A stretch of 64,000 nt of DNA from Rhodoflexus caldus. Lineage in GTDB: Bacteria; Bacteroidota; Bacteroidia; Cytophagales; Thermoflexibacteraceae. This document shows, one piece after another, positions 1 through 64,000 of this stretch. The position numbers and the translations under genes were made by a program. Every line of letters starts with the position of its first letter. Positions within the stretch are counted from its first letter, which is position 1. The stretch is taken from positions 62,001 to 126,000 of the forward strand of contig NZ_JAJPRF010000006.1 in assembly GCF_021206925.1 (NCBI RefSeq), given 5' to 3'. A model generated the notes under the pieces. That model searched no databases, had not been told where the DNA came from, and saw nothing but the letters and a program-made list of their open reading frames with translations.

Positions 1-347
1 TCATTGAGAATGAAAGCGGCCAGCGTTTTCTTTTGCCCTTTGGTAAGCGACATGGTATCGTGTATCTCATCCAATCGGTGAAGCCATGCCAATTGTTTTT
101 CCTTTAACTCGGCAAACAGCGGCGCCAATTCGGTGAGGACTTTATCACGGGTTTTCTGCACAACAGCCTTCACACGCTCCATTTCGCGTTTGGTCTGCTC
201 AATGGACTGCACCAAGCGATTAAATTCGCGTTGTGTGGCGTTGAGTGCTTTATCGTTGCCGGGTTGAATGCTGAGAATTATTTCGCGGGAATCTGCCTGA
301 GGCTCATCTGCGATTTGCTGATTAACTGCTTTGGTCTTTCTGGGCAT
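1..347 (-). CDS. Uncharacterised coiled-coil protein, C-terminus cut by window edge
   Basis: The reading frame opens with ATG at 347 (MPRKTKAVNQQ...) and stays open to the window edge, giving about 115 residues. The visible part is highly charged and Gln/Glu/Lys-rich, with a heptad-like helix around residues 45-105, so it is probably a coiled coil; there is no signal peptide or membrane segment. It lies 6 bases downstream of the cyclophilin gene on the same strand, so the two are probably co-transcribed. I do not recognise the family and cannot see the C-terminus, which may carry the defining domain. Confidence 0.6.
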   Translation of the reverse strand, partial: MPRKTKAVNQQIADEPQADSREIILSIQPGNDKALNATQREFNRLVQSIEQTKREMERVKAVVQKTRDKVLTELAPLFAELKEKQLAWLHRLDEIHDTMSLTKGQKKTLAAFILN

Positions 348-353
348 CGCTTT

Positions 354-1115
354 TTATTTCTTCAAAACTACAACTTTTATGGGGACATCCTGCAATGGCC
401 AATAGCCCTCGTCGGTTTCCAGCGATGCAATTTTGTCCACTATCTCCATACCGTCAATCACTTCGCCGAATACGGTATGTTCGCCGTCCAAATGGGGAGC
501 TCCGGCCGCTTTGGCATATGCTGCACGCTGTGCGGGTGTTACTTTGAAGTTGTTTTCTCGTGCGGTGGCCTCCAATTCGGCTGCCGTATAGCGCACCCCT
601 TGTACTATGTAAAAATCGTGTGAGGCAGAGCGTTTAGCAGGATTGTCCTTGTATTCCCGCGCCATTGCCAATGCCCCGCGCACGTGCAGATGCTTCTCAC
701 TGATTTCCGAAGGGATGGTGTACTTGCCAATATTCATTACGGGCTTTTCGGAACCGCCCCCCTGAATCATAAAACCTTTGATGACTCGGTAAAATTCGGT
801 TTTATCAAAGTAGCCCATTTTGGCAAGGCGAATAAAATTGGCGCGATGCAACGGCGTATCATCGTACAGCCTCAGGCGAATATTACCCATTGGTGTTTGT
901 ATTTCTACCTCATTTTCAGGGTTTTCTGCGCCGTATCGGGTGAGTTCTGCCACTACGTTTTGCTCGTTCAGTTCAGGGAAAATAGGAGCAGCGGTTTTGG
1001 CTTTGCCCGATTTTTCGGCCTGCCGTTGCGCCACCGCGCGACGCTCCGCAGGGCTTTTGCTCTCACAGGCCGCCAACAAACCTGCAACCAGTGCCCAATA
1101 AATCAGTCGGTTCAT
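354..1115 (-). CDS. Peptidyl-prolyl cis-trans isomerase, cyclophilin type, lipoprotein
   Basis: Predicted periplasmic proline isomerase that assists folding of exported proteins. Residues 1-17 form a lipoprotein signal peptide ending in the lipobox LAAC (acylated Cys17). A charged linker follows, then a cyclophilin domain from about residue 68 to the end, with the catalytic-site stretch FYRVIKGFMIQGG (Arg110) and the later HTVFGEV segment. An insertion around residues 165-205 makes it longer than a minimal cyclophilin, as in many Bacteroidota lipoprotein forms. Membrane location is inferred from the lipobox; the family call is firm. The next gene downstream starts after 6 bases. Confidence 0.93.
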   Translation of the reverse strand: MNRLIYWALVAGLLAACESKSPAERRAVAQRQAEKSGKAKTAAPIFPELNEQNVVAELTRYGAENPENEVEIQTPMGNIRLRLYDDTPLHRANFIRLAKMGYFDKTEFYRVIKGFMIQGGGSEKPVMNIGKYTIPSEISEKHLHVRGALAMAREYKDNPAKRSASHDFYIVQGVRYTAAELEATARENNFKVTPAQRAAYAKAAGAPHLDGEHTVFGEVIDGMEIVDKIASLETDEGYWPLQDVPIKVVVLKK

Positions 1116-1176
1116 ACTGCTTTCTTTTAAATGCCAAATTTATCCCAATTTTTGGCTTGCCGAAATACAAGTCGGG

Positions 1177-1644
1177 CTACTCCTTCCAATGCTCCAAAGA
1201 AGCAATCAGCTCAGAAAGTTGTTGCTTGTTCAACAACGACACGCTTACGGGAGGATAAGGCAACAAAGAAAACCGCTCGTGGATTAGTAAAATCAGCACT
1301 TTGCTCAGGCCGTAGTTGTAGCTGTTCAGTTCGTAGTCCCTGAACTCATCTTTGCGAATTTCAATAATTTTACCGATTCGCTTTACAAAAGGAAAGGGCA
1401 ACAAATTGTAGAAATGCAGCCTGATAACCTGATTATCATTTTCGTAGCGGATGTAGGCAGGCTTTACGATGAAAAAAATACCGGTAATAAAAATGACAAT
1501 GGCAAAAATCAGGATGCGAAAGGCCGGCAGACTCATACCGAGCGACTCCCGAAAAAAGATAAGCACCAGCGGAAAAAGGAAGGCCAACGCTGCTACCAAA
1601 TAAAAACGGCGCACCTGACTGATGTTATCTATAAATGTATGCAT
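1177..1644 (-). CDS. Conserved hypothetical membrane protein
   Basis: A 155-residue protein with two adjacent hydrophobic helices (about residues 14-32 and 40-62) and a soluble C-terminal part that reads like a small beta-rich PH-like domain (alternating short strands with a final helix LSELIASLEHW). No catalytic motif is visible. It is transcribed towards the cyclophilin gene from a good -7 box, with a 61-base gap. Such two-helix plus PH-like proteins are common in Bacteroidota but their role is unknown to me; the PH comparison is by eye only. Confidence 0.75.
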   Translation of the reverse strand: MHTFIDNISQVRRFYLVAALAFLFPLVLIFFRESLGMSLPAFRILIFAIVIFITGIFFIVKPAYIRYENDNQVIRLHFYNLLPFPFVKRIGKIIEIRKDEFRDYELNSYNYGLSKVLILLIHERFSLLPYPPVSVSLLNKQQLSELIASLEHWKE

Positions 1645-1672
1645 CTGTTGGGCTTTTCGTTCCGGATAATTT

Positions 1673-1680
1673 CAAAATTA
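1673..1680 (-). promoter_or_regulatory. Putative -7 promoter box TAATTTTG
   Basis: Perfect match to the Bacteroidota -7 consensus TA-N2-TTTG, 28 bases upstream of the ATG at 1644. A TTG lies 13 bases before it, closer than the usual 17-23, so the -33 partner is uncertain. Confidence 0.4.
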
Positions 1681-1717
1681 AGCAATAAATTGTCAAACAC
1701 TTATAACGCAAGCTAAA

Positions 1718-2041
1718 ATGGCACAACTCCCCGAAAAACCAACCCTTGCTGATTATCAGGCATATATGGAGCAAGTCTGCGAAGAACGCGGCTGGGCAAA
1801 AAATACGGCACTGGAACTTTTCCTGCTTTTTTCCGAAGAAGTGGGCGAACTGGCCAAAGCCATCCGCCGCCATCATCAACTCTACATAGAACCCGCCAAA
1901 GCACATAAACAGCCCAACTTGGCCGAGGAGTTTGCAGATGTGTTCGGCTATTTATTAGATTTAGCCAACCATTTCGGAATAGACCTTGAAAAGGCTTTCC
2001 GCGACAAAGAAGTTATTAACAGCCAACGAACTTGGAACTAA
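1718..2041 (+). CDS. MazG-like nucleotide pyrophosphohydrolase
   Basis: A 107-residue all-helical protein of the MazG/dCTPase-like superfamily, which hydrolyses non-canonical or excess nucleoside triphosphates to monophosphates and pyrophosphate. The metal-binding EExxE...ExxD pattern is visible as FSEEVGELAKAIRR followed by LAEEFADVFGYLLDLAN. It is a single-domain form, typical in length. The stop codon is 3 bases from the start of the nucleoside permease downstream, so the two are very likely one operon concerned with nucleotide or nucleoside handling. The exact substrate cannot be read from the sequence. Confidence 0.88.
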   Translation: MAQLPEKPTLADYQAYMEQVCEERGWAKNTALELFLLFSEEVGELAKAIRRHHQLYIEPAKAHKQPNLAEEFADVFGYLLDLANHFGIDLEKAFRDKEVINSQRTWN

Positions 2042-2044
2042 CCC

Positions 2045-3274
2045 ATGAACACCAACCTACGCATCCGCCTTTCTGCCATGATGTTCCTCCAATTTTTTGT
2101 ATGGGGGGCATGGTACGGTCAAATGAGCAAGTATATGTTTACCCAACTCAACGCTACGGGCGCACAGGTGGGTAGTGCCTATGCTGCTTTTTCCATTGCA
2201 ATGATTGCCGCTCCTTTTTTCATCGGTATGATTGCCGACCGATATTTTGCCGCCCAAAAGGTATTGGGCGTGCTGAATTTGTTGGGTGCGGGGTTGCTAT
2301 TCTGGCTGACGCAAATCGGTGATGCCGATAATTTCTACTGGGTTATGCTGGCCTATTGCCTCACCTTTGCCCCCACCATTTCATTGGTTAATGCCATTGC
2401 CATGCGGCATATCAGCAACCCCGAGCGCGATTTTCCCGGGCTGCGTGTGCTGGGCACCATCTCGTGGATAGCTGTTACCAACTTGATTGGTTTCTGGGGT
2501 TTAGGCGATAAAGTAGCTATCTTCCAGATTGCAATGGCGGCGGCAGTGGTGCAAGGGCTCTTTGCCTTCCTTTTACCCGACACCCCTCCCAAAGCTACGG
2601 ATGAAGTGAGTTTTGCCAAAATACTCGGTGCAGATGCATTCGTGCTGCTCCGCGACCGTTCTTATCTGATGTTCTTTATTGCTTCCATTCTCATCTGTAT
2701 TCCGCTATCTTTTTACTATGCAATGGCTAACCCCGCACTGACCGATGCAGGCATGACTAATGTGGAAAACAAAATGTCGCTGGGGCAGGCTTCCGAAGTA
2801 CTGTTTATGCTGCTTATCCCGCTGGCGTTTGCGCGGTTGGGAGTTAAATGGATGCTTATGGTGGGGCTGATTGCATGGATTGTGCGGTTCGTATGCTTTG
2901 CTTATGGCGATGCAGGCACGGGCGAATGGCTGTTTCTGGTAGCTATTCTGCTGCACGGCGTTTGTTTTGACTTTTTCTTTGTAACAGGACAGATTTATAC
3001 CGATGCCAAAGCAGGCGATGCCATTAAGTCGCAGGCACAGGGGCTTATTTCGCTGGCCACTTACGGTGTAGGCATGTACATTGGCTCGCTGCTGTCCGGC
3101 AAAATCACCGACCTTTACACCACCAATGGTGTAAAAGACTGGGCAAGCATCTGGCTTGTTCCCGCAGGTATTGCCGCTGTGGTGCTGGTGTTCTTTGTAC
3201 TGCTTTTCAAAGAAAAATCCGACCAAAACCGAACGCGGGTAAGTAAGGGGGCAAGTTTAAGCACACCTACCTAA
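2045..3274 (+). CDS. Nucleoside permease, NupG/XapB-type MFS transporter
   Basis: A 409-residue polytopic inner-membrane protein with about twelve hydrophobic segments, expected to be a proton-linked nucleoside uptake system. The N-terminus (LRIRLSAMMFLQFFVWGAWY) and the GMIADRYF loop after the second helix are typical of the nucleoside:H+ symporter family. The hydrophilic C-terminal tail (from about residue 390) is variable. It follows the MazG-like gene by 3 bases. A second, unrelated nucleoside transporter (CNT type) lies at 6771-8072. Confidence 0.88.
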   Translation: MNTNLRIRLSAMMFLQFFVWGAWYGQMSKYMFTQLNATGAQVGSAYAAFSIAMIAAPFFIGMIADRYFAAQKVLGVLNLLGAGLLFWLTQIGDADNFYWVMLAYCLTFAPTISLVNAIAMRHISNPERDFPGLRVLGTISWIAVTNLIGFWGLGDKVAIFQIAMAAAVVQGLFAFLLPDTPPKATDEVSFAKILGADAFVLLRDRSYLMFFIASILICIPLSFYYAMANPALTDAGMTNVENKMSLGQASEVLFMLLIPLAFARLGVKWMLMVGLIAWIVRFVCFAYGDAGTGEWLFLVAILLHGVCFDFFFVTGQIYTDAKAGDAIKSQAQGLISLATYGVGMYIGSLLSGKITDLYTTNGVKDWASIWLVPAGIAAVVLVFFVLLFKEKSDQNRTRVSKGASLSTPT

Positions 3275-3280
3275 TATTTA

Positions 3281-3339
3281 CCACAAGTGCACAAGAACAC
3301 AAAAATCTTATGTATTTGCTATTTGTGTTCTTATGGTGG
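3281..3339. repeat. Inverted repeat between convergent genes
   Basis: AAGAACACAAA at 3293-3303 pairs perfectly with TTTGTGTTCTT at 3322-3332, with an outer CCAC/GTGG (3281-3284/3336-3339). The loop is 18 bases and no T-run follows, so it may act as an RNA-stabilising hairpin or weak terminator for the permease transcript. The remaining bases to 3440 show nothing else I can name. Confidence 0.6.
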
Positions 3340-3440
3340 ATTAAACGTCAAGTAATGTAGTGGGATATAATTTGCTCGCCTGATTAAATGACGGGGCTAT
3401 GCTGACTGTTGCTCCGAAATCCCCAATCCGATATGCTTAA

Positions 3441-4268
3441 CTATCGTTTCTCAATGATTAGTACAAAAGTGCCGTTTCGGCGGTAGAGTTTGGGCTCATC
3501 TTTGGGCGGATAGTACTTGTACACAATTTCCATCGGTTCGGTTACAATGTCCGTATTAAGGCTGCTCATCAAGGCCCCCTCGGGCTTTACGCCACTCGTA
3601 TCTATTTGGCTGCCAAATACTTTTTTCAGAAAAGCCTTCCAGCCGTTGAGTGTTTTGAGTTGTGGTTTTTGAGCCGAAGCCAACCGATTGGCAAAGGCAA
3701 AATACAGGTAATAGCCCAGCGTACCGGCCAAAAGCCCCTTTAAATCTTTGGTTTTGTGCAACTTCAACGGAATTTGCAAATCAATGCAGTGCACCATTGT
3801 ACCACCCGGTTTGAGCATTTGTTCCATGTGGCGGAATACATCTGCCATTGCCTCCGCAGGCACGTGCTCTAAGGTGGATACCGTAAAAATCAGGTCGTAG
3901 TAATTCAACGGAATTTGAGTGGAAGCAAAATTTCCCGCACGGTCAAAAATATAGCGCACGTCGGGATTGCGTTGCAGCAGGGTTTCGCGTTCGCCCCAAC
4001 GGCTCCACATCTCCGCCTCGCCGCTTTCTACGCCGAAATCGTCTATCACGTGCACCTCGCAGCCGAATTGTGTGGCTATGTGTTGCGGCAAATCGCTGTA
4101 AGCACCGCCGATTTCCACCACCTTCATACCGGGCTTCAATTGGCAGTTTTCCAATATAAACGGCCGATTATGCCCTTTAATGCCCCAGTCGGCGAAAGGA
4201 ACGCCCTTGCGGTGCATTTCCATCAGTTCGGTAACAGTACCCCAGCGAAGCTCTTTCAGATACAACAT
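3441..4268 (-). CDS. Class I SAM-dependent methyltransferase
   Basis: A 275-residue cytosolic methyltransferase. The Rossmann-fold SAM site is recognisable: motif I VVEIGGAYSDLP near residues 50-61, the acidic end of strand 2 (HVIDDFG), and motif IV YYDLIFTVSTLEHVPAEA near residues 123-140. The last third (about 185-275) is not typical of small-molecule methyltransferases and probably determines the acceptor, which I cannot identify. It lies 47 bases downstream of tyrA on the same strand, so co-transcription is likely without implying a shared pathway. Confidence 0.85.
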   Translation of the reverse strand: MLYLKELRWGTVTELMEMHRKGVPFADWGIKGHNRPFILENCQLKPGMKVVEIGGAYSDLPQHIATQFGCEVHVIDDFGVESGEAEMWSRWGERETLLQRNPDVRYIFDRAGNFASTQIPLNYYDLIFTVSTLEHVPAEAMADVFRHMEQMLKPGGTMVHCIDLQIPLKLHKTKDLKGLLAGTLGYYLYFAFANRLASAQKPQLKTLNGWKAFLKKVFGSQIDTSGVKPEGALMSSLNTDIVTEPMEIVYKYYPPKDEPKLYRRNGTFVLIIEKR

Positions 4269-4315
4269 AAAAGCGTGTGCCCATTCGTTTGCGGCAGCAA
4301 AAGTAGCCGAAATCT

Positions 4316-5212
4316 TTACGATTGCTGATTATTTTTCAACTTATTCAAGTATGCACCCAATTGCTCAATCAGGTGGTTAGAAATACCGATGTCTTCGCGG
4401 TTTTCTTCAAAATAGCCGCGAGCGGTTTGTACATAGTCTAGAAAACCCTGCCTGTCCTTTTGTACGATGAGTTGATAAAGCGCTTCCACTTCGCGACGGA
4501 AAATATCCAACACCTTGGGTACAAACTCGTTATACATCTGAATATCGGCATACAGCCCCGCATCCTGCAACACATAGCGCGAAAAGAAGATGAGAAAAAT
4601 CCGATACGGAGGCGATGCTACGTCGCGGATGATGCCTAACTGATTGCCCAGCGTGTTGAGCGTTTTGGCACTGGCAAATACATTGAAATGGTTCAACCCC
4701 TGCACCACACCCATGACCTCGTCGTGGTGCAGATAGTCCATATCAAAGCAGCGGGCTTGGTGCGCGGTAAACAATTGACGCAATTCGGTTTCCCATGCAT
4801 TGCTGCCGTTCAGGTAATTAAACAAAACAACCTGCCCTTTCAGATGCCGCAACATGGGGCTGAACATGGGATGAACGGACAAAAAATCTGCCTGCACTTC
4901 GGGATGCTGTGCCTGTAACTTCTTGTAATGGTCTATGATAAACTTTTTGACGCTGCAAACTTCCACGATGGTTTTACCGTTGGCATAGGGGTAGATTTCG
5001 CCTAAAACGGCGCACATTGCACCTATGGGAACAGCCACAAAAATTACGTCCGCCCATTCGGATAAACTGCGGTTATCTGCTACTTGCGAGTGCTCATCGG
5101 CAGAGCTGAACAAAACCGGATAGCCGTTTTCTGCAAAAAATTTAACTAACCAACTTCCCAAGCCACGGCTTCCGCCAATCACTCCAATTTTTTTTATGCG
5201 CAAATCTTGCAT
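4316..5212 (-). CDS. tyrA: Prephenate (or arogenate) dehydrogenase
   Basis: Tyrosine-biosynthesis enzyme oxidising and decarboxylating prephenate (to 4-hydroxyphenylpyruvate) or arogenate. The N-terminal NAD(P)-binding fold carries IGVIGGSRGLGSWL (residues 9-22), followed by the conserved IFVAVPIGAM and FLSVHPMFSP segments; the C-terminal half is the helical dimerisation domain. At 298 residues it is a stand-alone TyrA with neither a chorismate mutase nor an ACT domain, so feedback control by tyrosine through ACT is not expected. The methyltransferase follows 47 bases downstream. Confidence 0.88.
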   Translation of the reverse strand: MQDLRIKKIGVIGGSRGLGSWLVKFFAENGYPVLFSSADEHSQVADNRSLSEWADVIFVAVPIGAMCAVLGEIYPYANGKTIVEVCSVKKFIIDHYKKLQAQHPEVQADFLSVHPMFSPMLRHLKGQVVLFNYLNGSNAWETELRQLFTAHQARCFDMDYLHHDEVMGVVQGLNHFNVFASAKTLNTLGNQLGIIRDVASPPYRIFLIFFSRYVLQDAGLYADIQMYNEFVPKVLDIFRREVEALYQLIVQKDRQGFLDYVQTARGYFEENREDIGISNHLIEQLGAYLNKLKNNQQS

Positions 5213-5314
5213 TTGATAATATTTTGCTTACATTGTGCAACAATAGTTGTCAGCTAAGGCAAACAAACCTACGGTACTTTATTTTTCTTACTTCTCTGTT
5301 TAACTTCTTACACA

Positions 5315-5752
5315 ATGCTAAACGTATCGTCTATACCTTTTTTCCAAGGTAAAGCTACAACCATTTCCATCCTCACCGAAATTAATTGCATTTTCTGTGT
5401 TACCAAAGGATTTCAACCCTCTGCTATTTACAGGGAGCAAGCCCTGAAACAATTGGACGCCTTCATGCAGTACAATGCGCACGGCATTATTTGGGACTTA
5501 CGCGATGCCGAAGTAATTGCCAAAGAAGACCAAGATTGGACAGTGAACGAATGGCAGCCCAAAGCGCTTGCATTAGGCTATCGCCGCGGAGCTATTATCG
5601 TCCCTGAAAATGTGTTCGGGCAACTCTCCGTTAAAAAGGTAATCAGCCAAGTACAGTCTGCTAAGGCAGGAGAAGACCTTGAAATTCAGTACTTTTCCAA
5701 TGCTCCTGCTGCCTACGAATGGATGAAAACTGAATTGGCTGTATTCGCATAA
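5315..5752 (+). CDS. SpoIIAA/STAS-like hypothetical protein
   Basis: A 145-residue soluble protein without a signal peptide. The pattern beta-strand, helix, strand with a WDLRDAEVI turn, then RRGAIIVPENVF and a terminal YFSNAPAAYEWMKTEL resembles the SpoIIAA-like/STAS fold seen in many Bacteroidota proteins. It is clearly related in layout to the protein at 39988-40419: both have a -KxAIVMPE/RRGAIIVPE- strand and end in FSN-x2-A-xEW(M/L). The function is unknown. It is transcribed divergently from tyrA over a 102-base gap. Confidence 0.75.
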   Translation: MLNVSSIPFFQGKATTISILTEINCIFCVTKGFQPSAIYREQALKQLDAFMQYNAHGIIWDLRDAEVIAKEDQDWTVNEWQPKALALGYRRGAIIVPENVFGQLSVKKVISQVQSAKAGEDLEIQYFSNAPAAYEWMKTELAVFA

Positions 5753-5844
5753 TGCTTTGCGGCTTGGCGTAGTGGTGGATTTTTAGTACGAAAGTTCAAT
5801 CAAAGCATTGCACCCGCCATTACGCCGAACCGCTGTTATAAGCC
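5751..5844. repeat. Imperfect palindrome with attC-like architecture
   Basis: GCGGCTTGGCGTAGTGGTGG (5759-5778) pairs with CCGCCATTACGCCGAACCGC (5814-5833) at 16 of 20 positions, all mismatches being transitions. Inside and outside it lie AATGCTTTG (5751-5759) and CAAAGCATT (5801-5809), another perfect inverted pair. The element ends in GTTATAAGCC (5835-5844). This size and interrupted palindrome recall cassette recombination sites (attC), although GTTATAA is not an exact match to GTTRRRY. It sits between the STAS-like gene and the end of the Fic gene and overlaps the STAS-like stop codon by two bases. Confidence 0.6.
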
Positions 5845-5850
5845 GTTTTT

Positions 5851-6459
5851 CTATTTGTCATTTGTGTCAATCAGTTCAAAAATCAATTCTGCCAAAATCT
5901 TTACATCACTTTCAATTGTTCCTTTCATATATCGTTCGTAAACATTTTTGTTGTCCGGAGGGTTAAGGTTGAGTATCAAGCCTTTTTCTAATGCCAAGAG
6001 TCTTAGAAACTCTCTTTGTGTTCGTCCGTTTCCTTCTCTGAACGGGTGCAAGTAGTTTACGTTATCTAAAATTTCCGCCAATTTCTCAGCTAACCTTCTT
6101 TTGTTTTCTTTCGGAATTTTCTTGAAATCGGCAATTAGTTGGTCAATGTATCTAAAAGCGTTGTTAAAATGCGAAGTAGGGAAAAATTGCTTACCATCTT
6201 TGCTAATTTCAACTGTCCGCTTTTTGCCTGCCCAAGCGTAAATCTCTTGAAATAAATGTCTGTGAATTTCAAAAAGGGTGTCTATGCCTTTGATTTTTAT
6301 TGGCTTTTCGTAAAGCTCTTGTAGTCGTTTTGTTACCGCACTGCTCTCAACAAAAAGCAATACATCAGGGTCGGTTATATCCTGTAAATTTCTTAAAAGT
6401 CCTGTTTGGGGATCAGTGTAGGTGAAGTCAGGGTCTATGTATTTATAGGAATTAGACAT
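5851..6459 (-). CDS. Fic-domain AMP-transferase toxin
   Basis: A 202-residue Fic protein, expected to transfer AMP from ATP onto a target hydroxyl (for related bacterial toxins, topoisomerase subunits). The full catalytic motif HPFREGNGRTQR starts at His138, with the preceding flap region KRTVEISKDGKQFFP near residues 80-94. The ATG at 6459 fits the family N-terminus; an upstream alternative start at 6486 lies inside the antitoxin gene. It overlaps the antitoxin stop by 8 bases, so translation is coupled. Base composition is AT-richer than both flanks, suggesting acquisition. No inhibitory helix is present in the Fic protein itself, which agrees with a separate antitoxin (class I). Confidence 0.92.
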   Translation of the reverse strand: MSNSYKYIDPDFTYTDPQTGLLRNLQDITDPDVLLFVESSAVTKRLQELYEKPIKIKGIDTLFEIHRHLFQEIYAWAGKKRTVEISKDGKQFFPTSHFNNAFRYIDQLIADFKKIPKENKRRLAEKLAEILDNVNYLHPFREGNGRTQREFLRLLALEKGLILNLNPPDNKNVYERYMKGTIESDVKILAELIFELIDTNDK

Positions 6460-6673
6460 AGGCTTTTTGTTTGGCCAATGCAACAAGTTCAGTTAGCGTA
6501 ATTTTTCCGGTTACATAGTCCCTTATAATTTCTATGCCTTTGGGTGTAGGTTCAAATCCTTCAAACATATTGCTCCCCAAAGCGTTTGCAGTACTTTCAA
6601 GTGTTTTCAAGTCTGAAAACTTAACCCCCATTATTGTTAGGTTATTTCTGTCTATTTCTATCGTATTAAACAT
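6452..6673 (-). CDS. VbhA-type Fic antitoxin
   Basis: A 73-residue protein immediately upstream of, and overlapping, fic. It contains the class I Fic inhibitory motif [S/T]xxxE[G/N] as SNMFEG (Ser34, Glu38, Gly39), whose glutamate is known to block ATP gamma-phosphate positioning in Fic enzymes. The rest, with PTPKGIEIIRDYVTGKIT and a final helix, matches the C-terminal pattern of the VbhA antitoxin family. I chose ATG at 6673 because a GGAAAA purine run precedes it and the family starts about there; the frame stays open further upstream to 6793 but that would run into the neighbouring gene. Confidence 0.88.
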   Translation of the reverse strand: MFNTIEIDRNNLTIMGVKFSDLKTLESTANALGSNMFEGFEPTPKGIEIIRDYVTGKITLTELVALAKQKAYV

Positions 6674-6746
6674 ATTTTCCAGCCGTAAATGCTTTTTAAA
6701 TTTACAATTTTTTAGGTCAAACCGTCTGTTTTCTGTCGCTTTAAAT

Positions 6747-6756
6747 GGCTTATAAC
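6747..6756. repeat. Terminal inverted copy GGCTTATAAC flanking the Fic module
   Basis: Exact reverse complement of GTTATAAGCC at 5835-5844, so identical 10-base sequences in opposite orientation bracket the antitoxin-Fic pair. It lies in the short gap before the end of the CNT transporter gene at 6771. Confidence 0.5.
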
Positions 6757-6770
6757 CTTCCACTGTGCAA

Positions 6771-8072
6771 CTAACCTGCGATGGCACCGGCAACGGCAGC
6801 CGTCATCAAACAAGCTAAGCTGGCTCCCAACAGTGCGCGGAAACCTAATTTGGACAAATTCCCCTGCTGATTGGGGGCCATGCTTCCGATACCGCCAATC
6901 TGAATGGCAATGGAACTGAAATTGGAAAAGCCGCACAAAGCAAAGGTTGCAATCAGAATGGATTTGGGGCTGATGCTGCCGGCAGCTTTCATTTCCGCCA
7001 AACCCAAGTAAGCCACAAACTCATTGATGGCCGTTTTTTGACCCAAAAGACTGCCTACCTGCAAGGTGTCTTTCCACTCCACGCCAATGGCAAAAGCCAC
7101 CAAACGGAACATCTGCCCGAGGATATATTCCAACGAAAAACCTTTGAACTGCCCGCCGGTAGATTCAACTACCAGTGTATTCAGCCCCAGCCACTCGCCA
7201 ACCATATCTTTGAGGATGTAGTTTACCATGGCGATAAGCGCAATGAATGCAAGCAACATGCCGCCAATATTCAGCGCTAATTTCAGGCCGTCGGCTGCAC
7301 CGTTGGAAAGCGCATCTATCAAGTTTACACCCAGATTTTCCTTGTTTACTTTCAGTTCGCGGTCAATTTTATCGGCTTCGGTTTCAGGAACAAGCATTTT
7401 GGCAAATACAATACCTGCCGGAGCGTTCATCAGCGATGCGCTGAGCAGATGTGCCGCATATACAGCCTTTTGTGCGGGGTCATCGCCGCCCAAAAATGCC
7501 ACATAGGCCGCCAATACGCCGCCTGCAATGGTTGCCATGCCGCCCGTCATCAGGCACATCAGTTCCGAATAGGTCATGCGGGAAACGAACGGACGCACCA
7601 ACAAAGGGGCTTCGGTTTGCCCCAGAAAGATATTGCCGGCAGCGGCCAAACTTTCCGCTCCCGAGAGGCGCATGGTGCGTGCCATCAGCCAAGCAATACC
7701 ATATACGATTTTTTGCAAAATGCCCAAGTAATACAACCCCGCCGATACGGTGGAGAAGAAAATGACCGTGGGCAGAATCTGAAAGGCAAAAATAACCCCA
7801 AGAGATTTTTCACCATTGGCAGTAGCCAAATCGGCAAAGAGGAACTGTGCTCCCGCCTGAGAAAAGCCCAAAAAAGTTACAAAACCGCGGCTGAGGGCAT
7901 TAAAACCATCGGCAACAAAGCCTACTTTCATCACTAACAGGCCAAAGATGATTTGTAGAACTACGCCCGTAGCTACCAGCCGCCAGTCTATTGCCCGCCT
8001 GTTGGCAGAAAACAAAAAACCGATGCTCAATAATACGGCAATGCCCGCAAAGCCGCGCAGATAGTCTTCCAT
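6771..8072 (-). CDS. Concentrative nucleoside transporter, CNT/NupC family
   Basis: A 433-residue inner-membrane ion-coupled nucleoside importer. Typical CNT features are visible: the N-terminal helices with the FGLLVMKVG segment, the GQTEAPLLVRPFVSRMT hairpin loop, the GQKTAINEFVAYLGL motif, and ALCGFSNFSSIAIQIGG near the C-terminus. Length is normal for bacterial members. It starts 26 bases after the carboxylase gene on the same strand, so the two probably share a transcript. Its 3' end abuts the Fic module. Confidence 0.92.
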   Translation of the reverse strand: MEDYLRGFAGIAVLLSIGFLFSANRRAIDWRLVATGVVLQIIFGLLVMKVGFVADGFNALSRGFVTFLGFSQAGAQFLFADLATANGEKSLGVIFAFQILPTVIFFSTVSAGLYYLGILQKIVYGIAWLMARTMRLSGAESLAAAGNIFLGQTEAPLLVRPFVSRMTYSELMCLMTGGMATIAGGVLAAYVAFLGGDDPAQKAVYAAHLLSASLMNAPAGIVFAKMLVPETEADKIDRELKVNKENLGVNLIDALSNGAADGLKLALNIGGMLLAFIALIAMVNYILKDMVGEWLGLNTLVVESTGGQFKGFSLEYILGQMFRLVAFAIGVEWKDTLQVGSLLGQKTAINEFVAYLGLAEMKAAGSISPKSILIATFALCGFSNFSSIAIQIGGIGSMAPNQQGNLSKLGFRALLGASLACLMTAAVAGAIAG

Positions 8073-8098
8073 GACAAAAAAGTTTTCAGATTAAAAAA

Positions 8099-9652
8099 TT
8101 ACAACGGAATATTGCCGTGTTTTTTACGCGGCAGCGAAACCGCTTTGTTTTGCAACATTTCAAAAGCCGTAATCAGTTTTTGACGGGTTTGGTGCGGCTC
8201 AATTACCTCATCAATAAAGCCGCGATGTGCCGCACGCCAAGGGTTCGCAAATTTATGGTTGTATTCTGCCTCTTTTTCTTTCAGCGCTGCCTCCGGGTCT
8301 GTGGCTTCGCTGATTTCTTTGCGGAAGATAATCTCGGCGGCACCTTTTGCACCCATCACGGCGATTTCTGCCGTCGGCCAAGCATAATTCATGTCTGCCC
8401 CGATGTGCTTGGAATTCATCACATCGTACGCACCGCCGTATGCTTTGCGTGTAATCACGGTTACGCGCGGCACAGTGGCTTCGCAGAAGGCATAGAGCAG
8501 TTTTGCTCCGTGCGTGATGATGCCGTGCCACTCTTGGTCGGTGCCGGGGAGGAAGCCCGGAACATCTTCAAACACCAAGAGCGGGATATTAAACGAATCG
8601 CAGAAGCGCACAAAACGCGCTGCCTTGATGCTTGCGTTGATGTCCAGCACGCCTGCCAGCACAGCGGGCTGATTGGCTACAATGCCGATGCTGCGGCCTG
8701 CCAAACGCGCAAAACCCACCACAATGTTTTCGGCAAAATTTTTATGTACTTCCAGAAAACCGTTTTCGCCTTCATCAATCACACCAAAAATTACCTCGCG
8801 GATGTCGTAGGGCTGATTCGGGTTGTCGGGAACAATGTTATCCAATTCGGGGCGGGTTTCGTCCGATGGTGTATAGGGCAGCATCGGAGGCTCCTCTTCG
8901 CAGTTTTGCGGAATATAGCTCAGTAATTTTTTCAGGTGATTGATGCACTCCACTTCGTTGGCACAGGCAAAGTGTGCCACGCCGCTTTTGGCGCTGTGGG
9001 TGCTTGCGCCGCCGAGTTCTTCGGAAGTTACTTCCTCATGCGTAACGGTTTTAACAACGTTGGGGCCTGTTACGAACATGTAAGAAGTGTTTTCTACCAT
9101 CATGATAAAGTCCGTGATGGCAGGTGAGTAAACCGCACCGCCTGCGCATGGCCCCATAATGGCAGACAATTGCGGGATAACGCCCGAAGCAAGCGTATTG
9201 CGATAAAAAATATCGGCATAGCCGCCCAGCGACATAACGCCTTCCTGAATACGCGCCCCCCCCGAATCGTTCAAGCCAATAACGGGCGCACCGTTTTTCA
9301 TGGCCAAATCCATGATTTTGCAAATCTTCTCGGCGTGTGTTTCGGAAAGCGAGCCGCCGAAAACCGTAAAATCTTGCGAGAATACGTACACCAAACGTCC
9401 GTTTACTTTGCCGTAGCCGGTAACTACACCATCGCCGAGGTAGTATTCCTTGTCTAAGCCGAAATCTTTGCAGCGGTGCATCACAAACTTGCCGATTTCC
9501 TCAAAAGTGCCGGGGTCGAGCAGCAGGTCTATGCGCTCGCGGGCTGTGAGTTTGCCTTTTTTGTGTTGCGCATCAATACGATTTTGTCCGCCACCCAACA
9601 GGGCTTCGCGGTTTTTACGCAGCAATTCCGCTGATTTTTCGGCTTTCGTCAT
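8099..9652 (-). CDS. pccB: Acyl-CoA carboxylase carboxyltransferase (beta) subunit
   Basis: A 517-residue carboxyltransferase of the propionyl-CoA carboxylase beta/methylmalonyl-CoA decarboxylase family, moving carboxyl from biotin to propionyl- or a related acyl-CoA. Two crotonase-like domains are visible: the N-terminal [20 protein letters not shown] acyl-CoA site and the C-terminal [19 protein letters not shown] biotin site. Length fits PccB. No biotin carboxylase or biotin carrier gene lies nearby, so partners must be encoded elsewhere. It could alternatively serve a sodium-pumping decarboxylase. The CNT transporter follows 26 bases downstream. Confidence 0.93.
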
Positions 9653-10095
9653 AGGTCTGTTACTATTTTGATTGGCTCTGATATATCTTTTTCGGGATGT
9701 GCAAATTGCAGATTTTTTCGCACACTCGGGTCGCCAAAGTTATATCATTTTGCCTTTATCATCACGTATTTCGGGCAATGGCACGGAAAACCGCAGCCGA
9801 ACTTTTCACCGCCTTCAGAAGTGTGTAAATCCTGCCAAATGGCTATCAACTTGTAATTTTCCTACACCGAATAGTACTTTTTTCACCCGTTATATACTTT
9901 TTCCCGCAAACTGACGTTAAGAATGGGTAAGAAAAGTGTAATTTTCATGTACAAAGCAAAGTTTTGCAAGTTTGAAACCATATACAACCTATTCCGATTA
10001 CACCAAATATCTTTATGCTGACAGTCAGTACATAATGCACGTATTTTGTTAATTATTCGGGACAGCTACAGGCTGTACGTTCAACAGGCACTCCT
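9653..10095. other. Intergenic region between divergent pccB and T9SS protein genes
   Basis: 443 bases without a convincing gene. A perfect -7 box for pccB (CAAAGTTA on this strand, 9735-9742, read TAACTTTG on the minus strand) lies about 83 bases before its start. On the plus side only near-matches to TA-N2-TTTG are visible (for example TATTTTG about 50 bases before the T9SS gene). Short open frames here lack coding character. Confidence 0.5.
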
Positions 10096-11394
10096 ATGGT
10101 ACAACCAATACAACCCTACCTTGCACGCCGCAAACAGCTATGGATACACCACTTTTTTTCGCTTGTGTTACTAACGGTAATATTCGTAATAGGCAGCGTT
10201 GCGGAGGTATATGCGCAGAGTTGTTCATGTACTTTTACCAGTCGCCCGACAGGTGGCAGTAATCCGGCTGTACGCGAATGGACAGATGCAGGCACATGGA
10301 CTACCTCAGGTGGAGCAGGCTGCGTAGGCAAAACCCTTCCCGGGCCTAATGACTGCGTGGTTATCAACAGTAATGTACGGTTGAGTTCAGGAACTGTAAA
10401 TGTTTTGGGAGTTATCAACAATTCTACACTAACCGTTACAGGTGCAAATACTCGCTTAAATGTCGGCCCTATTGGCGCACCGAATAATAAAGTATATTTT
10501 ATCAGTGGTAATAGCAGTACTCTTTCGGTTATTAACGCTGCCATTGTAGATGTTTGGGGTGGATGGGCAAGTGCAAACAATGGTAATACAAGTGCTGTTG
10601 GCGGTACGGCAGGATTTTTTAATGTAAGAAACTGTGGTACTGTTGGTGGCAATCCCAGCCTTTTTGATAACAGAGGAACGTGTGATAATATAAATTCCCC
10701 CCTTTCAAATCCGGGAACACTGATTTATTGTATAACCTGCGCGGCCTGTGCAGGTAGTTCCACACAGCGGCAAAGTGCAGCCCCTCCGGGGGGGCAACCC
10801 GGGTGCAATGCCATTGTAACTCCTCTCCCCATCACCTTAGTCAGTTTTGAGGCCTTTGTGCAGCAGCAGGAAGGCAGCAGTGAGCCGTATGTAGCCCTGC
10901 GTTGGACAACTGCCCGCGAAATAGACAACGATTTCTTCACCATTGAGCGCTCTGCGGACGGGGAAAACTTCACCGAAATACAACGCATACGTGGTGCGGG
11001 CAACAGCGATGCTGTGATTTCCTACGGCATTGCCGATACTGCGCCTCTGCACGGCATCAGCTATTACCGCCTCAAACAAACCGACTTTGACGGCACTTTT
11101 ACATACAGCAAAATAGTTTCCGTACAGGTAAACCTGAGTCTGGCAAGTCGCTTGTCGGTATATCCCAACCCTAACAAAGGCAATGGCTTTTTCCTGAATA
11201 TGAAAAGCGAAGAAGTAAAATCGCTTGCCATCTACGACCTTTCAGGGCGCTTGCAGGCATTTTGCACCGACTTTGAACTTACCTCGCAAGGTCTACAACA
11301 TGTTACTGCCACCCGCCTCAGCAAAGGCAGCTATCTGGTCAAAGTCTTGTTCGCCGATGGGCAAACGGCTGTCAGAAAGTTGATGGTGCAGTAA
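10096..11394 (+). CDS. Secreted surface protein with T9SS type A sorting domain
   Basis: A 432-residue exported protein. A basic N-terminus and hydrophobic core (about residues 17-38) ending VYAQS form a signal peptide. Residues 42-230 are Gly/Asn/Thr/Cys-rich with repeating short strands, suggesting a beta-helix-like surface region; a linker contains runs of Pro/Gly. Residues 250-345 (TLVSFEAFV... and YYRLKQTDFDG) are a fibronectin-like module, and residues 350-432 are the type A sorting domain beginning LSVYPNPNKG and ending RKLMVQ. It is expected to cross the outer membrane by the type IX system. The function is unknown; adhesion is possible. Confidence 0.88.
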   Translation: MVQPIQPYLARRKQLWIHHFFSLVLLTVIFVIGSVAEVYAQSCSCTFTSRPTGGSNPAVREWTDAGTWTTSGGAGCVGKTLPGPNDCVVINSNVRLSSGTVNVLGVINNSTLTVTGANTRLNVGPIGAPNNKVYFISGNSSTLSVINAAIVDVWGGWASANNGNTSAVGGTAGFFNVRNCGTVGGNPSLFDNRGTCDNINSPLSNPGTLIYCITCAACAGSSTQRQSAAPPGGQPGCNAIVTPLPITLVSFEAFVQQQEGSSEPYVALRWTTAREIDNDFFTIERSADGENFTEIQRIRGAGNSDAVISYGIADTAPLHGISYYRLKQTDFDGTFTYSKIVSVQVNLSLASRLSVYPNPNKGNGFFLNMKSEEVKSLAIYDLSGRLQAFCTDFELTSQGLQHVTATRLSKGSYLVKVLFADGQTAVRKLMVQ

Positions 11395-11445
11395 GTAATG
11401 AATCCGCCGGTAGGAATATTTAAAAAAAACGCTGTGCCGGCAGTT

Positions 11446-12750
11446 TCACTTACTGATACCGTCCAACAGTGCAGCAAACTGACCTGTCAGGCGGCGATTG
11501 GTATATTGCGCTACGGCTGCCTCGTTGGTAGTGGCGGGCAGGTTTCCGTATTGTTTGTAGGCATTGTAGAAGTAGCGCAGTGCAGCCTTTATCCCTTCTT
11601 TGTCTTCATGTGCTACGCAACGGCCGGCCTCGCATTGCTGCAAAATATGGTCGGTGTCGCTGCCTGTATTGCCGATGCCCAACACGGGGCGTTTGGCTGC
11701 CAAATATTCAAACAATTTGCCCGGAATGCGTCCCTGTGCGTTGTCGGCCTTGTTCAAAATCAAAAGCAGCGCCTGCGAGTTTACCAAGCGTTTTAAAGAC
11801 TCTGCGCGACTCACGGCAGGCAGTATTTCTGTCATATCTTGCACCTTGTAGCGTGCAATTGCCTCATGCACAGAGGCATCCAATTGCCCAAAAAGCCGCA
11901 ATGAAAACACCTGTCGGAACTCGGGGCTTTCCTGTGCCATTTCTGCCATGGCGGCAAAGAGTTGCTCGGGGTTGCGGTCTTCGCCAATCAGCCCCGCATG
12001 AGTGAGGGTCAGTTTCCAGTCGGGGGCGTAGTTCAAGCCTTTAAAATCGTCTTCGTCGTAGCCCCAAGGAATCACGTGTACGTTCTTTGCCCCGATGCTT
12101 TCCAAATCGCGTTTCCAAGTGGGGCTGACAATGGTTGTAACGTTAGCCGTTCGGAAAGCCTCTTGCTCCATGCGGCGGTGTTTGGCATCTGCCCATGGGG
12201 TCAGGATGAGCCGTTGGTAGTAGTCCACCTGAGTCCACGGGTCTTGGAAGTCGGCAAGCCAAGGCAGCCCCGTTGCCTGTCGGATTTTACAGGCAATTAC
12301 GGTGTTCGTATGCGGCGGCCCGTCGGAGAGGATAGCATCTACGCGATTGGTTTTCAGCCAATTGAGCAGAAACTTTACCGAAGGTTTAATCCACATTGCC
12401 CGCGCATCGGGAATGAAAAAGTTGCTGCGAATGAATACCGAAAGTTTGTATTTCCAATCGGTGCGCCCTGCGGCTACCAAGTCGTTATTGACGTTGGCAT
12501 CGGCAGGCTTGCCCAAAAATTTCTTATAGTAGGCATACGGCTCAAAAATCGGGTGTTTGAGCACCGTCATACCCGTCGGAATATCTTTGAAATTGCTTTC
12601 GTCCAACGAGGGGTAGTGCGCATTGGCAGCGGTGTAAACGACAGGCTCCCAGCCGTAGTGGCGCAAGTATTTGGCAATTTTCAGGCAACGCAATACGCCA
12701 ATGCCGCCGCTGGGAGGCCAGTAATAGGAAATTATCAGTACTTTTTTCAT
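11446..12750 (-). CDS. Glycosyltransferase, GT4 type
   Basis: A 434-residue GT-B fold glycosyltransferase. The N-terminal domain opens with VLIISYYWPPSGGIGVLR, the usual loop after strand 1 in GT4 enzymes; the C-terminal domain has LTHAGLIGEDRNPEQLF and GRIPGKLFEYLAAKRPVLGIG, the nucleotide-sugar binding EX7E-like region. Donor and acceptor cannot be inferred. Its ATG overlaps the stop of the upstream sirtuin gene by 4 bases (ATGA), so translation is coupled. It converges with the T9SS gene across a 51-base gap. Confidence 0.88.
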   Translation of the reverse strand: MKKVLIISYYWPPSGGIGVLRCLKIAKYLRHYGWEPVVYTAANAHYPSLDESNFKDIPTGMTVLKHPIFEPYAYYKKFLGKPADANVNNDLVAAGRTDWKYKLSVFIRSNFFIPDARAMWIKPSVKFLLNWLKTNRVDAILSDGPPHTNTVIACKIRQATGLPWLADFQDPWTQVDYYQRLILTPWADAKHRRMEQEAFRTANVTTIVSPTWKRDLESIGAKNVHVIPWGYDEDDFKGLNYAPDWKLTLTHAGLIGEDRNPEQLFAAMAEMAQESPEFRQVFSLRLFGQLDASVHEAIARYKVQDMTEILPAVSRAESLKRLVNSQALLLILNKADNAQGRIPGKLFEYLAAKRPVLGIGNTGSDTDHILQQCEAGRCVAHEDKEGIKAALRYFYNAYKQYGNLPATTNEAAVAQYTNRRLTGQFAALLDGISK

Positions 12751-13445
12751 TGCTTGGCAAAAATACGCCGCAATTCGTCTTTTACGCGCTCCATGCCTTC
12801 GCTTGCTTTGCCTTCCAAAGCATTAAAACCAAGGCGCGGACTTATATAAGGAATTTTGGTATCTACAACAAATTTGGGAATAGCGTCGCGGGTTTCCTCA
12901 ATCAAGCCCGCAGCAGGGTAAACTTGCAAGGAAGTACCCACTACAATAAAAGCATCTGCCGATGCTACAATTTCCGCCGCCGTTTCAATCAGTGGGACGG
13001 CTTCGCCAAACCAAACGATGTGAGGGCGCAACTGCGAACCCAACGGGCATTTATCACCCAATTTGATGTCTTCTTTGATGTCAAAAACAAGCGATTCATC
13101 CTTTGAACTACGCATTTTAAACAGGCTGCCGTGCAGGTGGATAACGTTTTTGCTGCCTGCCCGCTCGTGCAAATCGTCCACATTTTGCGTAACGACGGTA
13201 ACGTCAAAATCTTCTTGCAGTTCTGCCAGCACATAATGGGCACGGTTAGGCTGTGCTTTTTGAGCATCTTTACGGCGCATGTTGTAAAAATCCAGCACCA
13301 ATTGCGGGTTTTTGCGCCAGCCTTCGGGCGAGGCAACGTCTTCAATGCGGTAATTGTTCCAAAGACCATTGAAATCGCGGAAGGTCGGAATACCGCTTTC
13401 TGCGCTGATGCCCGCACCGGACAAAACAACTAAACGAGGAAGCAT
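12747..13445 (-). CDS. Sirtuin NAD-dependent protein deacylase, class III-like
   Basis: A 232-residue Sir2 protein. NAD-binding motifs GAGISAESGIPTFRD (residues 10-24) and TQNVDDLHERAG (86-97) and catalytic His105 (HLHGS) are present. Tyr54 and Arg57 form the YxxR pair that in class III sirtuins (SIRT5, CobB) binds succinyl/malonyl lysine, so desuccinylase activity is predicted. Only one cysteine (Cys133) remains where the zinc-binding CxxC...CxxC module should be, so it probably lacks the zinc. Overlaps the glycosyltransferase start by 4 bases. Confidence 0.92.
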   Translation of the reverse strand: MLPRLVVLSGAGISAESGIPTFRDFNGLWNNYRIEDVASPEGWRKNPQLVLDFYNMRRKDAQKAQPNRAHYVLAELQEDFDVTVVTQNVDDLHERAGSKNVIHLHGSLFKMRSSKDESLVFDIKEDIKLGDKCPLGSQLRPHIVWFGEAVPLIETAAEIVASADAFIVVGTSLQVYPAAGLIEETRDAIPKFVVDTKIPYISPRLGFNALEGKASEGMERVKDELRRIFAKQ

Positions 13446-13500
13446 AGTGATTTGGGATTTGCGATTTTGGATTGGGGATTTATAAGTTAAGTGTGTAATC

Positions 13501-13645
13501 TAAAACGGCCTTTCAAATTTACCGCAAAGCCCGCTGAGTATTACGCCAATAGCACTGAGTGTTTTTATGATGAGTCTTTTCTTTGTGTACACTGCGGTTA
13601 AACCTTTGCGCACTCTGCGGTAAAAAAGAATGCATTAATCTGCTC
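13501..13645 (-). repeat. Dispersed intergenic repeat, copy 1 (pairs with 21983-22129)
   Basis: Its reverse complement aligns without gaps to 21983-22129, with about 14 differences in 145 bases by eye. The element contains quasi-repeated CGCAGAG/CGCAAAG and ACACAAAG words and no open frame. Here it fills the space between the sirtuin start and the last codon of the AcpH-like gene. Confidence 0.8.
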
Positions 13646-14231
13646 AACTGATTACCTGTTTCTTTTGTGCTACGAAGCGGACGATTTCGTCCCAAAATTG
13701 AGCAAATTCTTCACCAAATTCGCGGTAATGGGTTTGCAGCTCTTCGGTAGCGGTTTCAATGCCCGAAGGTCGTGCGATGCGGCGCGCCATACCTTGCAAT
13801 ACGCGCCCGATGACTTCTACTTCGGCATAAGCCGCTAATATATCGCGCTCGGCAGCATATTGCAAAAACAGCCGCGAAGTAGGTGGCAACAACTCATAGT
13901 GCCGATTCATCAGTGCATACATCTCCTTTGAAAAAACGGGTAACGGCACGTCCATGTAACGGTTCCAAGAGGCAGCCAGAAAATGGTCGTAAAAAACATC
14001 TACCAATACGCCTGCATAGTGGCGATAGCGGGGGCGTAGTCGTTGGGCACTCTGTCGCACTAACGGGTGCGTATCGGCGAAATGGTCAATGGCACGATGC
14101 AGCAGAATCCCTGCCTGAACGGAGGGCGCAAATTCCTGCCAGCGATTGCCTTTAACGTGGTCTGCAATAAAGTTCCCGACCAGCAAACCCTCATCGGGGG
14201 CAGCCAGTGCCAAATGTGCCAGAAAATTCAT
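13644..14231 (-). CDS. acpH: Acyl carrier protein phosphodiesterase-like (AcpH/DUF479)
   Basis: A 195-residue helical protein of the AcpH family, which removes the 4'-phosphopantetheine group from acyl carrier protein. The family signature is clear: MNFLAHLALAAPDEGLLVGN at the start, GILLHRAIDHFADTHP near residues 40-55, and GVLVDVFYDHFLA near 74-86, giving the metal-binding His/Asp set. Many Bacteroidota carry such homologues without proof of ACP specificity. It is the last gene of a three-gene coupled operon: its ATG overlaps the stop of the preceding gene by 4 bases. Confidence 0.85.
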   Translation of the reverse strand: MNFLAHLALAAPDEGLLVGNFIADHVKGNRWQEFAPSVQAGILLHRAIDHFADTHPLVRQSAQRLRPRYRHYAGVLVDVFYDHFLAASWNRYMDVPLPVFSKEMYALMNRHYELLPPTSRLFLQYAAERDILAAYAEVEVIGRVLQGMARRIARPSGIETATEELQTHYREFGEEFAQFWDEIVRFVAQKKQVIS

Positions 14232-15340
14232 GGTCGGGCATTCGTTGTTTCATCATTCAACCGATTTTCGCTGTTTTTGCTTACCATGCTGATGATGCGG
14301 TCTAAGGCAGAGAAGAAAAACTCTACGCTGTACCCTGTCAGGAATGCCACCGCCAGCGGCGACAGCGATATGGGCAGCGTGATGGAGGTATCTTCGGGTA
14401 CAAAAAACAACCCCACTGCCAACCCCGCCAAAGCCCCTAAATGGATGCGCAAAATGTATTTCAGGTCGCTTTCTTTGGTATAGACCATGCGGCGCGTGTC
14501 TTCCGTAAGTTTGCGCAACACGAAAGCAAAAGCACCCAGCAAGCCGTAAAGCAGCGGCAAAATATAAAGGCTTGCAATCAGCAGCGGGTATTGTGCTACC
14601 TGTTGCACCTTTTTCATCAAACTGATGCGCTCTTCGGGGCGAAGGTTTTTGATTTTGTCCTCTTTCAGCAATTCTTTTTTGTAGTATTTATCGCGCAGAA
14701 TAACGGCGTTAATCGGTGTAAGCCAGTTGGAAAGCAACTCTACGCTGCTTTGCAGGTCGGAGGTAAGCTCGTCCAAATTGGTGTTTTTTTGGGTGGTCTG
14801 CAAAATGACGGTTTCACCTGTGAGCATACTCAATCGGGCAATTTCATCTTCCAACACCAGCATCTTCTGATTGATGGAAGCAATGTTGTTCATCAGCGTA
14901 TTGCCGATGAGGGAATAAATCTGAATGGAAAGCATCAGCACCACCCAAAAAAGCCCCATCCAAGTATAGCGGCGCACGGCATTCTGCGCGGGAGAAGAAC
15001 TGCGGTAGGTTTTAATACCCAGTAAGCGAAACAGAAAATAAGTAGGTTGCAACGTATCGGTAGCTGCCCGCAAACTGTCGGTAGTAACGGGGCGGATAAT
15101 TTGGCTGATGGCGTTGTAAGCTGTCCAAAACTGTGTTTCCGCCTCCGGTGTCCATCCGTTGGATTGTTCCAAAAACTTTGCCTGCACCAACTGCTGCGTA
15201 ATTTCAGGCGGTACGTTAATGCCACGCTCGGCAGCATAGGACAGAATCAGCATAACATCCTCTATCGCCTGTTTGAGCGGGTCGGGATAGCTGGTAAGGT
15301 TCGGAGTAGAAGGTGTTTGCTCGTTTACGGATGCGCTCAT
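14228..15340 (-). CDS. Uncharacterised polytopic membrane protein
   Basis: A 370-residue protein I do not recognise. It has a polar N-terminal domain (1-122), a membrane segment about 124-146, then a soluble, helix-rich stretch of about 100 residues containing DEIARLS and EELTSDLQSSVELLSNW, and three closely spaced membrane segments at about 247-277, 295-313 and 325-350. The middle part probably faces the periplasm or cytoplasm as a coiled coil. It overlaps its upstream neighbour (a small exported protein) and downstream neighbour (AcpH-like) by 4 bases each, which argues for stoichiometric production and possibly a shared complex. Confidence 0.7.
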   Translation of the reverse strand: MSASVNEQTPSTPNLTSYPDPLKQAIEDVMLILSYAAERGINVPPEITQQLVQAKFLEQSNGWTPEAETQFWTAYNAISQIIRPVTTDSLRAATDTLQPTYFLFRLLGIKTYRSSSPAQNAVRRYTWMGLFWVVLMLSIQIYSLIGNTLMNNIASINQKMLVLEDEIARLSMLTGETVILQTTQKNTNLDELTSDLQSSVELLSNWLTPINAVILRDKYYKKELLKEDKIKNLRPEERISLMKKVQQVAQYPLLIASLYILPLLYGLLGAFAFVLRKLTEDTRRMVYTKESDLKYILRIHLGALAGLAVGLFFVPEDTSITLPISLSPLAVAFLTGYSVEFFFSALDRIISMVSKNSENRLNDETTNARP

Positions 15341-15819
15341 GGTACTTGGAATTGGTAAGATAACTCTCTTCCGTTAATGATAATCGGTGTATTATCGGCA
15401 TAAACGGGTGTGATAACCCATGTACCCGATGTAATGCGGTCGTTGGAAGCCTGTGCCTGATGTACAACCGTGCCGCCTGCCACCCGTGCTGCCGTCATCA
15501 TTCTGCCTGCGTTGCTGTCCTGTGCCACGCCTGTAATAAACATTCGCGCGCCGCTGAACCGAAACCATTTAAACATGATGGGCATTTTGCGGCTGTTCTG
15601 CAACTCTGCCCACTCGCGCTCGCCGGCGGAAAGTTCAAGCGTGAATGAAACCGTCTGGATGCGCACATTGGGAGGCATGGCAGGCAGATTAACTATCTGA
15701 TTCGGCGTACAGGCAATTTGTCGGTCGCCAACGGTCAGCGTTGCCCGCTCTACCCGCATGGTGGCATTGTATCCGCCCCAAAGCGGTACTACCAACCACA
15801 TCCAAAACAAAAACTTCAT
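15337..15819 (-). CDS. Small exported protein of unknown function
   Basis: A 160-residue protein with an N-terminal hydrophobic stretch (MKFLFWMWLVVPLWGG) that looks like a signal peptide. The mature part is beta-rich with the words VERATLTVGDRQIA, TVSFTLELSAGE and GTWVITPVYADNTPIIING. The general flavour recalls small beta-domains in Bacteroidota envelope proteins such as the GldM C-terminus, but that is only an impression. ATG at 15819 is preferred over an in-frame TTG two codons upstream. It is the first gene of the coupled operon leading to the AcpH-like gene. Confidence 0.68.
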   Translation of the reverse strand: MKFLFWMWLVVPLWGGYNATMRVERATLTVGDRQIACTPNQIVNLPAMPPNVRIQTVSFTLELSAGEREWAELQNSRKMPIMFKWFRFSGARMFITGVAQDSNAGRMMTAARVAGGTVVHQAQASNDRITSGTWVITPVYADNTPIIINGRELSYQFQVP

Positions 15820-15845
15820 CGGCAAGTGTTTTTTTCAGGTTTTTT

Positions 15846-15853
15846 CAAATATA
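15846..15853 (-). promoter_or_regulatory. Putative -7 promoter box TATATTTG
   Basis: Perfect TA-N2-TTTG match, 26 bases before the start of the coupled three-gene operon. No TTG is found 17-23 bases upstream. Confidence 0.4.
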
Positions 15854-15921
15854 AGAAACGAATTTTGTTTTCCGGTACTTTCCTTATCTTTAAGGGCAAC
15901 AGATTTTTATGCCTCAGCACT

Positions 15922-17163
15922 ATGAGCCACAAGCCTCAAACCATTGCAGAAAAAATTCTTTCCAACCACAGCGGGAAGCCCGTTTATGCCGATGAGCTGA
16001 CCATCGTGAGCGTAGACGGTGCTATGGCCAGCGATACAACAGCCCCTTATGCCATCAAAGCCTTTGAAGAGATGGCAGGCGGCAAAACCGTATGGAATCC
16101 CGATAAAATTGCATTAGTGATAGACCACGCTGCACCTGCACCCAATCAGACCATCAGCAACCTGCACCAACTGATGCGGGAGTTCGGCAAAAAACACGGC
16201 ATTCGCGTGTTTGACGTTGGCGAAGGCATTTGCCACCAAGTGATTATGGAGCACGGCTACGTAAAGCCGGGCGATGTGTTCACCGGTGCCGATTCGCATA
16301 CCACGCACTACGGCTGCATCAACGCGTTTTCTACGGGCGTGGGCGCAACCGACCTTGCGGCAGTTTGGCTAACGGGTAAAATTTGGTTCAAAGTGCCGCG
16401 AAGCATCAAAATCATCATCAACGGCCGCCTGAAAAAAGGCGTTTATGCCAAAGATGTCATCATGCACGTAATGAGCCATATGGGCATAGAAGGCGCTACC
16501 TATCAGGCCATTGAGTACTGTGGTTCAACCGTTGCCAACATGACGGTCGCCAGCCGTGCCGTACTGTCCAATATGGCCGTAGAAATGGGCGGTAAAGCAG
16601 GGCTGGTACACCCCGCAGGCTTGCAATTAGGCTACGACTTTACCCCGATTGTGCCGGATGAAGGAGCGGAGTACAGCCGTGTATTAGAACTTGACGTGAG
16701 CGACCTCAAACCGCAGGTCAGCATTCCGCACCAACCCGACCAAGTTACCGATTTGGAGAAAGTTAAGGGCAAGAAGATAGATTACGCCTTTATAGGTACA
16801 TGCACCAACGGCAGGTTAGAAGACCTGCACGCTGCCGCCGATGTGCTGCGCGGCAGAAAAATTCACCCTTCGGTCAGAATGTTAGTTATTCCTGCCTCTA
16901 AACAGGTATTTCAGGCCGCCATGCGCGATGGCACCATAGAAATTCTGATGGATGCGGGCGTAAGTTTTGCCACCTCGGGCTGTGGCCCTTGCGTAGGCTC
17001 GCACATGGGCGTACCTGCCGACGGCGAAGTAGTTATCTCGGCTGCCAACCGCAACTTCCGCGGCCGCATGGGCAACCCCAAAGCCGAAATTTATTTGGGT
17101 TCTCCTGCTACTGTGGCAGCCTCCGCCGTAGCCGGATGCATTACCGATGCGGCAGATTTGTAA
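15922..17163 (+). CDS. leuC: 3-isopropylmalate dehydratase / homoaconitase-type large subunit
   Basis: A 413-residue member of the aconitase superfamily, two-subunit type: the large subunit carries the [4Fe-4S] cluster and isomerises isopropylmalate or a similar hydroxy-acid. Cluster ligands are Cys294 (GTCTNGR), Cys354 and Cys357 (SGCGPCVG); DSHTTHYG and GVGATDLA are further signature stretches. ATG at 15922 gives MSHKPQTIAEKIL, the family start; an in-frame extension upstream is non-coding. Its length and motifs fit the LeuC2/archaeal-type subfamily, so homoaconitate-like substrates are possible. No small subunit (LeuD) is adjacent, which is unusual. Confidence 0.85.
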   Translation: MSHKPQTIAEKILSNHSGKPVYADELTIVSVDGAMASDTTAPYAIKAFEEMAGGKTVWNPDKIALVIDHAAPAPNQTISNLHQLMREFGKKHGIRVFDVGEGICHQVIMEHGYVKPGDVFTGADSHTTHYGCINAFSTGVGATDLAAVWLTGKIWFKVPRSIKIIINGRLKKGVYAKDVIMHVMSHMGIEGATYQAIEYCGSTVANMTVASRAVLSNMAVEMGGKAGLVHPAGLQLGYDFTPIVPDEGAEYSRVLELDVSDLKPQVSIPHQPDQVTDLEKVKGKKIDYAFIGTCTNGRLEDLHAAADVLRGRKIHPSVRMLVIPASKQVFQAAMRDGTIEILMDAGVSFATSGCGPCVGSHMGVPADGEVVISAANRNFRGRMGNPKAEIYLGSPATVAASAVAGCITDAADL

Positions 17164-17286
17164 CAAAAATCAGACAAGCGCAGCAATGCGATACGGATGA
17201 ACGCCGACTCGGATGTTGATGCCAACCAATCCGAACAAGCCCGCATCATCGGCGCTCCGACACTTTGCGGTAAAACACACAACAGC

Positions 17287-18267
17287 ATGGAAAACCAAGA
17301 AATTTTTCAACCGCGCACCGACCTCAGCGCCATCACAAAAACCATTGCCGATATCAGGGCAGAGGTGGCACAACTTGTTGTAGGTCAGCACCAAATGGTT
17401 GATTTATTGATTACTGCCCTCCTTGCCGACGGGCACGTATTAATAGAAGGTGTGCCGGGAGTAGCTAAAACACTGACAGCCAAAGTTTTATCCCGCATTA
17501 TGAACATCCGCTTTTCGCGGATTCAATTTACGCCCGACCTGATGCCCTCCGATGTGTTGGGGACTTCCGTGTATAGCCTGAAAAGCGGCGAATTTGAATT
17601 TAAGGCAGGGCCTGTTTTTGCCAACGTGGTACTGATTGACGAAATCAACCGCGCACCTGCCAAAACACAAGCCGCACTTTTTGAGGTGATGGAAGAACGG
17701 CAAGTTACCATTGACGGCAAGCGCTACCCGATGGAAGCTCCGTTTATTGTGTTGGCTACCCAAAACCCGATTGACCAAGAAGGTACTTATCGGCTGCCCG
17801 AAGCGCAATTAGACCGCTTTTTGTTCAAAATTCAGGTGGGGTATCCGTCGGCAGAGGAAGAACTGACGATGCTTGGCGGTTTTCAAAGCCGACATATGCA
17901 AAATGACCTGTCGGTCATACGTCCGCTGCTGACGGCGGCAGATATTGCACAATACCGTCAGTTGGTGGCAGGCATCCATGCAGAACCCTCGGTGCTGGAA
18001 TATATTGTCAAAATTGTGGGAGAATCGCGCAACGACGCTGCCGTATATCTGGGTGCTTCGCCGCGTGCTTCCATCGCTATTTTGAACAGTTCAAAAGCCT
18101 GTGCCGTACTGAACGGCCGCGATTTCGTAACTCCCGAAGATGTGCGCTTTGTGGCACCGCACGTTTTGCGGCATCGCATCATGCTCACCGCAGAAAAAGA
18201 AATGGAGGGCTTTACGGCAGACCAATTGGTGCAGCAACTGATTGACAAAGTAGAAGTACCGCGATAA
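17287..18267 (+). CDS. MoxR-family AAA+ ATPase
   Basis: A 326-residue MoxR chaperone-like ATPase. Walker A GVPGVAKT is at residues 55-62, Walker B VLIDEINR at about 115-122, followed by the sensor stretch ATQNPIDQEGTYRLPEAQLD and a C-terminal lid domain. MoxR proteins act with VWA-domain partners in assembling metalloenzymes or envelope complexes; no DUF58/VWA gene is next to it here. I chose ATG at 17287 (MENQEIFQPR); the frame is open to an ATG at 17197, but the extra 30 residues look non-coding. A strong terminator follows. Confidence 0.9.
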   Translation: MENQEIFQPRTDLSAITKTIADIRAEVAQLVVGQHQMVDLLITALLADGHVLIEGVPGVAKTLTAKVLSRIMNIRFSRIQFTPDLMPSDVLGTSVYSLKSGEFEFKAGPVFANVVLIDEINRAPAKTQAALFEVMEERQVTIDGKRYPMEAPFIVLATQNPIDQEGTYRLPEAQLDRFLFKIQVGYPSAEEELTMLGGFQSRHMQNDLSVIRPLLTAADIAQYRQLVAGIHAEPSVLEYIVKIVGESRNDAAVYLGASPRASIAILNSSKACAVLNGRDFVTPEDVRFVAPHVLRHRIMLTAEKEMEGFTADQLVQQLIDKVEVPR

Positions 18268-18269
18268 AC

Positions 18270-18301
18270 AAAAAGTCATCCGCAACGAGGGATGACTTTT
18301 T
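18270..18301. terminator. Intrinsic bidirectional terminator
   Basis: AAAAAGTCATCC (18270-18281) pairs with GGATGACTTTTT (18290-18301) around an 8-base loop. The A-run and T-run serve both directions, ending the moxR transcript and the convergent dehydrogenase transcript. Confidence 0.88.
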
Positions 18302-18339
18302 GCCTCCATATTTCGGCAGCAGGCAAGTAAGCAAACCGC

Positions 18340-20322
18340 TTAATACGCCGCCAAAGCCTTTATCTTATCGCGAATGCGGCCTTTGGGCAGGAAGTTTTGT
18401 TCCAGCGTAGGGCTGAAAGGCACGGCAGTGTCAAGGCTGCCCTCGCGCATAACGGGTGCATCTAAGAACTCAAAGCAATGCTCGGCAATCCATGCGGCTA
18501 TTTCGCCACCGATGCCGCCCGTGAGGCAGTCTTCGTGGCAAACCAGCACCTTGCCTGTTTTCTTTACCGTAGCTGCAACAGCCTCTTTGTCCCAAGGCAA
18601 CAGCGTGCGCAAGTCAATAATTTCAATAGACAAATCCGGCATTTCTTTGGCAATTTGCAAAGCCCAATGTACGCCCATGCCGTAAGTAATTACGCTCAGG
18701 TCGCTGCCGCTTTGTACGGTTGCTGCTTTGCCCACTTCTACGGTATAAAAACCATCGGGCACAAGCCCCGTAATGGAGCGATACATGGCTTTGTGTTCAA
18801 AATAAATGTACGGATTGGGGTCTTCTAAGGCTGCCAGCAACAAACCCTTCGCATCGTAGGGATTGCTTGGGTAAACTACTTTCAAACCGGGCGTATGGGT
18901 AAACCATGCCTCGTTGCTTTGGGAATGAAAAGGCCCTGCGGCCACACCTGCACCTGTCGGCATCCGCACTACCACATCGGCATTTTGCCCCCAGCGATAA
19001 TGGATTTTTGCCAGATTATTGACAATCTGATTGAAACCGCAGGTAACAAAATCAGCAAATTGCATTTCTACCATGCTCTTGTAGCCCTTGATGGAAAGGC
19101 CAAGTGCAGTACCTACAATGGCACTTTCGCAAAGCGGTGTATTGCGCACGCGGGCGCGTCCGTATTGCCCTACAAAACCTTCGGTAACTTTAAATGCACC
19201 GCCGTATTCGGCAATATCCTGCCCCATCAGCACTAATCTGTCCCATCGCTCCATACCTTGGCGGAGTCCGTCTTGTACTGCATCAATGAAGCGTTTTTCG
19301 CTGCCCGCGTTGTCGGGGGCGACTACTTGCTGCACGTAAGGCGCGTACATATCGGCCAGTTCTTCGGCGGTATTGGGCACGGGGTCGGGTTCGGGGAAGG
19401 CAACGGCAATGCCCCGCTCAATTTCTTCGCGAATTTCCGCGCGAATGGCCTCCACATCAGCATTTGACAATACGCCTTCGGACAGCAGGTACTGTTCGTA
19501 GTTGTTCACAGGGTCTTTTTTACCCCATTCCTCGAACAGTTCTTGCGGTACGTATTTTGTACCCGATGCCTCTTCGTGTCCGCGCATACGGAATGTAATG
19601 GCTTCCAATAGAATCGGGCGCGGGTTTTGACGGATATCTTCCAATATGCGGACGATGGCATCGTAAACTTCCAACACATTGTTGCCGTCCACTTTTACGC
19701 CCTCAATGCCGTAGCCGATACATTTATCAATGAATTGCTTGCATCGGAACTGCTCGCTGCTGGGCGTAGAAAGGCCGTAGCCGTTGTTTTCCACCACAAA
19801 AATGACAGGCAAATCCCACACGGCGGCCACGTTTACACCCTCATGGAAGTCGCCTTCGGAAGTTGCCCCGTCGCCGGTGAATACCAGCGTAGCCTTTTTA
19901 TGCTGCTGCAACACATCGGCCAATGCGATGCCATCGGCAATGGCCAGTTGCGGCCCGAGGTGGGAAATCATCCCTACGATATGATGCGGATTGCTGCCAA
20001 AGTGGAACGAGCGGTCGCGACCTTTGGTAAAGCCCGATTTTTTGCCCTGAAATTGCGCAAAAAGCTGCCCCAAATCCATGCCGCGACCGGTGAAAATACC
20101 CAAGTTGCGGTGCATGGGTAAAATGTACTCGTCGGCAGCCATCGCACAAACCGCACCTACGGAAATAGCTTCCTGCCCGATGCCGGAAAACCATTTGCTG
20201 ATTTTTCCCTGCCGCAGCAGTACCAGCATTTTTTCCTCAATCATGCGGGGCTTTACCAAATTTTTATACAAATGAATCAGCGTATCGGCGCTGTAATTTT
20301 TACGGTCAAATGTGAGATGCAT
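18340..20322 (-). CDS. Branched-chain 2-oxoacid dehydrogenase E1, alpha-beta fusion
   Basis: A 660-residue thiamine-diphosphate enzyme oxidatively decarboxylating 2-oxoisovalerate or a related 2-oxoacid and passing acyl groups to lipoyl-E2. Residues 1-320 are the alpha part with the ThDP motif GDGATSEGDFHEGVNVAAVW and ENNGYGLSTP; residues about 335-660 are the beta part with GQDIAEYGGAFKVTEGF and the LVCHEDCLTGGIG region near the end. Alpha and beta are separate genes in many bacteria; fused forms are common in Bacteroidota. ATG at 20322 (MHLTFDRKNY) is chosen; a longer frame reaching 20424 lacks family character. No E2 or E3 gene is nearby. Confidence 0.92.
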   Translation of the reverse strand: MHLTFDRKNYSADTLIHLYKNLVKPRMIEEKMLVLLRQGKISKWFSGIGQEAISVGAVCAMAADEYILPMHRNLGIFTGRGMDLGQLFAQFQGKKSGFTKGRDRSFHFGSNPHHIVGMISHLGPQLAIADGIALADVLQQHKKATLVFTGDGATSEGDFHEGVNVAAVWDLPVIFVVENNGYGLSTPSSEQFRCKQFIDKCIGYGIEGVKVDGNNVLEVYDAIVRILEDIRQNPRPILLEAITFRMRGHEEASGTKYVPQELFEEWGKKDPVNNYEQYLLSEGVLSNADVEAIRAEIREEIERGIAVAFPEPDPVPNTAEELADMYAPYVQQVVAPDNAGSEKRFIDAVQDGLRQGMERWDRLVLMGQDIAEYGGAFKVTEGFVGQYGRARVRNTPLCESAIVGTALGLSIKGYKSMVEMQFADFVTCGFNQIVNNLAKIHYRWGQNADVVVRMPTGAGVAAGPFHSQSNEAWFTHTPGLKVVYPSNPYDAKGLLLAALEDPNPYIYFEHKAMYRSITGLVPDGFYTVEVGKAATVQSGSDLSVITYGMGVHWALQIAKEMPDLSIEIIDLRTLLPWDKEAVAATVKKTGKVLVCHEDCLTGGIGGEIAAWIAEHCFEFLDAPVMREGSLDTAVPFSPTLEQNFLPKGRIRDKIKALAAY

Positions 20323-20355
20323 GGGGATGATATGCGAAAAAGGTTTGAACGGCTG

Positions 20356-20363
20356 CAAAGTTA
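20356..20363 (-). promoter_or_regulatory. Putative -7 promoter box TAACTTTG
   Basis: Perfect TA-N2-TTTG match 33 bases upstream of the E1 fusion start at 20322, supporting that start. The nearest TTG is 12 bases before it, short for a -33 box. Confidence 0.42.
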
Positions 20364-20437
20364 GCAGGAGCGCATCAAACATTTTTGCATTAGTAAACAT
20401 TAACTGCCGACACGATGCGCCCAATGCAAAAGCCGAT

Positions 20438-20445
20438 TACCTTTG
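20438..20445 (+). promoter_or_regulatory. Putative -7 promoter box TACCTTTG
   Basis: Perfect TA-N2-TTTG match 18 bases before the LptF/G-type start at 20464, in the divergent gap shared with the dehydrogenase. No clear -33 TTG. Confidence 0.4.
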
Positions 20446-20463
20446 CGGACTATTTCGGGCATT

Positions 20464-21930
20464 ATGTTGCGTTTTACGAAGGTTGATAAATTGGTCAGCA
20501 AGGCATTTTACGGCATTTTTCTGTTGAGTTATGCCGTTGTGCTGTTTATCCTGCTCACTTTCGTGATGTCGCAGTACTTCGAGGATTTTGTGGGGAAAGA
20601 TTTGGGCTGGGAGGTTTTTGCACAATTGTTTTTTTACTTCGGGTTGGTGCTGACTCCACAGGCTCTGCCGCTGGCGGTTTTGCTTGCTTCGCTGATGGCA
20701 TTCGGCAACTTGGGCGAACACTTTGAAATCACGGCCGTAAAAGCAGCAGGCATCCCCCTAACCCGACTGATGCTGCCGATGGGCTTTTACGCCGTACTGA
20801 TTACGGTGGGCGCATTTCTTTTTAACAATCATTTTGCGCCTTATGCCAACCTGAAAGCCTACAGCCTGATGTATGACGTGCGGCAAAAAAAACCCGCACT
20901 CGAATTCAAAGAAGGCGGTTTTTACACCGACCTCCCCGACTATCGCATCCGCATTGAGCGCAAAGGACGCGGTGCGGACAGCATGGTTTACGGCGTTATG
21001 ATTTACGACCACACCAAACAACGCGGCAATACAGACGTAATTTTGGCTGATACGGGAAAAATTTACACCATCATGGATAACAACTACTTAGTGATGGAGC
21101 TTTGGAACGGCAATAAATTTTCCGAATACATCGGGCAAAATACCGACCGCAAAGAGTTTGTTCGCGACCGATTCCAACAGGCTAAATTCGTATTTTCCCT
21201 CTCGGCATTAGGTATGCAGAAAACGGACGAGGAACTGTTTCTTTCGCATAAAATCATGAAGAACGTGTCTGAATTGGGTATCGTAGCCGACTCTTTGAAG
21301 CGAGAAGTGCAGCGCTATCAGACACCGCTCTATCAGGACTTGAAGCCTTACTATGACTACCAGTTCAATGTGGACAGGGCTAAGTACCCGGCAGATGACA
21401 AGGACAGCGTTTCGGTGGATTTTATGCAATGGAAAGACTCCGTTACGGCGGCCGATATTACCCTGCTTTTCGAGCGGGCACAAACTAAAACCCGCAACGT
21501 AGAATCGCTGGCAACTATTGCCAAAGACCGAGTAACTTATTACGACAAAGAAGAGCGGAGTTTTCGCCTCGAGCAGCACCAACGGTTCACCATGTCGGTT
21601 GCCTGCCTGATGATGTTTCTGATAGGCGCACCTCTGGGGGCTATCATCAAGCGGGGGGGATTGGGCGTGCCTGTGCTGGTTTCCATTATTTTCTTCATTG
21701 TTTTTTACGTCATCAATATCTCCGGCGGCCACTATGCCAAAGAGGGCGTAACCTCCGTAGCCACAGGCGCTTGGATTTCCGATGCGGTGCTGCTGGTTTT
21801 CGGTCTGTGGTTCTTCCGTCAGGCGCAAAAAGACTCCCGCCTGTTTGATGCCGACGTTTATATTATCTGGCTAAGCCGCCTGAAAGCCCACCTGAAAGCC
21901 CGCCTGAGCGGTAAAAACTCACTTCAATAG
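20464..21930 (+). CDS. LptF/LptG-family permease (lipopolysaccharide export)
   Basis: A 488-residue YjgP/YjgQ-family inner-membrane protein, component of the LptBFG transporter that extracts lipopolysaccharide for transport to the outer membrane. Three N-terminal membrane segments (about 20-45, 58-80, 95-115) are followed by a large periplasmic beta-jellyroll region with an extra helical stretch (residues 250-360), then three C-terminal segments beginning MSVACLMMFLIGAPLGAIIK. The family sign AVLLASLMAFGNLGEHFEITAVKAAG is present, shown here only in part. ATG at 20464 is preferred over an in-frame TTG seven codons upstream. Confidence 0.9.
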   Translation: MLRFTKVDKLVSKAFYGIFLLSYAVVLFILLTFVMSQYFEDFVGKDLGWEVFAQLFFYFGLVLTPQALPLAVLLASLMAFGNLGEHFEITAVKAAGIPLTRLMLPMGFYAVLITVGAFLFNNHFAPYANLKAYSLMYDVRQKKPALEFKEGGFYTDLPDYRIRIERKGRGADSMVYGVMIYDHTKQRGNTDVILADTGKIYTIMDNNYLVMELWNGNKFSEYIGQNTDRKEFVRDRFQQAKFVFSLSALGMQKTDEELFLSHKIMKNVSELGIVADSLKREVQRYQTPLYQDLKPYYDYQFNVDRAKYPADDKDSVSVDFMQWKDSVTAADITLLFERAQTKTRNVESLATIAKDRVTYYDKEERSFRLEQHQRFTMSVACLMMFLIGAPLGAIIKRGGLGVPVLVSIIFFIVFYVINISGGHYAKEGVTSVATGAWISDAVLLVFGLWFFRQAQKDSRLFDADVYIIWLSRLKAHLKARLSGKNSLQ

Positions 21931-21982
21931 CCCACCTTGCCAAAGTGCAGATTTTGGAGTTTACAAACGGCATTAAGCAGGT

Positions 21983-22129
21983 GGGCAGATTAATGCGTTC
22001 TTTTTTACTGCGGAGTCCGCAAAGGTTTAACCACAGTGTACACAAAGAAAAGGTTCATCATAAAAACACTCAGTGCTCTTGGCGTGATACTCAGTGGGCT
22101 TTGCGGCAAATTTGAAAGGTCGCTTTAAA
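21983..22129 (+). repeat. Dispersed intergenic repeat, copy 2 (pairs with 13501-13645)
   Basis: Inverted with respect to copy 1. Conserved blocks include CGCAAAGGTTTAACC, GTGTACACAAAGAAAAG and CATCATAAAAACACTCAGTG. Differences are scattered substitutions with no indels by eye. It lies between the converging ends of the LptF/G-type and XRE regulator genes. Confidence 0.8.
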
Positions 22130-22163
22130 CTACTTAACTAACAAAAACCTCATCGGAGGCGCG

Positions 22164-23672
22164 TTAATCTTCCCGCTGCAAGGCCTCTAAGGCTGCCTTC
22201 AAATTGGCTACGCGCTGTTCCTGACGGTAAATAACCGGTGCCGCTGCCCGCGACTCACAGTCGGTAGCCATGCAACGTTCACAAGTTTCGCCCACCAATC
22301 GGATGGGAATAGACGGGTCGTTCCAAAAGCGGATGTTCTTTTTAAGCCCCTGATTGACCAATAGCCCCAAAGAAACACTGTGAATCACGGGAGAACCTTT
22401 AAAAGAAGGCTTCGCCATGCTGATAATCAGATACTCTTTTTCCAGCCCGTAATACTTAGAACGTTGCGCCTTGCACAATACCGCATCTTCGCCGCTCTGC
22501 TCCCTTTGCAGCCGCGTCCGCAGTTCCTGTATCACCTGAATAGACACCCAACGGCGACAATAATGCTCGTTCAGCATAGAAGCATGAGGCGCTTGCAAAC
22601 CCGAAAGATGCAGTTCTTTGCTCAGGTCGTACAGTTCGGCATTGGCGCGATTGCTGAAACGCAGAAAAAACAAATCGCGAAGCCCGAAAAACCGCGGCAA
22701 AAGATTGGTTAGCCTGTGGTAAAGCAATTCGGGGGCTACGCCGTACTTATCTAACAACTGCAAAAACAGTTCAGGCTGAAAAGCCCCCGACTGAAAAATA
22801 GCTCGCAAGTCAGTCAAAATTTCCTCACGCGGTAAAAAAAGCGCACAACTGAAATAAGAGCCTTTAAAATTATTGACCGCCTGCTCAAAAGAATTAACTT
22901 CCACCCACGAGGTAGTATAAGAGCGGTCGCTGATGTTCATAAACTGAAAACCCAGTTCACGCCCCAGAATGAAACATTTTTGTGTTTCGCTCAGGTCTTT
23001 ATTAAGTAACAGGCGAGGTTGCTTTCCTTTAAGCGTTACGGAACGAAGCTCCTGTAACTCAGGTTGTTGTGTCAGCCCGTCCTCTTCAATGCGATACTGA
23101 TACTCTTCCGTAAGAATCCGTATCAATTCCCGTGCACCTAAGGGAACGGCATGAATACCGTATTTCTGCTTACAGGCTTCTACCTGCTGTTCTATATCTT
23201 CAAAATAGTTTTCGTGCATTTCCTGATACGAACGCAGCGCCGAAAAGTAAATATGCTCTACCTTCATGCCGTAATTACGGCTGATTTCGATAATGGTATT
23301 GATAAAAGCATTGAGTTTAACGGGAGCGACTGATAAAATATCAAACAACTGTGATTTGTCTATGCCGAAAAAGTCCAGCGGTAATTCCTCCAACAAGTTG
23401 GTTCGCAGCAACTCCGCCACAGGTATCAGGCTTTTTTGCGTTTGCAGCGATACCAACCAGTCATAACTCACGCCAAGGGTATCGGCCAGTTGGGCGATTT
23501 TTTCAACCTTGGGCAGTTTTTTACCTTTCTCGATTTCGTTGAGGTAAGAAACCGAAAGACCTGCTTTTTCGGCCAGTTCGCTTTGCGAAATATTTTTTTC
23601 CACACGCAACTGCCTGATTTTCAAACCGAAAAGTAATTTAACGGCCGATTCGCGAATAGAAGGACGAGACAT
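22164..23672 (-). CDS. XRE-family regulator with ImmA/IrrE-like and ScfR-type C-terminal domains
   Basis: A 502-residue DNA-binding regulator. Residues 12-70 are an XRE helix-turn-helix (GLKIRQLRVEKNISQSELAE, then GLSVSYLNEIEKGKKLP). The middle (about 180-330) aligns in layout with the IrrE/ImmA-type domain, but the expected HExxH is replaced by GRELGFQF, so it is unlikely to be a protease. The C-terminal part carries a cysteine cluster CERCMATDCESRAAAP, as in short-chain fatty acyl regulators (RamB/PrpR/ScfR type) that bind acyl-CoAs. Control of acetate, propionate or fatty-acid metabolism is a reasonable inference. No target operon is adjacent. Confidence 0.85.
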   Translation of the reverse strand: MSRPSIRESAVKLLFGLKIRQLRVEKNISQSELAEKAGLSVSYLNEIEKGKKLPKVEKIAQLADTLGVSYDWLVSLQTQKSLIPVAELLRTNLLEELPLDFFGIDKSQLFDILSVAPVKLNAFINTIIEISRNYGMKVEHIYFSALRSYQEMHENYFEDIEQQVEACKQKYGIHAVPLGARELIRILTEEYQYRIEEDGLTQQPELQELRSVTLKGKQPRLLLNKDLSETQKCFILGRELGFQFMNISDRSYTTSWVEVNSFEQAVNNFKGSYFSCALFLPREEILTDLRAIFQSGAFQPELFLQLLDKYGVAPELLYHRLTNLLPRFFGLRDLFFLRFSNRANAELYDLSKELHLSGLQAPHASMLNEHYCRRWVSIQVIQELRTRLQREQSGEDAVLCKAQRSKYYGLEKEYLIISMAKPSFKGSPVIHSVSLGLLVNQGLKKNIRFWNDPSIPIRLVGETCERCMATDCESRAAAPVIYRQEQRVANLKAALEALQRED

Positions 23673-23789
23673 GAATATTTCGGTTATTGTATCGGTTTGC
23701 AGAATTTATTTACTGCCATGATTGACTAAGTAATTGAATAGTTTAAAGGGAACTTGTCAAAATCCGCTCACAGGGTCTAACGACCGCTG

Positions 23790-24017
23790 TCAGGTTTGCG
23801 TATGCCTCTGTGTATCACATAGTTCCAACTCAGGGATGCAAAACTCTACCCAGCCAATTGCCTCATTCAACCCTTTAATGAAAGCAAGTTTTTCTTCTAA
23901 TGTACCAAACTCATATTCCTTTACAAAAAGGCGCTTTTCTTCCTCGGTTAAGGATTGATTGCTGTATGCTTTAATGACTTGCTCCTTTCCAAATATTACG
24001 CGAACAATATGGTTCAT
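23790..24017 (-). CDS. Small hypothetical partner of the HNH nuclease
   Basis: A 75-residue protein whose ATG overlaps the HNH gene stop by 4 bases (ATGA), so it is translated with it. It is acidic, with two predicted helices (SLTEEEKRLFVKEYEFGTLE and EEKLAFIKGLNEAIGWVEF) and no motif I recognise. Its position directly after a nuclease suggests an immunity, specificity or regulatory role, but that is inference. The region is AT-richer than the surroundings. Confidence 0.6.
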   Translation of the reverse strand: MNHIVRVIFGKEQVIKAYSNQSLTEEEKRLFVKEYEFGTLEEKLAFIKGLNEAIGWVEFCIPELELCDTQRHTQT

Positions 24018-24778
24018 TTCCTGAAAATATTTTGTTGATGATAATCCAGAAATTCTTTTGAAGGTAAAAATTTATCAGGAAGATTTATTTTTTGGTTTTC
24101 ATATTTCATAAAAAAATCTATAATAGCCTTTTCATGTGCAAAAATCTCCAACTCCCTCGAAATCTTAACGGTAAAATCAGGTGTGATTGTAATAAATCCT
24201 CTGTCAAACGCCTTATCGTGAATAGCGTTCAGACAAAGTCCATTTCTTGGATTTAATCTATGTTTGGTATTTTTTGACCAAGGGATTATATGACTTGCCA
24301 CTAAAAAATCTGGTATTGACAAACCAGTTATGCAGCATTTGAAATAATACGACGAAAGAACGGCTGAGCGAAAAAAACTTTGATTAACTCTCTGTTTTAC
24401 AACTGCTTCTCTTTCAACACCTTCTCTTATATCTTCTACCTCAATTTCCGAAGTTTCCTCAATTGGTTTATGAGCAAATTTTGAAATTAACAGTTCGCTT
24501 TCGTAAGCAAGTTTTTCCCAATTTCCGTTAAACTCTTCCCATACCTCCTCCTCTATTTTGCTGCCATGACTCAATCCTACAATCCCTTGCTTTTTCAATT
24601 CAGGGTCAAGCCTGCCAAAATTTCCAACTTTCATATTTAAAGCCGATGGGCTTCGTCCGATAATATTTGCATATTTGATTATCATGGGATTTGTTTTACT
24701 ACTTGCCTTAAAGGGTATTTTACAATACACATTAAACGCAATGATTGTCTCCTCTTTTGTCCAATTATTTCTTGACAT
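24014..24778 (-). CDS. HNH endonuclease, restriction type (HNH_2)
   Basis: A 254-residue nuclease. The C-terminal half holds an HNH_2-type site: CCITGLSIPDFLVASHIIPW with the first histidine, then RLNPRNGLCLNAIHDKAFDRG with the Asn and second His. The N-terminal 70 residues (NNWTKEETIIAFNVYCKIPF) form a separate helical domain found in related putative restriction enzymes. It lies 6 bases after a truncated Vsr gene and overlaps a small downstream gene. No DNA methyltransferase is present in the window, so it may be a modification-dependent enzyme or a remnant. Confidence 0.85.
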   Translation of the reverse strand: MSRNNWTKEETIIAFNVYCKIPFKASSKTNPMIIKYANIIGRSPSALNMKVGNFGRLDPELKKQGIVGLSHGSKIEEEVWEEFNGNWEKLAYESELLISKFAHKPIEETSEIEVEDIREGVEREAVVKQRVNQSFFRSAVLSSYYFKCCITGLSIPDFLVASHIIPWSKNTKHRLNPRNGLCLNAIHDKAFDRGFITITPDFTVKISRELEIFAHEKAIIDFFMKYENQKINLPDKFLPSKEFLDYHQQNIFRK

Positions 24779-24784
24779 TTTATA

Positions 24785-25018
24785 TCAATTTATGTGTTGC
24801 GGCACAACCTTTTTTTGCAAAGAATAAATAATTGCAAAAACAGCAATTTTATATTTTTTAAAAGTCAAATCGGGTTTTCCGTAAACGGTTTTGTCATTTT
24901 TTCTGTACCTGTATCCCCGCTTCCAAAGTTCTTTTGCAAGTAAAGTTTCAATTTTTGAGCCTTTACTTTTCACTGCTTGCATGTTTTTTCTTCTCTGCTC
25001 TTGGGTCAGTTTGTCCAT
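24785..25018 (-). pseudogene. Truncated very-short-patch repair endonuclease (Vsr)
   Basis: The first about 60 residues are typical Vsr (MDKLTQEQRRKNMQAVKSKG, then RGYRYRKNDKTVYGKPDLTF), including the metal-binding aspartate. After KYKIAVF the family continues VDGxFWHG with catalytic histidines; here it reads AIIYSLQKKV and stops at 77 residues, about half normal length. Vsr nicks T:G mismatches made by deamination at cytosine-5 methylation sites and usually accompanies a dcm-type methyltransferase, absent here. It is probably non-functional. Confidence 0.8.
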
Positions 25019-25038
25019 ATCGGGCAATTGGCAAATCT

Positions 25039-25144
25039 TTTATATACAAATCTGACAGGTTTTAGCGACCTGTCAGATTTTAATCAACTGTTTTTCAGCA
25101 ATTTACACAAAAAACTTTTCGCAAACCACTTGCGCTTTTGTATA
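25039..25144 (-). repeat. Palindromic dispersed element, copy A
   Basis: Reverse-complement copy of the element also at 32498-32582 and 37381-37488. Contains a perfect 13-base stem, AAATCTGACAGGT (25048-25060) with ACCTGTCAGATTT (25068-25080), around a 7-base loop, and the conserved words GCGCAAGTGGTTTGC and TGAAAAACAGTT on the minus strand. It separates the Vsr remnant from purD. Confidence 0.82.
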
Positions 25145-25218
25145 ACACACGGATACAGGCACATGATGCGTTTTTTCACTGACCTTTCACAATGCCGCAT
25201 CCGAATTATACAACCTGC

Positions 25219-26496
25219 CTATGCCATCAAATCGCGGCCGATGTCGCGGCGGTAGTATTTGCCCTCGTAGGTAATGGTTTCGGCGGCACGGTAGGAGCGT
25301 TGCAGTGCCTCCTGCATGGAGTCGGCAAGGGCTGTGAGAGCAATGACACGCCCGCCTGCCGTTACCACCGTTTCGCCTTGCTGCTTAGTGCCTGCATGGA
25401 AAGCCGTTACCTCGCCGATGCGGTCTAACCCACTGATAGGTTTGCCTTTTTCAAAGGCCTCAGGATAGCCTCCCGATACCAGCATAACCGTTACGGCGGT
25501 GCGGCTGTCTATCTCAAAGGCAGCTTGTGCCAAGCGACGGCGCGAAGCGGCATCCAGCAAGGTCAGCAAATCGGTCTTGATGCGCGGAATAACCACCTCT
25601 GTTTCGGGGTCGCCCATGCGCACATTGTATTCAATCACATAAGGCTCGCCGCCTACGTTCATAAGCCCGATGAAAATAAAACCGACATAGTCAATGCCTT
25701 CTTTTTGCAAGCCTGCCAATGTAGGTTTTACAATTCGTTCTTCCACTTTTTTCAGAAACTCCTCGTTGGCAAAAGGGACGGGGGAAACTGCCCCCATGCC
25801 GCCTGTATTAAGGCCGGTATCGCCTTCGCCAATGCGTTTGTAGTCTTTGGCGGCAGGCAGCAGGCAATAATCTTTCCCGTCGGTTAGCACAAACACGGAC
25901 AGCTCGATGCCCCGCAAAAACTGTTCAACCACTACCGTTGCGCTTGCCGCACCAAATTTGGCCTCGGCAATCATTTCGCGAAGGGCAGCCTGCGCTTCTG
26001 CCAAGTCATTGATAATCAGCACGCCTTTGCCTGCTGCCAGCCCGTCGGCTTTGAGCACGTAAGGGGCTTGCAGGGTTGCAAGGTAGGCAATGCCTTCTTC
26101 CAAATTGCTGCTGTCAAAACTGCGATAGGCGGCGGTTGGTATGCCGTGGCGCATCATGAACTGCTTGGCAAAATCCTTGCTGCCTTCCAGCGCTGCGCCC
26201 GCCTTGTCGGGGCCTACCACGCGCACATGATTCAGGGTGGGGTGTTGGCGCATAAAGTCGGTAAAGCCGGCTACCAAAGGTGCTTCCGGGCCGACAACGA
26301 CAAGTTCTATTTCATTAGCAGCGATAAAATCGGCTAATCTGTCAAAGTCTGTGGCTTCAATGGCAACATTTTGAGCAACCTGCGAAGTGCCCGCATTGCC
26401 GGGGGCAATAAAGAGTGCCGTACAAAGCGGACTTTGTGCTATTTTCCAAGCAAACGCATGTTCGCGCCCGCCACTGCCTAAGATGAGTATTTTCAT
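25219..26496 (-). CDS. purD: Phosphoribosylamine-glycine ligase
   Basis: Second step of purine synthesis: ATP-dependent joining of glycine to 5-phosphoribosylamine. A 425-residue ATP-grasp enzyme. The start MKILILGSGGREHAFAWKI and GPEAPLVAG (about 65-73) are diagnostic, as are KADGLAAGKGV and EYNVRMGDPE near the ATP-binding loop and metal site. ATG at 26496 gives the canonical N-terminus; an upstream in-frame extension is spurious. No other pur genes lie adjacent. Confidence 0.96.
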   Translation of the reverse strand: MKILILGSGGREHAFAWKIAQSPLCTALFIAPGNAGTSQVAQNVAIEATDFDRLADFIAANEIELVVVGPEAPLVAGFTDFMRQHPTLNHVRVVGPDKAGAALEGSKDFAKQFMMRHGIPTAAYRSFDSSNLEEGIAYLATLQAPYVLKADGLAAGKGVLIINDLAEAQAALREMIAEAKFGAASATVVVEQFLRGIELSVFVLTDGKDYCLLPAAKDYKRIGEGDTGLNTGGMGAVSPVPFANEEFLKKVEERIVKPTLAGLQKEGIDYVGFIFIGLMNVGGEPYVIEYNVRMGDPETEVVIPRIKTDLLTLLDAASRRRLAQAAFEIDSRTAVTVMLVSGGYPEAFEKGKPISGLDRIGEVTAFHAGTKQQGETVVTAGGRVIALTALADSMQEALQRSYRAAETITYEGKYYRRDIGRDLMA

Positions 26497-26514
26497 GGTA
26501 TGAGAACGTTGCGA

Positions 26515-26522
26515 CAAAATTA
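26515..26522 (-). promoter_or_regulatory. Putative -7 promoter box TAATTTTG for purD
   Basis: Perfect TA-N2-TTTG, 18 bases before the purD ATG, inside what would be coding sequence if the longer start were used, which supports the shorter start. Confidence 0.42.
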
Positions 26523-26542
26523 GCATTTACTTACACAAAGCC

Positions 26543-26550
26543 TAAATTTG
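26543..26550 (+). promoter_or_regulatory. Putative -7 promoter box TAAATTTG for ltaE
   Basis: Perfect TA-N2-TTTG, 26 bases before the threonine aldolase ATG, in the divergent gap with purD. Confidence 0.42.
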
Positions 26551-26576
26551 CCGCCTGTCCACCATTTTGAATAGCC

Positions 26577-27593
26577 ATGACGATAGACCTCCGCAGCGAT
26601 ACCGTTACTCTGCCTACCGCGGCCATGAAAGCGGCCATGTTCAACGCTCCGCTGGGCGATGATGTTTACGGGGAAGATGCCTCCGTAAACGCCCTGCAAC
26701 AATATGCCGCCGAGCTTTTTGGCATGGAAGCCGCCTTGTTTTGTCCTTCGGGAACAATGACCAACCAAATTGCCCTGAAACTGCACCTTCAACCGGGCGA
26801 TGAGGTTATTTGCGATAAACTGGCGCATATTTACAACTACGAAGGCGGCGGTATTGCCCTGAATGCCCATGCCTCCGTGCGGCTGATTGAGTCCCTAAAC
26901 GGAAAAATGACTGCCGAGCAAATAGCCGCCAACATTAACCCCGACGATATTCACTACCCCGTTACAAGGTTAGTTGCCATAGAAAACACCGTAAACAAAG
27001 GCGGAGGAATTTGCTACAAAGTTGCTGACGTTGAGCCTATTGCGAAGCTGTGCAGAGAAAAAGGGCTGCCGATGCACTTAGACGGCGCACGATTGTTTAA
27101 TGCGTTAGTAGCTAACAAGGAGCAGCCCCGCCAATACGGCCAATTGTTTGATACCGTTTCTATTTGTCTTTCCAAAGGTTTGGGCGCACCCGTGGGTTCG
27201 TTGTTGCTGGGTAGCCGTGCGCATATCCGCAAGGCACTGCGCATTCGCAAAGCCATGGGCGGCGGCATGAGGCAGGCAGGTATGCTGGCTGCTGCGGGCT
27301 TGTATGCACTGCAAAATCATGTAGAAAGACTGGCAGAAGACCACAGAAGAGCCGCAATTATTGCCCGACACTTAACAGCGTGCAACTACGTTGCCGAAAT
27401 ATTGCCCGTAGAAACCAATATCGTTGTATTCAAGTTACAACCGGGCACTTATGAACCCGCTCAGTTCAGCGAAATACTCAAAAGCAAAGGAATTTTAGCC
27501 AACCCGTTTGCCGGAGGTATTCGCTTCGTAACGCACCTCGATTTCAATGATGAGCAACTGGACACACTCCTGCAAGTCTTAAAAGTTTTGTAA
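26577..27593 (+). CDS. ltaE: Low-specificity L-threonine aldolase
   Basis: PLP enzyme cleaving threonine/allo-threonine to glycine and acetaldehyde. 338 residues, fold type I. The N-terminal [11 protein letters not shown] and [12 protein letters not shown], the mid DGARLFNA (PLP-binding Asp) and [13 protein letters not shown] (Schiff-base lysine) are all present. It is divergent from purD, which consumes glycine; a metabolic link through glycine is attractive but inferred only from adjacency. Confidence 0.94.
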
Positions 27594-27683
27594 GTTCATG
27601 TAAGATTTATGCTGTATTTGTAAAGCTAAATAGTTATTTTTAGCGGGATTTTTTTAAACACAACCGCAAGCGCATATATACGG

Positions 27684-30077
27684 ATGGCGGAGCGAAAGAA
27701 TAACGGTACTCGGCAGTTAGCAAACCTATCCAAAGAGGAATTAATAGGATTAATTAAACAGCAGCAGCAAACGCATGACAATCAGGTAAGCACCTTGCGG
27801 CTACTGATTGAGAATGCGTCGGATATGGTACTGTGCATAGACCGTTCTTTGCGAGTGGTAGCTTACAACAAACCCTATGCTGAACATATAAAAAAACTAT
27901 ATGATAAAGAAATTTGCGAAGGTGGGCTGATTAGAGATATTTTGCCTCAGGCTTCATTTTTATACTGGCAGGAATATTTTGAGAAATGTACGGTTAAAGC
28001 ACAACGCATAGAAGTTGTGCATCACTTGCTGCGGGATGGTAAGCCGTACATACTGTCGGTGATAATGAATCCTTACATGGATATATCCGGAGAAGTCGGA
28101 GGCGCTATGATTTATTTGAAAGACATCACCGAGCAAGTGCTGACACAGCAGAAACTCACCCGCAACGAAGCGCGGTTTCGGGCGATTATGGCCAATACCT
28201 CCGACATTATTGCCGTAATTGACGAAGCAGGTGAAACCAAATTTATCACGCCTTCATTTTTCAGAATTACAGGGTACGACGAGCAAGACAGCAGCATCAG
28301 AAACGTACTGACACTTGTGCACCCCGAAGACCTGCCGCTGGCGCAATCGGAAATCAAACGCCTGCTTACAGGGGATGAGAGCAATCAGCCGCTGGAAATA
28401 CGCATCCGCAAACAAGACGGAAGCTATATCTACTTGGAAATTATCGCCCAAAACAAGTTGAGCGATGAGAATGTCAGGGGGCTTATTATTAACGGCCGAA
28501 ATATTACCAACCGCAAAAAAGCAGAAACCGAACTGATTCGCGCGCGACAAGTAGCCGAAGAAGCTGTTAAAGCCAAAGACAACTTTCTCTCCGTTATGAG
28601 CCATGAAATCCGCACGCCGCTCAGCGCGGTTATCGGCATGGCTAACCTTTTATTGCAAAACCGCCCGGGCGAGCATCAAATTGAGAACCTGCGCGCCCTG
28701 CAATCATCGGCAGACCATTTGCTGTCGCTCATCAACGATATTTTGGACTTTTCTAAGCTACAGGCCGGCAAACTTGTATTTGAATCGTCTCCGTTCAATA
28801 TCAGGGATTTAATAACCAACATCAAAGACATTCACATGCTGTCGGCTATGGAGAAAGGCCTGAAACTTTCTTACGACATAGCAACGGGCATTCCCGAATG
28901 GCTCACGGGAGATAAAATACGCCTGAATCAGATTTTGCACAATTTGGTGAGCAATGCCATTAAATTTACCGAAAGAGGCAGTGTTCGCATATCGGTATCT
29001 GTTAAGGAGCGCTCCGATGACCGCGTCTTGCTGCAAATCAGCGTATCCGATACGGGTATCGGTATCCCTGCCGACAAGATAGAGCACATATTTGAGTTGT
29101 TCACCCAAATTCAAAACGAAACCACGCGCAGATACGGCGGTACGGGGCTTGGCTTGGCCATTACCAGATATTTGGTTGAGATGCAAGGGGGCAATATTTA
29201 TGTGGAAAGCGGTGTGCAACGAGGTTCGGTTTTCACCTTTACCATTCCTTATAATATTGTTCAAGAACCGCCACAATTCCGCCAGACACAGGCCGCCATC
29301 AGCGAGCTGTTAAAAGACAAGCCGGTTCTTTACATAGAAGACATTGCGGTAAATCAGCTGCTGATGCAAAACCTTGCCAAAATGTGGCAGATAAACCTTA
29401 CCGCCGTTTCCTCCGGCAAAGAGGCTTTGGAAAAAATAGACGATATGCGCAGTCAGGGGCATTATTTTGACCTGATTATCACCGATATTTTGATGCCCGT
29501 AATGGACGGCTATCAGGTGGCAGAAAACATCAGAAAGCACCCTGATATTCGGGTTGCCCATACGCCTATTATAGCCCTGACAGCCGATGTGTCGGCCGCC
29601 GTTGAGAAAAAAGCCAAAGATGCGGGTATCAATTTCTGCCTGACCAAACCCATTGACCAGAAGATTTTGTATCAACATATGGCGGCTATTCTGGCAGAAA
29701 AACAAACCGATTATGTGTATGCCCCCGAGCACGAGCCACTCAACTCCGATATACATCAACCCGATTTTGTTGCTGATAATCAGGCGTTTATTGAATTTTT
29801 ACAATTAACAAATAAGCAGTTGAAGCACTCTTCGGAGCAATTGAGCCGCGCTATTACGGAAGCTGATGCGGAATTGTACCAAAAAGAGGCTCATGTGCTG
29901 AAAGGTATTCTTGCTTACATCCATCAGGAACGACTGATATCACAGTTGCAGGAAGTAAATCAAGTACTCACGAGTGCAGGTGCAGAAGAGCGCATGATGA
30001 CAGCCATGAAAGTCAGCAACTTGCTGGAAGCATTACACAGGAAAATAGCCGCTCAAATAGCTGAATTACAGACCTGA
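27684..30077 (+). CDS. PAS-PAS hybrid histidine kinase with receiver and HPt-like domains
   Basis: A 797-residue soluble sensor. Order: short coiled start, PAS 1 (about 35-150), PAS 2 with PAC (about 160-280), HisKA with His307 (MSHEIRTPLS), HATPase (about 400-515, with GTGLGLAIT), receiver with Asp601 (IITDILMPVMDGY), then a C-terminal helical HPt-like domain with His737 in KEAHVLKGIL. It thus contains all steps of a His-Asp-His relay but no output domain and no membrane segment, so it senses a cytosolic signal. No cognate regulator is adjacent; the single-domain regulator at 46468 is far away. Confidence 0.92.
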   Translation: MAERKNNGTRQLANLSKEELIGLIKQQQQTHDNQVSTLRLLIENASDMVLCIDRSLRVVAYNKPYAEHIKKLYDKEICEGGLIRDILPQASFLYWQEYFEKCTVKAQRIEVVHHLLRDGKPYILSVIMNPYMDISGEVGGAMIYLKDITEQVLTQQKLTRNEARFRAIMANTSDIIAVIDEAGETKFITPSFFRITGYDEQDSSIRNVLTLVHPEDLPLAQSEIKRLLTGDESNQPLEIRIRKQDGSYIYLEIIAQNKLSDENVRGLIINGRNITNRKKAETELIRARQVAEEAVKAKDNFLSVMSHEIRTPLSAVIGMANLLLQNRPGEHQIENLRALQSSADHLLSLINDILDFSKLQAGKLVFESSPFNIRDLITNIKDIHMLSAMEKGLKLSYDIATGIPEWLTGDKIRLNQILHNLVSNAIKFTERGSVRISVSVKERSDDRVLLQISVSDTGIGIPADKIEHIFELFTQIQNETTRRYGGTGLGLAITRYLVEMQGGNIYVESGVQRGSVFTFTIPYNIVQEPPQFRQTQAAISELLKDKPVLYIEDIAVNQLLMQNLAKMWQINLTAVSSGKEALEKIDDMRSQGHYFDLIITDILMPVMDGYQVAENIRKHPDIRVAHTPIIALTADVSAAVEKKAKDAGINFCLTKPIDQKILYQHMAAILAEKQTDYVYAPEHEPLNSDIHQPDFVADNQAFIEFLQLTNKQLKHSSEQLSRAITEADAELYQKEAHVLKGILAYIHQERLISQLQEVNQVLTSAGAEERMMTAMKVSNLLEALHRKIAAQIAELQT

Positions 30078-30207
30078 TTTGACCAATTTTCCGACAAAAT
30101 GTCATATCAAGCCTGCGGATTGAATTTTGTTCATGTAACGACGACCGGCAGATTTACGCAAACAAACCGGCGCTTTCATCGTTAATTATCTGACTTATCG
30201 CATCGTC

Positions 30208-31506
30208 ATGAATAAAATTCTTTCGTTCATACTGATTGCCACTGTTTTGCTGGCAATAGACTGGTATGTTTTTCAGGCTGTCCGCATCGTTTGGGAAGAC
30301 TCGCAGGCACAAACCCGCCGCATGATTTACGGCACTTACTGGACGCTCACACTGCTCACCATCGGCATTTTGGGTATCTATCCGTACCTGCCCGCATCGG
30401 CTGCCATGCTTACCGCCCGCCGTTTTGTAATGGTATGGGGCTTTATGTTTTACTTTTCCAAACTGTTTGCGGTATTGTTTATTGCCGTAGATGATTTGCT
30501 GCGGCTTGGTCAGTGGATTTATGCGCAAATAGCTTCATGGTTTCCTCAAAGGCCGCCTAAACCGGCTGTGGCAGAGTTGCCCGCCGAGCTACTGCCCGAA
30601 CCCGCGCCCAAAGGTATTACTCGCTCCGAGTTTTTGATGCAGGCAGGTTTGGTTGCTGCTGCCGTACCGCTGGCAACCATGAGTTTTGGCATTGTTTCAG
30701 GCGCACATGACTACCGTATCCGCCGCGTGCGCGTGGCACTGCCCAACCTGCCCAAGGCGTTTGACGGCATCCGCATCGGACAGTTGTCCGATATTCACTC
30801 AGGCAGTTTCTTTAATCGCGTGGCCGTTCAAGGCGGTGTAGATATGCTGCTCAACGAAAAACCCGACGTGGTTTTCTTCACGGGTGATTTGGTAAACGAC
30901 AGCGCCGACGAAATGCGCGATTATTTTGACATTTTCAAAAAAGTAACCGCGCCAATGGGCGTTTATTCGGTATTAGGCAACCACGACTACGGCGACTATC
31001 GCCAGTGGCCAAGCCCACAGGCAAAGTTCCACAACTTGCAAACGCTCAAACAAACCCATGCCGACATGGGATGGCGGCTGCTGATGAATGAACACATTGA
31101 CTTGCAAGCCGACGGCGAAAAAATAGCCGTGATAGGTATTGAAAACTGGGGTGCTAAGGGCAATTTCCCAAAATACGGCAGAATGAAACAAGCATATGCC
31201 GGAACGGAAGATGCCCCCGTTAAACTGCTGCTTTCACACGACCCCAGCCACTGGGATGCAGAAGTGCGCCGACAGTACAAAGATGTAGACATCATGTTTG
31301 CAGGGCATACGCACGGTATGCAGTTTGGCATTGAAGTCGGTTCGTTCAAATGGAGCCCTGTACAGTACATGTACGAACAGTGGGCAGGGTTGTATCAAAA
31401 AGAAAATCAGTACTTATACGTCAATCGCGGATTTGGCTACATAGGCTTTCCGGGGCGCATCGGCATTTTGCCCGAAATTACCATTATGGAGTTGGTGCGT
31501 GCATAG
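30208..31506 (+). CDS. Membrane-anchored metallophosphoesterase
   Basis: A 432-residue protein. Three hydrophobic segments at about 5-25, 48-66 and 75-98 are followed by a linker and a fourth hydrophobic stretch near 150-170 preceded by TRSEF, which looks like an internal anchor. The calcineurin-like domain starts near 185 with all metal motifs: QLSDIHSG, FTGDLVND, LGNHDYGD, SHDPSHWD and AGHTHGMQFG. It resembles YaeI/YkuE-type membrane phosphoesterases that act on lipid or envelope substrates; the substrate is not determinable here. Confidence 0.9.
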   Translation: MNKILSFILIATVLLAIDWYVFQAVRIVWEDSQAQTRRMIYGTYWTLTLLTIGILGIYPYLPASAAMLTARRFVMVWGFMFYFSKLFAVLFIAVDDLLRLGQWIYAQIASWFPQRPPKPAVAELPAELLPEPAPKGITRSEFLMQAGLVAAAVPLATMSFGIVSGAHDYRIRRVRVALPNLPKAFDGIRIGQLSDIHSGSFFNRVAVQGGVDMLLNEKPDVVFFTGDLVNDSADEMRDYFDIFKKVTAPMGVYSVLGNHDYGDYRQWPSPQAKFHNLQTLKQTHADMGWRLLMNEHIDLQADGEKIAVIGIENWGAKGNFPKYGRMKQAYAGTEDAPVKLLLSHDPSHWDAEVRRQYKDVDIMFAGHTHGMQFGIEVGSFKWSPVQYMYEQWAGLYQKENQYLYVNRGFGYIGFPGRIGILPEITIMELVRA

Positions 31507-31562
31507 GTTTGCAGAAAATGATTAATTTCATTAACTATACAGCGTTAAATTGCTGAACCAAT

Positions 31563-32480
31563 ATGCCGCTACCCGACGAATATTTGCATTATCCGCATCG
31601 CCGCCATGCGATGGATCATGAGCGTTATCGCTGGTCTAATCTTTTTGAGCGTCAGCCTGTTACTTGGCCTGACGGCGCGCACGTGGCTTTGTGGGTTACA
31701 GTAGTATCCGAATTTTTTCCGCTGAACCAAGAAGGTAAGCCCTTTAAAGCCCCCGGAGGGATGGTAACAGCCTACCCTGATTTCAGGCACTATTCTTCAC
31801 GCGACTACGGCAACCGCGTAGGTATTTTCCGCCTGTTCCGATTGTTTAAGCAGTTGGGCATTAAAGCAAGCGTTGCCATGAACGCCGCAGTAGCAGAACG
31901 CTACCCCGTGCTGGCGCGCGAGGTGGTGGCCAATGGTTATGAAATCATTTGCCACGGCTACGACATGGACACTATCCACCACAGCGGCATGAGTGAAGCC
32001 GATGAACGGGCAATTATCCGCAAATCCAAAAATATAATCTCCGACATAACGGGCGTTGCGCCGCAGGGGTGGCTTTCACCCGCTTCGGCTGAGTCTTTCC
32101 TCACGCCCGATTTGGTGCAGGAAGAGGGCTTCAGCTACCTTTGCGATTGGGCTAATGACGATATGCCTTATGCTTTCCAAACACGTCAGGGGAGCATTTG
32201 GGCGATGCCCTATTCGGAAGAGATCAGCGACCGACAGATTATTTTCGGTTATCACCATACCGAAGCGCAGTTTGCCGAACAGGTGAAAGACCAGTTTGAC
32301 ACCCTTTTTACCGAAAGCAAACAATACGGCGGGCGTATTTTGTCGCTTGTGCTATATCCATACATCAGCGGGCTGCCTTATCGCATTCATGCGGTGGAGG
32401 AAGCCCTGCGCTACATCGTACAACGCCCGGGTGTGTGGAGCGCCTTAGGCAGCGATATAATCGCTCATTTGCGCCGCTAA
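31563..32480 (+). CDS. Polysaccharide deacetylase-family protein (PuuE/allantoinase-like)
   Basis: A 305-residue NodB-homology protein. The closing HGYDMDTIHH metal motif, ITGVAPQGWLSPA (the family R/S-rich loop) and the C-terminal YPYISGLPYRIHAVEEALRY region match the PuuE/allantoinase-like branch rather than classical chitin deacetylases. No signal peptide is visible, so a cytosolic role on a small amide substrate is more likely than cell-wall deacetylation. It stands alone, 56 bases after the metallophosphoesterase on the same strand. Confidence 0.82.
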   Translation: MPLPDEYLHYPHRRHAMDHERYRWSNLFERQPVTWPDGAHVALWVTVVSEFFPLNQEGKPFKAPGGMVTAYPDFRHYSSRDYGNRVGIFRLFRLFKQLGIKASVAMNAAVAERYPVLAREVVANGYEIICHGYDMDTIHHSGMSEADERAIIRKSKNIISDITGVAPQGWLSPASAESFLTPDLVQEEGFSYLCDWANDDMPYAFQTRQGSIWAMPYSEEISDRQIIFGYHHTEAQFAEQVKDQFDTLFTESKQYGGRILSLVLYPYISGLPYRIHAVEEALRYIVQRPGVWSALGSDIIAHLRR

Positions 32481-32497
32481 CCATTGGCAACGAGCAG

Positions 32498-32582
32498 TTA
32501 TACGAAAGCGCAAGTGGTTTGCAAAAATGCTTTTTCTAAGTCGTTGAAAAACAACTGTTTAAGCCTGACAGGTTTGTGTATA
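32498..32582 (+). repeat. Palindromic dispersed element, copy B (half hairpin)
   Basis: Shares GCGCAAGTGGTTTGC, GTTGAAAAACAACTGTTTAA and CCTGACAGGTTTGTGTATA with copies A and C, but the second hairpin arm is missing, as if the loop and one arm were deleted. Confidence 0.78.
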
Positions 32583-32601
32583 CCAAAAACACCTGCATAA
32601 A

Positions 32602-32633
32602 AAACCCCGACGAGCTGCAATTCGTCGGGGTTT
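32602..32633. terminator. Intrinsic terminator, bidirectional
   Basis: AAACCCCGACGA (32602-32613) pairs with TCGTCGGGGTTT (32622-32633) around 8 bases. It serves the deacetylase (plus) and the convergent M61 peptidase (minus). Confidence 0.88.
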
Positions 32634-32659
32634 CTTGTTATTGCCGAAGCAATTACAGA

Positions 32660-34468
32660 CTATCGCTTGCCCGTAAACTTGCGGAAAACGGTTTGCTGTT
32701 CGGCAGTCGGGTTGCTGACAGGGACAAGCGTATATTGTGCCGTGCCGGCGGTGCCTACTTTTACCGTCATTTCGCGGATGAGGCCATCGCGTGCAAGTGT
32801 GATTTTTACGGCATCACCTATTTTGCGACCGGCAATGTAGGCGTTCATGGCCGCTGTATTGCTCATGCGGAAGCCATCTATGGCGATAATTTCATCGTTT
32901 ACGTTAATGCCGTCGTTATAGGCGGGTGCATCTTTGCGGGTTACTTTTACAATGATGCGGTTATTTTCGTCGGCAGCAGTCATGCCAAGGCTTGGCGTGT
33001 TGTCGGGAGTTACGTTCAGGCGCAAGCCCGCATAGGCAAGGTATTTTTCGTAATTGGTTGGCTTTGTACCAAATACGTAGTCATTAAAAATGTCATCCAG
33101 ATTTTTTCCGGCGGCTGCTTCGCAGGCCTTTTTCAGTTCGGCTTCGGTAAAACCGCGATTGGCTTTTTTATAGGTGTCGGCATAGAGGGCACGCATCACA
33201 TCGTCCAAACTTTTCTGCCCTTTGCTGTTGTGAAGAATTTCCAAGTCAATGAGCATGGCTACTCTTGCTCCCGAGCCGTAGTAGGAAATGCTGCTGTTGA
33301 TGGAGTTTTCGTTGCGGCGGTAGTACTTAATCCACGCATCAAAACTGGCTTCACCTACGGACTGCACCTTGCTGCCCGGCGAATTTTCATGTTCGTTGAT
33401 ATTGGCAGCCACATCGCGCAGGTAAGAATTTTCGTCAATCAGACCGGCGCGGCGCACGATGAAATCGTCGTAGTAAGACGTAAAACCTTCTGCCATCCAG
33501 AGTTGGCGGGTGTAGTTTTCGTTGTCATAATCAAACGGGCCGAGCACATCGGGGCGCAGACGTTTTACGTTCCACAGGTGGAAATATTCATGGGCAGCCA
33601 GTCGCAAAAAGCCCAGATAGCCGCTTTGCGTCTGATAAGCGTTGCGGTTCACTGCCAAAACGGTTGAATTCAAGTGTTCCAGACCGCCGGTAGCACCGCC
33701 GCCGAGGTTGTGTACAATAAAAATGTACTCTTTGCAGGGCAATTCGCCAAAAATTTCTACCGCTGCTTCAATAATGGCTTTTGTGTCGCGAACAAGGCGT
33801 TCTTCGTCGTATTGTGCTACGCCGTACATGGCATATTGGTGAGGTACGCCCGCGGCAGTGAAGGAGATAATTTTCTGATTGCCGATTTCAATCGGAGCAT
33901 CTGCCAGTTCGTCGTAGTTAGGAGCGCGCAGTGTGTACTTGTCGCCGTTTACTTTTTCTAAGGTGCAGGAAATTTCTTTCCACTCTTTGTAAGGCTTAAT
34001 GCGGAGCGTAGAAGGCAGATTTACAAAGCCGTCGGGGAACATGAACACGCCCGAAGGGCTAATGAAAGCGTGCGAATCATCTACAAAACTGGTGCGAACA
34101 GATTGCTCAAAAGCATACACTTTGTAGCTGAATACCACACCTTTGGCTGTGCCCAATTGCACGCGCCAGTTGTTTTTATTGATTTTTTGGAATTTGAGGG
34201 CATTGCCGTTGAGGTCTTTGGCAACTTCTCCTTCCACGTTTTTGGCAAATTCGCGCACCAAATAAGAACCGGGCGCCCAAACAGGCATTTTAAAGTCCAC
34301 ATAGCCGCGTTTTTGGACGTTGGCAGGCAGATTTTCAAAACGAATTTCCACATCCACATAGTGCGTATGCGGGGCATCCATGCTGAGTTGGTAAGAAAGC
34401 TGCTGTGCCCAAACGCTGCCGGTCAGCCATAGGGCAGACAGTAGCACAAAGAGTTTTGTTCTCATCAT
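32660..34468 (-). CDS. M61-family peptidase with PDZ domain
   Basis: A 602-residue exported metallopeptidase (glycyl-aminopeptidase family). A signal peptide runs MMRTKLFVLLSALWLTGSVW then AQ. The N-terminal beta domain is followed by the zinc motif HEYFH (His293, Glu294, His297) with the downstream glutamate in MAEGFTSYYDD, and by a C-terminal PDZ domain containing GINVNDEIIAIDGF. The upstream GGGATGGLEHLNS is also a family sign. ATG at 34468 is chosen because it starts the signal peptide and fits the promoter at 34496-34525. Confidence 0.93.
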   Translation of the reverse strand: MMRTKLFVLLSALWLTGSVWAQQLSYQLSMDAPHTHYVDVEIRFENLPANVQKRGYVDFKMPVWAPGSYLVREFAKNVEGEVAKDLNGNALKFQKINKNNWRVQLGTAKGVVFSYKVYAFEQSVRTSFVDDSHAFISPSGVFMFPDGFVNLPSTLRIKPYKEWKEISCTLEKVNGDKYTLRAPNYDELADAPIEIGNQKIISFTAAGVPHQYAMYGVAQYDEERLVRDTKAIIEAAVEIFGELPCKEYIFIVHNLGGGATGGLEHLNSTVLAVNRNAYQTQSGYLGFLRLAAHEYFHLWNVKRLRPDVLGPFDYDNENYTRQLWMAEGFTSYYDDFIVRRAGLIDENSYLRDVAANINEHENSPGSKVQSVGEASFDAWIKYYRRNENSINSSISYYGSGARVAMLIDLEILHNSKGQKSLDDVMRALYADTYKKANRGFTEAELKKACEAAAGKNLDDIFNDYVFGTKPTNYEKYLAYAGLRLNVTPDNTPSLGMTAADENNRIIVKVTRKDAPAYNDGINVNDEIIAIDGFRMSNTAAMNAYIAGRKIGDAVKITLARDGLIREMTVKVGTAGTAQYTLVPVSNPTAEQQTVFRKFTGKR

Positions 34469-34495
34469 CGTATTCAATTGATTTTGCAATAATGG

Positions 34496-34525
34496 CAAAA
34501 GTAAGCCTATCGCACGCTAAATCAA
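34496..34525 (-). promoter_or_regulatory. Promoter of the M61 peptidase gene
   Basis: TTG (complement of CAA at 34523-34525), 19-base spacer, then TACTTTTG (complement of 34496-34503). Both elements and spacing match the Bacteroidota consensus TTG-N17-23-TA-N2-TTTG; the start codon is 28 bases downstream. Confidence 0.7.
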
Positions 34526-34679
34526 CGGCTTGCACGGGTGATTTTGAAAACCTGCGCATATTTCCCGTTGCAGCCGAGATTTCAACCCCGAAAATGAAAG
34601 GCGGCATCTTTTGACGCACTACCGACAGCAATGGTCTGTTATGTCGTACAGAAAGGCACGGATAGGCAACCATGTGCTA

Positions 34680-35732
34680 TCAACTGTTCAGAATTTTATC
34701 TACTTCTGCCAGTACGGAAGCACTGCCTAAGTCCTGAATGCTGTTCAGGTCGGCGGTGAGTTGCTTTAGCTGATGGAAGGTTGCAATTTGCAGGTCGTGG
34801 TTGCTTTGCGCCTCTTCGCCGCGCTGATTTTGTGCCGCCAAAGATTTGAGTTCGGCCCCTGCCTGTGCAAGTTTTTTCTGCGCCAGCAACTCCTGTTTCA
34901 TGCCTGACAGTTTCTCCGCAATTTGTCGGTAGGCTTCTATGCGTTTATTAACGGTTGTCAGGTTTTGCTGTGCCTGCAACAGCAACTGCGCCCCTTGCTG
35001 AATGGCTTGTTCGTTAAGCCCGGGTTGGTAGTCATTGTCCAGAAAATAGGTCGCGCCATCGTTGGGATTGGACTGATGCTTAAACAGTACAACCGCTTCG
35101 GGATGCTCTTTGAGGTACAGTTCGCCTCTCGGTACATACAGCGCCTTAAAGCCGTCAAGCAGGTTTTGGGTCAGCAATTCTTTGAGTTGCTCGTCTTTGC
35201 GGATGTATTGCCTGTTTTCTGCAATCAGTGCATCGTATTGCGAAGCATCGGGCAGCATGTTTGCCCCCGCAAGTTGCGTTTGCAGCACATACACAAGGCT
35301 TTCAAAGTCGGAAAGACCGAATTTGGCCGCAGGAATTTCAATGCGCTGCCCCTTGCCGTCGGTAACGGTCAGTATGGCCTTGTTATTAGCAGTGAACGAT
35401 TGCACTTGCTGCAAGGGAATTTTTTGCACTTTTCCGTCGGCTAATTGCTGCAACTCTGCCTTGCTGATTTCAGCCAGTGCAATTTGTTGCGTCTTACCCG
35501 CCGACTGCAAGGCCAGCCGCTCTTCGTTGAGCAGTACCGTCTGTACAGGTTTTGAAAAATATTGCACGGCACCTACCCCCATACCAATCAGCCCAACCGC
35601 TCCCAGCACAAAAGCAAGCACGCCGCCAAGCATCCAGCCCGCTGCGGCAAGCACAAGCCCGCCAAGCAAATAGCTGAGTGCCACATTTTTAGACGGCGTT
35701 TTTTCGGGAAGCACATAAATTTCGTTTTCCAT
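34680..35732 (-). CDS. Uncharacterised membrane protein with coiled-coil tail
   Basis: A 350-residue protein. After a short cytosolic start, two hydrophobic helices (about 18-38 and 40-58) form a hairpin; residues 60-135 alternate strands like a PH-type domain (TVLLNEERLALQ, then LTVTDGKGQRIEIPA). The remaining part is rich in Gln, Leu and Ala with long predicted helices (residues 150-185 and 240-320), probably a coiled coil, and ends SVLAEVDKILNS. No enzyme motif is seen and I do not know the family. It is divergent from the sodium symporter. Confidence 0.7.
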   Translation of the reverse strand: MENEIYVLPEKTPSKNVALSYLLGGLVLAAAGWMLGGVLAFVLGAVGLIGMGVGAVQYFSKPVQTVLLNEERLALQSAGKTQQIALAEISKAELQQLADGKVQKIPLQQVQSFTANNKAILTVTDGKGQRIEIPAAKFGLSDFESLVYVLQTQLAGANMLPDASQYDALIAENRQYIRKDEQLKELLTQNLLDGFKALYVPRGELYLKEHPEAVVLFKHQSNPNDGATYFLDNDYQPGLNEQAIQQGAQLLLQAQQNLTTVNKRIEAYRQIAEKLSGMKQELLAQKKLAQAGAELKSLAAQNQRGEEAQSNHDLQIATFHQLKQLTADLNSIQDLGSASVLAEVDKILNS

Positions 35733-35859
35733 TTTTGTAATTTGTTGTTGAAAGTTTCACCTATCGGATGGAGCACTAACATCTGTTACAGGCTGTGAGT
35801 CCTATAGCAATGTTCCCCGACGATTCAAATTATACATTTTTCCTTGATTTTTCTGTGTT

Positions 35860-37230
35860 ATGCTGCTCGGCTTCATTATTCTTTACCTGCTCTTTACCAT
35901 TTTGATTGGTTATTGGGCTTCGCGAAAAGTTACTACCACCGAAGATTTTCTGGTGGCAGGCAAGCAATTGCCAATGGCTGTTACGGCGGCAGCACTTTTT
36001 GCTACATGGTTCGGTTCGGAAACGCTGATGGGGGCTTCTTCCAAATTTATTGAGAAAGGAGCAATGGGCATTATTGAAGACCCTATCGGGGCTGCTCTGT
36101 GCTTTATCTTGGTCGGTTTTTTTTACGCCAAACCCCTCTACAAACTTAATATACTAACAATCAACGATTTTTTCGGGATTCGCTTTGGCAGAAAGGCAGA
36201 GTTGATTTCTGCCATTTTTATGGTGCCGTCCTATTTCGGATGGATTGCCGCGCAGTTGGTGGCATTGGGGCTGCTGCTGCAAACCATCACCGGCCTGCCG
36301 ATGATGTGGGGTATCTGGCTCTCCATGATAGTCGTATTGTTCTACACCTACATCGGCGGCATGTGGGCGGTTTCCGTTACCGACTTTCTGCAAACTTTTA
36401 TCATTATTGTCGGGCTGTTTTTTCTGATGAGCCGTTTGTGGACAGATGTAGGCGGCTGGGAAGCCATCAATCAAAATACACCAAAGGGCTTTTTCAACAT
36501 GACACCTGAGTTTTCTTGGTTGGGCATCACCCACTACATCGCCGCACTGATTACGTTGGGGCTGGGGTCTATCCCTTCGCAAGACCTTTTCCAGCGCATC
36601 ATGTCGTCTAAGTCTGCCAAAGCTGCTGTCAATGCGTCTTTCCTAAGCGGGTTCATGTATCTTTCCATTGGCATTATGCCACTGATTATCAGTCTTTGCG
36701 GTAGCATTTTGTACCCTGACATCATGAAAGGCGACACGCAGTTGGCGCTGCCGACAATGGTTATGCAGCATACAGAACTCTGGTTGCAAATTCTTTTTAT
36801 GGGTGCGTTGCTGTCGGCTATTCTGAGCACTACGAGTGGGGCAATTCTGGCTCCCGCAGCCGTTTTGGGTGAAAATATTCTCAAACCGCTTTTTAAAGGT
36901 ACAAAACTCTCCGACCGTCAGGTACTTCACCTGATGCGCGGCTCTGTTGTTGCAGTAGCGGTGCTTTCTGCCGTAATGGCCAACATGAGCGCAAGCATCT
37001 ACGAATTGGCAGCTATGGCATCTGCTTTTACATTAGTTTCACTTTTTGCACCACTAACGGCAGGATTATATTGGAAAAAAGCAAATTCATCGGGTGCTAT
37101 TGCCTCCATGGTTAGCGGTATGTTCGTATGGCTGCTTTGCATTCTGCTGGAAACAGAAACTCCACCACTGATTTACGCCACATTAATCAGTATTTTTAGT
37201 ATGATAGCAGGCAGCTATATCAAAAAATAA
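35860..37230 (+). CDS. Sodium:solute symporter family protein
   Basis: A 456-residue SSS-family inner-membrane transporter with about twelve to thirteen hydrophobic segments. Family signs: the first helix followed by ASRKVTTTEDFLVAGKQLP, then ATWFGSETLMGASSKF (sodium-site helix), the AQLVALGLLLQTITGLP segment, and GGMWAVSVTDFLQTFIIIVG. The substrate (for instance proline, a sugar or a carboxylate) cannot be told from sequence. It is a single gene: divergent from the gene before it and followed by a 339-base gap containing a dispersed repeat. Confidence 0.9.
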   Translation: MLLGFIILYLLFTILIGYWASRKVTTTEDFLVAGKQLPMAVTAAALFATWFGSETLMGASSKFIEKGAMGIIEDPIGAALCFILVGFFYAKPLYKLNILTINDFFGIRFGRKAELISAIFMVPSYFGWIAAQLVALGLLLQTITGLPMMWGIWLSMIVVLFYTYIGGMWAVSVTDFLQTFIIIVGLFFLMSRLWTDVGGWEAINQNTPKGFFNMTPEFSWLGITHYIAALITLGLGSIPSQDLFQRIMSSKSAKAAVNASFLSGFMYLSIGIMPLIISLCGSILYPDIMKGDTQLALPTMVMQHTELWLQILFMGALLSAILSTTSGAILAPAAVLGENILKPLFKGTKLSDRQVLHLMRGSVVAVAVLSAVMANMSASIYELAAMASAFTLVSLFAPLTAGLYWKKANSSGAIASMVSGMFVWLLCILLETETPPLIYATLISIFSMIAGSYIKK

Positions 37231-37301
37231 TTTCAATAAAAATTCAAAATTTATTAACAGTATAAGTATATTCGCTATAGATAATTATTAATGGCAAATG
37301 T

Positions 37302-37370
37302 ATGAGAAACCACTTAATCGTCTATTTTGCAGCAATAATGGTGATTTTCTCAACAGCTTTTGTCTTATAA
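37302..37370 (+). CDS. Possible 22-residue hydrophobic peptide or gene relic
   Basis: ATG at 37302 encodes 22 residues that look like a signal peptide alone (MRNHLIVYFAAIMVIFSTAF, then VL) and stop 10 bases before repeat copy C. It could be the beginning of a lost secreted-protein gene, cut when the repeat arrived, or chance. No mature region follows in any frame. Confidence 0.25.
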   Translation: MRNHLIVYFAAIMVIFSTAFVL

Positions 37371-37380
37371 AGCAGGCGAT

Positions 37381-37488
37381 GATACACAAGCACAAGTGAT
37401 TTGCAAGAAATAATTTTTTTTGTAAAATATTGAAAAACAGTTATTTAAACCTAACAGGTTTCTGATACCTGTCAGGTTTATGTATAAT
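37381..37488 (+). repeat. Palindromic dispersed element, copy C
   Basis: AAACCTAACAGGT (37447-37459) pairs with ACCTGTCAGGTTT (37467-37479) with one mismatch around a 7-base loop; upstream ACAAGTGATTTGCAAGAAAT and TGAAAAACAGTTATTTAA match copies A and B. It is the only copy on this strand with a full hairpin. The rest of 37231-37569 holds the short peptide frame and a terminator. Confidence 0.82.
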
Positions 37489-37506
37489 ACTTCCACTCGC
37501 ACCCAC

Positions 37507-37541
37507 AAAAAAGCCACCCTGCAAACAAACAGGATGGCCAA
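37507..37541 (-). terminator. Intrinsic terminator after ychF
   Basis: On the minus strand GGCCATCCTG pairs with CAGGGTGGC (one mismatch) and is followed by six T; it lies about 30 bases after the ychF stop. Confidence 0.82.
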
Positions 37542-37569
37542 AAGCATATAGTATCTGATTTTCGGATAG

Positions 37570-38670
37570 TTACACATTGAAACGGAAGTGCATAATATCT
37601 CCGTCTTGCACTACATATTCTTTTCCCTCAATAGCTATTTTACCGGCCTCGCGGCAAGCAGCCTCGGTGCGATATTTCACATAATCGGGCAATTTGATTA
37701 CTTCGGCTTTGATGAAACCCCGCTCAAAGTCGGAGTGAATAACACCGGCAGCCTGCGGAGCTTTCCACCCGCGATGAATCGTCCATGCACGCACTTCTTT
37801 TTCACCTGCCGTGAAGTAGGTTATCAGGTTCAACAGGTCATACGAAGCACGAATGAGGCGGTCTAAGCCTGAGTTTTTCAGGCCGTATTCTTCCAAAAAC
37901 ATTTTGCGCTCGTCCGCATCGTCCAGTGCGGCAATTTGGGCTTCAATGGCGGCGCAAATTACCACTACCTGTGCGTTTTCGTCTTTAACAGCCTCTTTCA
38001 AACGCTCAACGTGCTCGTTGCCGCCTTTGGCAAGGTCAGATTCGTTTACGTTGGTGGCATATATCACAGGCTTTTGCGTCAGCAGGAACAAATCGGCTAC
38101 GGCTTCCCACTCTTCGGCATCTGCTTCAAGGGTACGCACGTTTTTGCCTTGTTCCAAATGCGCTTTTACTTTTTCTAATGCAGCCAATTCTTTCTTGCTT
38201 TTGGCATCGCCCGACTTGGCGGCGCGCTGCACTTTGGCTAATTTTTTCTCTACCGACTCCAAGTCGCGCAGTTGCAACTCTGTGTCAATAATTTCTTTAT
38301 CGGCAACGGGGTCTACTTTGCCCGCTACATGCACCACGTTTTCATCTTCAAAGCAGCGAATTACGTGAATAATGGCATCCACCTCGCGGATATTGGCCAA
38401 AAACTGATTGCCTAAACCTTCGCCTTTGCTTGCGCCTTTTACCAGCCCGGCAATGTCCACAAACTCTATGATGGTTGGAATAACTTTTTGTGGATTGACG
38501 ATTTCAGCCAAAATGTCCAGACGCTCGTCGGGAACGGTTACAACGCCCACATTCGGCTCAATTGTACAAAACGGATAATTGGCAGCCTCCGCTTTGGCGT
38601 TGGAGAGTGCATTAAACAAAGTGGATTTGCCAACATTAGGCAAACCGACAATACCGCATTTCAATCCCAT
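37570..38670 (-). CDS. ychF: YchF/OLA1-family translation-associated ATPase
   Basis: A 366-residue Obg-related P-loop protein that prefers ATP and associates with ribosomes. The G1 loop GLPNVGKSTLFN (residues 8-19) and DIAGLVKGASKGEGLGN are present, and the G4 position reads NVNE rather than NKxD, the known reason for ATP preference. A helical insertion (about 130-200) and a C-terminal TGS domain complete it. A perfect -7 box precedes it at 38691. Confidence 0.96.
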   Translation of the reverse strand: MGLKCGIVGLPNVGKSTLFNALSNAKAEAANYPFCTIEPNVGVVTVPDERLDILAEIVNPQKVIPTIIEFVDIAGLVKGASKGEGLGNQFLANIREVDAIIHVIRCFEDENVVHVAGKVDPVADKEIIDTELQLRDLESVEKKLAKVQRAAKSGDAKSKKELAALEKVKAHLEQGKNVRTLEADAEEWEAVADLFLLTQKPVIYATNVNESDLAKGGNEHVERLKEAVKDENAQVVVICAAIEAQIAALDDADERKMFLEEYGLKNSGLDRLIRASYDLLNLITYFTAGEKEVRAWTIHRGWKAPQAAGVIHSDFERGFIKAEVIKLPDYVKYRTEAACREAGKIAIEGKEYVVQDGDIMHFRFNV

Positions 38671-38690
38671 TGTATTTAATTTTCAGGGCG

Positions 38691-38698
38691 CAAAGGTA
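38691..38698 (-). promoter_or_regulatory. Putative -7 promoter box TACCTTTG for ychF
   Basis: Perfect TA-N2-TTTG, 20 bases before the ychF ATG. The nearest TTG is about 11 bases upstream, too close for a standard -33. Confidence 0.45.
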
Positions 38699-38704
38699 TG
38701 CAAT

Positions 38705-39985
38705 TCAGGCAAGACTTTTCAGGGCTGCCACTAATTTATCCAAATCGGAAAGAGAGGTGTACAGGTGCGGCGTAATTCGCACGCCTTTAACAGTCGGCAT
38801 ATCAATAGCCACGGTAAAAATCCGATGTTTATCGTATAGAAAATCGGCCAATTGGGCAGGCTTCATGCCTTTTACCGCAACGTTGCCCAGCGCGCAGGAA
38901 CGTTCTTTTTCCAACGGCATATTGAGGGTCAGATGAGGCAGCGATGCCACTTTCTCCGCCCAATAGTGGCACAAATAGCGCAGGCGCTCTTCTTTCAATT
39001 CACTGCCGATTAACTGATGAAAACGAATGGCATTGGCAATCGCCAAATGGTTGGAACAGGGCTGTGTACCGTTGCGTTCAAACTTGCGGATGTTGTTTTC
39101 TCCTGTGGAAACATCGCCAAAAAGCGGCCAGATATTGGCTATTTTTTCCTTGCGGATGTAAAGCATTCCCGAACCAAGCGGCGCACAAAGCCATTTGTGG
39201 AGGCTTGTGCCGTAGTAGTCGCAACCCAAATCAGGAATTTTGAAGTTTAACTGAGCAAAAGCATGCGCACCATCAACGATTACCTCCACATTGCGCTGCT
39301 TGCCCAATTGGCACAACTTGCGCACAGGCAGCACCTGCCCTGTCAGGTTAATCACATGTGTTACCAGCATGGCTTTGGTGCGGGCAGTTATGGCCTGTTC
39401 GTAGGCTTGCAGCACCTCTGCATCGCTTTTCGGGTGTAGTGGCAGCGAAATAGTTTTAACAACAATACCCTCTCGTTTGGCGCGCATATGAACGGCCTCT
39501 ACCATATTGGGGTAGTCTTGGTCGGTGATAATAAACTCATCGCCTTTTTGCAGCGGCAAACCCATAATCAGGTTGTCCAATGCCTCGGTTGTGTTGCGCA
39601 GCAAAGCAATTTCATCGGGAGAAACACCTGCAAATTCTGCCAGCAGGCGGCGGATGTTATCGCGCTCTTCAAACTGTCGGCGGCGCATATAGAACGTATG
39701 CAACCCGTTAATTTCCCGAATATTGTCCATCCATGCCTCCTGCGTTTCCATCGGCATGGGGCTGAAGTAGCCGTTTTCCAAATTGATGAAATGGGGCGAA
39801 GGGCGAAAAGCCCGCTGAACAGGCAGCCAAAATCGCTCATCGCGTGCCAATTGCTCGATATTGTCGCGCCGAAAGCCTGCAAGCTCATGTGCCAAAGCAG
39901 CAAGCGTATCGTTGTGCAATAGGAAGGCACTTCCGGCAGTAGCTGCCACCGTTTTACGGATGAAACTGCGTCTTTGCATAGACAT
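38705..39985 (-). CDS. Class V aminotransferase-fold protein with Tat-type signal
   Basis: A 426-residue PLP fold type I protein of the isopenicillin-N-epimerase/cysteine-desulfurase-like group. The N-terminus MSMQRRSFIRKTVAATAGSA resembles a twin-arginine signal, suggesting export of a folded cofactor-loaded enzyme. PLP features are NTTEALDNLIMGLP, VIVDGAHAFAQ (Asp binding the pyridine nitrogen) and GTSLHKWLCAPLG (Schiff-base lysine). The substrate is unknown. It ends 34 bases before ychF on the same strand. Confidence 0.87.
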   Translation of the reverse strand: MSMQRRSFIRKTVAATAGSAFLLHNDTLAALAHELAGFRRDNIEQLARDERFWLPVQRAFRPSPHFINLENGYFSPMPMETQEAWMDNIREINGLHTFYMRRRQFEERDNIRRLLAEFAGVSPDEIALLRNTTEALDNLIMGLPLQKGDEFIITDQDYPNMVEAVHMRAKREGIVVKTISLPLHPKSDAEVLQAYEQAITARTKAMLVTHVINLTGQVLPVRKLCQLGKQRNVEVIVDGAHAFAQLNFKIPDLGCDYYGTSLHKWLCAPLGSGMLYIRKEKIANIWPLFGDVSTGENNIRKFERNGTQPCSNHLAIANAIRFHQLIGSELKEERLRYLCHYWAEKVASLPHLTLNMPLEKERSCALGNVAVKGMKPAQLADFLYDKHRIFTVAIDMPTVKGVRITPHLYTSLSDLDKLVAALKSLA

Positions 39986-39987
39986 TA

Positions 39988-40419
39988 TTAAAGTAAAAGC
40001 CATTCTAATGCTTCGCTATCGTTGGAAAAATTGCCAATATCAAGTATTTTTTCACTTTGTTGTACCTGACTCACCTCATCCATAATCTGTTCATTAGACA
40101 GTTCAGCTATCATATCTTCAGGCATTACAATAGCATATTTTTTTAAACATCCTTGATTTGCTATTTGGTGCATATAGACAGCTACCCACTCCTGTAATTC
40201 GGGTAGAATAGGATAATTTACTTTTACACTGTTATCAAGAACTCGTCTACATCCCGTAGTGCAAATCAACTCAAAACATTTTGTAACTTCTTGACGCAAC
40301 AACTCATCCGAAGGAATATCTGATGTAGCAAACCATTCACAATACATCACTCCATTCAACGGATGAACAAGACAACGCAGTAATGCACCTTCATAAATAA
40401 CCTGAAAATCACCTATCAT
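39988..40419 (-). CDS. SpoIIAA/STAS-like hypothetical protein, second copy
   Basis: A 143-residue soluble protein in the same layout as the protein at 5315-5752: an N-terminal strand pair (QVIYEGALLRCLVHPLNG), a mid strand followed by LKKYAIVMPEDMI, and a final NFSNDSEALEWLL. Sequence identity is low, so this is a shared family, not a recent duplication. ATG at 40419 is chosen; an in-frame TTG extension to 40497 is possible. It ends 2 bases before the aminotransferase start, so the two are probably co-transcribed. Function unknown. Confidence 0.7.
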   Translation of the reverse strand: MIGDFQVIYEGALLRCLVHPLNGVMYCEWFATSDIPSDELLRQEVTKCFELICTTGCRRVLDNSVKVNYPILPELQEWVAVYMHQIANQGCLKKYAIVMPEDMIAELSNEQIMDEVSQVQQSEKILDIGNFSNDSEALEWLLL

Positions 40420-40586
40420 AGCAACTTGTATAATTTGAGTGAGGAAACAAGATTTCGGATTTTTAGAAACCGGCAAAAACTGTATCATCTGCAACAACCT
40501 ATGTACTGATACAATGCTTAGTCAATCGCGCCTTACAAATATAATTTTCGTGGTTTGATTAATTCAAGTTATTGAAACACTGTGTT

Positions 40587-40594
40587 TAACTTTG
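40587..40594 (+). promoter_or_regulatory. Putative -7 promoter box TAACTTTG
   Basis: Perfect TA-N2-TTTG, 30 bases before the small membrane protein ATG at 40625. No -33 TTG at the usual distance. Confidence 0.42.
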
Positions 40595-40624
40595 TTGTTA
40601 ATAGCCCGTAAACAAATTAAAATC

Positions 40625-40840
40625 ATGACACAAGAACCTGTTAAAAGAGAGAAAAATACTCTTGCCGATTATCTTTCCTTAGGCCCTATGTTAGGCTATT
40701 TTCTGCGTGTTTTTAAGAAAGACGGCGGCAGTGGGCATATCAATTTCAACCTGCGCATGATGCACGGCATCAACCGCATTTCTATTCTGATGTTTCTTTT
40801 TTGCTTGATTGTCATTATTGTCCGCAGGCTCTTCCTGTAA
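40625..40840 (+). CDS. Small conserved membrane protein (DUF6728-like)
   Basis: A 71-residue protein: a polar N-terminal half with YLSLGPMLGYFLRVFKK and FNLRMMHGINRISI, then one C-terminal transmembrane helix ending RRLFL. It resembles a short Bacteroidota family that I believe is catalogued as DUF6728; the name is from memory and should be treated as tentative. The function is unknown. ATG at 40625 is preferred to an in-frame TTG at 40592. Confidence 0.7.
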   Translation: MTQEPVKREKNTLADYLSLGPMLGYFLRVFKKDGGSGHINFNLRMMHGINRISILMFLFCLIVIIVRRLFL

Positions 40841-40887
40841 GTTTTCACTTTTTTTTATTAATTGCATATGCATACAATCGCAAGCAT

Positions 40888-41256
40888 ATGCACATAGAGG
40901 CTTTCAGAGAATTTTGCCTTTCACTGGCAGGAACTGTCGAGGAGTTTCCTTTTGACGAACAAACACTGGTTTTTAAGGTGGGCGGCAAAATATTTGCCCT
41001 TACCTATGTGGATGATTTTGAGAGCATTAATGTAAAATGCGACCCTGAAACTGCCATTGAACTGCGCGAAAAGTACAACGACATAAAGCCGGGCTATCAT
41101 ATGAACAAACAGCATTGGAACACTATCGTTGTGAACGGCGATGTGCCCGATGCGGAAATCATACGATGGGTACGCCACTCCTATGAGCTTGTGCGCCTCA
41201 GTCTTCCCAAAAAAGTACAAGTATCTATTCAGGCAATTTCTTCAACCGATGCGTAA
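40888..41256 (+). CDS. MmcQ/YjbR-family protein
   Basis: A 122-residue single-domain protein of the MmcQ/YjbR family, described as DNA-binding-like by fold. Typical words are FPFDEQTLVFKVGGKIFAL, then NVKCDPE and GYHMNKQHWNTI. Length fits. The start chosen (MHIEAFREFC) follows a gap of 47 bases after the small membrane protein. Its stop overlaps the start of the OmpA-like gene by 8 bases, giving translational coupling; a functional link is not obvious. Confidence 0.88.
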   Translation: MHIEAFREFCLSLAGTVEEFPFDEQTLVFKVGGKIFALTYVDDFESINVKCDPETAIELREKYNDIKPGYHMNKQHWNTIVVNGDVPDAEIIRWVRHSYELVRLSLPKKVQVSIQAISSTDA

Positions 41257-41944
41257 AAAGTGGCTGTTTTGCATTTTCGCTTTTTGGTTACAAGCGGCGG
41301 CGGCTCAAAAAATTACATACACTGTCGAGGGAGAAGTAACCGATGCCGCCGATAACCTCCCGATTGCCGAAGCACTGGTCGTAGTTACGTCTAACACCAG
41401 CACCAACCAAATGCGCATTTTGACCAACGAGGCGGGTAAATACAGGGTCAGTTTGCAACAAGGGCAATCATACCTGATAACAGCCCTGCACAAAGAGTAT
41501 TTTGCACAGCCTGCTATTAAAATTAACACCATTGGCGAGCAATCCTCCTTTCGGCTACCTATCAAGTTGAATAAACTTGAGAAAAATAAACCTTTCCGAA
41601 TAGACAGTATTTATTTTGACATCAGTTCCGATTCACTCTTGCCGGAGTCTAAACCCGCACTTTTGCAATTGCAGTTACTGCTCTCGCTCAACAGTCGCAT
41701 CAAGGTTGAAATAGCCGTCCATACCGACTCCCGCGGCGACGATGCCTTCAATCTGGGGCTTTCGCAACTGCGCGCCGTTCGCATCGCAGACTATCTGATT
41801 GGCAAAGGAATAGACGGCAAGCGCATAACCCCCAAAGGCTACGGGGAAACGCGGCTGCTGAACCATTGCCGAAACGACGTTAAATGCAGCAATGCCGAAC
41901 ATCTCGTCAATCGGAGAGTAGAGTTAATTATTACAGATTATTAA
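41249..41944 (+). CDS. OmpA-family protein with carboxypeptidase-regulatory-like domain
   Basis: A 231-residue envelope protein. Signal peptide MRKKWLFCIFAFWLQAAAAQ; residues about 25-105 form a carboxypeptidase-regulatory-like (Ig) domain (VEGEVTDAADNLPIAEALV); residues 115-231 are an OmpA C-terminal peptidoglycan-binding domain with IYFDISSDSLLPESKPAL, the VHTDSRGDD loop and LVNRRVELII. It probably tethers the outer membrane or a surface complex to peptidoglycan. The start codon lies inside the end of the MmcQ/YjbR gene. Confidence 0.9.
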   Translation: MRKKWLFCIFAFWLQAAAAQKITYTVEGEVTDAADNLPIAEALVVVTSNTSTNQMRILTNEAGKYRVSLQQGQSYLITALHKEYFAQPAIKINTIGEQSSFRLPIKLNKLEKNKPFRIDSIYFDISSDSLLPESKPALLQLQLLLSLNSRIKVEIAVHTDSRGDDAFNLGLSQLRAVRIADYLIGKGIDGKRITPKGYGETRLLNHCRNDVKCSNAEHLVNRRVELIITDY

Positions 41945-42010
41945 AAAATTTTGTAACCCTTTTGACAGGCTGTTCGTACAAATGCATAAATCGTCAAATT
42001 ACTTACAGCC

Positions 42011-42202
42011 ATGAAATTGCTTACCAAATCTCAGGAAAACAAAATGGTAGCCGGCGTATGTGGAGGCTTAGGCCGCTACTTCAACATAGACCCTGCCCTG
42101 CTGCGCGTGGGTTTTGTAGTAGCTACCGTTTTTGGTGTAGGCATGCCCATTGTTCTCTACGCCGTATTGGCAGCAGTTCTTCCCCAAGAAAGATACTGGT
42201 AA
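42011..42202 (+). CDS. PspC-domain protein
   Basis: A 63-residue protein that is almost entirely a PspC domain: KMVAGVCGGLGRYFNIDP then LLRVGF and a hydrophobic helix (VVATVFGVGMPIVLYAVLAA). PspC proteins are small membrane proteins of the phage-shock-type envelope stress response; stand-alone copies like this are common in Bacteroidota. It is followed by a strong terminator. Confidence 0.9.
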   Translation: MKLLTKSQENKMVAGVCGGLGRYFNIDPALLRVGFVVATVFGVGMPIVLYAVLAAVLPQERYW

Positions 42203-42245
42203 AATGAATAGTAAATAGAGTCTTCTAAATCACTAAACTAAAAAG

Positions 42246-42275
42246 AAAAGGCTGCGCTCGTTGAGGCAGCCTTTT
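42246..42275. terminator. Intrinsic bidirectional terminator
   Basis: AAAAGGCTGC (42246-42255) pairs with GCAGCCTTTT (42266-42275) around 10 bases, between the convergent PspC and lepA genes. Confidence 0.88.
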
Positions 42276-42285
42276 TCTTTGATGC

Positions 42286-44073
42286 TTAGTCTATCTTCAA
42301 AATAGCCATAAATGCTTCTTGCGGCACTTCTACGCTGCCAATTTGGCGCATGCGTTTCTTACCTTTTTTCTGTTTTTCCAACAGTTTGCGCTTACGGGAA
42401 ATATCGCCGCCGTAACATTTTGCCAACACGTTTTTGCGGAGGGCTTTAATGGTTTCGCGGGCAATAATTTTACCACCGATAGCCGCCTGAATGGCAATTT
42501 CAAATTGCTGACGCGGCAAAAGTTCGCGGAGTTTTTCGCAAAGTTTTTTGCCCCACTCGTAGGCTTTGTCGCGGTGGACAATGGCAGACAGCGCATCAAC
42601 TTTTTCACCGTTTAGCAGGATATCCAACTTCACCATGTTCGACTCGCGATAGCCAATCAGTTCGTAGTCCAACGAAGCATAGCCCCGTGAAATGGATTTT
42701 AACTTATCAAAGAAGTCAAAAACCATTTCGGAAAGCGGCATTTCAAAAATCATCTCCACGCGGTCGGTTGTGAGGTATGATTGAGAAACAAGAATGCCGC
42801 GTTTGTCCATGCAGAGAGTCATTACGGGGCCTATGTATTCTGCCTTTGTAATAATCTGTGCTTTGATGTAGGGCTCTTCAACCCAATCGAGCACACTTGG
42901 GTCGGGCATTTCGGAGGGAGCATTCACAACAATTTGCTCGCCTTTTTTAGTGAAGGCATGGAATGACACGGACGGTACAGTTACCAATACGGTCATATCA
43001 AACTCGCGCTCTAAACGCTCCTGCACAATTTCCATGTGCAACATGCCCAAAAACCCGCAGCGATAGCCAAAGCCCAGCGCTGCAGAACTTTCCGGCTCCC
43101 ATACAAGGGCTGCATCGTTGAGTTGGAGTTTTTCCAACGATGCGCGAAGGTCTTCCAGTTCGGATGTATCTACGGGGTAAATACCCGCAAATACCATCGG
43201 TTTTACTTCTGAAAAACCTTTGATATCTTCTTTACAAGGATTGTTTACGTGCGTGATTGTATCACCTACTTTTACCTCTCGGGCAGATTTGATACCTGAA
43301 ATCAGATATCCTACATTACCGGCCGACATTTCCTGCACGGGCTCTTGCTTAAATTTGAGAATACCGATTTCGTCGGCATTGTACTCTTTGCCCGTGTTGA
43401 AAAATTTTACTTTGTCGCCTTTTCTGATAGTTCCGTTCATAACGCGGAAGATTACTTCCACGCCGCGGAAACTGTTGAAAACCGAATCAAAAATGAGTGC
43501 CTGCAACGGCGCTTCGGGGTCGCCTTTGGGTGGCGGAATACGCTCCACCACCGCATCCAGAATTTCTTTGATACCGATACCTTCTTTGCCGCTGGCAGGG
43601 ATGATATCTTCCCGACGGCAGCCCAGCAAATCAACCATTTGGTCTTTTACCTCCTCGGGCATTGCACCGGGCAGGTCAATTTTGTTCAGCACGGGAATAA
43701 TTTCCAAATTATTGCCCAAGGCCAAAAACAGGTTAGAAATAGTCTGAGCCTCAATGCCTTGCGAAGCATCTACCAATAGCAATGCGCCCTCGCAGGCGGC
43801 AATGGAACGGGACACTTCGTAAGAAAAATCAACGTGGCCGGGGGTATCAATCAGGTTGAATATATAGTGTTCACCTTTGTAGTGATAATTCATCTGGATG
43901 GCGTGGCTTTTAATGGTGATGCCGCGCTCGCGCTCCAAATCCATATTGTCAAGCAACTGGTCTTGCATTTCCCGCTTAGTGATGGTATTGGTATATTCCA
44001 GCAGGCGGTCGGCCAGCGTGCTTTTTCCGTGGTCAATATGAGCAATAATGCAAAAGTTGCGAATGTTCTTCAT
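42286..44073 (-). CDS. lepA: Elongation factor 4 (LepA), ribosome back-translocase
   Basis: A 595-residue translational GTPase. G1 [17 protein letters not shown]2/switch region [12 protein letters not shown]3 DTPGHVDF and G4 NKID are present, followed by domains II, III and V and the LepA-specific C-terminal domain (KMKKRMR-type basic tail [18 protein letters not shown]). ATG at 44073 starts the canonical [17 protein letters not shown]; the open frame upstream of it is not conserved. Confidence 0.97.
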
Positions 44074-44256
44074 AGACTGCAAAATTAACGCGAAATCAGC
44101 GATATAACCTATTGTGAGCAAAAGGGTTTGCTGAAAAGAATTGCATTATTCCTATCAATTCAGTAATTAGCAAACCGTTAGCGTCGGCTGCAACTTTTGC
44201 CGTTGCCTGCCGCCAATGCCCCGGCAGGGGGATAACCTGTTGAAAATGGAAACTAT

Positions 44257-44286
44257 AACTGTAACTGTAACTGTAACTGTAACTGT
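44257..44286. repeat. Hexanucleotide tandem repeat (AACTGT)x5
   Basis: Five perfect copies of AACTGT, preceded by a degenerate AACTAT, ending 5 bases before the ATG of the acyltransferase gene. The repeat occupies the place of the ribosome-binding region. Confidence 0.95.
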
Positions 44287-44291
44287 AATTT

Positions 44292-45449
44292 ATGAGCATA
44301 GCTGCTTCACAACGGCTAATGTCGCTGGATGTTTTTCGCGGCATTACCATTGCCGGCATGATTTTAGTCAATAATCCGGGCTCTTGGGCGCACATGTATG
44401 CCCCGCTGAGTCATGCCGCTTGGCACGGCTGGACACCCACCGACTTGGTTTTTCCGTTTTTCCTCTTCATTGTTGGCGTTGCTATTGTATTTGCACTTTC
44501 GGCAACGGTGGAGCAAAGCAAGGAAGGCAAACGGGCGGCAGTTCGCAAGGCTTTTATTCGCTCCGCAAAAATCTTCGGCTTGGGGCTTTTCATGTCGGCT
44601 TATCCTTTTTGGGACTTTGATGCCATGACCATTTCCAAACAAGTAACACACATTCGGATTATGGGCGTATTGCAGCGTATTGCACTCTGCTACCTGATTG
44701 CTTCGCTGCTGTTTCTGTATCTGAAGCCAGCCGCAATTTATCGGATTGCATTGGTGTTGCTGTTTGGCTACTGGGGGCTGATGCTGTGGGTAGAAGTGCC
44801 CGGCTATGGCGCAGGCAGTATTGACTCGGAGTTTGGCAATTTGGCTGCCTACATAGACCGCCTCATCCTAACCGAAGACCACCTCTGGGCAGGCGCACAG
44901 CGGCAACGCGACCCCGAAGGGCTGCTCAGTACGTTGCCTGCCGTTGTTACAGCTATCATCGGCATCCGCGCAGGACTGACCATGAAAAACAAAGAATGGA
45001 CAAGCGAACAAAAAACCGTGCGTTTGTTTGCCGAAGGCTGTCTGTTGGTAATTGCAGGCTATGTCTGGGATTGGTTCTTCCCTATTAACAAACCCCTCTG
45101 GACAAGTTCCTATGCGGTTTTTACGGGCGGACAAGCCATGTGCGGGCTGGCGCTTTGCTATTATTTCATTGACCAACGCGGCTATCGCCGTTGGGCGTTC
45201 CCGTTTCAGGTATATGGCGTTAATGCAATTATCGTATTTGTATTGAGCGGTGTGCTGGCAGAAACATTCGGCCTGTTCAAGGTAGATTATGAAGGCAGCC
45301 GCGTAGGGATTAACACTGTCTTATATCTGTTTTACAGTAAATTTTTAAGCCCGAACAACGCATCGCTTGCCTATGCACTTACGTGGGTCAGTGCTTGGTA
45401 CTTAGTACTGTTGTGGATGTTCAAAAGAAACATTATCATCAAAGTTTGA
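44292..45449 (+). CDS. Transmembrane acyltransferase, heparan-alpha-glucosaminide N-acetyltransferase/DUF5009 type
   Basis: A 385-residue polytopic protein with about ten membrane segments. The opening SQRLMSLDVFRGITIAGMIL and NNPGSWAHMYAPLSHAAWHG, then TPTDLVFPFFLF, are the signature of the HGSNAT/NagX-like family (DUF1624/DUF5009), which transfers acetyl across a membrane onto amino sugars. The gene is 1 base from the ROK kinase downstream, which supports a role in N-acetylglucosamine or related amino-sugar use. The exact substrate is inferred. Confidence 0.88.
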   Translation: MSIAASQRLMSLDVFRGITIAGMILVNNPGSWAHMYAPLSHAAWHGWTPTDLVFPFFLFIVGVAIVFALSATVEQSKEGKRAAVRKAFIRSAKIFGLGLFMSAYPFWDFDAMTISKQVTHIRIMGVLQRIALCYLIASLLFLYLKPAAIYRIALVLLFGYWGLMLWVEVPGYGAGSIDSEFGNLAAYIDRLILTEDHLWAGAQRQRDPEGLLSTLPAVVTAIIGIRAGLTMKNKEWTSEQKTVRLFAEGCLLVIAGYVWDWFFPINKPLWTSSYAVFTGGQAMCGLALCYYFIDQRGYRRWAFPFQVYGVNAIIVFVLSGVLAETFGLFKVDYEGSRVGINTVLYLFYSKFLSPNNASLAYALTWVSAWYLVLLWMFKRNIIIKV

Positions 45450-45450
45450 G

Positions 45451-46392
45451 ATGGCACAAAATCTTATCTGGGGAATTGATTTGGGCGGCACCAAAGTAGA
45501 AGGCGTTGTATTGCGTTCACCTGACGCAAACGATGTGGCAGCCCGCCTGCGGATAGACACAGAAGCAGACAAGGGCTACGAACACGTACTGGGGCAAATT
45601 AGCCGCCTTTGCAGCGAACTTGCCGCCATTGTAGGAACGCAACCCCATCAGATTGGCATCGGCACACCGGGCAGCATTAGCCCGACCACAGGCCTGATGC
45701 GCAACAGCAATACCCTGTGCCTAAACGGTAAACCGCTGCACAAAGACTTGGAAAACCTGTTGCAGATTCCCGTACATATTGCCAATGATGCCAATTGTTT
45801 TGCACTGGCAGAAGCTACGCTGGGTATTGTCCCCGAAAAACTCTCTCGTTTTGAGTCGGTTTTTGGGGTCATTATGGGCACAGGAGTAGGCGGCGGAGTA
45901 GTCTTTGGCACACCTTCGGGTGAGGCTTTACTCATCAACGGCAAACAAGGCATTGGCGGCGAATGGGGGCACAATTTCCTAGATGAAAGCGGCGGTGCTT
46001 GTTATTGCGGCAAAACGGGTTGCGTAGAAACCATTCTTTCCGGCACAGGCTTGCAGAAGTATTATGCCCAAATCAGCGGCCGCAAAGACAGCCTCAAAGC
46101 CATTTATCAGCGCTACAAAGAGGGCACCGACCCGCACGCAACAGCCACCATTGATCGATTGATTTACTTCTTCGGCAAAGCCATTGCCAACATTGTTAAT
46201 ATTTTAGATCCCGATGCCATCATATTGGGCGGCGGCGTAGGCAATATTGCCGAACTTTATACGTTAGGAGCATTGGAAGCCAAAAAATATATATTCAACA
46301 ATAATCCCGAGATACTCTTGCTCCGCCCCAAATTAGGCGACAGCGCGGGAGTGTTTGGCGCTGCCATGCTTTCATTTGGAAACAAAGGATGA
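45451..46392 (+). CDS. ROK-family sugar kinase
   Basis: A 313-residue ROK kinase phosphorylating glucose, N-acetylglucosamine or a related hexose with ATP. The phosphate loop is IDLGGTKVEGVV (residues 8-19); the sugar site and catalytic Asp appear in ANDANCFALAEA; the ROK zinc motif is GEWGHNFLDESGGACYCG then GCVET, with the His and three Cys ligands intact, so it is an authentic kinase rather than a repressor (no HTH). It lies 1 base after the transmembrane acyltransferase. Confidence 0.93.
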   Translation: MAQNLIWGIDLGGTKVEGVVLRSPDANDVAARLRIDTEADKGYEHVLGQISRLCSELAAIVGTQPHQIGIGTPGSISPTTGLMRNSNTLCLNGKPLHKDLENLLQIPVHIANDANCFALAEATLGIVPEKLSRFESVFGVIMGTGVGGGVVFGTPSGEALLINGKQGIGGEWGHNFLDESGGACYCGKTGCVETILSGTGLQKYYAQISGRKDSLKAIYQRYKEGTDPHATATIDRLIYFFGKAIANIVNILDPDAIILGGGVGNIAELYTLGALEAKKYIFNNNPEILLLRPKLGDSAGVFGAAMLSFGNKG

Positions 46393-46395
46393 TTT

Positions 46396-46428
46396 TTGAT
46401 GTAAAATTATCCGAAAACTGTATATTTG
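46396..46428 (+). promoter_or_regulatory. Promoter of the response regulator gene
   Basis: TTG at 46396-46398, 22-base spacer, then a perfect TATATTTG at 46421-46428; fits TTG-N17-23-TA-N2-TTTG. The ATG is 40 bases further on. It begins 4 bases after the ROK stop. Confidence 0.72.
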
Positions 46429-46467
46429 CTCTACTTTCATGCGAATACAAAAGATACGACAACTACT

Positions 46468-46884
46468 ATGAGTTACAGCAATATTAACTTGGTGATGCTT
46501 GTGGATGACAGTGATACTGATAATTTCATCAGCAGACGCATCATTGAAATAACCAAATTTGCCCCTAAAATTGAAGTAAAAAACTCCGGAAAATCAGCTT
46601 TGGAGTACTTGGAAAAAGCCCAATCAGACCCGGCTTTGTTGCCCGACTTGATTTTTTTGGATATCAACATGCCCATTGTAGATGGTTTTAGTTTCCTCTT
46701 TGAGTTTAGTCGCTTCCCTGAGAACGTGAAAGAGAAATGTAAAATTGTGGTATTATCAAGCTCGGACAACAAACGCGACATAGAGCGCATCATCAGCGAA
46801 AAATACGTAATCACGTTCATTACCAAGCCGCTTACTGACGATGCACTCAAAAAGGTGAAAGAAAAATTAAACGGTTTGCACTAA
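46468..46884 (+). CDS. Single-domain response regulator
   Basis: A 138-residue CheY-like receiver with no output domain. VMLVDDSDTDNFI holds the acidic pair, the phospho-acceptor is Asp65 (IFLDINMPIVDGF), and the conserved Thr/Ser and Lys are in VVLSSSDNKRD and FITKPL. The DSDTDNFI start and length place it with Rcp1-type stand-alone regulators common in Bacteroidota, partners of separate kinases. It has its own promoter and converges with ruvB at 14 bases. Confidence 0.93.
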   Translation: MSYSNINLVMLVDDSDTDNFISRRIIEITKFAPKIEVKNSGKSALEYLEKAQSDPALLPDLIFLDINMPIVDGFSFLFEFSRFPENVKEKCKIVVLSSSDNKRDIERIISEKYVITFITKPLTDDALKKVKEKLNGLH

Positions 46885-46897
46885 AACTAAACCGACT

Positions 46898-47926
46898 TTA
46901 ATCTGAAAATAAAGTGCCTGATTGAGATGGCGGCGTAATTTTCAGGTGTTTGTAGGCAAGTGGCGTAGCTTCTCTCCCCCGCGATGTTCGCTTGATATAA
47001 CCCTCCTGAATCAGGAAAGGCTCATACACCTCCTCAATCGTTTCTGCTTCTTCGCCACAGGCAGTGGCAATTGTTGAAATTCCTACCGGCCCTCCTTTAA
47101 ATTTTTCAATAATCGTCAGCAGAATACGGTTATCCATCTCATCAAGGCCGTTTTTATCTACATCCAACGCGGCCAGTGCCATTTCGGCAATATCAATAGT
47201 TATTTTACCCTGCCCTTTTACCTGCGCAAAGTCGCGAGTGCGACGCAATAAGTTATTGGCAATACGCGGTGTCCCTCTGCTGCGGCGAGCAATTTCATAG
47301 GCTGCCTCGTCGTCTATGGGAGTCATCAAAATATCGCAAGAACGTTTTACGATGCTCATCAGCAGCTCGGCACTGTAATACTCCAAACGGGCATTGATGC
47401 CGAAACGCGCGCGCAGCGGCGAAGTCAGCAAACCGGCACGAGTGGTAGCCCCAATCAAAGTAAACGGATTCAACCCGATTTGGATGGAACGCGCAGAAGG
47501 GCCTGAATCGAGCATGATGTCTATTTTGTAATCTTCCATTGCCGAGTAGAGGTATTCCTCTACCACAGGGTTGAGGCGATGAATTTCATCAATAAATAAT
47601 ACATCGCCTGCCTCCAAATTGGTAAGCAGGCCGGCAAGGTCGCTTGGTTTGTCTAAAACAGGGCCTGAAGTTATTTTGATGTTGCTGCGCAATTCGTTGG
47701 CAATAATATTGGAAAGCGTGGTTTTGCCAAGCCCGGGAGGGCCGTGCAACAATACATGGTCTAATGCTTCGCCACGCATTTTGGCAGCTTCTACAAAAAT
47801 TTTTAAATTTTCAACGATTTTATCCTGACCGGCGAAATCGCTAAACGTAAGAGGGCGCAATGCGCGTTCTATTTCTTTATCTTCTTTATTTTCGCCGGGT
47901 TCGCCGCTGAGATAGTCTTTGCGCAT
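46898..47926 (-). CDS. ruvB: Holliday junction helicase RuvB
   Basis: A 342-residue AAA+ motor that drives branch migration with RuvA. Walker A is [12 protein letters not shown], Walker [11 protein letters not shown], followed by [18 protein letters not shown] and a C-terminal winged-helix domain ending TPPSQSG. ATG at 47926 ([12 protein letters not shown]) is preferred to an in-frame TTG two codons earlier. No ruvA or ruvC is adjacent, which is ordinary in this phylum. Confidence 0.97.
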
Positions 47927-47942
47927 AGCCAAACTGTTTATG

Positions 47943-47950
47943 CAAAGTTA
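47943..47950 (-). promoter_or_regulatory. Putative -7 promoter box TAACTTTG for ruvB
   Basis: Perfect TA-N2-TTTG, 16 bases before the ruvB ATG, in a 54-base divergent gap. No clear -33 TTG. Confidence 0.42.
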
Positions 47951-47980
47951 AATATTTAATAATTGAAATGCTTGCCTCGT

Positions 47981-48661
47981 ATGGGTATATTCAAACGTCC
48001 GTATTTTTGGCTCATCCTGCTGGGTTTGGGCTGCCTTATCAGCCTTGCGTATGTTTTCTGGCGGCAGCGACCGCTGCGTGCCAATACGAGTGATTTGGCA
48101 GTGGCCTTTGCCATCAAAAAAGTGAATGCGAACTACGGCAGGCGTGTGGAACTATTTGCACGCCAATTGGATTTACCTGTCAATTATTTTAAAGCATTGA
48201 TTTTGTTGGAATGTTCGGGTAATTATCCGCCGGGCAGCCGCTACGAGCCGCATGTATTTGCACAGTTATTGGCCGTACAGCAAGGTACCATACCTGCTTA
48301 CAGCGGTATCAGACAGGCACATTTGAAAGGACGCAGTAAAAAAACCTTACAACAAATGGCTACCTCTTGGGGACCGTTGCAAATTATGGGCTACCATTCC
48401 ATACATCTTGGCATCCATATTGATGAACTAAAAGGCGAACGAAGTTTGTATCACGGCATGGTTTGGGCAAAACAAAACTATGGTCATTTACTGAAAAAAA
48501 AGGCATACCGCGATGCCTTCCATTTTCATAATACCGGAAAACCATACCCGAAAATCGGTGCACCATTGACCCACGACCGTTATTATGTAGGCAATGGCAT
48601 TCGGTATATGCAGAAACTTGCAGAAAACAACCGTTTATCGCAAATAACCACTATGCAATAA
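47981..48661 (+). CDS. N-acetylmuramidase-like exported protein
   Basis: A 226-residue protein with an N-terminal signal anchor (residues 8-25) and a lysozyme-like domain. LILLECSGNYPPGSRYEPH gives the putative catalytic glutamate and the following ATSWGPLQIMGYHSIHLG corresponds to the SxSWGLxQIMGxN stretch of the N-acetylmuramidase family (DUF3380). The final part SYHGMVWAKQNY- and -RDAFHFHNTGKPYP fits too. Predicted to cleave peptidoglycan glycan chains in the periplasm; divergence from the family is considerable, so activity is not certain. Confidence 0.78.
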   Translation: MGIFKRPYFWLILLGLGCLISLAYVFWRQRPLRANTSDLAVAFAIKKVNANYGRRVELFARQLDLPVNYFKALILLECSGNYPPGSRYEPHVFAQLLAVQQGTIPAYSGIRQAHLKGRSKKTLQQMATSWGPLQIMGYHSIHLGIHIDELKGERSLYHGMVWAKQNYGHLLKKKAYRDAFHFHNTGKPYPKIGAPLTHDRYYVGNGIRYMQKLAENNRLSQITTMQ

Positions 48662-48698
48662 CAACTACCCCGATTTTTAAACTGACCTGTTTGCATTT

Positions 48699-50168
48699 AT
48701 GAGAAACCGAATACTGACAGTATGGCTGCTGTTGATGACAGTTGTTGCGCATACGGCTTGGCCACAATCGTTGAAAAAAGTAATTACACACTTTGATTCG
48801 GTGGATACGGCCGTTAAGGAGGAATATTTCGTGAAAGAAAAAGACGGAAAAGAGGTGATACACGGCGCATACACAAGCTACTACAAAAGCGGCAAGCTGA
48901 AAACCAAAGGACAGTTTGATGAAGGAAACATGGTGGGCAAATATGTGCGCTACTACGAAACCGGCGAGTTGGAAGCCAACGGCAACTTTGTCAATGGCAA
49001 GCGCGAAGGTACTTTCACCGAATTTTACGTTACGGGGCAAAAAAAATTGGAATATGAGTGTAAAAACGATAAGCGGCAGGGTGAACTGATTGTTTATGAC
49101 TTGCAAGGGCGCGTGCTGCAAAGGGGCAAATTTGTTGAAGATGCCTTGCAAGACACGTTTTACACGTACTTTCCCAACGGTAAAATCAAGTCAAAGGCCG
49201 TATTTGAGCGCGATTCGTTGAACGGCCCTGCCATTGAGTATTACGAAAACGGCAACCCGAAAGAAATTGCCCATTACAAAAAACACCTGCAACACGGCAA
49301 ACTGACGACTTTTTACGACAACGGCAATCCGCAAAGTGAGGTCTATTATATCAACGGGCAAATTTCGGGAGATACCATTCGTTCATTTTTCCGCAACGGG
49401 CAGTTGCAAACCGAAATCCTGCGCGACAACCAACGATACAGCGTATTTAAAAAATTCAGCCCCAACGGCACCAAAGTTATTGAAGGGCGCGTACTGATGA
49501 AGCAAAAGGGCTTACTGGAAGGCCAAAACTCCATGACGGCCATTTTGGGTGCAGTGCTGCACGGCACGGTAAAAAGTTATTATGAGAGTGGTGCGCTGAA
49601 AAGCGAACTCAACTACCAACAAGGTAAGTTGCAGGGCACTAACGACTACTACTACGAAAACGGAAAACTCAAAGAACGCATCGTTTACCGCAACAACGAA
49701 CAAGACCGCAAGATTAAGTCTTACTACGAAAACGGCAACCTCCAAAACGTACAGGAATATGTAGCCAACAAGCCTGTGGGCACGTGGGAATATTACCACG
49801 ACAACGGACAACTGCGCCGCCGCGAAAAATACGTAGAAAACAGAATAGACGGGGTGCGCCTTTCGTGGCATCGCAACGGCAAAACGGCAGCGGAAGAAAA
49901 CTTTGTTAAGGGAACTCTTCAAGGCTGGCAAAAATATTACCACGAAAACGGCAACATAGCTTCCGAACAAATGTACAGAAACGGCAAAATCAACGGCGAT
50001 GTCAAAAATTATCACCCCAACGGCAAGTTGGAGTCTTACGGCAAACAACTTGGCGACCGCAAACTTGGCAAATGGCTGTATTATGACGAAAACGGCAAAC
50101 TGCTGCGCGCAGAAATGTGGCGGAAAGGCGAAATTATTTCTACAACCACGCCACCCGTAAGAAATTAA
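48699..50168 (+). CDS. Exported MORN-variant repeat protein
   Basis: A 489-residue protein with a signal peptide (first about 24 residues, ending AWPQS). The rest is built of roughly 20 repeats of 22-24 residues with the core YYxNGxLKxxxxYxxGKxxG, the MORN-variant type also found in YwqK antitoxin-like proteins. Such repeats form an elongated beta sheet; in Bacteroidota they occur in many surface or periplasmic proteins of unknown role. No catalytic domain is present. The gene is 37 bases after the muramidase-like gene and 31 bases before the MpaB-like gene. Confidence 0.85.
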   Translation: MRNRILTVWLLLMTVVAHTAWPQSLKKVITHFDSVDTAVKEEYFVKEKDGKEVIHGAYTSYYKSGKLKTKGQFDEGNMVGKYVRYYETGELEANGNFVNGKREGTFTEFYVTGQKKLEYECKNDKRQGELIVYDLQGRVLQRGKFVEDALQDTFYTYFPNGKIKSKAVFERDSLNGPAIEYYENGNPKEIAHYKKHLQHGKLTTFYDNGNPQSEVYYINGQISGDTIRSFFRNGQLQTEILRDNQRYSVFKKFSPNGTKVIEGRVLMKQKGLLEGQNSMTAILGAVLHGTVKSYYESGALKSELNYQQGKLQGTNDYYYENGKLKERIVYRNNEQDRKIKSYYENGNLQNVQEYVANKPVGTWEYYHDNGQLRRREKYVENRIDGVRLSWHRNGKTAAEENFVKGTLQGWQKYYHENGNIASEQMYRNGKINGDVKNYHPNGKLESYGKQLGDRKLGKWLYYDENGKLLRAEMWRKGEIISTTTPPVRN

Positions 50169-50199
50169 ACAAATACAGACAACAGCATGTTAAAAAAAC

Positions 50200-51297
50200 G
50201 TGCTTACCATCCAACGTTTTACTCAAAGCAATATTAACGAGTGGCTGACAGCCATGCGTCAGCAGGGTGATGCGCCTGCTGACGCCTTTATATCTTTACT
50301 GTTTGAAGACAGCCCGCGCCAAGCACTGCCGGCGCTTCATCAATGGGCTTCCGAAAAAAATACGCCCCTGCCCCTGATGCTGTATCCCGAGCATCCGTTT
50401 TGGCTGCACTATCAACAAATGCCCGACTGGGCAGATAAGCAGCAGTTGCAAACGGGCAGAGCATTTTTCCGCCAATATGCGGAAGACATTATGCTATTGC
50501 TCGGCTTCCTGTCTTTGCCCTATTGTTATGCCGCCGCCGATGGTGCAAAAGTGTTGTATCGCACCCGACGCATTGCGGAAGACACACGCCGCCGATTGGC
50601 AGAAACCGCTCAGTTTGTGCTTGCCGTACACACCGATGATATATTTGACCTCACCCAAGCACAAATGCCCCAAGCAATGCGCACGGTTGTTACCGTCAGG
50701 CTGATGCACGCTGCCGTGCGCTACCACATCCGCCGTTCGGGCAAGTGGAACGATGAGCAGTTGGGAGTACCTGTAAATCAGGAGGATATGGCAGGCACGA
50801 ATCTGGCTTTTTCGTTCATCATCATACAGGGTTTACGCAAAACAGGTCATGCCATTGCACACGAACAGGCCGCTGCATTTATCCATTTGTGGAACGTCAT
50901 CGGGCACTTTTTGGGTGTACAGGAGCAACTGTTGCCTGCCGATGAAAGAGTAGCCGCGCGTTTAGACCGTGCCATTGCACAACGGCAGTTCCGACCTTCG
51001 CCCGAAGGCACGGCACTCACCCGTGCACTGATTGAGAGCATAGAAGAAAATGTAACGGCCTCTCCGCTGATGCAGGTAAAAGGCTTCGTACCTGCCTACA
51101 TGCGCTTTCTGCTGGGCGACTCCATCGCCAACCTGCTTAGGATTTCCGCTGCCGGCGTTCCTTCATCGCTTTTCGGTATTTTTCAACTCAAAAATTTACG
51201 CCCCGCCTCCGCAAGCAACTCCGCTGCTGATTTTCAGAATATTTTGCAACGTACCTACGGCAAGCTGACGTATCGGTTACCGGAGCGGCTGTCTTAA
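50200..51297 (+). CDS. MpaB/Lcp-like oxygenase-family protein (DUF2236-like)
   Basis: A 365-residue helical protein. The segments RLMHAAVRYHIRRSG (His candidate), PVNQEDMAGTNLAFSF and HLWNVIGHFLGV match the ER-bound oxygenase MpaB / rubber-oxygenase (Lcp) haem-binding family layout. Bacteroidota homologues are not characterised, so oxygenase activity is inference. The start is GTG at 50200; an ATG at 50186 is in another frame but a one-base loss in the run of seven A at 50192-50198 would join it in frame. Either start adds few residues. Confidence 0.78.
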   Translation: MLTIQRFTQSNINEWLTAMRQQGDAPADAFISLLFEDSPRQALPALHQWASEKNTPLPLMLYPEHPFWLHYQQMPDWADKQQLQTGRAFFRQYAEDIMLLLGFLSLPYCYAAADGAKVLYRTRRIAEDTRRRLAETAQFVLAVHTDDIFDLTQAQMPQAMRTVVTVRLMHAAVRYHIRRSGKWNDEQLGVPVNQEDMAGTNLAFSFIIIQGLRKTGHAIAHEQAAAFIHLWNVIGHFLGVQEQLLPADERVAARLDRAIAQRQFRPSPEGTALTRALIESIEENVTASPLMQVKGFVPAYMRFLLGDSIANLLRISAAGVPSSLFGIFQLKNLRPASASNSAADFQNILQRTYGKLTYRLPERLS

Positions 51298-51362
51298 AAA
51301 ATTGCCAAATAGTGAAATAACAAGCGAAAGCCATTAAATTAGCCTATTCTTACACGCAAAAT

Positions 51363-52313
51363 ATGACGTATTTTCTGTTTGTAGTAGGTGTATTCCTGCT
51401 CATCTTCGGCGCTAACTGGTTAGTGGACGGCGCTTCTTCATTGGCCAAACGCTTTAATGTTTCCGATTTGACTATCGGCCTAACCGTTGTTGCGCTGGGC
51501 ACTTCCGCCCCCGAAATGATTGTCAATCTCACGGCAGGCATACAGGGCAGCACAGATATGGCTATCGGCAATGCCATTGGCAGCAATATTTTCAATGTGA
51601 TGGTGATTTTGGGGCTGTCGGCAGTACTCAACCCCGTTGATGTCAAACACAATACAATCTGGAAAGAAATACCGCTTTGCCTGCTGGCTGCCGTTGTAGC
51701 ATGGTTAGTTGCCAATGATACCTTATTCAATGGTGAAGCGGTTTCGGTTATTTCCCGCTCCGAAGGGCTCTTGATGCTTTGTTTCTTTGGCATATTTATG
51801 TATTACGTTACCGATGTTGCCCGCTCCGATACCGACTCCGGCGAACCGATAACTGTTTTGCCGCTTTACCAATCCATTGCCTACATTCTGTTAGGCATTG
51901 GCGGGCTCGTTGTCGGGGGGAAATGGATTGTAGAAGGCGGCATAGCGATGGCACGCGCATTCCAAGTAAGCGAAGCCGTTATAGGACTGACCATCATTTC
52001 CGCAGGCACATCACTGCCCGAACTTGCTACCTCTGCCGTTGCGGCCTACAAGAAAAATTCCGACATCGCCATCGGCAATGTGGTAGGTTCTAATATTATG
52101 AACATATTTCTCATTTTGGGTGCAAGCGCAGTTGTTACACCGCTGCCTTTTAACCCTGCCATGAATACGGAACTTTTGATTAACATAGGTATCAGCATTG
52201 CCATGTTCGTATTCCTTTTTACGGGTAAAGGCCGACGCATTGACCGATGGGAAGGGGGCGTGCTGCTTACCATATATATCGCCTACATTTCACTGCTAAT
52301 TTACCAACAATAA
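51363..52313 (+). CDS. Calcium/sodium antiporter, YrbG type
   Basis: A 316-residue member of the Ca2+/cation antiporter superfamily. It has ten membrane segments in two inverted halves, each with the ion-binding alpha repeat: ALGTSAPEMIVNLTAG plus GNAIGSNIFN in the first and AGTSLPELATSAVAA plus GNVVGSNIMN in the second. Both key glutamates are present. It expels calcium in exchange for sodium or protons. Its stop lies 12 bases before the large T9SS gene. Confidence 0.94.
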   Translation: MTYFLFVVGVFLLIFGANWLVDGASSLAKRFNVSDLTIGLTVVALGTSAPEMIVNLTAGIQGSTDMAIGNAIGSNIFNVMVILGLSAVLNPVDVKHNTIWKEIPLCLLAAVVAWLVANDTLFNGEAVSVISRSEGLLMLCFFGIFMYYVTDVARSDTDSGEPITVLPLYQSIAYILLGIGGLVVGGKWIVEGGIAMARAFQVSEAVIGLTIISAGTSLPELATSAVAAYKKNSDIAIGNVVGSNIMNIFLILGASAVVTPLPFNPAMNTELLINIGISIAMFVFLFTGKGRRIDRWEGGVLLTIYIAYISLLIYQQ

Positions 52314-52325
52314 AAACCGTTGATA

Positions 52326-55300
52326 ATGAAAAAGTTGTGCTTCTTATGGTTGATTTTTTCAGGTGTTATTTTCCGCTTGCAGGCAGGTGACGGATTTGGA
52401 AGAAGGCTGCAACAAGCTGAACATGCGTACCTGTTTACGGAGAACAAAGGACAGTGGGAACAGCAAATCCGCTATCGGGCAGATATTCCCGCCGGCTTTT
52501 TCTTCCTGATGAACAATGGCATACACTACGGTTTCTACGACCAGCAACGCGTCAATGACCTCAAACACGGCAGGAATCTTAGGAACGATTCGGGCATATC
52601 GCAACTTTCGCGCGCGGAACAGGCTGCCCCGATACCTGTCAGAACCATACAGGCACACGGTGTGCGGGTGCATTTTGTCAATGCAAATCCTGCCCCCCAA
52701 ATTAACGGGCTGCTGCCTGCATCTACCCTGCAAAACTATTTTATCGGTTCGGATGAAAGCCGCTGGGCAACCAACGTAAAATCATATGCCGAAGTGCGCT
52801 ATGAACAACTCTATGAAGGAATTGATATGCGCATTTTTACGAACAGTACGGCATTAAAATATGAGTTTGAGGTAGCTCCCCAAGCCAATCCCATGCTCAT
52901 TGCCTTGCACTATGAGGGTGCAACAGGCATCAAGCTGGAAACCAACGGCAACCTGACCGTACAATCCTCGCTGCAAACCATTACCGAATATAAGCCCTAC
53001 ACTTTTCAGGTGATTGACGGAGCAGAAGTGGAAGTCCCTTCTCGTTTTGTATTAGACGGCGATGTGCTGCGTTTTGATTTTCCGAAAGGGTACAACGCAA
53101 ACTATCCGCTCATCATAGACCCGCGACTCGTATTTTCAACTTATTCAGGCTCTATCAGCGACAACTGGGGCAACTGCGCCACCTTTGACAGTGAGGGTAA
53201 TACCTACACAGGAGGTACCGTTTTCGGCAGAAATTTTCCCGTTACCATTGGCGCATTTCAAGTGGTGTTCGGCGAATTGGTAGATGTTGCCGTGCAGAAA
53301 TTCAGTCCCGACGGTCGTAATTTATTGTTTTCCACCTTTTTAGGCGGCGGCAATACGGAAATTCCGCACAGCATGATTGTCAATAACCGCAATCAACTGA
53401 TAATTTTCGGTACTACCGGCTCTGCAAATTTTCCTACCACTACTGCCGCATTTGACCGCACGTATAACGGAGGAGTAGCGCACGAACCCATCGGCGGTAT
53501 GCAATACTTGGCAGGTTCCGATATTTTTATCAGTATTCTCAACAACCTTGGCACTCAACTGATAGCCTCTACCTATGTTGGCGGCACCGGCAATGACGGG
53601 GTAAACCTCCGCGAAATTCAGGGCATCACCTTTCTTTCACCGCTGATTCGCAACTATGGGGACGAACTGCGCGGCGAGGTAGTAGTAGATGCTAATGATA
53701 ATGTTTACATCGCTTCCTGTACGCGTTCTGCTAACTTCCCTGTGCGCAATGCCTTTGCCAACACGCTCAACGGCGCAACCGATGGCGTGGTATTTCGCAT
53801 GAATCCGACTTTGAGCATATTGGATTGGAGTACCTACCTCGGTGGAAACGGTTTTGACGCTGCTTACAGCCTTCGCATAGCTTCAACAGGTGAAGTAGTA
53901 GTTTGCGGCGGAACTACCAGTACCAGTTTCCCTATCACGCCCGGCGCTTTAATCAGTACCTACGCAGGTGCAACCGATGGCTTCGTGGTCAGGTTGTCAT
54001 CGGCAGGTGTATTGCTGAACAGTACATTTTTGGGTACAAACAATTTCAACCAAGCCTATTTGTTAGACTTAGACCAGCAAAACAACGTCTATGTATTTGG
54101 CACTACTGTGGGTGCTTACCCCATCACAGCGGACGTGTATGCCAACGGAGGCAGTGGACAGTTCATTCATGCCTTGCCGCCAACGCTGAACCGCACCTTG
54201 TTTTCAACAGTTGTGGGGGCTTCACGCGGTAGACCCGACATATCGCCTACCGCATTTTTGGTGAATGAATGCGGCAATATTTACTTGGCCGGATGGGGAG
54301 GCATTACCAACAACTTCCCCCCCTACCCGGGCTCAACGGCAGGTCAGGCGACCTCTGTTACAGGTATGCCCGTTACTCCCGATGCCATCAAAGCCTCTGC
54401 CTTTGCAGGCGATGATTTCTACATTGCCGTACTTAGCAGCAATGCGCGCTCACTCATCTACGGCACCTATATTGGCGGAAACAGTTTGGACGACGGCGAC
54501 CATGTGGACGGCGGCACCAGCCGTTTTGATAAAAATGGAGTTATCTACCACTCGGTTTGTGCCTGCCGAAGCAACGGATTCCCCGCTACGCCCGGGGTTT
54601 GGGCTACCACCAACCGCGCATCGGCAACAGGTTGCAACAATGCGGCTTTTAAAATTGACATAGATGAACTGCGCGCGGCCTTCCTGACAACCGATGCGGC
54701 AGGCAACCCCACCAAAGAACTCTGTGCACCTGCCGACTTTCGTTTTCCGAACCGCAGCACCAACGCCACTCGCTTCCGTTGGGAAGTCCGCGATTTGGCA
54801 ACCAATACCGTTGTATTTACTTCAACCGTCCGCGATGCACGCTTTGTATTCCCCAACGAAGGGCGCTACGCCATCCAACTGACAGCAGAAAGCGATATAT
54901 TGTGTCGTCCGGCACAGGCTTTTGATACGGTTCGGGTGCGCCCGGGGCAACTGCGACTGGTTGCGCCTCCGCCCATTTGTCGCGGCGAAGCCGTGCAACT
55001 TTCTGCCGATACTCGCGACCCAAGCAGCACCTACACATGGTCGCCGGCCACGGGTTTGAGCAATCCTAATATTGCCAACCCCATTGCCCGACCTACGCAA
55101 ACTACCACCTATCGCCTGCGTGCGACCAGCCCTACCGGATGTACGTATGACACAACGGTTACAGTAACGGTGCGCAATGTGCAGGCTGCTTTTACCGCAC
55201 AATTAGCCGACCCTTGCGACCCTGCAACTTTTGTGCGCATTACCAACAACTCTACGGGAGGCGAGCGTTTTGAATGGGATTTTGGCGACGGCAGGACTTT

Positions 55301-56624
55301 CTCCGGCCGACAGCCTGCCATTTTCCGCTATGAGCGCCCGGGTACTTATCGCATTATTCTCACCGCCATTGAAGGCAACTGCATCAGCCGCGACACGGCT
55401 ACCGTGCGCATCAGTGCGCAGTTGGTGGTGTCGCTGAATGCACCGCCGACTATTTGCAGCGGAGAATCGGTACAATTAACGGCCACAGGCGGCACACGCT
55501 ACACTTGGACACCTGCCGCAGGTTTGAGCAACCCCAATATTGCCAACCCCATTGCATCGCCGCAACAAACCACTCGCTATAACTTGCGGGTAGAAGCCGA
55601 AAGCGGCTGTATTCGCGATACTTTCCTTATCGTAACCGTTGTGCCGCAACCGGTGGCGCGCTTTACCGCGGCAGTAGAAGGACAATGCGAACCCAATCCA
55701 TTGGTACGCATCACCAACAACGGCACCAACAACGGCGAAACCTACACATGGGACTTCGGCGATGGCAGAACCTTTGAAGGCTTTCAGCCGCCAACGCAGC
55801 GCTACGCCGCCAACGGGCGCTACCTGATTCGTTTGACAGTGCGCAACGGACAATGTATTGCCCGCGACAGTGCCTTTGTCAATGTCAATGGGTTTAATCA
55901 GGCGCTGTTCCGCGCAGGTATCACGCTCAGCCCCAATACGGTTATTTGCTCCAATGAATCTGCACAATTGAATGCCACGGGCGGCGCACGCTATCAGTGG
56001 ACACCTGCCACAGGTTTGAGCAATCCGAATATTGCCAACCCCATTGCCCGACCTGCGCAAACCACCCGCTATCAGGTGCGCATTTTTGATGCAGGCGGAT
56101 GCTTTTTGGATACTGCCGTAACCGTAGAAGTTTTTCAGGCCATCAACATTGACTTTGAAGCTGTTACATCGGCAGAGTGCGGCAGCCCCGGAACACTGCA
56201 ACTCATCAACCGCACTACCAATGCAACCAATTTTGTATGGTCGTTAGACAACGGCGTAACATTCAACGGACAAACACCGGGCACTGTAACCTATCCGCGC
56301 TCGGGTGTGTATCGCATCACATTGACGGCCAGCAATCGCGCATGTACGGCTACGCGCACCATTGAAGTGCCCATAGAAAACATCCTGCCGCCCAATGTGA
56401 TTACGCCCAACAATGACGGCAAAAATGACTTCTTCGTTATTAACAACATTCGCGACAATTGGAAATTGCAAATATTCAACCGATGGGGCAAACCTGTTTT
56501 TGAATCGTCCAATTACCGCAACGACTGGGGGGGTGAAGGTACAAGCGCAACCTACTTCTACCTACTCACCTCGCCCGAAGGCAAAACCTGCCGCGGCTGG
56601 GTACAGGTAATTACCGAACAATAA
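52326..56624 (+). CDS. Large T9SS type B surface protein with Ig-like/PKD modules
   Basis: A 1432-residue exported protein. Signal peptide MKKLCFLWLIFSGVIFRLQA. Residues about 35-260 are a DUF7948-type domain (FTENKGQWEQQIRYRADIP); 260-770 is a beta-propeller-like region of repeating FSTFLGG/STYLGG/GTYIGG units (SBBP-type). Residues 800-1340 alternate Ig-like modules (TGLSNPNIANPIAxPxQTT) and PKD modules (WDFGDGRTFxG). The end PNVITPNNDGKNDFF to WVQVITEQ is a type B sorting domain. Expected at the cell surface or in a matrix by the type IX system. Start ATG at 52326, not the in-frame TTG at 52320. Confidence 0.92.
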   Translation: MKKLCFLWLIFSGVIFRLQAGDGFGRRLQQAEHAYLFTENKGQWEQQIRYRADIPAGFFFLMNNGIHYGFYDQQRVNDLKHGRNLRNDSGISQLSRAEQAAPIPVRTIQAHGVRVHFVNANPAPQINGLLPASTLQNYFIGSDESRWATNVKSYAEVRYEQLYEGIDMRIFTNSTALKYEFEVAPQANPMLIALHYEGATGIKLETNGNLTVQSSLQTITEYKPYTFQVIDGAEVEVPSRFVLDGDVLRFDFPKGYNANYPLIIDPRLVFSTYSGSISDNWGNCATFDSEGNTYTGGTVFGRNFPVTIGAFQVVFGELVDVAVQKFSPDGRNLLFSTFLGGGNTEIPHSMIVNNRNQLIIFGTTGSANFPTTTAAFDRTYNGGVAHEPIGGMQYLAGSDIFISILNNLGTQLIASTYVGGTGNDGVNLREIQGITFLSPLIRNYGDELRGEVVVDANDNVYIASCTRSANFPVRNAFANTLNGATDGVVFRMNPTLSILDWSTYLGGNGFDAAYSLRIASTGEVVVCGGTTSTSFPITPGALISTYAGATDGFVVRLSSAGVLLNSTFLGTNNFNQAYLLDLDQQNNVYVFGTTVGAYPITADVYANGGSGQFIHALPPTLNRTLFSTVVGASRGRPDISPTAFLVNECGNIYLAGWGGITNNFPPYPGSTAGQATSVTGMPVTPDAIKASAFAGDDFYIAVLSSNARSLIYGTYIGGNSLDDGDHVDGGTSRFDKNGVIYHSVCACRSNGFPATPGVWATTNRASATGCNNAAFKIDIDELRAAFLTTDAAGNPTKELCAPADFRFPNRSTNATRFRWEVRDLATNTVVFTSTVRDARFVFPNEGRYAIQLTAESDILCRPAQAFDTVRVRPGQLRLVAPPPICRGEAVQLSADTRDPSSTYTWSPATGLSNPNIANPIARPTQTTTYRLRATSPTGCTYDTTVTVTVRNVQAAFTAQLADPCDPATFVRITNNSTGGERFEWDFGDGRTFSGRQPAIFRYERPGTYRIILTAIEGNCISRDTATVRISAQLVVSLNAPPTICSGESVQLTATGGTRYTWTPAAGLSNPNIANPIASPQQTTRYNLRVEAESGCIRDTFLIVTVVPQPVARFTAAVEGQCEPNPLVRITNNGTNNGETYTWDFGDGRTFEGFQPPTQRYAANGRYLIRLTVRNGQCIARDSAFVNVNGFNQALFRAGITLSPNTVICSNESAQLNATGGARYQWTPATGLSNPNIANPIARPAQTTRYQVRIFDAGGCFLDTAVTVEVFQAINIDFEAVTSAECGSPGTLQLINRTTNATNFVWSLDNGVTFNGQTPGTVTYPRSGVYRITLTASNRACTATRTIEVPIENILPPNVITPNNDGKNDFFVINNIRDNWKLQIFNRWGKPVFESSNYRNDWGGEGTSATYFYLLTSPEGKTCRGWVQVITEQ

Positions 56625-56651
56625 AAAATTTTCTTCCGAGTTTAGGGATAC

Positions 56652-56707
56652 AGCCTGCTTGCGTTTCTTATGGTTAGAAACACCGTAAGATGATGAACAA
56701 GCAGGCT
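56652..56707 (+). promoter_or_regulatory. Nested hairpins over the fecR start; possible attenuator
   Basis: Outer stem AGCCTGCTTG (56652-56661) with CAAGCAGGCT (56698-56707), perfect over 10 bases and followed by TTT; inner stem GTTTCT (56663-56668) with AGAAAC (56676-56681) around 7 bases. The ATG pair at 56690/56693 lies between the inner stem and the right outer arm, which covers codons 3-6. It could act as an intrinsic terminator or hide the start codon. No leader peptide is seen. Confidence 0.55.
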
Positions 56708-57670
56708 TTTAATCAACTTTTACAGCGGTATTTAAACGGCACCTGTACACCGCAGGAGCGTTTAATGGTTGAGCAATGGTTTGAGGCATGGAAAGAAGAC
56801 CGACCACAGTCGGCAGTATCGGATGAAGAATGGCAGCACATCACCGACCGCATGTGGAGCCGTATTATGCTGCAAACCGAGCAATCTAATACACCCGCTG
56901 CAACTGTAAAACCGCTTTACAGCCGAATGTGGTGGCGCATAGCCGCTTCCGTAGCATTGCTAATCGTCTGTTTTTCAGGTTGGTATTATTTTAACAGAAC
57001 CCCTGCGGAACAATTTCGCATAGCCAATACCGACAGCAAGCCCAAACAATTACTCCTCCCCGATGGCAGCAAAGTAATCCTGTACAGCGGTGCACGTTTG
57101 CAATTCCCCGATGTATTTGCCGATACGATTCGGGAAGTCTTGCTGGAAGGCGATGCTTTTTTTGATATTACCCATCGGCCTGTTCAACCTTTCTACGTCA
57201 AAACCAGCGACTTGGCAATCAAGGTGTTGGGCACAAGTTTTTTTGTTCGCCAAACGGCAGAAGCAAAAACCGAAGTAGCCGTGCGAACAGGCAGAGTGGC
57301 CGTTTCGGAACGTTATTCGGTCAATGACAAAAACAACGGCGTGCTGCTTACGCCCAATCAAAAGGTGGTTTATTATGCCGAACAACAGCACTTTGTTACG
57401 GCTCTGGTAGAAAAACCCGTACCGGTAACTGCCAAACCCCCTGCATTCAATTACGAAGAAACCCCCTTGGCGGACGTTATCAACGACTTACAGACAACCT
57501 ATCAGGTACAAATCACACTGGAAAACAATCGGTTAGCTAACTGCAACCTCACCGGCAACCTCAATCAGATGGATATGTATGCGCAATTAGATGCGGTAGC
57601 GCAAGCCATCGGCGCATCTTACCAAATTAAAGGCACAACCATCCTGATTGTCGGGGCGGGATGCGACTGA
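56690..57670 (+). CDS. FecR-family anti-sigma factor/regulator
   Basis: A 326-residue inner-membrane regulator that, in the known system, binds an ECF sigma factor and receives a signal from a TonB receptor. N-terminal cytosolic domain (1-80) with RYLNGTCTPQERLMVEQWFE, one membrane helix (about 83-103), a periplasmic FecR domain (LLPDGSKVILYSGARLQFPD and VRTGRVAVSERY), and a C-terminal STN-like domain (about 258-326). The usual upstream ECF sigma gene is missing: the gene before it is the T9SS protein. The receptor partner follows 35 bases downstream. Confidence 0.92.
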   Translation: MMNKQAFNQLLQRYLNGTCTPQERLMVEQWFEAWKEDRPQSAVSDEEWQHITDRMWSRIMLQTEQSNTPAATVKPLYSRMWWRIAASVALLIVCFSGWYYFNRTPAEQFRIANTDSKPKQLLLPDGSKVILYSGARLQFPDVFADTIREVLLEGDAFFDITHRPVQPFYVKTSDLAIKVLGTSFFVRQTAEAKTEVAVRTGRVAVSERYSVNDKNNGVLLTPNQKVVYYAEQQHFVTALVEKPVPVTAKPPAFNYEETPLADVINDLQTTYQVQITLENNRLANCNLTGNLNQMDMYAQLDAVAQAIGASYQIKGTTILIVGAGCD

Positions 57671-57705
57671 TACGCCATTTGCTTTATTCAACCTAAATAC
57701 GTATA

Positions 57706-60654
57706 ATGAAAATGAAAAAGTTACTTACACACTCCATGCTTACCCTGCTTGCGATTCTGCTTTGGCAAGCGCCCTCTCTGGCCGGTATAGATTTACTGGA
57801 AAGAAATGTTTCTGTCAGCGTTCAAAATGCGGAAATGAAAACCGCACTCGCTCAAATAGAAAAAGCAGCCGATGTGCGTTTTATATACAGCCCCAAAGCA
57901 ATTCATGCAGAACGAAAAATTAATTTGGAGGCAAAAAACGAGCGGCTGTCCGAAGTATTGAACAAATTATTGTTGCCTATGGGCATTTCCTACACTGCCA
58001 AAGGCAACCAAATTATCCTCAGCCTGCCCATGGATTTCTCACCTGCCTTACCCGACAATCCGATTAAGGGCAAAGTAACCAATGCGGCGGGCGAAGGTAT
58101 GCCGGGTGTTTCTATCGTTATCAAGGGAACCAGCAAAGGCACAACCACCGATACCAACGGCAACTTTACCATCAATGCCGATAAAGGCCAGACGCTTGTG
58201 TTGTCGTTTATCGGTTACAAAACACAGGAAGTAACCATTGGCGATGAAACAACATTAAACATTACGCTGGAAGATGCTTCGCTTCAATTGAGTGAAGTGG
58301 CTATCGTAGGCTCACGCTCCAATATCGCACGTACAGACGTAGAACGCCCTGCACCCATTGACGTACTGAATTTCAAGGACTTACAAAACACAGGTCAGGT
58401 AGAATTGGGTCAAATGCTGCAATTTACCTCGCCTTCGTTCAACTCTGCCAAATACGGTATCAACGGTGTGGCTAACTATGCCGACCCTGCTACGCTGCGT
58501 GGCCTCTCCCCCGACCAAGTGCTGGTGCTGATTGAAGGCAAGCGCCGCCATCAGTTTTCAGCATTAAACCTTAACATTACGGTTGGTAAAGGAACGGTTG
58601 TAACGGACATGAACACCATTCCGGCGCTTGCACTTGACCGCGTGGAAATTCTGCGCGACGGTGCGGCAGCGCAATACGGCTCTGATGCCATTGCCGGTAT
58701 TGTCAATGTCGGCCTGAACAAAAGCGTAAACAAAGGCAAATTCATGTCGCAGTTTGGTATTACTACCAAAGGCGACGGAGCCACTTACATGGCCGGCGTA
58801 AACTACGGCTTCCGATTAGGCAAAGACAAAAGCTACCTCAACCTGACTTTGCATTATCAACATGCCGACGGTACAGACCGCTCTGACCCGTTCAACGGCA
58901 ATATTTACTCTACCAACGCTGCCACCGAGCGCGCTACCCGTGCTGCACGCGGCGTATGGCCGGTAGACGGCGAATTCCGCGTATCGGAATATGGCAGCAA
59001 CCAAACCACAGCCTATCAGGGCTTTGCTAACTTTGGCTACCCCATCAACAACAAGTGGATGCTGTATGGCTTTGGCGGCTACTCTCAAAAGCAAATCAAA
59101 GCATTCGGATTTTTCCGCAATGCCATCCCTACCAATGCCAACTCCAATACAGACATATGGCCGGACGGTTACTCACCCATACTGCCCGGCAAAACCCTTG
59201 ACTACTCAGGTGTCGTAGGTATCCGCAAACAAGTGTTCGGCGAGTGGAATTTTGATTTCAGCACAGGCTACGGCTACAACTCGCTGGACTTGGAGGCTAA
59301 AAATACATCCAACCCTTCTATGGGTGCAGATTCGCCCCGCGACTTTTACGTAGGCAAAAGTGCATTCGGACAAAGCACCACAGAGGTCAATTTGTCTAAA
59401 AACTTTATCGGCTTCTTAGGTACCAAAACCTTTAACGTGGCGCTGGGCAGCCAATTCCGTGTAGACCGCTTCCAATTGGTGCGCGGCGACCCTAACTCTT
59501 ACCTCGTAGGGCCTTTGGCGCGTACTCGCGGCAAACTGCCGGGTTCCAGCGGTCGCCCGGGTATTGCCCCTGAAGACGAAACCAATACCACCCGCTCCAA
59601 TATCGGCGTTTATGCGGACGTAGAATCGGACATTACCGATAAATTCCTTTTGGCAGCCGCACTGCGCTACGAAAATTACAGCGACTTTGGCAGCAATCTT
59701 TCGGGAAAAGTGGCTACCCGCCTCAAACTAACTGAAAGTTTCTCTGTCAGAGGTTCTATCAACCGCGGTTTCCGTGCGCCTTCGCTGCAACAGATTTTTA
59801 ACAGCGTTACCACCTCTACGGTTCAGGCCGGCGAAATCCGCCAGACCAAACAGTTGCGCAGCGATGAACCTCGCCTCCGCCAATTAGGCATCAGCGAACC
59901 CAAAGCCGAAACCTCGTGGAACTATAACCTCGGCGTAACTGCTAATATCAAGGACAAACTGCTGGTTACGCTCGACGCATATCAGATTGATATTCAGGAC
60001 AGAATTATCGTAACCGAAAACCTGATTGTCAATAATATTCCTGCCTTGCGTAATCTGTTCCCGGGCTTTCAGGAAGTGGCCTTCTTTACCAACCAGATTG
60101 ACACCCGCACACAGGGCATTGACTGGGTTACTACCTACAAACACGCTTTCAACGAGCGTAAGAGTTTTAATGCCAGCGTAGCACTGACGCTGAACCGCAC
60201 ACAAGTTAGCCGCATTAAGCCTACTTCTTCGCAATTGCAGGAAGGCTCTGCGCGCCCTGTCGTACTGCTCGATACCATCAGTATTTCGCTGATAGAAACC
60301 AGTCAGCCGCGCGAAAAAGTACTTGTATCATTGGGTTATCAGTGGAAAAAACTCAGTACAACCGTGCGCTTCAACTATTTTGGCCCTGTTACCGCTTGGG
60401 AAAAACCGGCCAACTTGCCGCACCGCAGCCAGACTTTCAGTGGCAAAACCCTCACCGACGTAGTGATTACCTATAACGTTACCGATAAGTTTGCCATTAC
60501 ACTGGGCGGCAACAACATTTTTGACGTATATCCCGACCGGGTATTTACCAATTACGCATCCTACTTTAACGGACAAACGCCGTTTACGCGAAATGCCAAC
60601 CAGTTCGGCTTTAACGGCGCGTTCTACTATATTAATGCCTCGCTTAACTTCTGA
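57706..60654 (+). CDS. TonB-dependent receptor with N-terminal STN and carboxypeptidase-regulatory domains
   Basis: A 982-residue outer-membrane receptor. Signal peptide to about residue 27; STN domain (about 32-105, ERNVSVSVQNAEMKTALAQI), which in FecA-like receptors talks to FecR; carboxypeptidase-regulatory-like domain (about 120-200, KGKVTNAAGEGMPGVSIVIK); plug (about 215-335, with RVEILRDGAAAQYGSDAIAG); 22-strand barrel to the C-terminal aromatic residue. It matches the non-SusC TonB type rather than a polysaccharide SusC. The ligand cannot be read from the sequence. FecR is just upstream, so it is probably a signal-transducing transporter. Confidence 0.93.
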   Translation: MKMKKLLTHSMLTLLAILLWQAPSLAGIDLLERNVSVSVQNAEMKTALAQIEKAADVRFIYSPKAIHAERKINLEAKNERLSEVLNKLLLPMGISYTAKGNQIILSLPMDFSPALPDNPIKGKVTNAAGEGMPGVSIVIKGTSKGTTTDTNGNFTINADKGQTLVLSFIGYKTQEVTIGDETTLNITLEDASLQLSEVAIVGSRSNIARTDVERPAPIDVLNFKDLQNTGQVELGQMLQFTSPSFNSAKYGINGVANYADPATLRGLSPDQVLVLIEGKRRHQFSALNLNITVGKGTVVTDMNTIPALALDRVEILRDGAAAQYGSDAIAGIVNVGLNKSVNKGKFMSQFGITTKGDGATYMAGVNYGFRLGKDKSYLNLTLHYQHADGTDRSDPFNGNIYSTNAATERATRAARGVWPVDGEFRVSEYGSNQTTAYQGFANFGYPINNKWMLYGFGGYSQKQIKAFGFFRNAIPTNANSNTDIWPDGYSPILPGKTLDYSGVVGIRKQVFGEWNFDFSTGYGYNSLDLEAKNTSNPSMGADSPRDFYVGKSAFGQSTTEVNLSKNFIGFLGTKTFNVALGSQFRVDRFQLVRGDPNSYLVGPLARTRGKLPGSSGRPGIAPEDETNTTRSNIGVYADVESDITDKFLLAAALRYENYSDFGSNLSGKVATRLKLTESFSVRGSINRGFRAPSLQQIFNSVTTSTVQAGEIRQTKQLRSDEPRLRQLGISEPKAETSWNYNLGVTANIKDKLLVTLDAYQIDIQDRIIVTENLIVNNIPALRNLFPGFQEVAFFTNQIDTRTQGIDWVTTYKHAFNERKSFNASVALTLNRTQVSRIKPTSSQLQEGSARPVVLLDTISISLIETSQPREKVLVSLGYQWKKLSTTVRFNYFGPVTAWEKPANLPHRSQTFSGKTLTDVVITYNVTDKFAITLGGNNIFDVYPDRVFTNYASYFNGQTPFTRNANQFGFNGAFYYINASLNF

Positions 60655-60690
60655 TGGGGTGCGGCATTACGCAACCGATTTTTTTACAAC

Positions 60691-61605
60691 ATGACAAACA
60701 TATTATTCCTGCTTGCTTGCCTGACAATGGGGGCTGCTTTCAAAAAAAGCGGCCTCCTCAAAGGCAATGCGCACGAAGTGATTAATCAGGTTATCTTATA
60801 TGTTTGTTTACCCGCTGCTACGCTCATTTACGGCTCTGAAGCCAACCTGAACAGGCATGTGCTCATGCCCATACTGATGCCTTGGTGCTTATATGCCGCG
60901 GGGTTTCTTTTTTTCAAAGTAACGGGCAAACTCAACCGCACGCACCCTCACAGCGAAGCGGTATTGATTATGACCGCAGGCATCCCGAGCATCTCCTTTC
61001 TCGGGTTTCCCATTTTTGAACTTTTCTACGGTGCGGAGGGCTTGCGAATCGGAATTTTGATGAGTCAGGCCGGCTCTTTCATGGTTTGTGCAACCCTCGG
61101 AGTAATCACCGCCTCTTATTATGCTTCCAGCACACCTTCGTTCAAAAAAATATTGCTCAACGTATTGGGCTTCCCTGTTTTTCTGGCCTTTATATTTGCC
61201 ATCGGCATTAATATGGCAGGGTTGGCCATACCGCCGCTTGCCAGAGAAGTCCTTCAAAAAATTGCGGCTCCGTTCAGTTTTCTGGCCTTGTTTTCAGTAG
61301 GTTTGCAGATAGACCTGTCGGGCAAACGCGCTCTGCTGAAGCATATTTACACGGGTTTAGGCTTCAAACTGCTGTTGGCACCTGTGCTGGTTTGGCTTGT
61401 GCTGTTCCCAATAGCGGGGCAAAAGGGTATGGTTGCCGAAATATGCGTTATCGGTGCAGCACTGGGGCCTATGAATACCGCTGCCATTATTGCCACGCAA
61501 TATGGGCTCAATCCCCCGCTGGCCTCGGCTATGGTGGGTATCGGTTTGCCGCTCTCCCTGCTGACGGCATTGCCTGTTTACTACCTTTTACAATGGTTCA
61601 ACTGA
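60691..61605 (+). CDS. AEC-family (auxin efflux carrier-like) transporter
   Basis: A 304-residue protein with about ten membrane segments, of the AEC family. Bacterial members move dicarboxylates, malate or similar anions, so auxin is not implied. Typical layout: an N-terminal block, a central GIPSISFLGFPIFELFYGAEG with the conserved Pro/Gly break, and the C-terminal ALGPMNTAAIIATQYGLNPP. It lies 36 bases after the TonB receptor and 9 bases before a dicarboxylate symporter, so the three or two genes probably form an operon. Confidence 0.88.
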   Translation: MTNILFLLACLTMGAAFKKSGLLKGNAHEVINQVILYVCLPAATLIYGSEANLNRHVLMPILMPWCLYAAGFLFFKVTGKLNRTHPHSEAVLIMTAGIPSISFLGFPIFELFYGAEGLRIGILMSQAGSFMVCATLGVITASYYASSTPSFKKILLNVLGFPVFLAFIFAIGINMAGLAIPPLAREVLQKIAAPFSFLALFSVGLQIDLSGKRALLKHIYTGLGFKLLLAPVLVWLVLFPIAGQKGMVAEICVIGAALGPMNTAAIIATQYGLNPPLASAMVGIGLPLSLLTALPVYYLLQWFN

Positions 61606-61614
61606 TTTGGCGAT

Positions 61615-62934
61615 ATGAAAAAAATATTTACCAATCTTACCTTCTGGGTACTGACTGCCATCACGCTCGGTGTTCTTCTGGGGCATTTCTATCCGGAATG
61701 GGCGCTGGCCAAAATCATGGAAGCCCCCATCAAAACGCGTTTTTTGGGACAAGAGTTTGAAATAGGCGCAACGTTTAGCGAATTTTTAGGCAAAACCTTC
61801 ATCAGTATTGTCAAAATATTCATTAACCCCATCATATTTCTTACCATCACGCTGGGCATTATCAGCATGGGCAACCTGAAAAAGGTAGGCAAAGTAGGTG
61901 CAAAGGCATTGCTTTATTTTGAAGTAGTAACAACCGTAGCGCTCATCATAGGCATTGCGGTAGCCAACATCATACGCCCCGGTGATGGCGTTGTTACCAA
62001 TCAGGTGAAAGGAGGCGATATTTCCAAATATACGCAAGCCTCCGCCGAGTTTAGCTGGTGGCAGTTTTTTATGGATAACTCTACGCTGCAAGTGCTGGTG
62101 GTGGCCATTTTGTTCGGAACGTTTATGAGCAACTACTCCGGCAGGCAACAAATTATTGACTTTCTGAATCCAATTTCAAAAAAAGTATTTTGGGCGCTGC
62201 ATAAAGTCATGCTGCTTGCTCCGATAGGTGCGTTTGGCGGCATGGCTTTTACCATCGGCAAATATGGCATCAAAACACTGCTGCCGCTTGCCAAACTGAT
62301 GATTACGGTTTATACCACGATGGCGCTTTTCATTTTTGTTGTGCTGTGGTACATCATGCGCACATACCGCATCAGCTTGTGGAATTTTTTGAAATATATC
62401 CGCGATGAGCTGCTGATTGTGCTGGGAACTTCTTCATCGGAGGCTGCGCTGCCTTCCCTGATGGAAAAGCTGGAACGCATGGGCTGTTCAAAACCGGTGG
62501 TGGGGCTGGTTGTTCCCGCAGGTTACTCTTTCAACTTAGACGGAACGACTATTTATTTGTCAATGGCAGCTATTTTTCTTGCACAGGTATATAATGTACA
62601 CTTAGATACCACACAAATACTGACCATCATCGGCATTCTGATGGTTACTTCCAAAGGTGCGGCAGGAGTTACGGGCAGCGGTTTCATTGTGCTTGCCTCT
62701 ACGCTGACAGCCATCAAAGTCATTCCGATTGAAGGATTGGCACTGCTGCTCGGGGTGGACAGGTTTATGTCGGAGGCTCGCGCCATTACCAATTTTATTG
62801 GCAACGGAGTAGCTACGGTGTGGCTTGCCAACAACGAAAAAGAGTTTGACCGCGGGCAGATGGAAATTGCATTTAACAACCCGATTGCCAACCCGTCGGC
62901 TGAAAAACCCGCGCTTACGGAAAGCAAGGTATAA
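61615..62934 (+). CDS. Dicarboxylate/amino acid:cation symporter (DAACS/GltP type)
   Basis: A 439-residue transporter of the glutamate/C4-dicarboxylate family. The conserved serine-rich hairpin is GTSSSEAALPSLMEKLE, followed by GLVVPAGYSFNLDGTTIY and the second hairpin TSKGAAGVTGSGFIVLA; the VDRFMSEARAITNFIGNG segment carries the substrate aspartate region. All key motifs are intact. It follows the AEC transporter by 9 bases, suggesting combined handling of carboxylates. Confidence 0.94.
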   Translation: MKKIFTNLTFWVLTAITLGVLLGHFYPEWALAKIMEAPIKTRFLGQEFEIGATFSEFLGKTFISIVKIFINPIIFLTITLGIISMGNLKKVGKVGAKALLYFEVVTTVALIIGIAVANIIRPGDGVVTNQVKGGDISKYTQASAEFSWWQFFMDNSTLQVLVVAILFGTFMSNYSGRQQIIDFLNPISKKVFWALHKVMLLAPIGAFGGMAFTIGKYGIKTLLPLAKLMITVYTTMALFIFVVLWYIMRTYRISLWNFLKYIRDELLIVLGTSSSEAALPSLMEKLERMGCSKPVVGLVVPAGYSFNLDGTTIYLSMAAIFLAQVYNVHLDTTQILTIIGILMVTSKGAAGVTGSGFIVLASTLTAIKVIPIEGLALLLGVDRFMSEARAITNFIGNGVATVWLANNEKEFDRGQMEIAFNNPIANPSAEKPALTESKV

Positions 62935-62965
62935 AAAAATAACCGAAAAGCCAACAGCTTTCCGG
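62935..62965 (-). terminator. Intrinsic terminator, minus strand
   Basis: On the minus strand CCGGAAAGC pairs with GCTTTTCGG (one mismatch) around 5 bases and is followed by a T-rich run. It ends the SDR/kinase transcript about 96 bases after the SDR stop. Confidence 0.7.
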
Positions 62966-63060
62966 CTAAGTAACAGTTAATATATATTGAAGGTGATATG
63001 ATGCGGCAAATGTATACAATAGTTTGCAAATAACTAAAAGCTCGCAAAATTTATTACATG

Positions 63061-63786
63061 CTATAAATCTTTCAGCACGCCACTGATGCCGCCGTCTATC
63101 TGAATATCGGCACCGTTGATAAAGCCTGCCTTGTCGGATGCCAGAAAAACGGCAACCTCTGCCACTTCATCGGGCTGCCCGATACGCCCCACGGGGTGAA
63201 TCTCATTGAGTTTGCGGTAATCGTCAGGATTGGGGAAACCTGCCCGCAGCATGGGGGTTTCTATGGCTGCCGGGCTGATGGCATTTACACGGATGCGGCC
63301 TGCCAAATCAACCGCCAGCGCCTTTGTAAGCCCCACTAATGCCGATTTGCTCGTAGCATATGCCACAAAACGCGGCTTGGTCAGTTGCCTGTGGATACTT
63401 GCCACATTAATCACAGACCCTTTGGTTGCTTCCAAATGCGGCAAGCAATGCTGAATCAGCAAAAAAGGTGCGGTCAGGTTTACGTTCAGCGTGGTTTGCC
63501 ACTGCTCTAATGTCAGGTCATCGGTTTTGTTCAACAACTGTTCGGCCGCATTATTGACCAAGCATTTCAGCGGGTATCGGCTGATAAGTTCGTCTAACGA
63601 TTGCCCCAACTGTTGGCGATAGGCCTCATCGGTACAAAGGCGATTCAAGTCGGTTTGTATGTGTACATCGGCATTTTGCATGGGCTGCCGGTCTAAACCG
63701 ATGGTAAAAAATCCTTCCCGTTTAAATAATCGGCAAATTTCTGCGCCGATTCGCCCCGAAGAGCCTGTAACAATTACGCTGTTCAT
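63061..63786 (-). CDS. Short-chain dehydrogenase/reductase (SDR)
   Basis: A 241-residue classical SDR. NAD(P) motif TGSSGRIGAEICR (residues 6-18), LVNNAAE, catalytic serine in NVASIH and the YATSKSA (YxxxK) motif, ending with the usual NGADIQIDGG. Asp after strand 2 (GLDRQP) hints at NAD preference. The substrate is unknown. ATG at 63786 is chosen; it is 2 bases from the stop of the upstream kinase, so both are one operon. Confidence 0.9.
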   Translation of the reverse strand: MNSVIVTGSSGRIGAEICRLFKREGFFTIGLDRQPMQNADVHIQTDLNRLCTDEAYRQQLGQSLDELISRYPLKCLVNNAAEQLLNKTDDLTLEQWQTTLNVNLTAPFLLIQHCLPHLEATKGSVINVASIHRQLTKPRFVAYATSKSALVGLTKALAVDLAGRIRVNAISPAAIETPMLRAGFPNPDDYRKLNEIHPVGRIGQPDEVAEVAVFLASDKAGFINGADIQIDGGISGVLKDL

Positions 63787-63788
63787 GG

Positions 63789-64000
63789 TTACTGCTGTAA
63801 TTTCCAAGGCTTCAAATCTATGATAAAAGTAGTTCCTTCGCCAACGCAGCTGCTGACATCTATTTTGCCTCCCAAAGCCGTAACCTGCGTTTTTACTAAG
63901 CAAAGCCCCAAGCCTTTGCCTTCTACATGAAAATGAAATCGTGCATAGAGTGAAAACAGTTTCTCGCCGTATGCTTCCAAATCTATGCCCAAGCCGTTAT
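63789..64000 (-). CDS. Histidine kinase, C-terminal end of the ATPase domain (partial)
   Basis: The frame is open to the window edge. The visible 70 residues contain NGLGIDLEAYGEKLFSLYAR (end of the G1 box and its helix), GKGLGLCLVKTQVTALGGKI (G2 region) and VGEGTTFIIDL, the typical end of a HATPase domain. The gene is cut; upstream sensor domains are outside the window. The stop is 2 bases from the SDR start, and the pair may form a regulated unit. Confidence 0.85.
   Translation of the reverse strand, partial: NGLGIDLEAYGEKLFSLYARFHFHVEGKGLGLCLVKTQVTALGGKIDVSSCVGEGTTFIIDLKPWKLQQ

Follow-up and report, generated by a model that had tools for sequence, protein, structure and literature searches.

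The window analysed here, a 64,000-nucleotide stretch of the 3.96-Mb genome of Rhodoflexus caldus, holds three copies of a short hairpin repeat, referred to as A, B and C. Copy A (25041..25144, minus strand; 118.7 bits with covariance model R1) is a complete element with its TATAC end at 25144, its other end at 25041 and both hairpin arms present at about 25048-25081. Copy C (37381..37486, plus strand; 97.2 bits) is complete but aged, the first base of its TATAC being a G, and the large hairpin near its 3' end lies at 37447..37479, as judged from its own fold and from the hairpin of a 24-copy consensus. Between them, copy B (32499..32582, plus strand; 86.2 bits) keeps both ends and lacks the loop and the second hairpin arm, reading CCTGACAGGTTT with GTGTATA directly after. 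Direct reading and alignment show that the three have GCAAGTGRTTTGC, TGAAAAACA and a CCTRACAGG-type arm in common, and that the original prediction of three copies had placed them on the right strands, with ends correct to within 2 bases, and had rightly described B as one-armed. The truncated Vsr gene named there as a neighbour is also real, residues 3-63 of its product matching positions 1-61 of the 74 of Vsr.

On RNA folding, A (z -4.9) and C (z -4.0) fold far better than their shuffles, and B (z 0.18) does not, as expected after the loss of one arm. In complete copies, the piece absent from B sits between two CAGGTTT words, which suggests that the arm was lost through slippage between these repeats. 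At the opposite end of the element, copy A carries within 25120..25144 (minus strand) an IS630-like end, TATACAAAAGCGCAAGTGGTTTGCG, which includes a small subterminal palindrome, CGCAA-gtggt-TTGCG; the first 30 bases of the family match the right end of an insertion sequence (IS) at locus L232, described below. A scan of the window for the single word GCAAGTGGTTTGCAA, allowing 3 mismatches, returned 6 occurrences against 4.4 expected, which is not above chance, and the evidence therefore resides in the whole element and not in its words.

The three copies are in fact a local sample of a genome-wide family. The model R1, built from 24 R. caldus copies that included A (as L038) and neither B nor C, gave at least 117 matches scoring 54.8 bits or higher by count of the match list, and at least 151 at E <= 0.1, with 150 of 3,762 first-look candidates scored. 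With more than 100 copies, the repeat is not confined to a few places, the case that the original prediction had set against mobile DNA. Of these matches, 113 of the 117 were analysed further, leaving out C4:206551, C19:66215 and the second members of two tandem pairs (C6:13705 and C25:15726). Occasional head-to-tail pairs occur, namely C25:15622/15726 and C6:13705/13805. The family element is about 103 bp long and without a transposase gene, and its 24-copy consensus reads TTATACAAAAGCGCAAGTGGTTTGC(G)AAAAAT..TTTGTGTAAATT.TTGAAAAACA..TATTTAAACCTGACAGGTTTT.AAAACCTGTCAGGTTTGTGTATAA. Across the 113 copies, the conserved block opens sharply at TATAC and closes sharply at GTATA, with nothing outside these edges apart from a weak T before the former and a weak A after the latter. 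The ends form a short inverted pair of about 9 bp, TATACAnAA and TTTGTGTATA, and the median identity to the consensus is 0.80.

Comparison with the congener G003, whose long aligned pieces are 88-95% identical to the R. caldus genome in one set of alignments and 86-95% in another, and stand in the same order, revealed that the positions of the copies differ between the two species. In G003, the matches to the model at E <= 0.01 number at least 95 (96 scored), and A, B and C are all missing from this genome: A along with 23746-25225, the stretch with the HNH and truncated vsr genes; B alone, 101 bp between alignable flanks in R. caldus facing 19 bp; and C along with roughly 100-150 bp upstream. 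Sharing was scored with cut-offs set by the analyst (shared at 66 or more, partial at 50-64, absent at 35 or less). For reference, 200-base pieces taken at random from G003 scored a median of 23 with a 95th percentile of 33. For the R. caldus copies, 45 of 113 were comparable, with both flanks in the G003 stretches, and were shared in 30 cases, partial in 3 and absent in 12. In the reverse direction, 44 G003 copies were queried; 36 were comparable (27 shared, 1 partial, 8 absent) and 8 had no comparable site, and among the 27 shared copies, two (L151:8687 and L165:10990) show gaps of 1.6-2.0 kb and possibly pair with a different copy. Insertion polymorphism between these close relatives runs in both directions, and the precise conservation at orthologous sites that would have argued for a functional RNA was not found between the two genomes. 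Not all differences are tidy. The sites occupied in R. caldus alone have untidy flanks at L102, L126, L076, L112, L124 and L049, and also at L110:1977, where the anchors are short, so that deletion is also at work; since part-copies moreover persist in G003 at L005, L087 and L035, some absences may be deletions.

The eight G003 copies absent from R. caldus allowed the target site to be read from filled and empty pairs, on which a TA duplication was judged; from one genome, a 2-bp duplication is beyond statistical proof. Junctions were read at six of the eight copies (all but L162:12598 and L204:2408); five were clean and one, L188:7948, was untidy. At L153:9096, the filled site GATGA-TA-[TAC...GTA]-TA-GCAG faces the empty site GATGA-TA-GCAG, and at L148:9300, CCTCATA-TA-[TAC...GTA]-TA-AAAACG faces CCTCACA-TA-AAAACCG. 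The same arrangement is seen at L188:15052 (GTCATT-TA-[..]-TA-ATCAGG; empty GTCATT-TA-ATCAGG), at L154:3653 (GTTTAAT-TA-[..]-TA-ACACG; empty GTTTAAT-TA-ACACG) and, with TG on one side, at L156:6171 (TTCTTC-TG-[..]-TA-ACTTA; empty TTCTTC-TA-ACTTA). One element end each is worn in L154 and L156. In the copy at L188:15052, a further insert, longer than 100 bases, separates the two hairpin arms. Within R. caldus, TA predominates at both edges of the 113 copies. When the flanks of the 113 copies were re-paired to look for target duplications of 2-10 bp, the rows shown held no excess of full matches at 3 bp or more. The best z in that exercise was 3.5 among 576 offsets and lengths, and an inverted pattern that the eye had suggested in the flanks did not exceed z 3.5 in the same 113 copies.

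A candidate partner for the family is present in the same genome. The sole DDE_3 match in R. caldus is a 337-aa ORF, typed to the IS630 family at 165.5 bits (cut-off 100), with HTH_33 and HTH_29 above cut-off. It belongs to a 1,098-bp IS630-type element at G000:C8:133489-134586, found in one copy, whose ends, TATACACAATAGC... (L232:809) and ...GCGCTTGTGTATA (L232:1906), form an inverted pair with TA on both sides. Read inwards, its right end, TATACACAAGCGCAAGAGCTTTGCGATTAA, agrees with the initial 30 bases of the family at 25 of 30 positions, and its left end does so at 20 of 30. Against a background of 110,718 positions from G001 and G002, where the maximum was 20 and was reached twice, the right end stands out, while the left end lies at the background maximum and takes its weight from its placement, since the two ends are the two best matches in the 2.1-kb locus, on either side of the ORF. 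Nine bases, TATACACAA, are common to both IS ends and to the family's 3' end. The likeness extends for about 30 bp at one end of the element and for 9 bp at the opposite one, and the middle and the large hairpin are without counterpart in the IS.

The alternative of a REP-like family, also named in the original prediction, would have the repeats spread by a Y1 (RAYT or IS200-like) transposase acting on single-stranded hairpins. The strong hairpin, the many copies, the absence of target duplications of 3 bp or more and the single Y1 gene in the genome would all suit such a mechanism, and the likeness to REP/BIME repeats with RAYT extends to the mostly intergenic positions and the occasional head-to-tail pairs. 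However, the Y1 gene scores 73 bits as a transposase of the IS200/IS605 kind (cut-off 55) and reaches 20.7 bits with the REP-associated model, far short of its cut-off of 80; no element lies within 1.5 kb of it, let alone the flanking repeats of a RAYT gene. In REP/RAYT systems, a conserved GTAG-type tetranucleotide precedes the hairpin; none was found in the consensus, which has TATTTAAACC there. Further, the element ends match those of an IS630-type element, a different class of enzyme, and the five empty and filled pairs fit TA duplication, an outcome that Y1 transposition is not known to produce. Movement by a Y1 transposase is therefore considered extremely unlikely.

The genomic context of the copies is strongly biased. 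Genes were called greedily as ORFs of at least 110 aa, by a simple caller that is not an annotation, and expected values were derived from how much intergenic sequence there is in G003 stretches lacking strong copies. Four R. caldus stretches (L212, L213, L214 and L220) were used elsewhere as intergenic controls. The copies had been described as having no open frame; with ORFs called mechanically, 15 of 113 lie inside one at 80 aa or more, 4 at 110 and 1 at 150, and 109 of 113 are intergenic at 110 aa or more. Convergent gaps hold 57 of the 109 copies versus 22.5 expected, and divergent gaps 4 versus 33.4; the trend is the same at the 80- and 150-aa thresholds and for the 41 G003 copies that reach 55 bits. 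Such an excess, together with a stable hairpin and at least one two-sided change in each of 7 of 14 consensus pairs among 24 paralogous copies, could indicate functional RNAs, or else terminators of transcription that the host retains at the ends of its genes. Several observations argue against it. Copies differ in presence between R. caldus and G003, and tandem gaps show no orientation preference (28 copies with the gene direction, 20 against; p 0.31). A terminator scan listed no large hairpin of A, B or C, and no T-run was found after these hairpins; the window has 0 Rfam matches at the gathering score. In the 25 highest-scoring of the 30 shared pairs, the arms differ at rates of 0.204 and 0.185 versus 0.190 for the middle, and the 115 pair changes comprise 71 that disrupt the pair, 25 one-sided ones that leave it intact, 10 compensatory ones and 9 of other kinds. 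The hairpin is thus not preserved at these orthologous sites and changes as fast as the middle, which speaks against a functional RNA, whereas the two-sided changes among paralogues would be in keeping with a hairpin that acts before insertion or in the course of it. Moreover, RUP of the pneumococcus has the same convergent bias (PMC3049150), and the bias of the present family would fit the removal of harmful insertions, as suggested in that source for pneumococcal repeats. A function at gene ends is accordingly held to be very improbable.

Taken together, we consider it highly likely that A, B and C are members of a family of IS630-type MITEs about 103 bp long, moved by an IS630-type DDE transposase at TA. 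The miniature, non-autonomous nature that had been proposed for them is upheld by the many copies, the inverted ends and the TA on both sides of filled sites versus one TA in empty ones. The element is very probably moved in trans by a separate IS630-type transposon, the kind of partnership that the pneumococcus has long been known for. The transposase would be that of the 1,098-bp element or of a lost relative, and would recognise the TATACAnAA ends and probably the small subterminal palindrome too. Insertion would take place at TA, with duplication of the TA. Surviving copies are found chiefly downstream of genes, and especially in the gaps where two genes converge, presumably because selection removes insertions in promoters and genes. 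After insertion, the copies decay without visible constraint, and the large hairpin could lose an arm through slippage between its repeats, as in B.

Within this explanation, it is possible, if somewhat doubtful, that the true partner is a lost or unassembled IS630-type transposase and the IS now present a mere cousin. G003, with its many model matches, yielded no transposase match at E <= 0.001, so that the partner may be a lost relative; in G003 it may be lost, unassembled or different. That the family's 3' end and the IS have nine bases in common, and that the median identity of 0.80 marks much of the family as old, would also suit a vanished partner. The agreement of 25 of 30 bases between the right IS end and the family's 5' end argues for the resident IS. 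A scan of named genomes with the transposase, from which the record of the window itself and its nearest neighbours may be absent, confirmed 0 of 34 pattern matches, and an exact 21-base element pattern was matched in one record.

Traces of a similar build extend to other genomes. G001, of the same genus, gave no model match at E <= 0.01, and G002 gave 11, the best at 59.3 bits, with no clear TATAC end in the four loci read. The matches read in G004, G027 and G002 are mostly hairpins without TATAC ends, and match counts there are therefore not element copies. G004 has a relative of the transposase with 37-42% identity and one stop in frame, which ends in TATACTCAA on both sides. A like 5' end occurs in 6 of 8 G008 loci and 1 of 2 G035 loci read: TATACCCAA or TATACACAA, then ATTAGTTT, followed by a middle rich in AT and, ahead of the opposite end, a large hairpin, with TATAC mutated in two of the six G008 loci. 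Nine such ends, selected for a TATAC start, were aligned, and both A of CAA are invariant in them as well. One might imagine that the MITE lineage has kept one fixed build (an IS630-like end with a small palindrome, an AT-rich middle, a single large hairpin whose sequence changes and a TATAC-type end) across genera of the order, with the IS630 partners having diverged or disappeared in the meantime. In that case, the large hairpin would take part in transposition or help to shield the element from host transcription, and selection would act on it in spread and not after insertion. This extension is put forward as an unlikely, speculative idea.

MITEs of the IS630/Tc1-mariner group are known in eukaryotes as the Stowaway type. 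The R. caldus family resembles such MITEs in being short, in having the ends of an IS630/Tc1-mariner transposon and in TA duplication, and differs from them in general in its short inverted ends of about 9 bp and an interior unrelated to the IS. By analogy, the closest known system is RUP with IS630-Spn1 of Streptococcus pneumoniae, in build only, and the family is filed here as an IS630-type MITE and not as RUP. RUP is described as a 107-bp repeat present in 108 to 110 copies, which targets TA and whose 9-bp inverted ends resemble the ends of an IS630 element in the same genome (PMC2229807, PMC3049150), and it is overrepresented between convergent genes (PMC3049150). The likeness comprises size, copy number, 9-bp IS630-like inverted ends, TA target and the excess between convergent genes; it is judged on build and not on sequence. 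R. caldus belongs to another phylum. Unlike RUP, the R. caldus family has a large hairpin near one end, with one IS found in its own genome and none in G003. SPRITE, the terminator-like repeat of the pneumococcus, is described as an 18-bp duplex with a long U-rich tract after it (PMC3049150); it is similar as a hairpin repeat enriched near gene 3' ends, but the large hairpins of A, B and C have no T-run after them. A literature search at the level of titles and the beginnings of abstracts found no description of IS630 MITEs in this group or of the hairpin word.

Overall, a conspicuous repeat of this lineage finds an explanation. A RUP-like arrangement, with a tiny element, an IS630 helper, a TA target and a refuge between convergent genes, would exist in a distant phylum, and two species offer pairs of filled and empty sites with a detectable helper in one of them only.

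Two loci in the R. caldus genome hold head-to-tail pairs of the roughly 103-bp IS630-type MITE, L055 (G000:C25:15622-15836) and L005 (G000:C6:13705-13920), and at the site of the latter the syntenic congener G003 has just a partial single copy. At a third locus, L043 (G000:C20:57601-57715), which lies close to a contig end, the element is interrupted by GAGGCTGTCCAAAAAGT, which resembles the end of another insertion sequence. Two window sites are orthologous to element copies found only in G003; one TA is retained at 3248-3387, and the site at 11395-11443 is untidy.

In place of the window stretch 23746-25225, G003 has about 90 bases. It thereby lacks copy A together with the HNH_2 endonuclease gene at 24014-24778 and the truncated vsr at 24785-25027. 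Window 37230-37376, which precedes copy C and contains a possible signal-peptide relic, is likewise not present in G003.

In the more distant relatives G027 (L254, L257, L262, L266 and L273) and G004 (L256 and L275), element-like hairpins occur without the TATAC ends, and several of them have long paired flanks, resembling a gene-end terminator.

Matches to the core TTACTTGACGTTTAATC lie at window 3339-3355 and, in G003, at C3:262277, C3:525223 and C3:94558. Allowing up to two mismatches, the core was matched 2 times in the R. caldus genome and 6 times in G003; the reversed pattern gave 0 and 1 matches, respectively. One core match sits within a stretch of about 113 bp that is found in G003 and missing at the corresponding R. 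caldus site. It is possible that TTACTTGACGTTTAATC is the core of a second interspersed repeat besides the MITE.
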